A stretch of DNA of 15,275 bases from Candidatus Cloacimonadota bacterium (lineage in GTDB: Bacteria > Cloacimonadota > Cloacimonadia > Cloacimonadales > Cloacimonadaceae), in NCBI GenBank assembly GCA_012519465.1, contig JAAYQD010000203.1, forward strand, positions 1 through 15,275, read 5' to 3'. Position 1 is the first letter of the stretch, and every line of letters starts with the position of its first letter. A program made the translations under genes and the position numbers. Below are positions 1-15,275 of this stretch, in pieces. The notes under the pieces were generated by a model. It did no database searches and was not told the origin of the DNA. It was given only the letters and a program-made list of their open reading frames with translations.

Positions 1-648
1 ATCCTCGATGCCGGCTGTGGCTCTGGAATCGTCACCCATCTGTTGTGCAAGGATTTTCCTGTCACTGCCATTGATATCTCAGAAACCGCCCTGGAATACC
101 TGCAATGCCCACACCAGGTGGCATCCGTCACCTCCATTCCCTATCCTGATGCCAGCTTTGATCTGGTAAACTCCAATGAAGTGTTGGAGCATCTCTCTGA
201 TAACGATCTAAAGACTGCTATTGCAGAGTTTAAGCGCTGTGCAAAGAGATATATCCTCATCAGCGTTCCCCATCGGGAGCAGCTGCAACGCCTGCTGGTT
301 CTGTGTGCCAATTGCAAGACGCAACAGCATCCTTATGGGCATTTGCAGTCTTTTACTCAGCAACGAATGGAGGAGCTATTGGAGCCGGAATTTTACCTCA
401 AACGCTATCTGGTGTTTGGTAGGTCACAGCGGGATTATAACCCTCTGCTCTTGAATTTTAGGCAAAGGATCTTGGGACAGTGGTTCACGCCTGATGAGGC
501 TTACAGGTGCACCTCCTGCGGCTCTGCAGAGTTCCAGACCCGGCAAAACCTACTTACCAAAGCAGTTAATGGCATCAACCTCCTCACCATGAGGCAGCGC
601 CCCTACTGGATGTTCACCCTCTTTGTGCGCAAAGGGAGCAAGGTATGA
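1..648 (+). CDS. Class I SAM-dependent methyltransferase, 5'-truncated by window edge
   Basis: The frame is open from base 1 and carries 215 residues of a Rossmann-fold methyltransferase; the true start lies upstream, and the TTG at 43 is internal. The SAM-binding motif I (DAGCGSG, residues 3-9) lies at the very edge. It is followed by the acidic ribose-binding position in AIDIS (D25) and the FDLVNSNEVLEHL segment typical of Methyltransf_11/25 proteins. Two Cys pairs (C102/C105 and C170/C173) plus a PYGHLQSF motif suggest a zinc-binding insert, known from methyltransferases of glycan clusters. It overlaps the next glycosyltransferase by ATGA, so the genes are translationally coupled. The probable role is methylation of a sugar or lipid-linked glycan intermediate in the cytoplasm; the substrate is unknown. 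Confidence 0.85.
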   Translation: MLDAGCGSGIVTHLLCKDFPVTAIDISETALEYLQCPHQVASVTSIPYPDASFDLVNSNEVLEHLSDNDLKTAIAEFKRCAKRYILISVPHREQLQRLLVLCANCKTQQHPYGHLQSFTQQRMEELLEPEFYLKRYLVFGRSQRDYNPLLLNFRQRILGQWFTPDEAYRCTSCGSAEFQTRQNLLTKAVNGINLLTMRQRPYWMFTLFVRKGSKV

Positions 649-1931
649 AAAAGGTATTATACATCGTCTATTACTATCCTCCTCTGGGTGGTTCTGGCGT
701 ACAGCGTGGCACGAAGTTTTCCAAGTATCTGCCTCTTTCCGGATGGGAAAGTGTGGTGCTGACACCGCGTCCAGCTTTGGTGAAGCATCCCAAAGATAGG
801 AGTCTGCTGGATGATATGCCCACCGGGCAGGCAATCTATCGCACCTTCACCCTGGATGCCCACTGGCTATATAAGGTGTTTTGGGGCTTGCGTTTGCCCA
901 AGGTGGTTACCTGGCTGATGTTTCATGTGTTCAGGCCGGATGCGGAAATCCTGTGGCTGCCCTTTGCCAAGCTGCAAATCCCGCACATTCTAAAGAGACA
1001 CAAGATTGATCTCGTCTTTATCTCCGGTCCTCCTTTTTCCATAATGCAGCTGGGAAAGTGGATCAAGGATAGATATGGCATTCCGTATGTAGCCAGTTTT
1101 CGCGATGATTGGAGCTTGGGACAAAGCCGCTTGGACAACCCTCCCCCTGCCAGTTTTACCAAATATGAGCGCAAGCTGGAAAAAGCAGCTTTGGAGGAGG
1201 CAAGCCACGTGGTGGTGGTGAATAAAGCATATAAAAGGGATTTCCTGAGCCTCTATCCCCATCTTGCACAGGATAAATTTACCGTGATTACAAACGGGTA
1301 TGATGAGTCTGACTTTGAGGGGCAGCCTCCGCAACGGGAAAAAGACAAGGGCAAGCTGCAAATCGTGCATCCGGGGGTACTGTTTGGGCGCAGGCATCCC
1401 GGCATTATCTGGCAGGCAATCCTGAATCTGATAGACAGGGGCAAGATTGACCCTCGCCTCCTGCGCATCCATATTTATGGGCGCAATTTCAGCTCTTTTG
1501 TTTTTAAAGGATTCGAGCAAAACCACACTATCCGCAGCATCGTGAGGCTGCACCCTTACCTGCCTCACGACCAGACAATTGATGTGATCAGACAGGCTGA
1601 TTTGCTGCTACTTTTCTCCGGACCCGGTGCCAAAAGTGATGCGGAAATGCCCGGCAAACTATTTGAATACCTGCGCGCAGGCAAGCCCATCTTGGGGATA
1701 ATCCACCCTGAAGGCGTATCTGCGGAAATCCTGCAAAGAGCCGGCAGTGGTTTTGTAGCCAGCCAGGAAGACATTACCCAGATCGAAGAGACACTCCTGC
1801 AAATCTACCAATTGTGGCAGAATAAAGAGCTATCCATCAACCCAGATTGGGAGTATATCAAGACCTTTGAACGCCGGGAATTGAGCGCAAAACTGGCGTC
1901 TGTATTTGACGGAGTACTGCAAGAAATATGA
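645..1931 (+). CDS. Glycosyltransferase, GT4-like (GT-B fold)
   Basis: This 428-residue protein begins with a Rossmann-type beta strand and a glycine-rich loop (MKKVLYIVYYYPPLGGSG, then VQR), as in GT-B enzymes of the GT4 group. The N-terminal half ends near the ITNGYD motif (215-220), the usual hinge to the nucleotide-sugar-binding half. The C-terminal half carries EMPGKLFEYLRAGKPILGI (334-352), matching the donor-phosphate-binding element of WbpI/WcaI-like enzymes. No membrane segment is evident. The start ATG overlaps the stop of the methyltransferase and the stop overlaps the next start, so it is the middle member of a coupled operon. It probably adds one sugar during synthesis of a cell-surface polysaccharide or O-antigen; donor and acceptor cannot be told. 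Confidence 0.88.
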   Translation: MKKVLYIVYYYPPLGGSGVQRGTKFSKYLPLSGWESVVLTPRPALVKHPKDRSLLDDMPTGQAIYRTFTLDAHWLYKVFWGLRLPKVVTWLMFHVFRPDAEILWLPFAKLQIPHILKRHKIDLVFISGPPFSIMQLGKWIKDRYGIPYVASFRDDWSLGQSRLDNPPPASFTKYERKLEKAALEEASHVVVVNKAYKRDFLSLYPHLAQDKFTVITNGYDESDFEGQPPQREKDKGKLQIVHPGVLFGRRHPGIIWQAILNLIDRGKIDPRLLRIHIYGRNFSSFVFKGFEQNHTIRSIVRLHPYLPHDQTIDVIRQADLLLLFSGPGAKSDAEMPGKLFEYLRAGKPILGIIHPEGVSAEILQRAGSGFVASQEDITQIEETLLQIYQLWQNKELSINPDWEYIKTFERRELSAKLASVFDGVLQEI

Positions 1932-3004
1932 AGCCACATATATTTTTTGTAAAGCCCAATGACAGTCCCTTTACCAAAGTGGATTCGTCCATCCTGCAAA
2001 GCCACTTCCCTCTGAAATCCATCAACCTCAGACAGAGCAGCGGCAGGCTCCATTATCTCTGGTCTTTATGCAAGCTTTTTTTGAAGATCTTAGCCAGTCC
2101 TTCCCCCACCCTCGTGGCAGTGTGGTTTGCAGATTATCATGCGGCGGTGGCAGTCTTGGCGGCACGCCTCAGGGGTTTTAAGAGTGTTGTTTTCATAGGC
2201 GGCTTCGATGCCGTATGCTATCCGGAATTCAATTATGGTGCTTATTGCAGCAAGTTGCGCTCCGCCATGGTACGCTATGCCCTCAAGCGCACAAATCTGA
2301 TCATTGCCAACCACGCCTCCCTATTGCAGTCTTCAAATACATACTATAATCCAGAGGGGCATACAGAGGGCATATTCAACCTGATCCCTTCCCTGAAAAC
2401 ACCAGCAATTGTGATCCATAATGCAATCACCATCGCGGCACCGGATGCCCTCTCACTGCAGCAGGAGCGTAAGATCGATTTCCTCTGTGTGGGTGGCACG
2501 CCCCGCTATAATGATAGTTATAACAAGGGGTTTGACCTCATCGCAGCCTTTGCCAAACAGAATCCCCAATATGCGATTCATATTGTTGGGCTCAAAAAAG
2601 AGTTTCATGATAGATTCAGGCAGGAGCACAGTCTGGATGAAAACACCAACCTCATTCTGTATGATAGGCTCTCACATCGCAAGGTATTGCAAATGTTAGG
2701 CAACACCCGCTTTTACCTCCAGCCTTCCATCTCCGAGGGTATGCCTAATGCGCTGATGGAGGCAATGGTGATGGGATGCATGCCAATAGGATCGAATGTG
2801 GCAGGGATTCCCACACTCATCGGTGAATATGGGGTAGTTTTTGCGCAAAGAGACGTGGGCAGCTTCAGCCGAGCCATCAGTAAAGCGCAAAATCTGAAAC
2901 ATAATCCACACGAAATATCACAATGGATGCAAGGGGAATTTAGCGTTGAGCAGAGAGCAGAAAAGCTGATCAAAGCTATCAAGGGCATATATTCACAAGA
3001 TTGA
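1928..3004 (+). CDS. Glycosyltransferase, GT4 family
   Basis: This 358-residue GT-B glycosyltransferase has a clear Glycos_transf_1 domain in its C-terminal half. Visible elements are the strand DFLCVGGTPRYNDSYNKGFD (194-213), with the lysine/glycine loop that normally contacts the nucleotide sugar, and the retaining-enzyme E-x7-E motif (E280 and E288 in SISEGMPNALMEAM), followed by GIPTLIGEYGVVF. The N-terminal half is less conserved, as usual, since it binds the acceptor. The start overlaps the upstream stop by ATGA. It is the last gene of the glycan operon; the next feature is a convergent tRNA. No clear terminator hairpin is seen in the 40 bases after the stop. The sugar specificity is unknown. 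Confidence 0.87.
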   Translation: MKPHIFFVKPNDSPFTKVDSSILQSHFPLKSINLRQSSGRLHYLWSLCKLFLKILASPSPTLVAVWFADYHAAVAVLAARLRGFKSVVFIGGFDAVCYPEFNYGAYCSKLRSAMVRYALKRTNLIIANHASLLQSSNTYYNPEGHTEGIFNLIPSLKTPAIVIHNAITIAAPDALSLQQERKIDFLCVGGTPRYNDSYNKGFDLIAAFAKQNPQYAIHIVGLKKEFHDRFRQEHSLDENTNLILYDRLSHRKVLQMLGNTRFYLQPSISEGMPNALMEAMVMGCMPIGSNVAGIPTLIGEYGVVFAQRDVGSFSRAISKAQNLKHNPHEISQWMQGEFSVEQRAEKLIKAIKGIYSQD

Positions 3005-3044
3005 TTGGCACCGAAAATCCACTTAAATTGCAGGCATAAAAAAA

Positions 3045-3120
3045 TGGTGGCGAAACCCAGAATCGAACTGGGGACACAAGGCTTTTCAGGCCTCTGCTCT
3101 ACCGGCTGAGCTATCTCGCC
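3045..3120 (-). tRNA. tRNA-Phe (anticodon GAA), CCA encoded
   Basis: Read on the - strand, 76 nt fold into a complete cloverleaf. The acceptor GGCGAGA pairs with TTTCGCC (one G-T pair). The D stem is GCTC/GAGC, the anticodon stem GAGGC/GCCTT with loop CTGAAAA, and the T stem CCCAG/CTGGG with loop TTCGATT. Loop positions 34-36 read GAA, giving phenylalanine. The 3' CCA is encoded (3045-3047), preceded by discriminator A. A run of seven T follows the 3' end on the tRNA strand (3038-3044). The gene converges on the glycosyltransferase operon. Confidence 0.97.
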
Positions 3121-3136
3121 ACCTTTCGAAGCCACT

Positions 3137-3162
3137 ATTTTAACGCTGTGGGATTTTGTCAA
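3137..3162 (-). promoter_or_regulatory. Candidate promoter of tRNA-Phe
   Basis: On the - strand a perfect -35 hexamer TTGACA (3157-3162) lies upstream of the tRNA. A -10-like TAAAAT follows at 3137-3142, but only 14 bp away; AATAGT at 17 bp is the alternative. Transcription would start a few bases before the mature 5' end at 3120. The -35 and position are convincing; the exact -10 is not. Confidence 0.5.
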
Positions 3163-3563
3163 GATAAAAATGCCGCTGATGGGCAAATGGAACATGCCGA
3201 ACCCTTTCTGCCTATCAGCCTTCTAAGACAGTTGATCAATACAAGCAGCTTCATACCAAGGTATAGTCTGTCAGGTCAACGTGGAGAGTGTCGAATAAAA
3301 ACGGGCATTGGGGTCAAATTTGGAACAAAACACCCTTTTACAGCCCTCTTTTTTGTTCACATATACGTACAACAGTCTTAATGAACAAGAGATCAATTTA
3401 TTCTTGAATTCAGGAACATTGAACTCATCGGTCAAGGCAGCACGGGCTAAGCGTACCCTACTGAAGAGCAAAAGTTTATAACACTGATACAGAAATTGTT
3501 GTTGACAAAAACTGTGATTTTGAGGCTATCGTAAGTGACACGCAAAGAAAGTGAGAGTAACAA
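3163..3563. other. Gene-poor intergenic region
   Basis: About 400 bases hold no convincing gene. Short open frames occur on both strands (for example a 77-codon frame at 3148-3381 on + that begins inside the tRNA promoter), but none has a ribosome site plus a recognisable domain. A 7-bp inverted pair TTGTTCA/TGAACAA sits at 3353-3359 and 3382-3388 with a 22-base spacer, and a small ATACC-AA-GGTAT palindrome at 3253-3264; both are weak. The stretch could be decayed sequence left beside the nuclease gene, but no parent gene is recognisable. Confidence 0.4.
3502..3531 (+). promoter_or_regulatory. Weak candidate promoter of the nuclease-like gene
   Basis: A perfect -35 hexamer TTGACA occurs at 3502-3507, about 55 bp before the start codon at 3564. 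The corresponding -10 is poor: GCTATC at 17 bp or CTATCG at 18 bp. It is listed because it is the only good -35 in the right place; another sigma factor or promoter is possible. Confidence 0.3.
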
Positions 3564-4673
3564 ATGAAAGAAATAATAAAAAATATCAGGTCTCTGCTGG
3601 CTGATAGAGTTTTCTTGGATGAACAGCACGTTCGCTTTTCATTAGTTGGAAGAATATGTAAAAAGCTGGGATGGAATATCTGGAACCCTGCCGAATTCCA
3701 CACCGAGTATAAGGTACAAAAAGTTCCCACACAGATACTGCCCAAGGATTCAAGTGGAAGAGTAGATGTTGCTTTGTTTCTTTCAGACAAGAATTCCAAG
3801 GCTGCCGAAGTATTCATGGAGATCAAATCCCCCGGCAAGCTGATGCCCTTCCTCAAGGAATGTGAAGACCAGTTGCATGCCTATACAGGCCATCACCGGA
3901 TAGCAATTGGAATACTCACAGATGGGATCATCTGGCGTTTCTATGTGCCGGCAATTGGTGGTTACTTCAAAGATACCCTGTTTGCACAGTTGAATCTTGA
4001 AAAGGATGATATTGATACCTTGGTTACTTTCTTCAATGATATCTTGCACAGGGATAACTTCCGAAAAAAGGCACAAGATAAAGCGGAACAGATGTTTGAA
4101 GAGCTGGGAAATATCGAGCTGGTACAGAAGGTTAAATATCAAGCCATTGATATTGCCAAAGCCACAGGAATGGAAATGCATCTTATTGCCCAGCGTCTAT
4201 TAAAACAAAATGATGGCACCGAGATGGATATCGAGCTAATCCAGAGGCTATGGAACAAATCCATTCCTGCCGTTACAGATCATACCCCAAAACATCCAGA
4301 ACAACCATCTCCTTCGATGAGAATCACGCCAGCAAAGGGTGACTACGTTGAAGCCTTCATCTCTGCCAGAGGAGTAAAAGCATCCGGGCGATTCAATAGA
4401 AATACAAAGGAATTCATCTTATACAAAGGCTCCGAAGTTGTAGTGAATCATACATCTACCTTTACAGGAAATTACCTTGCCAACAAGAAAAGAATGATTG
4501 AAGCGGGAATACTGGTATTAGATCCATCAAATACAAAATATATACTTACTCAAGATGTGTCATTCAATGCACCCTCCCCTGCTTCCCATCTCGTCCTCGG
4601 AAGATCATCAAGCGGGTACGTGGATTGGAAAGACTCCAAAGGCATCGCGCTTGAAGAATACAAGTTAAAATGA
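3564..4673 (+). CDS. HsdR-N-like nuclease-fold protein with C-terminal DUF4357
   Basis: This is a 369-residue protein of two parts. Residues 1-150 resemble the N-terminal nuclease domain of type I restriction R subunits (HSDR_N, PD-(D/E)xK fold): RVDVALF supplies D68 and EVFMEIKSPG supplies E86 and K88, the expected D...ExK metal site. This is followed by an LTDGIIWRFY segment usual in this family. Residues 262-366 (FISARGVKASG, ILYKGS, LVLGRSSSGYVDWKD) match DUF4357, a small C-terminal module seen in restriction-like and GIY-YIG-containing proteins. There are no helicase motifs and no neighbouring hsdM or hsdS, so it is not a complete type I system. It is monocistronic, flanked by long noncoding stretches. 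Its ribosome site is weak (GTGAGAG, 3550-3556). It may be a defence or DNA-processing protein; its activity is inferred. Confidence 0.8.
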   Translation: MKEIIKNIRSLLADRVFLDEQHVRFSLVGRICKKLGWNIWNPAEFHTEYKVQKVPTQILPKDSSGRVDVALFLSDKNSKAAEVFMEIKSPGKLMPFLKECEDQLHAYTGHHRIAIGILTDGIIWRFYVPAIGGYFKDTLFAQLNLEKDDIDTLVTFFNDILHRDNFRKKAQDKAEQMFEELGNIELVQKVKYQAIDIAKATGMEMHLIAQRLLKQNDGTEMDIELIQRLWNKSIPAVTDHTPKHPEQPSPSMRITPAKGDYVEAFISARGVKASGRFNRNTKEFILYKGSEVVVNHTSTFTGNYLANKKRMIEAGILVLDPSNTKYILTQDVSFNAPSPASHLVLGRSSSGYVDWKDSKGIALEEYKLK

Positions 4674-4728
4674 AGACCATGTAAAACTTTATCGTTACGT
4701 ATAAGATACAAACCTCGCCTATTAGCCT

Positions 4729-4782
4729 CCCTTGTACCACCCTTGTCTCACCCTTGTCGAGGCAAAGGAGAGACAAGGGTGG
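4729..4782. repeat. 11-bp-phased CCCTTGT repeats ending in a 13-bp inverted repeat
   Basis: CCCTTGT occurs at 4729, 4740 and 4751, exactly 11 bp apart. Its reverse complement ACAAGGG lies at 4773, two further 11-bp steps away, and a 5/7 match to that inverted form sits at the in-between step (4762). The outer parts make a perfect inverted repeat, CCACCCTTGTCTC (4737-4749) with GAGACAAGGGTGG (4770-4782), around a 20-base loop. No T-run follows on +, so it is not a canonical terminator of the nuclease-like gene 64 bp upstream. It lies 58 bp before the -35 at 4841. It is either a phased regulator-binding array or a copy of a dispersed intergenic repeat. Confidence 0.6.
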
Positions 4783-4840
4783 TTAATGGGAAGGAATATT
4801 ATAACCTGAGTACGAAATCTTGATCCCTGCACTTTTTAAC

Positions 4841-4869
4841 TTGACACAAATCACCTCTTAAACTATATG
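4841..4869 (+). promoter_or_regulatory. Promoter of the phospho-signalling operon
   Basis: A perfect -35 TTGACA (4841-4846), a 17-bp spacer and TATATG as -10 (4864-4869) form a strong sigma-70-type promoter facing the nine-gene cluster. The leader to the first gene would be about 145 nt. A small inverted pair ACCTC (4853-4857)/GAGGT (4869-4873) flanks the -10 and might serve as an operator; this last point is weak. The rest of 4674-5023 holds no gene. Confidence 0.65.
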
Positions 4870-5023
4870 AGGTTTGTCGTGCTTTTGATGATGAAATGCC
4901 TGTTGGACTATAGATATTCAACGTCAAAGGCACCACTCAATAAGGTCGAGGTTATGATACGGAAAAATGTATAAGTCTTTACAGTATGTCTTTATACAAA
5001 AGAGGAAGCGGAAAGAAAGTGTA

Positions 5024-5494
5024 ATGCCTTCTTCACATGATAACACATCCTTACAAACGGCAGAACGCACAACACCCATGTCAATGAAATGGGTACAAGT
5101 GATACTAATCAAGATCCACAACTCATACCGTATTATTTCTTTTATCAGTATTTCCCTCATATTGGCATGCTTAACCATCTTAAGTTTTTCAAACCCAGAA
5201 TCTTGGGCTCCAGTTTACCGCTGTCCAGTATACTCTTTAATGGGAATCAAGTGCCCTGGATGTGGGTCTATGCGTGCGCTTTATCATCTTATACATGGGG
5301 ATATCAAATCGGCTTTGGGATACAATTTTGTTACTATATTTATGCTTCCAGTTTTATTGATCAGTTTTTCAATGGGGTTATTTATGGGTCGTGAGCTAAG
5401 GCCCAATATCAGGATTTATAAAATTTTAACCAGTACGTTTCTATTTCTATTGATCGGCTTTACGATTGTCCGTAATATAATCACAATTCTATAA
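5024..5494 (+). CDS. DUF2752 family membrane protein
   Basis: This 156-residue protein carries the DUF2752 signature: CPVYSLMGIKCPGCGSMRAL, then HGDIKSALGYN, that is the CP...GxxCPGCGxxRA motif followed by a GD...AL..N helix. Three hydrophobic segments are visible: one before the motif (IISFISISLILACLTILSF), one after it (FVTIFMLPVLLISFSMGLFM) and one at the C-terminus (LTSTFLFLLIGFTIVRNIITIL). I chose the ATG at 5024 because a purine-rich site (GGAAAG, 5010-5015) precedes it by 8 bases. The frame can also start at 4967, adding 19 residues with a poorly spaced site, or at 5081. The family has no established biochemical function. It is the first gene of the operon, 14 bp before a kinase that carries a CD225 domain; DUF2752 and CD225 proteins are often encoded together in bacteria. 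Confidence 0.88.
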   Translation: MPSSHDNTSLQTAERTTPMSMKWVQVILIKIHNSYRIISFISISLILACLTILSFSNPESWAPVYRCPVYSLMGIKCPGCGSMRALYHLIHGDIKSALGYNFVTIFMLPVLLISFSMGLFMGRELRPNIRIYKILTSTFLFLLIGFTIVRNIITIL

Positions 5495-5508
5495 TATATG
5501 GAGAACTT

Positions 5509-6648
5509 ATGCTTAGTATCGGTGATGAACTTCAAAACTTTAAAATCTTAAGCCTTCTTGGGAAAGGCGGTATGGGCGAGGTATATTTGGGTGAAGACGT
5601 GCACTTAAATCGACGAGTTGCAATCAAGAAACTATCACATTCCTTGGTTTATGAAGAAGGTTTCATTCAAAGATTCAAGCGTGAAGCCCAGCTTCATGCC
5701 CAGCTCAAGCATACCAATATCGTCGATCTTTACAGTTTCTTTCAGCATGACGACTCATATTATATGGTCATGGAATTTGCTGAGGGGAAGACTTTAAGTG
5801 CCATGATCAAGGAAATGGGACCAATTCCCACGCAAAGGAGCGTCTTTATAGTCAAACAGCTTCTGGACGCCTTGGATTACGCCCATTCCATGCAAATCAT
5901 ACATCGCGACATCAAGCCTTCAAACATCATACTTGGGTCAAACGATCATGTTAAAATTCTCGATTTTGGCATCTCAAAGATTATGGGAGAAAGAGGGCTC
6001 ACCAGTACCGGCCAAGCTGTTGGTACAATATTTTATATGAGTCCTGAACAAGTTCGTGCCGTGAGCGATCTGGATGGAAGAAGCGACATATATAGTGCTG
6101 GTGTTACTTTCTTTGAGATGTTGAGCGGGAGACTACCTTACAACGTGGATACCGAGAGTGATTTTTATATCATTGAGCAAATTGTAAATACCAATATACC
6201 AGACCCCAGGAAATATTATCCAAGCATTCCAGAATATATCGTAACCATCCTTTCCAAAATGTTGATCAAAGATAGGGAAAGCAGATATTCCAGTGCTCAC
6301 GATGTGATTCACGATCTGGAAAACAAAAACCCCATAAAACCGAGCCCACAATATACACCCCAGATACAAAGACAAACGCAGACCCCAAACCATCAGCCAG
6401 TTAACTTACCTCAGCCTGACAACATTAAAACCTATTTAACACAATCCATATTGGTTACGTTGTTTTGCTGCCTTCCTTTTGGCATTGTAGCCATTGCAAA
6501 TAGTAACAAGACCACAAATGCCATCAAAATGGGAGATTATGCCTCTGCCCAAAAATTCTCTAAAACAACTAAAACTTGGGTCTGGGTATCTATCTGGGCA
6601 TCTATCATTATTGTAATATTCTCTGCCATTTCAGGGGGGTTGGGATAA
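5509..6648 (+). CDS. Ser/Thr protein kinase fused to a CD225/dispanin membrane domain
   Basis: Residues 10-270 form a Hanks-type kinase with every key element: glycine loop GKGGMGEVYLG (18-28), catalytic lysine K40 in VAIKK, IHRDIKPSN (131-139, base D134), DFG (152-154), an activation loop with TSTGQAVGT, and MSPEQ. A Pro/Gln-rich linker (275-305) follows. Residues about 307-372 match CD225/dispanin: TQSILVTLFCCLPFGIVAIA, GDYASAQKFSKTTKTW, and a second hydrophobic helix WVSIWASIIIVIFSAI. The kinase would thus be tethered to the inner face of the membrane by a dispanin-type hairpin rather than the usual single transmembrane helix with PASTA repeats. The ribosome site GGAGAA lies at 5500-5505. 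It is the second gene of the operon and the likely phosphorylator of the downstream FHA proteins and exporter. Confidence 0.93.
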   Translation: MLSIGDELQNFKILSLLGKGGMGEVYLGEDVHLNRRVAIKKLSHSLVYEEGFIQRFKREAQLHAQLKHTNIVDLYSFFQHDDSYYMVMEFAEGKTLSAMIKEMGPIPTQRSVFIVKQLLDALDYAHSMQIIHRDIKPSNIILGSNDHVKILDFGISKIMGERGLTSTGQAVGTIFYMSPEQVRAVSDLDGRSDIYSAGVTFFEMLSGRLPYNVDTESDFYIIEQIVNTNIPDPRKYYPSIPEYIVTILSKMLIKDRESRYSSAHDVIHDLENKNPIKPSPQYTPQIQRQTQTPNHQPVNLPQPDNIKTYLTQSILVTLFCCLPFGIVAIANSNKTTNAIKMGDYASAQKFSKTTKTWVWVSIWASIIIVIFSAISGGLG

Positions 6649-6701
6649 CAATTTGTAAGGAAGCTATATAACGATTACTTAGAGCTAAGGAGCCAAAAAT
6701 A

Positions 6702-7322
6702 ATGAAATGCCAAGTTTGTAAACATGACAACAACAGTTCTGCCGCGTATTGCAAAAATTGTGGCAGCCCTCTCAAGTCTCATAAAACCTGTAAAAGTGGG
6801 CATAATTATGATGCCTCATTAAACGAATGTCCCTATTGTCCATCACCAAATACTATGGGAAGCCAGGAAACCTTAATTGATTCGGGGCATTCGGCATCGG
6901 ATAAAACTATGATTAGTCCAAGCAAACCCCGATTGAATCCCCAAAATATGGGTCAAAGCCATAACTCTGATAAGACCATGATCTTCACACCCGGCCCCAG
7001 TAGCGCTCCAGCACCCGGGAAACGCAAACTGGTGGGATGGTTGGTTACATTTGATTTAGATCCTGCCGGTAATGACTTCAGGCTCACAGTTGGTAAGCAC
7101 AAGATTGGCCGTGGCTCAAATAATGAAGTAATGATCAATCAACAAGGTGTTTCTGAATCTCATGCCACCCTCCTCTATCGAGCGGGAAGATTCCTATTAA
7201 AAGACGAACTCTCTGTCAACGGCACTTTTGTGAATGGAGAAATGGCAGAAGACACCATTGAGCTATTCAATGGAGACATCATCACTGTGGGGGCCATAGA
7301 TCTTAAACTGATAATAATCTGA
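6702..7322 (+). CDS. Zinc-ribbon and FHA domain protein
   Basis: This 206-residue soluble protein starts with two Cys clusters: a zinc ribbon (C3, C6, C17, C20) and a second set C30, C43, C46, with H34 nearby. A low-complexity linker (50-108) contains three similar Thr motifs: ETLID (T57), DKTMI (T69) and DKTMI (T92). The C-terminal FHA domain (about 132-200) shows KIGRGSNNEV, SESHATL and SVNGTFVNG, the residues that bind phosphothreonine. Such proteins act as phospho-dependent adaptors. The Thr motifs are good candidates for phosphorylation by the two neighbouring kinases and for intra- or intermolecular FHA binding, by analogy with the GarA/OdhI type of switch. The ribosome site AAGGAG lies at 6687-6692. 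It sits 53 bp after the kinase gene. Confidence 0.9.
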   Translation: MKCQVCKHDNNSSAAYCKNCGSPLKSHKTCKSGHNYDASLNECPYCPSPNTMGSQETLIDSGHSASDKTMISPSKPRLNPQNMGQSHNSDKTMIFTPGPSSAPAPGKRKLVGWLVTFDLDPAGNDFRLTVGKHKIGRGSNNEVMINQQGVSESHATLLYRAGRFLLKDELSVNGTFVNGEMAEDTIELFNGDIITVGAIDLKLIII

Positions 7323-7333
7323 CGGAGGTTATG

Positions 7334-8854
7334 ATGAAACGTTTCTTGATTACATTATCGTTTGTGTGCCTTTGCATGCTATCTTATGCCTCCATATCCG
7401 TAAAACACATAAAAACAGACACAGAAAATTTCCCCCACAATGTGATAAGCGCTTTTCAGGTATTGGATGCTGCAGATGAACCTGTTGAAGATTTGGATGA
7501 AGACAATATTTCGATCATGCTGGATTCTTCCACCACTAAAATCATGAATGTAAGCACCTACGATAAAAGTGGACACGGGGCTAATATCATGCTTTGTATT
7601 GATATCTCCGGCTCTATGAAGGGGAGCCCCATCCAAGCAGTGAAAAACGCCATTCTTCCCTTTATCGACGAGGTCAGAAAAACAGATAGAATTGCCATCA
7701 GCGTTTACGAAGATGGATATCAGCTGCTTTGTGACTTCTCGTCTGACAAGGACCTGCTAAAGCGCATTGTTTCTGAGATAGAACCACGTGGAAACTACAC
7801 ATCCTTTTATTACGGCGCACACAAAGGTTTGGAGCACCTTGTAAATTATAAAACAGATGGCGTAAAAATCATGGTGTTGTTGGGGGATGGTAAGGACGAA
7901 AACCCCACCCAATCTTATACTGAAGATGATGTGATTGCTTTGAGCAAAGAACACAGCACTCCCATTTTTGGTGTTGGTTTTACAAGAGTGGAGGCAATAT
8001 ATTTACAATCACTTGAGCGCATGGCAAATCAAACAGGGGGTACATACTATTATGCACCATCTGCCAGCGATCTGAAAAAGTATTTTGGTAAGCTAAACAA
8101 CCAAATCAACAAGATCTATATACTCAATTATGCTGTATACGGAATGACTGGAGATGGTCAGGAACATGATTTGAAAATAGTGGTAAACACAGAAATGGGT
8201 GAAGAGAGGGATACAGCCAAAATTGGTCTTCCTCATGGAGCAGCCCCAATAGAAGAACCTCGGGAAAAATCCGGCGGCAGCCTTGATACAAGCCTCGTTC
8301 TAATTATTTTAGGGGCTTCCCTTTTGGTGCTTATCATCATTTTCCTGATTGCAAGTTCTAAAAAGAAAAACCGCAAGGAAAAAGAGCGTATTGAAGCCGA
8401 ACGCCAAGCAGAAATCAAGGAAGCAGAAATACAAAAAGCGGAGGAAAGCAAACGCCTTGGTGAAGAGCTTGACAGGCAAAAACAAAAAGCTGAAGAACAA
8501 CGGTATCAGAAGCCCGTAGATGCAGTTAATAGAGAGCAAACCATGATCTTGAATGCAGGCTGCAATGAGCTCAAAATAGATTTTGAATATGGAGTATTGG
8601 CTGGCCAAACAAAGACTATCAATAAAAATGGCGCCACCATTGGGCGTGCAGCAGATAATGATATTGTGATCCCAGATAGTACTGTTTCCTCTCACCATGC
8701 AAGGATATCTTGCAGTTCCGGTTCTTTCACCATCGAAGATATGGGGTCATTAAACGGAACTTATATCAACGGTAACAAGATCACAATTTATCGTTTCAGT
8801 GGAAACTGCACTTTTATGGTTGGTTCTTCGGAAGGCAGAATCAGCTTAGTATAA
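7334..8854 (+). CDS. Membrane protein with outer VWA domain and cytoplasmic FHA domain
   Basis: A signal peptide (KRFLITLSFVCLCMLSYA) is followed by an extracytoplasmic VWA domain (about 84-265, numbering from 7331) with an intact MIDAS start DISGSMKG (D91, S93, S95) and conserved MVLLGDGKDE. Then come one transmembrane helix (321-341, SLVLIILGASLLVLIIIFLI), a basic stop-transfer stretch, a charged coiled coil (344-395), a Thr motif EQTMI (402-406) and a C-terminal FHA domain (434-500; TIGRAADNDIVI, SSHHARI, SLNGTYING). The layout predicts metal-dependent ligand binding outside and phosphothreonine reading inside. ATG 7334 fits the GGAGG site (7324-7328) better than ATG 7331, which leaves only 2 bases. 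It lies directly after the zinc-ribbon/FHA gene. The ligand is unknown; MIDAS proteins usually bind another protein. Confidence 0.92.
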   Translation: MKRFLITLSFVCLCMLSYASISVKHIKTDTENFPHNVISAFQVLDAADEPVEDLDEDNISIMLDSSTTKIMNVSTYDKSGHGANIMLCIDISGSMKGSPIQAVKNAILPFIDEVRKTDRIAISVYEDGYQLLCDFSSDKDLLKRIVSEIEPRGNYTSFYYGAHKGLEHLVNYKTDGVKIMVLLGDGKDENPTQSYTEDDVIALSKEHSTPIFGVGFTRVEAIYLQSLERMANQTGGTYYYAPSASDLKKYFGKLNNQINKIYILNYAVYGMTGDGQEHDLKIVVNTEMGEERDTAKIGLPHGAAPIEEPREKSGGSLDTSLVLIILGASLLVLIIIFLIASSKKKNRKEKERIEAERQAEIKEAEIQKAEESKRLGEELDRQKQKAEEQRYQKPVDAVNREQTMILNAGCNELKIDFEYGVLAGQTKTINKNGATIGRAADNDIVIPDSTVSSHHARISCSSGSFTIEDMGSLNGTYINGNKITIYRFSGNCTFMVGSSEGRISLV

Positions 8855-8863
8855 GGAGCTTTG

Positions 8864-9994
8864 ATGGCAAAAAAGAAACAAACACCAGATTTCCAGATTG
8901 GGAATCTCTCTGATGTGGGAAGGGTGAGAGATGAAAACCAAGATTTTTTTGGCAGTTTTAATGGAGTATTCGGCAAACTTATCGTGGTGTGTGATGGCAT
9001 GGGAGGGCATAAAGGTGGATCAATAGCATCTAGAATCGCCGTTAATGCCTTTCAAAGTCACTTTGAAAAGCTGAAGACAAATCACGATTCACAGTTTGAG
9101 CTGGAAGCTGCTTTTATTGTTGCCCAACAAAATATCTTGGCTTATGCAGCGGAGCATCCGGAAACCCATGGAATGGGAACCACTGCCGTTGCCTTATTAA
9201 TCCATGAAGATACCTGGTGGATAGCCCATACTGGTGATAGCAGAATATACCTAAAACGAAGATCCGTCTTCCGTCAGCTAACCAAAGATCATTCCTGGGT
9301 GCAAGGCTTGGTAGATAGTGGGATTTTAACGCCTGAACAAGCTGCCCAACATCCCAAGCGCAACATCATCACCAAGGCACTGGGAACTGAAGACTTTATG
9401 CCGGATATCCAAGGACCTTTCACGCTGATGAAAGGTGATACCTTCCTTCTTTGCAGCGATGGCCTTCATGAGTATTTCAAAGAAAAAGAGCTCTCGGATT
9501 ATTTGGATGATGACCCTCAATCCGCATGTCAAAACTTGGTAGATCAAGCGAATCAGAGGGGTGGTGAAGACAATATTACTGCACAGGTTGTGCGCAGTAA
9601 TATCGGAGATAAGCCCAGTTTAATCAGTCAATCAAATTATTTAAACTATATACTGATTGCTCTCTCAGCTATCGCACTGTTTCTAACTGGTTTTTTTATT
9701 TTCCACAGTATAAATAATATGCAAAGCATGAGAAAGAAAACTGAGGCTGATTCTTTACACATAAAAATAGAAAAGAAAACCAGCACTACCTCTGAAAAAG
9801 AGCAAACAATAAAGCAGAAAACGCAGATCACAGAAGATCAAAAGATGATGGGTGATGAAAAAGAGAAAGCAGAAAAAAAGGTGCAGCAATCAGACAATGC
9901 AAAGCAGAAAGTGAAAAGCACCATAGAAAAACCTTCCACAGAATCACCCCAAAAAGAACCCACCATAACAGAACCCACAACAGAGAATGAATGA
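8864..9994 (+). CDS. PP2C-family Ser/Thr phosphatase with C-terminal membrane anchor
   Basis: Residues 10-247 are a PP2C/Stp1-type phosphatase with the metal-binding motifs SDVGRVRDENQD, VVCDGMGGHKGG (D44, G45), GMGTTAVALL, HTGDSR, LLCSDGLHEYF (D199) and GGEDNIT (D236). A transmembrane helix follows (262-282, NYILIALSAIALFLTGFFIF), then a tail of about 95 residues rich in Lys, Glu, Gln and Thr ending at the stop. With the catalytic part cytoplasmic, the tail would lie outside the membrane. It should reverse phosphorylation by the two operon kinases. I start it at ATG 8864, five bases after AAGGAG (8853-8858), a site that overlaps the previous stop codon; the in-frame TTG at 8861 is less likely. 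The stop overlaps the next start (ATGATGA). Confidence 0.94.
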   Translation: MAKKKQTPDFQIGNLSDVGRVRDENQDFFGSFNGVFGKLIVVCDGMGGHKGGSIASRIAVNAFQSHFEKLKTNHDSQFELEAAFIVAQQNILAYAAEHPETHGMGTTAVALLIHEDTWWIAHTGDSRIYLKRRSVFRQLTKDHSWVQGLVDSGILTPEQAAQHPKRNIITKALGTEDFMPDIQGPFTLMKGDTFLLCSDGLHEYFKEKELSDYLDDDPQSACQNLVDQANQRGGEDNITAQVVRSNIGDKPSLISQSNYLNYILIALSAIALFLTGFFIFHSINNMQSMRKKTEADSLHIKIEKKTSTTSEKEQTIKQKTQITEDQKMMGDEKEKAEKKVQQSDNAKQKVKSTIEKPSTESPQKEPTITEPTTENE

Positions 9995-10338
9995 TGAAAA
10001 GAAACTGCATACTAATTCTCGCATTGTTGCTGTTATTGGCTGGGTGCATAGATAAGATTTCCAGATTAAAAAAAGAACAATTTGATATCCTCAAATCGAA
10101 TGTGACCCAAATATTGGGGCAAGAATACAAGGTAAAAAAGATCAATATCCAAAGCGAGGGATACAGTGAAAGCCGTGATCAATATACTGTTGAATTTACT
10201 TTTGACCTCAACAAGCCACATCCCCTCTTGCCCAAAACCACCAATCTGCCTGGCAGATTGGTTTTTGCCAAAGAAAATGAAGGTTGGAGGTGTATCTTCA
10301 ACTCCGGAAACCCCAAGGATTTGTTTAACCTCTTATGA
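9991..10338 (+). CDS. Small predicted lipoprotein
   Basis: This 115-residue protein has a short basic N-terminus, a hydrophobic stretch ILILALLLLLAGC and a lipobox LAGC, so Cys19 would be lipidated. The mature part of about 97 residues has no domain I recognise; it is charged, with alternating hydrophobic strands (YTVEFTFDLN, GRLVFAKENEGWRC) suggesting a small beta fold. It begins in ATGATGA overlapping the phosphatase stop (ATG 9991 or 9994), with no good ribosome site, so translation is probably coupled. Its stop overlaps the next gene by ATGA. Placed among membrane signalling genes, it may be an outer component of the exporter or a ligand of the VWA domain; that is inference only. Confidence 0.82.
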   Translation: MMKRNCILILALLLLLAGCIDKISRLKKEQFDILKSNVTQILGQEYKVKKINIQSEGYSESRDQYTVEFTFDLNKPHPLLPKTTNLPGRLVFAKENEGWRCIFNSGNPKDLFNLL

Positions 10339-10853
10339 AAACAAACAGCCAGCACCCTTTTGCCAGCACATCCAAACCAATAAACAAATTTTTGATCTGC
10401 TTATTGGTTATTTCCTTGATTATACTTGGGATTTCCTATTTTATCCATTGGAATATCCGGCAATTATTCAAGATAGAAAGAAGCGTTAAAATAGAGAACC
10501 CATTGGCTTTAGTGTTCCCACTAAAAATAGGCACAAGCTCGTTAATAATCAAAAATGACTCCCTTATCCCTTTCAAGGTGCAGTCTTTTCATCTCAATAT
10601 CTACAGATCTGATGGCGTCAAACTGATGGAAATCAAAGAGACAAAACCCCATCTTATCCCAAGTTTATCCACAGCTCAAATCCCCATTAAACCTTCAAGC
10701 TTCCAAGGCTTATCATTGTTGTCTCCAAACATGAGCAGCGTTACGATCGAAGGCACCATCAAGATTAACATCTTGGGGATTAGGTTCGATTATAGCTTAA
10801 ACAAAAGACATGAACTGCAGAAATTGTCTAAACCCCATATCTTCAGACAGTAG
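10335..10853 (+). CDS. Membrane-anchored protein with LEA14-like domain
   Basis: This 172-residue protein has an N-terminal cytoplasmic stub, one signal-anchor helix (about 18-38, KFLICLLVISLIILGISYFI) and an extracytoplasmic beta-rich domain. The pattern VKIENPLALVFPLKIG, SSLIIKNDSLIPFKVQSFHL, then TAQIPIKPSSF and VTIEGTIKINILGIRFDYSL resembles LEA14/WHy-type domains, which are small immunoglobulin-like folds. The similarity is by eye and moderate. It overlaps the lipoprotein stop by ATGA at its start and the exporter gene by 44 bp at its end. The tight coupling suggests it works with the exporter or lipoprotein at the outer face of the inner membrane. Confidence 0.8.
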   Translation: MKTNSQHPFASTSKPINKFLICLLVISLIILGISYFIHWNIRQLFKIERSVKIENPLALVFPLKIGTSSLIIKNDSLIPFKVQSFHLNIYRSDGVKLMEIKETKPHLIPSLSTAQIPIKPSSFQGLSLLSPNMSSVTIEGTIKINILGIRFDYSLNKRHELQKLSKPHIFRQ

Positions 10854-13032
10854 GTTTTGCACCCTGTGCGGAACCAAGGTGGAACTCACGAGCTCCCGCA
10901 TTATAACTATTGGACGTGCAGCCGAAAATGACCTTGTAATAGACAATTCTTTTATCTCCAAACATCATTGCAGAATACTGATAGATGAGGCCAGAAACGC
11001 CACACTGGAAGACCTAAACTCCTTAAACGGAACCTTCGTAAATGGCACGAGAATAACCAGGCAACTTATCACACCACAAGACATAGTGATGCTGGGAACC
11101 AGCTATAAACTTTATTCTTCCATGTGGACATCCAATCGCCCATCGCCACAGCCAGAGGCTCTGGGATACAAACAAATCCTCAATATTGGTCGTGATACAA
11201 CAAACGATATCGTAATCAAGAACATTCGTGTTTCCCGCCAACACGCGCAGCTATCCAAGTCTGTATCTGGTTGGCAAATAAAAGATTTGAATTCATCAAA
11301 TGGCACCTACGTTAATGGTCGCAAGGTTTCCCAGAGTATGATCACAGCCCAGGATGATGTAGTGGTGGGCGGTGTTCCGCTGGATTTGATCAGCATCTTC
11401 CAAGGGCAAAAGCAGGATTGGGATGCAACACTCAACCTGACAGCCAGAAACATCCGTTTCAGCGTACCCGGAAAAACAATCGTTGAAGACATCAACCTGT
11501 GTTTGAAGCCGGGTCAATTTATCGGCTTGATCGGGCCTTCAGGTTGCGGTAAAACCACCCTGATGATGATGCTAAATGGCTATTTGAAGCCGGTTTCCGG
11601 CAGCGTCTCAATCAGCGGAGTGTCCTTGTATCACAATCTCCAATCCTTTCAGGGACAGATGGGCTACGTGCCCCAGGACGACATTATCCATCGTGAGCTC
11701 AAGGTACGGGAATCGCTATACTTCACCAGTCAATTGAGGCTTGGCATCAGAATTTCTGAATCCGAACGCCAAAGCCAAATTGACAAAATCCTGCAAACAT
11801 TAGGGATGAGCTCCGCCAGTGAAACCCTGATCGGAACTCCAGAGAAGAAAGGCATCAGCGGGGGACAGAGAAAACGCGTAAACATGGCACAAGAGCTGAT
11901 TACAGAACCGCAGTTCTATTTTTTGGATGAACCCACCAGCGGCTTGGATCCACGTAGCGATCGTGATGTAATGCAGCTTTTGGCGGATTTGAGCGCCAGG
12001 GGGCATCTTGTTCTGCTTACCACCCACAATATAAACACAACCAATTTTAAACTCTTTTCCCACCTCATTGTGATGACGTCTGGCGGTAAGCTGGCATATT
12101 ATGGGCCATCCTCTCAAGTGTTGGATTACTTTGGAATCAAGGAGCCGGAAGATATCTTCGACGTGGTGGCTCACACTGAATCACAAAACCTCAAAAACAA
12201 GTATCAACAAAGCCCCCTGTATGCCCAATACTCCAATCCAGATCATCCCTTAATGCCAGATGCAGACCCCAAATCCATTTCCCCACAGCCCAAAGACGTG
12301 CTGCATCAATACAAAACACTGTGCAAAAGAACGCTCATTGTAAAGTTGAGAGATACTTTCAGCACGGCTGTACTGCTGTTGCAGGCACCCATCATCGGCA
12401 TCTTCACTTATCTTGTTTTCAAAGATAACGGTAGCATCGCGGCTCTCTCTTTTGTCTTGGTGATTGCCACCATTTGGCTGGGATGTTCAAACTCTGCCCG
12501 TGAAATCGTTACCGAGCAGAGCATCTTCAAGCGCGAACAAAAAGCAAGCCTCAGCGTGAGCGCCTATCTATGGTCAAAAATCACCATTCTCAGCATGCTC
12601 TGCATCCTGCAATGCTTGGTATTATCCTTTTTTGGCTCTATCACCGGTGATATTGCCTTCTTGCCTCTTTGGGCTGCTTTGTCCCTGATTTCCATCAGCT
12701 CTCTTGCCATTGGCTTAGTGATTTCAGCTGTTGTAAAAACCAGCGAAACGGCTATGGCTTTGGTACCCCTCACCCTTATCCCCCAAGTTATCCTGGGTGG
12801 ATTGATTGTTCCCTTTTCTCAAATCCCAGATGCCGTCAAAGTCCTGGCGGGTTTTATGCTCAGCCGTTGGTCTTTCGAGCTTATTCTGACGATGGATGAA
12901 GCCAATTCTTTGGTCACAGAAAATCTTGGATTCAATACCTCTAATATGGGCCTTGATTTACTTCTTATCGTCATTATGGGCGTCTTTTTTATCACCCTCA
13001 CACATATATTTTTGAAAAAGCGGGCAAGATGA
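10810..13032 (+). CDS. ABCG-type exporter with zinc ribbon and tandem FHA domains
   Basis: This 740-residue protein has, in order: a zinc ribbon (C3, C6, C17, C20); FHA-1 (about 33-98; IGRAAENDLVI, SKHHCRI, SLNGTFVNG); FHA-2 (125-190; IGRDTTNDIVI, SRQHAQL, SSNGTYVNG); an ABC ATPase with Walker A GPSGCGKT (242-249), Q-loop VPQDD, signature SGGQRKR (350-356), Walker B FYFLDEP (369-375) and switch H406; and a C-terminal ABC2/ABCG membrane domain of about six helices (516-735). This is the half-transporter order of ABCG proteins, so it should act as a homodimer. Mycobacterial Rv1747 has the same FHA-FHA-ABC layout and is controlled by the kinase PknF. The start overlaps the preceding gene by 44 bp; the zinc ribbon encoded there supports it although no strong ribosome site is seen. 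The transported substrate is unknown. Confidence 0.94.
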   Translation: MNCRNCLNPISSDSRFCTLCGTKVELTSSRIITIGRAAENDLVIDNSFISKHHCRILIDEARNATLEDLNSLNGTFVNGTRITRQLITPQDIVMLGTSYKLYSSMWTSNRPSPQPEALGYKQILNIGRDTTNDIVIKNIRVSRQHAQLSKSVSGWQIKDLNSSNGTYVNGRKVSQSMITAQDDVVVGGVPLDLISIFQGQKQDWDATLNLTARNIRFSVPGKTIVEDINLCLKPGQFIGLIGPSGCGKTTLMMMLNGYLKPVSGSVSISGVSLYHNLQSFQGQMGYVPQDDIIHRELKVRESLYFTSQLRLGIRISESERQSQIDKILQTLGMSSASETLIGTPEKKGISGGQRKRVNMAQELITEPQFYFLDEPTSGLDPRSDRDVMQLLADLSARGHLVLLTTHNINTTNFKLFSHLIVMTSGGKLAYYGPSSQVLDYFGIKEPEDIFDVVAHTESQNLKNKYQQSPLYAQYSNPDHPLMPDADPKSISPQPKDVLHQYKTLCKRTLIVKLRDTFSTAVLLLQAPIIGIFTYLVFKDNGSIAALSFVLVIATIWLGCSNSAREIVTEQSIFKREQKASLSVSAYLWSKITILSMLCILQCLVLSFFGSITGDIAFLPLWAALSLISISSLAIGLVISAVVKTSETAMALVPLTLIPQVILGGLIVPFSQIPDAVKVLAGFMLSRWSFELILTMDEANSLVTENLGFNTSNMGLDLLLIVIMGVFFITLTHIFLKKRAR

Positions 13033-13094
13033 CACTAATCTACAAATCACGCTTTGTTCAGCATGATGAATTTTCTACAATGAGGTAACACGTT

Positions 13095-14168
13095 ATGGTT
13101 CTATCTCCCAATCGAACGATTCGTGACTTTACAATTACCGAACTTATCGGCAAGGGTGGCATGGGTGAGATTTATCTCGCCAAAGATATCAATTTGAATC
13201 GCGATGTGGCAATCAAGGTCTTAAAATCAGAGCTCACCAATGACCCCAGTTTTGCCAAAAGATTCATCAATGAAGCAAGAGTACAGGCAATGTTAATCCA
13301 TGCCAATATCGTAACCCTGTATTCTTTCTTTGAAGAAGCTGGCCACTATTACATGGTTATGGAGCATGCGCCCGGAACCACTTTGGATACATTAATCAAA
13401 CAAATCAATATCATTCCCGAACCGCGAGCCCTCAACATCTTTCGCCAAATCTGTGAAGCTCTGGATTTTGCTCATAAAAAAGACATCGTACACCGTGATA
13501 TTAAACCGTCTAACATCATGGTAGATATCGAGAAAAATGATAACGTGAAAATCCTCGATTTTGGTATAGCCAGAATTCTAAGCGATGCTCGCCTTACCCG
13601 CACTGGAACAATGCTGGGAACCGTCAACTACATGAGTCCAGAACAGGTGCTGGCAGAAAAAGATATAGACCATCGCTCGGATATCTTCTCTGCTGGGATT
13701 CTGCTGTATGAGATGCTCACTGGAAGATTGCCCTACGATGTGGATACAGAAAGCCAATTCAATATTCAAGAACAAATCATCTATGAAGACATTCCCGATC
13801 CCCTCCAATTCTATGAATTCATCCGACCCTCCACCATAAACCTACTGGAAGCACTCACCCAGAAAAAGCGTGACGACCGACCGAATTGCATCTTGCAGGC
13901 GTATCAAGATAACTTCAAATACACTGATACACCTACTGTATCGCAGGAAGAAAAAGACCTTTCTATACCCGATGTCTCCACTGTGTCTGATGATGCTGGA
14001 TTTAATGATGATAAACAGGAAACTGACACTGAACACAAGACAACATACTCGGGAATCCATGAATTATCTGAACCTAAAAATAGACTATTGGATTTTTTAT
14101 TCACTATAATCATGTGGGGGCTCATTATTTTGTTTTCTGTCTTCTTGTTTACACACTGCAGCGGATAA
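13095..14168 (+). CDS. Ser/Thr protein kinase with C-terminal transmembrane anchor
   Basis: Residues 11-270 form a complete Hanks-type kinase: GKGGMGEIYLAKD (19-31), K41 in VAIKV, IVHRDIKPSN (131-140, base D135), DFG (155-157), an activation loop LTRTGTMLGT and MSPEQ. A Thr/Ser/Asp-rich linker (276-325) leads to a single transmembrane helix (about 333-353, DFLFTIIMWGLIILFSVFLF) at the extreme C-terminus, leaving no sensor domain outside. It is clearly paralogous to the kinase at 5509: both share GRLPY-(N/D)-VDTES and IPDP in the C-lobe, but the membrane modules differ. The ribosome site GAGG lies at 13082-13085. It is the last gene of the operon, 62 bp after the exporter. Confidence 0.93.
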   Translation: MVLSPNRTIRDFTITELIGKGGMGEIYLAKDINLNRDVAIKVLKSELTNDPSFAKRFINEARVQAMLIHANIVTLYSFFEEAGHYYMVMEHAPGTTLDTLIKQINIIPEPRALNIFRQICEALDFAHKKDIVHRDIKPSNIMVDIEKNDNVKILDFGIARILSDARLTRTGTMLGTVNYMSPEQVLAEKDIDHRSDIFSAGILLYEMLTGRLPYDVDTESQFNIQEQIIYEDIPDPLQFYEFIRPSTINLLEALTQKKRDDRPNCILQAYQDNFKYTDTPTVSQEEKDLSIPDVSTVSDDAGFNDDKQETDTEHKTTYSGIHELSEPKNRLLDFLFTIIMWGLIILFSVFLFTHCSG

Positions 14169-14205
14169 TTCTTTGATACTTATATAATAACATTCTTCAT
14201 ACCAC

Positions 14206-14240
14206 AAACTTGGCAGTCTATTGGCACAACTGCTAAGTTT
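14206..14240. promoter_or_regulatory. CIRCE-like inverted repeat (candidate HrcA operator) upstream of clpB
   Basis: Arms of 12 bp, AAACTTGGCAGT and ACTGCTAAGTTT, pair with one G-T across 11 bases. Set in the CIRCE frame this reads TTGGCAGTC (14210-14218), a 9-base spacer and AACTGCTAA (14228-14236). It matches the consensus TTAGCACTC-N9-GAGTGCTAA at 14 of 18 positions with the exact spacing. It ends 4 bp before the clpB -35. The alternative reading is a terminator for the kinase operon 38 bp upstream, but only three T follow, then CCCC. Confidence 0.55.
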
Positions 14241-14244
14241 CCCC

Positions 14245-14273
14245 TTGACAACCACCCTGCCTCCGCTTAATTT
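14245..14273 (+). promoter_or_regulatory. clpB promoter
   Basis: A perfect -35 TTGACA (14245-14250), a 17-bp spacer and a -10 TAATTT (14268-14273) point at clpB; the predicted start near 14280 gives a leader of about 33 nt. It is a housekeeping-type promoter, which fits repression by an upstream CIRCE-like site rather than a heat-shock sigma factor. Confidence 0.7.
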
Positions 14274-14312
14274 GTTTATAAAGAATAAGTTCATAGCATC
14301 AAGGAGGCAAGA

Positions 14313-15275
14313 ATGAACGCAGATAGATTTACCATTAAAAGTCAGGAAGCCCTGCAAGCCATGCACCATCTGGCTTCCGAAAGAGGACATCAGGAGCTCC
14401 GTAATATACACCTCTTATCTGCCATGTTGGCACAGGAAGACACCCTGATCCAGCCAGTACTACAAAAGCTGGAAATAGATGCCGGTGCGCTACAGATGAG
14501 CCTATTAGAGGCACTCAACAAGCTGCCTCAAATCACAGGTGCACAGCAGTATATGGGTCAGGAAGTTTTGGAGGTATTACAACAAGCTGAGAAAGACGCA
14601 CAGAAGCTGGGCGATGAATACGTTAGCCTGGAACACCTCCTGATGGCTCTTCTGGAAAAAGGCAAGGAAGCAGCCGATATTCTGCGCAATAATGGAATGG
14701 ATGCAGCAGCATTGTTGCAGGCTTTGCAACAGCTGCGTGGCAACCAGCGAGTGACAGACCAAAATCCGGAAGCCAAGTTTCAGGCTTTGGAAAAATACGC
14801 TCGCAACCTCACCCGCTTGGCACGCCAGGAAAAGCTGGACCCCGTGATTGGCAGAGACGAGGAAATCCGCCGCAGTGTGCAGATTCTCTCCCGTCGCCGC
14901 AAAAACAACCCCATCCTCATCGGGGAGCCGGGCGTGGGCAAGACGGCAATCGTGGAAGGTCTGGCTCGCCGTGTGGTGGCAGGTGACATCCCTGAAACCC
15001 TGAAAAACAAAGAGATAGTAGAGCTGGATATGGCAGCCTTGGTGGCAGGTGCCAAATTCCGCGGAGAATTTGAAGAACGTCTGAAAGCCGTATTATCCGA
15101 AGTGGAAAAGAGCGATGGCCGCATCATCCTTTTTATTGATGAGATTCACACCGTGGTTGGTGCAGGCGCTGCGGAGGGTTCAGTGGACGCCTCCAACATG
15201 CTAAAGCCCGCTTTGGCAAGGGGCACCCTACATTGCATCGGAGCCACCACCATCAATGAATACCGCAAACATATA
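14313..15275 (+). CDS. clpB: ATP-dependent chaperone ClpB, N-terminal part (runs off window)
   Basis: The frame is open from ATG 14313 to the window end (321 codons) and starts 5 bases after a strong AAGGAGG site (14301-14307). Residues 1-145 are the Clp N-domain repeat pair ([20 protein letters not shown]). The first AAA+ module follows: [12 protein letters not shown] (176-187), Walker A GEPGVGKT (204-211), pore-loop [15 protein letters not shown], Walker B ILFIDE (272-277) and [13 protein letters not shown] (292-304), wording characteristic of ClpB rather than ClpA/ClpC. ClpB is a cytoplasmic hexameric disaggregase that works with DnaK. The middle domain and second AAA+ module lie beyond the window. 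It has its own promoter and is separate from the signalling operon. Confidence 0.96.

Follow-up and report, generated by a model that had tools for sequence, protein, structure and literature searches.

The mycobacterial genes Rv1747 and pknF are described as a two-gene operon (PMC3908365), and an account of the Rv1747 protein reports that its FHA I domain binds a phosphothreonine (pThr) partner and that an Rv1747 mutant has fewer PIM glycolipids (PMC5549992). In the threonine-phosphorylation pathway of type VI secretion (T6SS), TagQRST-PpkA-PppA-Fha1, kinase, PP2C phosphatase, FHA, VWA, lipoprotein and ABC parts come together at the membrane, as reviewed in PMC10482370, and the VWA domain of PpkA is reported to lie on the kinase itself (PMC1262709). 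The Sulfolobus proteins ArnA and ArnB are presented as a switch operated with the kinase ArnC (PMC12852372, PMC6509490), in which ArnA holds ArnB through its zinc finger when unphosphorylated and through its FHA domain when phosphorylated. According to PMC12321487, a Thr motif before the FHA domain of GarA is phosphorylated, and GarA and OdhI are described as self-binding switches, the phosphorylated part being bound by the protein's own FHA domain (PMC2784874). GAP1-N2 systems are set out in PMC7159879 as a kinase-PP2C-VWA gene trio centred on a GTPase.

Here, we analyze a Cloacimonadota operon that shares parts with each of these systems. The window, by which we mean the whole stretch of 15,275 bases that was analyzed, is a complete contig (G000:C59) of its own genome, G000. 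With about even confidence, we read the operon as a laterally mobile cassette that encodes an envelope exporter switched by phosphorylation, in which a pThr tag would be written, erased and read by FHA domains.

Gene content and layout of the operon

Nine genes lie on the plus strand between position 5024 (or 4967) and 14168, with the order, strand and Pfam or motif content given by the initial annotation, which had described nine same-strand genes with small gaps or overlaps (Table 1). Neighboring genes are at most 62 bases apart (A-B 14, B-C 53, C-D 8, D-E 6, H-I 62) or overlap (E-F 4, F-G 4, G-H 44), and from this spacing we infer that all nine are carried on one transcript. The single promoter proposed ahead of them is less secure: TTGACA-N17-TATATG is legible by eye, but it is not among the sites listed by a consensus promoter scan of the window, and the number of promoter-like sites in that scan (34) is close to that for shuffled sequence (29.3).

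Table 1. Features of the window, with positions counted from its first base.
Feature	Position	Strand	Basis
Presence/absence unit, missing from same-genus G029, which has 88 other bases instead	4791..14230		window-G029 alignment
Candidate promoter TTGACA-N17-TATATG (weak)	4841..4869	+	by-eye reading
A: DUF2752 membrane protein	5024..5494	+	PF10825 E 7e-17; ORF open from 4967
B: Ser/Thr kinase, C-terminal two-TM CD225 domain	5509..6648	+	PF00069 E 4.7e-60, PF04505 E 1.5e-23
C: zinc ribbon, linker with pThr-tag-like sites, FHA	6702..7322	+	PF00498 E 1.2e-15
C Thr69 in DKTMI, predicted phospho-acceptor	6906..6908	+	sequence; family pattern
C Thr92 in DKTMI, predicted phospho-acceptor	6975..6977	+	sequence; family pattern
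D: signal-like N-terminus, VWA (DxSGS MIDAS), TM, linker, FHA	7331..8854	+	PF00092 E 4.5e-14, PF00498 E 9.5e-19
D Thr404 in EQTMIL just before FHA, predicted phospho-acceptor	8540..8542	+	relaxed pattern only (Q, not K/R)
E: PP2C phosphatase, TM 263-281, charged tail	8861..9994	+	NCBIfam NF033484 Stp1/IreP 242 bits, cut-off 230
F: lipoprotein (LLAGC), weakly NTF2/cystatin-like predicted fold (pLDDT 84)	9991..10338	+	
G: single TM and predicted LEA-2/Ig-like beta-sandwich	10335..10853	+	
H: zinc ribbon-FHA-FHA-ABC ATPase-ABC2 membrane domain (ABCG type)	10810..13032	+	PF00498 x2, PF00005, PF01061
I: Ser/Thr kinase, C-terminal TM	13095..14168	+	PF00069 E 9.4e-61; hydrophobic segment 334-352

The motifs on which a phosphorylation circuit would depend are intact. 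Both kinases, B and I, keep VAIK, HRDxKPxN and DFG, the PP2C phosphatase E retains its acidic motifs, and the FHA domains (one in C, one in D and two in H) each have the GR / SxxH / NGT core; the zinc ribbons score below Pfam's cut-off. In D, hydrophobic segments span residues 6-24 and 322-340 (TM), with the VWA domain at 85-251 and the FHA domain C-terminal. Because a hydrophobic N-terminus is followed by the VWA domain, one transmembrane (TM) segment and a C-terminal FHA domain, the VWA domain is predicted to be periplasmic and the FHA domain cytoplasmic. H has six hydrophobic segments and, in its membrane domain, residues that are invariant across 17 relatives; it scores 244 bits against TIGR00955, under the cut-off of 736.

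Pfam matched nothing in F or G. The description of G as LEA-like draws on its predicted fold (pLDDT 79), a TM helix with a beta-sandwich near LEA14 and the luminal domain of TMEM106B, but the LEA-type match is not clearly above other Ig-like folds and G has no Pfam or NCBIfam family match. The DUF2752 gene (A) adjoins the kinase-CD225 gene (B) at window 5024-6648, CD225 being a dispanin/IFITM-type domain, and a one-sequence DUF2752 model matched only the window among 88 sequences scanned.

Rarity of the parts and presence of the operon as one block

In its own genome (1.99 Mb, 89% complete), the operon's 9.3-kb stretch holds all four FHA matches, the only PP2C match and two of the four kinase matches (E 1e-10). 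The T6SS sheath protein TssC (PF05943) has no match anywhere in this 89% complete genome, in keeping with the initial remark that no T6SS gene is present, and is matched in only 1 of 124 Cloacimonadota genomes. The control lists of the FHA search vary between runs, Escherichia coli being matched in one and not in the other. Named close homologues carry Cloacimonadota labels, and one is labelled as a gammaproteobacterial MAG.

When the window is aligned to the same-genus genome G029, positions 806-3173, 4713-4790 and 14231-15275 match one 4.5-kb stretch in order, at 92, 96 and 93%, and the block between the last two spans the entire operon, from before the candidate promoter to past the last stop. 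In G029, clpB (98% identical protein) and the upstream glycosyltransferase gene (92%) are 433 bases apart, with tRNA-Phe between them. Because G029 lacks window 4791-14230 as one block, the operon behaves as one unit of gain or loss. Gain by transfer is the simpler reading and loss in G029 a possible one; H was found at E 1e-60 in none of five other same-genus genomes, and the operon genes have a G+C content of 37-46%, their flanking genes 48-52%. A second window stretch without a G029 counterpart, 3174-4712, holds a DUF4357 / HsdR_N-like gene and stands beside tRNA-Phe (3045-3120, minus strand).

On its left, the block borders a near-palindromic hairpin repeat of 78 bases (window 4713-4790; z -5.7) and REP/MITE-like form. 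This repeat has dozens of copies in both G000 and G029 (at least 40 scored stretches in each, both strands counted); in G030 it is matched once, weakly, and in G028, G031 and G032 not at all.

Conservation across Cloacimonadota

Among the 124 genomes of the phylum, FHA is matched in 35, H (E 1e-60) in 8 and D (1e-30) in 11, and all 8 genomes with H belong to the 11 with D. We read the neighborhoods of these 11 and of G038, whose sub-threshold D we located by way of its FHA domains; we also read regions in G031 and G029, and these contain no D. All 12 genomes with D have C, D and E side by side in this order, and H lies downstream of them on the same contig in 7 of the 12. Elsewhere, G048 has two contigs that each end inside an M48 gene, one with C-D-E and the other with G-H, G012 has just a 261-residue ABC ATPase at the position of H, and the G038 contig ends after E. 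G018 and G024 lack F, M48 and H while retaining C-D-E-G; therefore, the signalling part can exist without the exporter. The initial annotation had named scattering of the homologues in close relatives as a result that would speak against its reading, and we instead find C-D-E together in every genome where D was read and one block missing from G029.

An M48 metalloprotease lies between the PP2C gene and G in 7 of the 8 genomes with H, the order in relatives being C-D-E, then M48-G-H; it escaped the initial annotation because this copy lacks it, and a search of G000 with the G010 M48 found none. The nearest NCBIfam models to the M48 part are LoiP and BepA, both matched well below their cut-offs, and the nearest PDB entries are 3c37 and BepA. 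F and M48 are separate, with F first, in G010 and G034 and form one fused protein in G019, G020 and G023; no F was found in the G011 or G048 neighborhoods. In locus L018, the ORF start of F-M48 is too far upstream, the F and M48 parts lying in its last half.

The kinases, too, are inconstant: no kinase was found in the 20 kb read around the module genes of G019, G020 and G023, and a kinase is not a constant neighbor of the module in Cloacimonadota. A second cluster of kinase, FHA and PP2C matches (G018:C26, G019:C143, G020:C31, G023:C19), in genomes where no kinase was found beside the main module, could supply one to it. In G011 (L015:2897-5068), a kinase fused to an FGE-sulfatase domain follows H; TagR of the T6SS pathway has an FGE-sulfatase fold.

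Spread beyond the phylum

We scanned an alignment of H against one-genome-per-species contigs and kept the best 80 loci, of which 51 were counted, the 29 with less than 5 kb upstream being left out. Neighboring genes within 7 kb of H were scored with HMMs built from the Cloacimonadota genes, and loci were assigned to groups manually by record title, with 10 of the 51 classed as other or unclear. In these 51 of the best 80 loci, with rarity in the own genome rather than matched random regions as the control, a kinase is found near H in 33, PP2C in 22, a C-like gene in 20, M48 in 14, another FHA gene in 12 and a VWA-FHA gene in 6. PP2C, M48 and a further FHA gene occur together near the FHA-ABCG gene in 12 of the 51, by title Ignavibacteria (4), Bacteroidota (5), Acidobacteriota (2) and Myxococcota/Bradymonadota (1). 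In the same analysis, the matches on the H strand number 25/26 for PP2C, 45/52 for kinase, 19/22 for C-like, 11/14 for M48 and 4/6 for VWA-FHA genes. The full set could not be named at the outset, and we likewise found no description of it in open-licence PMC papers; it is not a one-off, however, as some of its parts recur near FHA-ABCG genes in several groups.

Some of these loci vary the arrangement. In Bacteroidota L064, L076, L087 and L092, an FHA domain is fused to M48 and a small kinase (269-283 residues) stands just before. At L019:3.3k, L021:8.5k and L022:8.6k, a zinc-ribbon protein of 155-166 residues, with hydrophobic stretches by eye, lies between M48 and H at the position expected for G. 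The titles of L065 and L092 (Klebsiella pneumoniae and Chryseobacterium gleum MAGs) are unlikely for such a locus, and titles serve as a rough grouping only.

A recurrent Thr motif in the C and D linkers

In C, the stretch linking the zinc ribbon to the FHA domain contains DKTMISPS and DKTMIFTP. The pattern [KR]Tx[ILVMF], chosen after reading 23 C linkers and often DKTMI-like, occurs at 36 sites in those linkers against 2.9 +/- 1.6 in shuffles; the four motif-free linkers are all Myxococcota/Bradymonadota by title. This set left out one short linker and 30 anchor-less rows, of which some are true C relatives (L055, L056) and others are not. We then scored a hold-out set of C proteins, drawn from a subsequent database search and from five additional loci; these proteins are relatives of those already seen. 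Of these, 27 of 31 were scorable, 4 being dropped for want of an anchor or for too short a linker; none of the 27 lacks a site and 24 carry more than one, giving 64 sites against 4.2 +/- 2.0 shuffled. In the linker before the FHA domain of D, among sequences already seen, the strict motif occurs in 9 of 14 and a relaxed form ([KRQH]) in 12 of 14, against 1.4 and 2.1 in shuffles; it is absent from D of L050 and L076. The shuffle figures overstate the excess because the sequences are related.

No excess is found in the VWA domains (4 vs 6.3 shuffled) or the C-terminal parts of PP2C (8 vs 11.4). The FHA domains of C are also above shuffles (17 vs 4.4), mostly through one strand site common to 12 of the 14 proteins concerned. 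From their sequence pattern, the Thr motifs of the C and D linkers are a likely phospho-code. The residues around the corresponding Thr of GarA, T-S-V-F, resemble T-M-I-F.

Proposed mechanism and alternatives

In the exporter cassette that we propose, kinases B and I would write pThr on tags of the DKTMI or ERTVI kind in the C and D linkers, PP2C (E) would erase them, and the FHA domains of H (two), C and D would read them. Phosphorylation would then bring C and D together at the ATPase end of H, altering the activity of H; alternatively, C and D may fold back on themselves, as in GarA/OdhI. D could carry information across the inner membrane through its predicted periplasmic VWA domain, linked to the cytoplasmic complex, while F, G and, in relatives, M48 would form the periplasmic side, in handling or quality control of the H cargo, which is probably a lipid or lipid-linked envelope molecule. 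Stated in full, the proposal becomes more tentative. We think it possible, if doubtful, that several phyla share an undescribed, laterally mobile system in which a zinc-ribbon-FHA adaptor and a transmembrane VWA sensor carry pThr tags at multiple sites; these tags would assemble on an FHA-ABCG exporter and switch it, and a periplasmic M48 protease would be coupled to that exporter. Such a bacterial kinase-phosphatase system would be dedicated to envelope export and quality control and have its own phospho-code.

The same part types (lipoprotein, ABC protein, kinase, PP2C, FHA and VWA) could instead belong to a T6SS-like pathway, in which the periplasmic parts and the ABC protein sense membrane damage, the kinase/FHA response acts elsewhere and H is a transducer rather than an exporter. 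The TagQRST-PpkA-PppA-Fha1 logic reviewed in PMC10482370, the kinase-FGE-sulfatase fusion after H in G011 and the C-D-E-G sets without H in G018 and G024 are consistent with this, but the virtual absence of TssC from the phylum, the lack of a VWA domain on either kinase, and the one-chain FHA-ABCG form of H with its invariant membrane-domain residues speak against it, and we consider the sensor unlikely. A pThr scaffold of the ArnA-ArnB kind, with C and D regulating gene expression or protein turnover and the ABC transporter an ordinary neighbor, would explain why C resembles ArnA over zinc ribbon and FHA domain and why the VWA domain of D resembles ArnB, which are described as switching with ArnC (PMC12852372, PMC6509490). 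We find it rather improbable: D, with its signal-like start, TM segment and own FHA domain, is unlike ArnB as described there, H itself has FHA domains, and C-like and PP2C genes accompany H at 20 and 22 of the 51 loci counted among the best 80.

The block-wise presence or absence of the operon, its patchy spread (H in 8 of 124 genomes) and the matches of its kinases to the PD-T4-6 and mad6 models raise the idea of a defence or conflict island, a mobile kinase/VWA/ABC cassette against phage or rivals. These matches look like generic kinase similarity, the two kinases scoring 159.5 and 130.4 bits against NCBIfam mad6 (MADS defence), under its curated cut-off of 460, and the nine genes have no Pfam match to a nuclease or toxin family; such a role seems very improbable. 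That the genes are chance neighbors or an assembly artefact is scarcely credible: a repeat with dozens of genome copies, as at the left edge, is a typical misjoin point, but at the right edge the sequence continues into clpB with no copy of that repeat, and the internal gene order is matched in other genomes.

For many bacterial FHA-ABC transporters and Hanks kinases, neither partners nor substrates are known. In this operon, one apparently movable block brings together writer, eraser, readers, likely acceptor sites and possibly the machine that they control, so that a few purified proteins would suffice to test the wiring. If the exporter reading is true, FHA, VWA, PP2C and M48 genes that stand unannotated in several groups would, through the shared core, become recognizable as components of a single system.

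Comparison with known systems

By its architecture, H can be named as Rv1747-type. As in Mycobacterium tuberculosis Rv1747, two FHA domains, an ATPase and a membrane domain are joined in one chain and a kinase gene is adjacent, I starting 62 bases after H, and the FHA parts of C and D both have an Rv1747 FHA structure (6cah) as their best PDB match, all of which bears out the initial likening of parts of the operon to Rv1747/PknF. The surrounding operon differs in adding the zinc ribbon, C, D, PP2C, F and G, and M48 in relatives. Kinase, PP2C, FHA, VWA, lipoprotein and ABC parts at the membrane recall the T6SS threonine-phosphorylation pathway; unlike PpkA, the VWA domain is here on the FHA protein D, and the ABC protein is an ABCG type with FHA domains of its own in a genome without a TssC match. 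The linked kinase, PP2C and VWA genes recall GAP1-N2 systems, whereas Pfam finds no GTPase above cut-off in any of the nine genes.

GarA and OdhI likewise have a Thr motif N-terminal to an FHA domain, which in them is phosphorylated, as is predicted here. The operon differs from these in having several DKTMI-like sites rather than one ETTS, and a membrane context rather than 2-oxoglutarate dehydrogenase. The pairing of a zinc-ribbon-FHA protein with a VWA protein, here under predicted kinase control, is that of ArnA-ArnB: C matches ArnA (5a8i) over residues 2-178 (E 4.1e-5), zinc ribbon and FHA included, and D matches the ArnB structure 8s05_A in its VWA part only (residues 80-249, E 6.5e-5). 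D lacks the ArnB layout of VWA, inserted beta-sandwich and C-terminal helical bundle, having a TM segment and FHA domain after the VWA domain, and in contrast to ArnA-ArnB the pair is bacterial, has a transmembrane D with its own FHA domain, and travels with PP2C and usually an ABC protein. Because ArnA holds ArnB by zinc finger or by FHA domain according to phosphorylation, the analogy suggests a similar double use of zinc ribbon and FHA domain in C and H.
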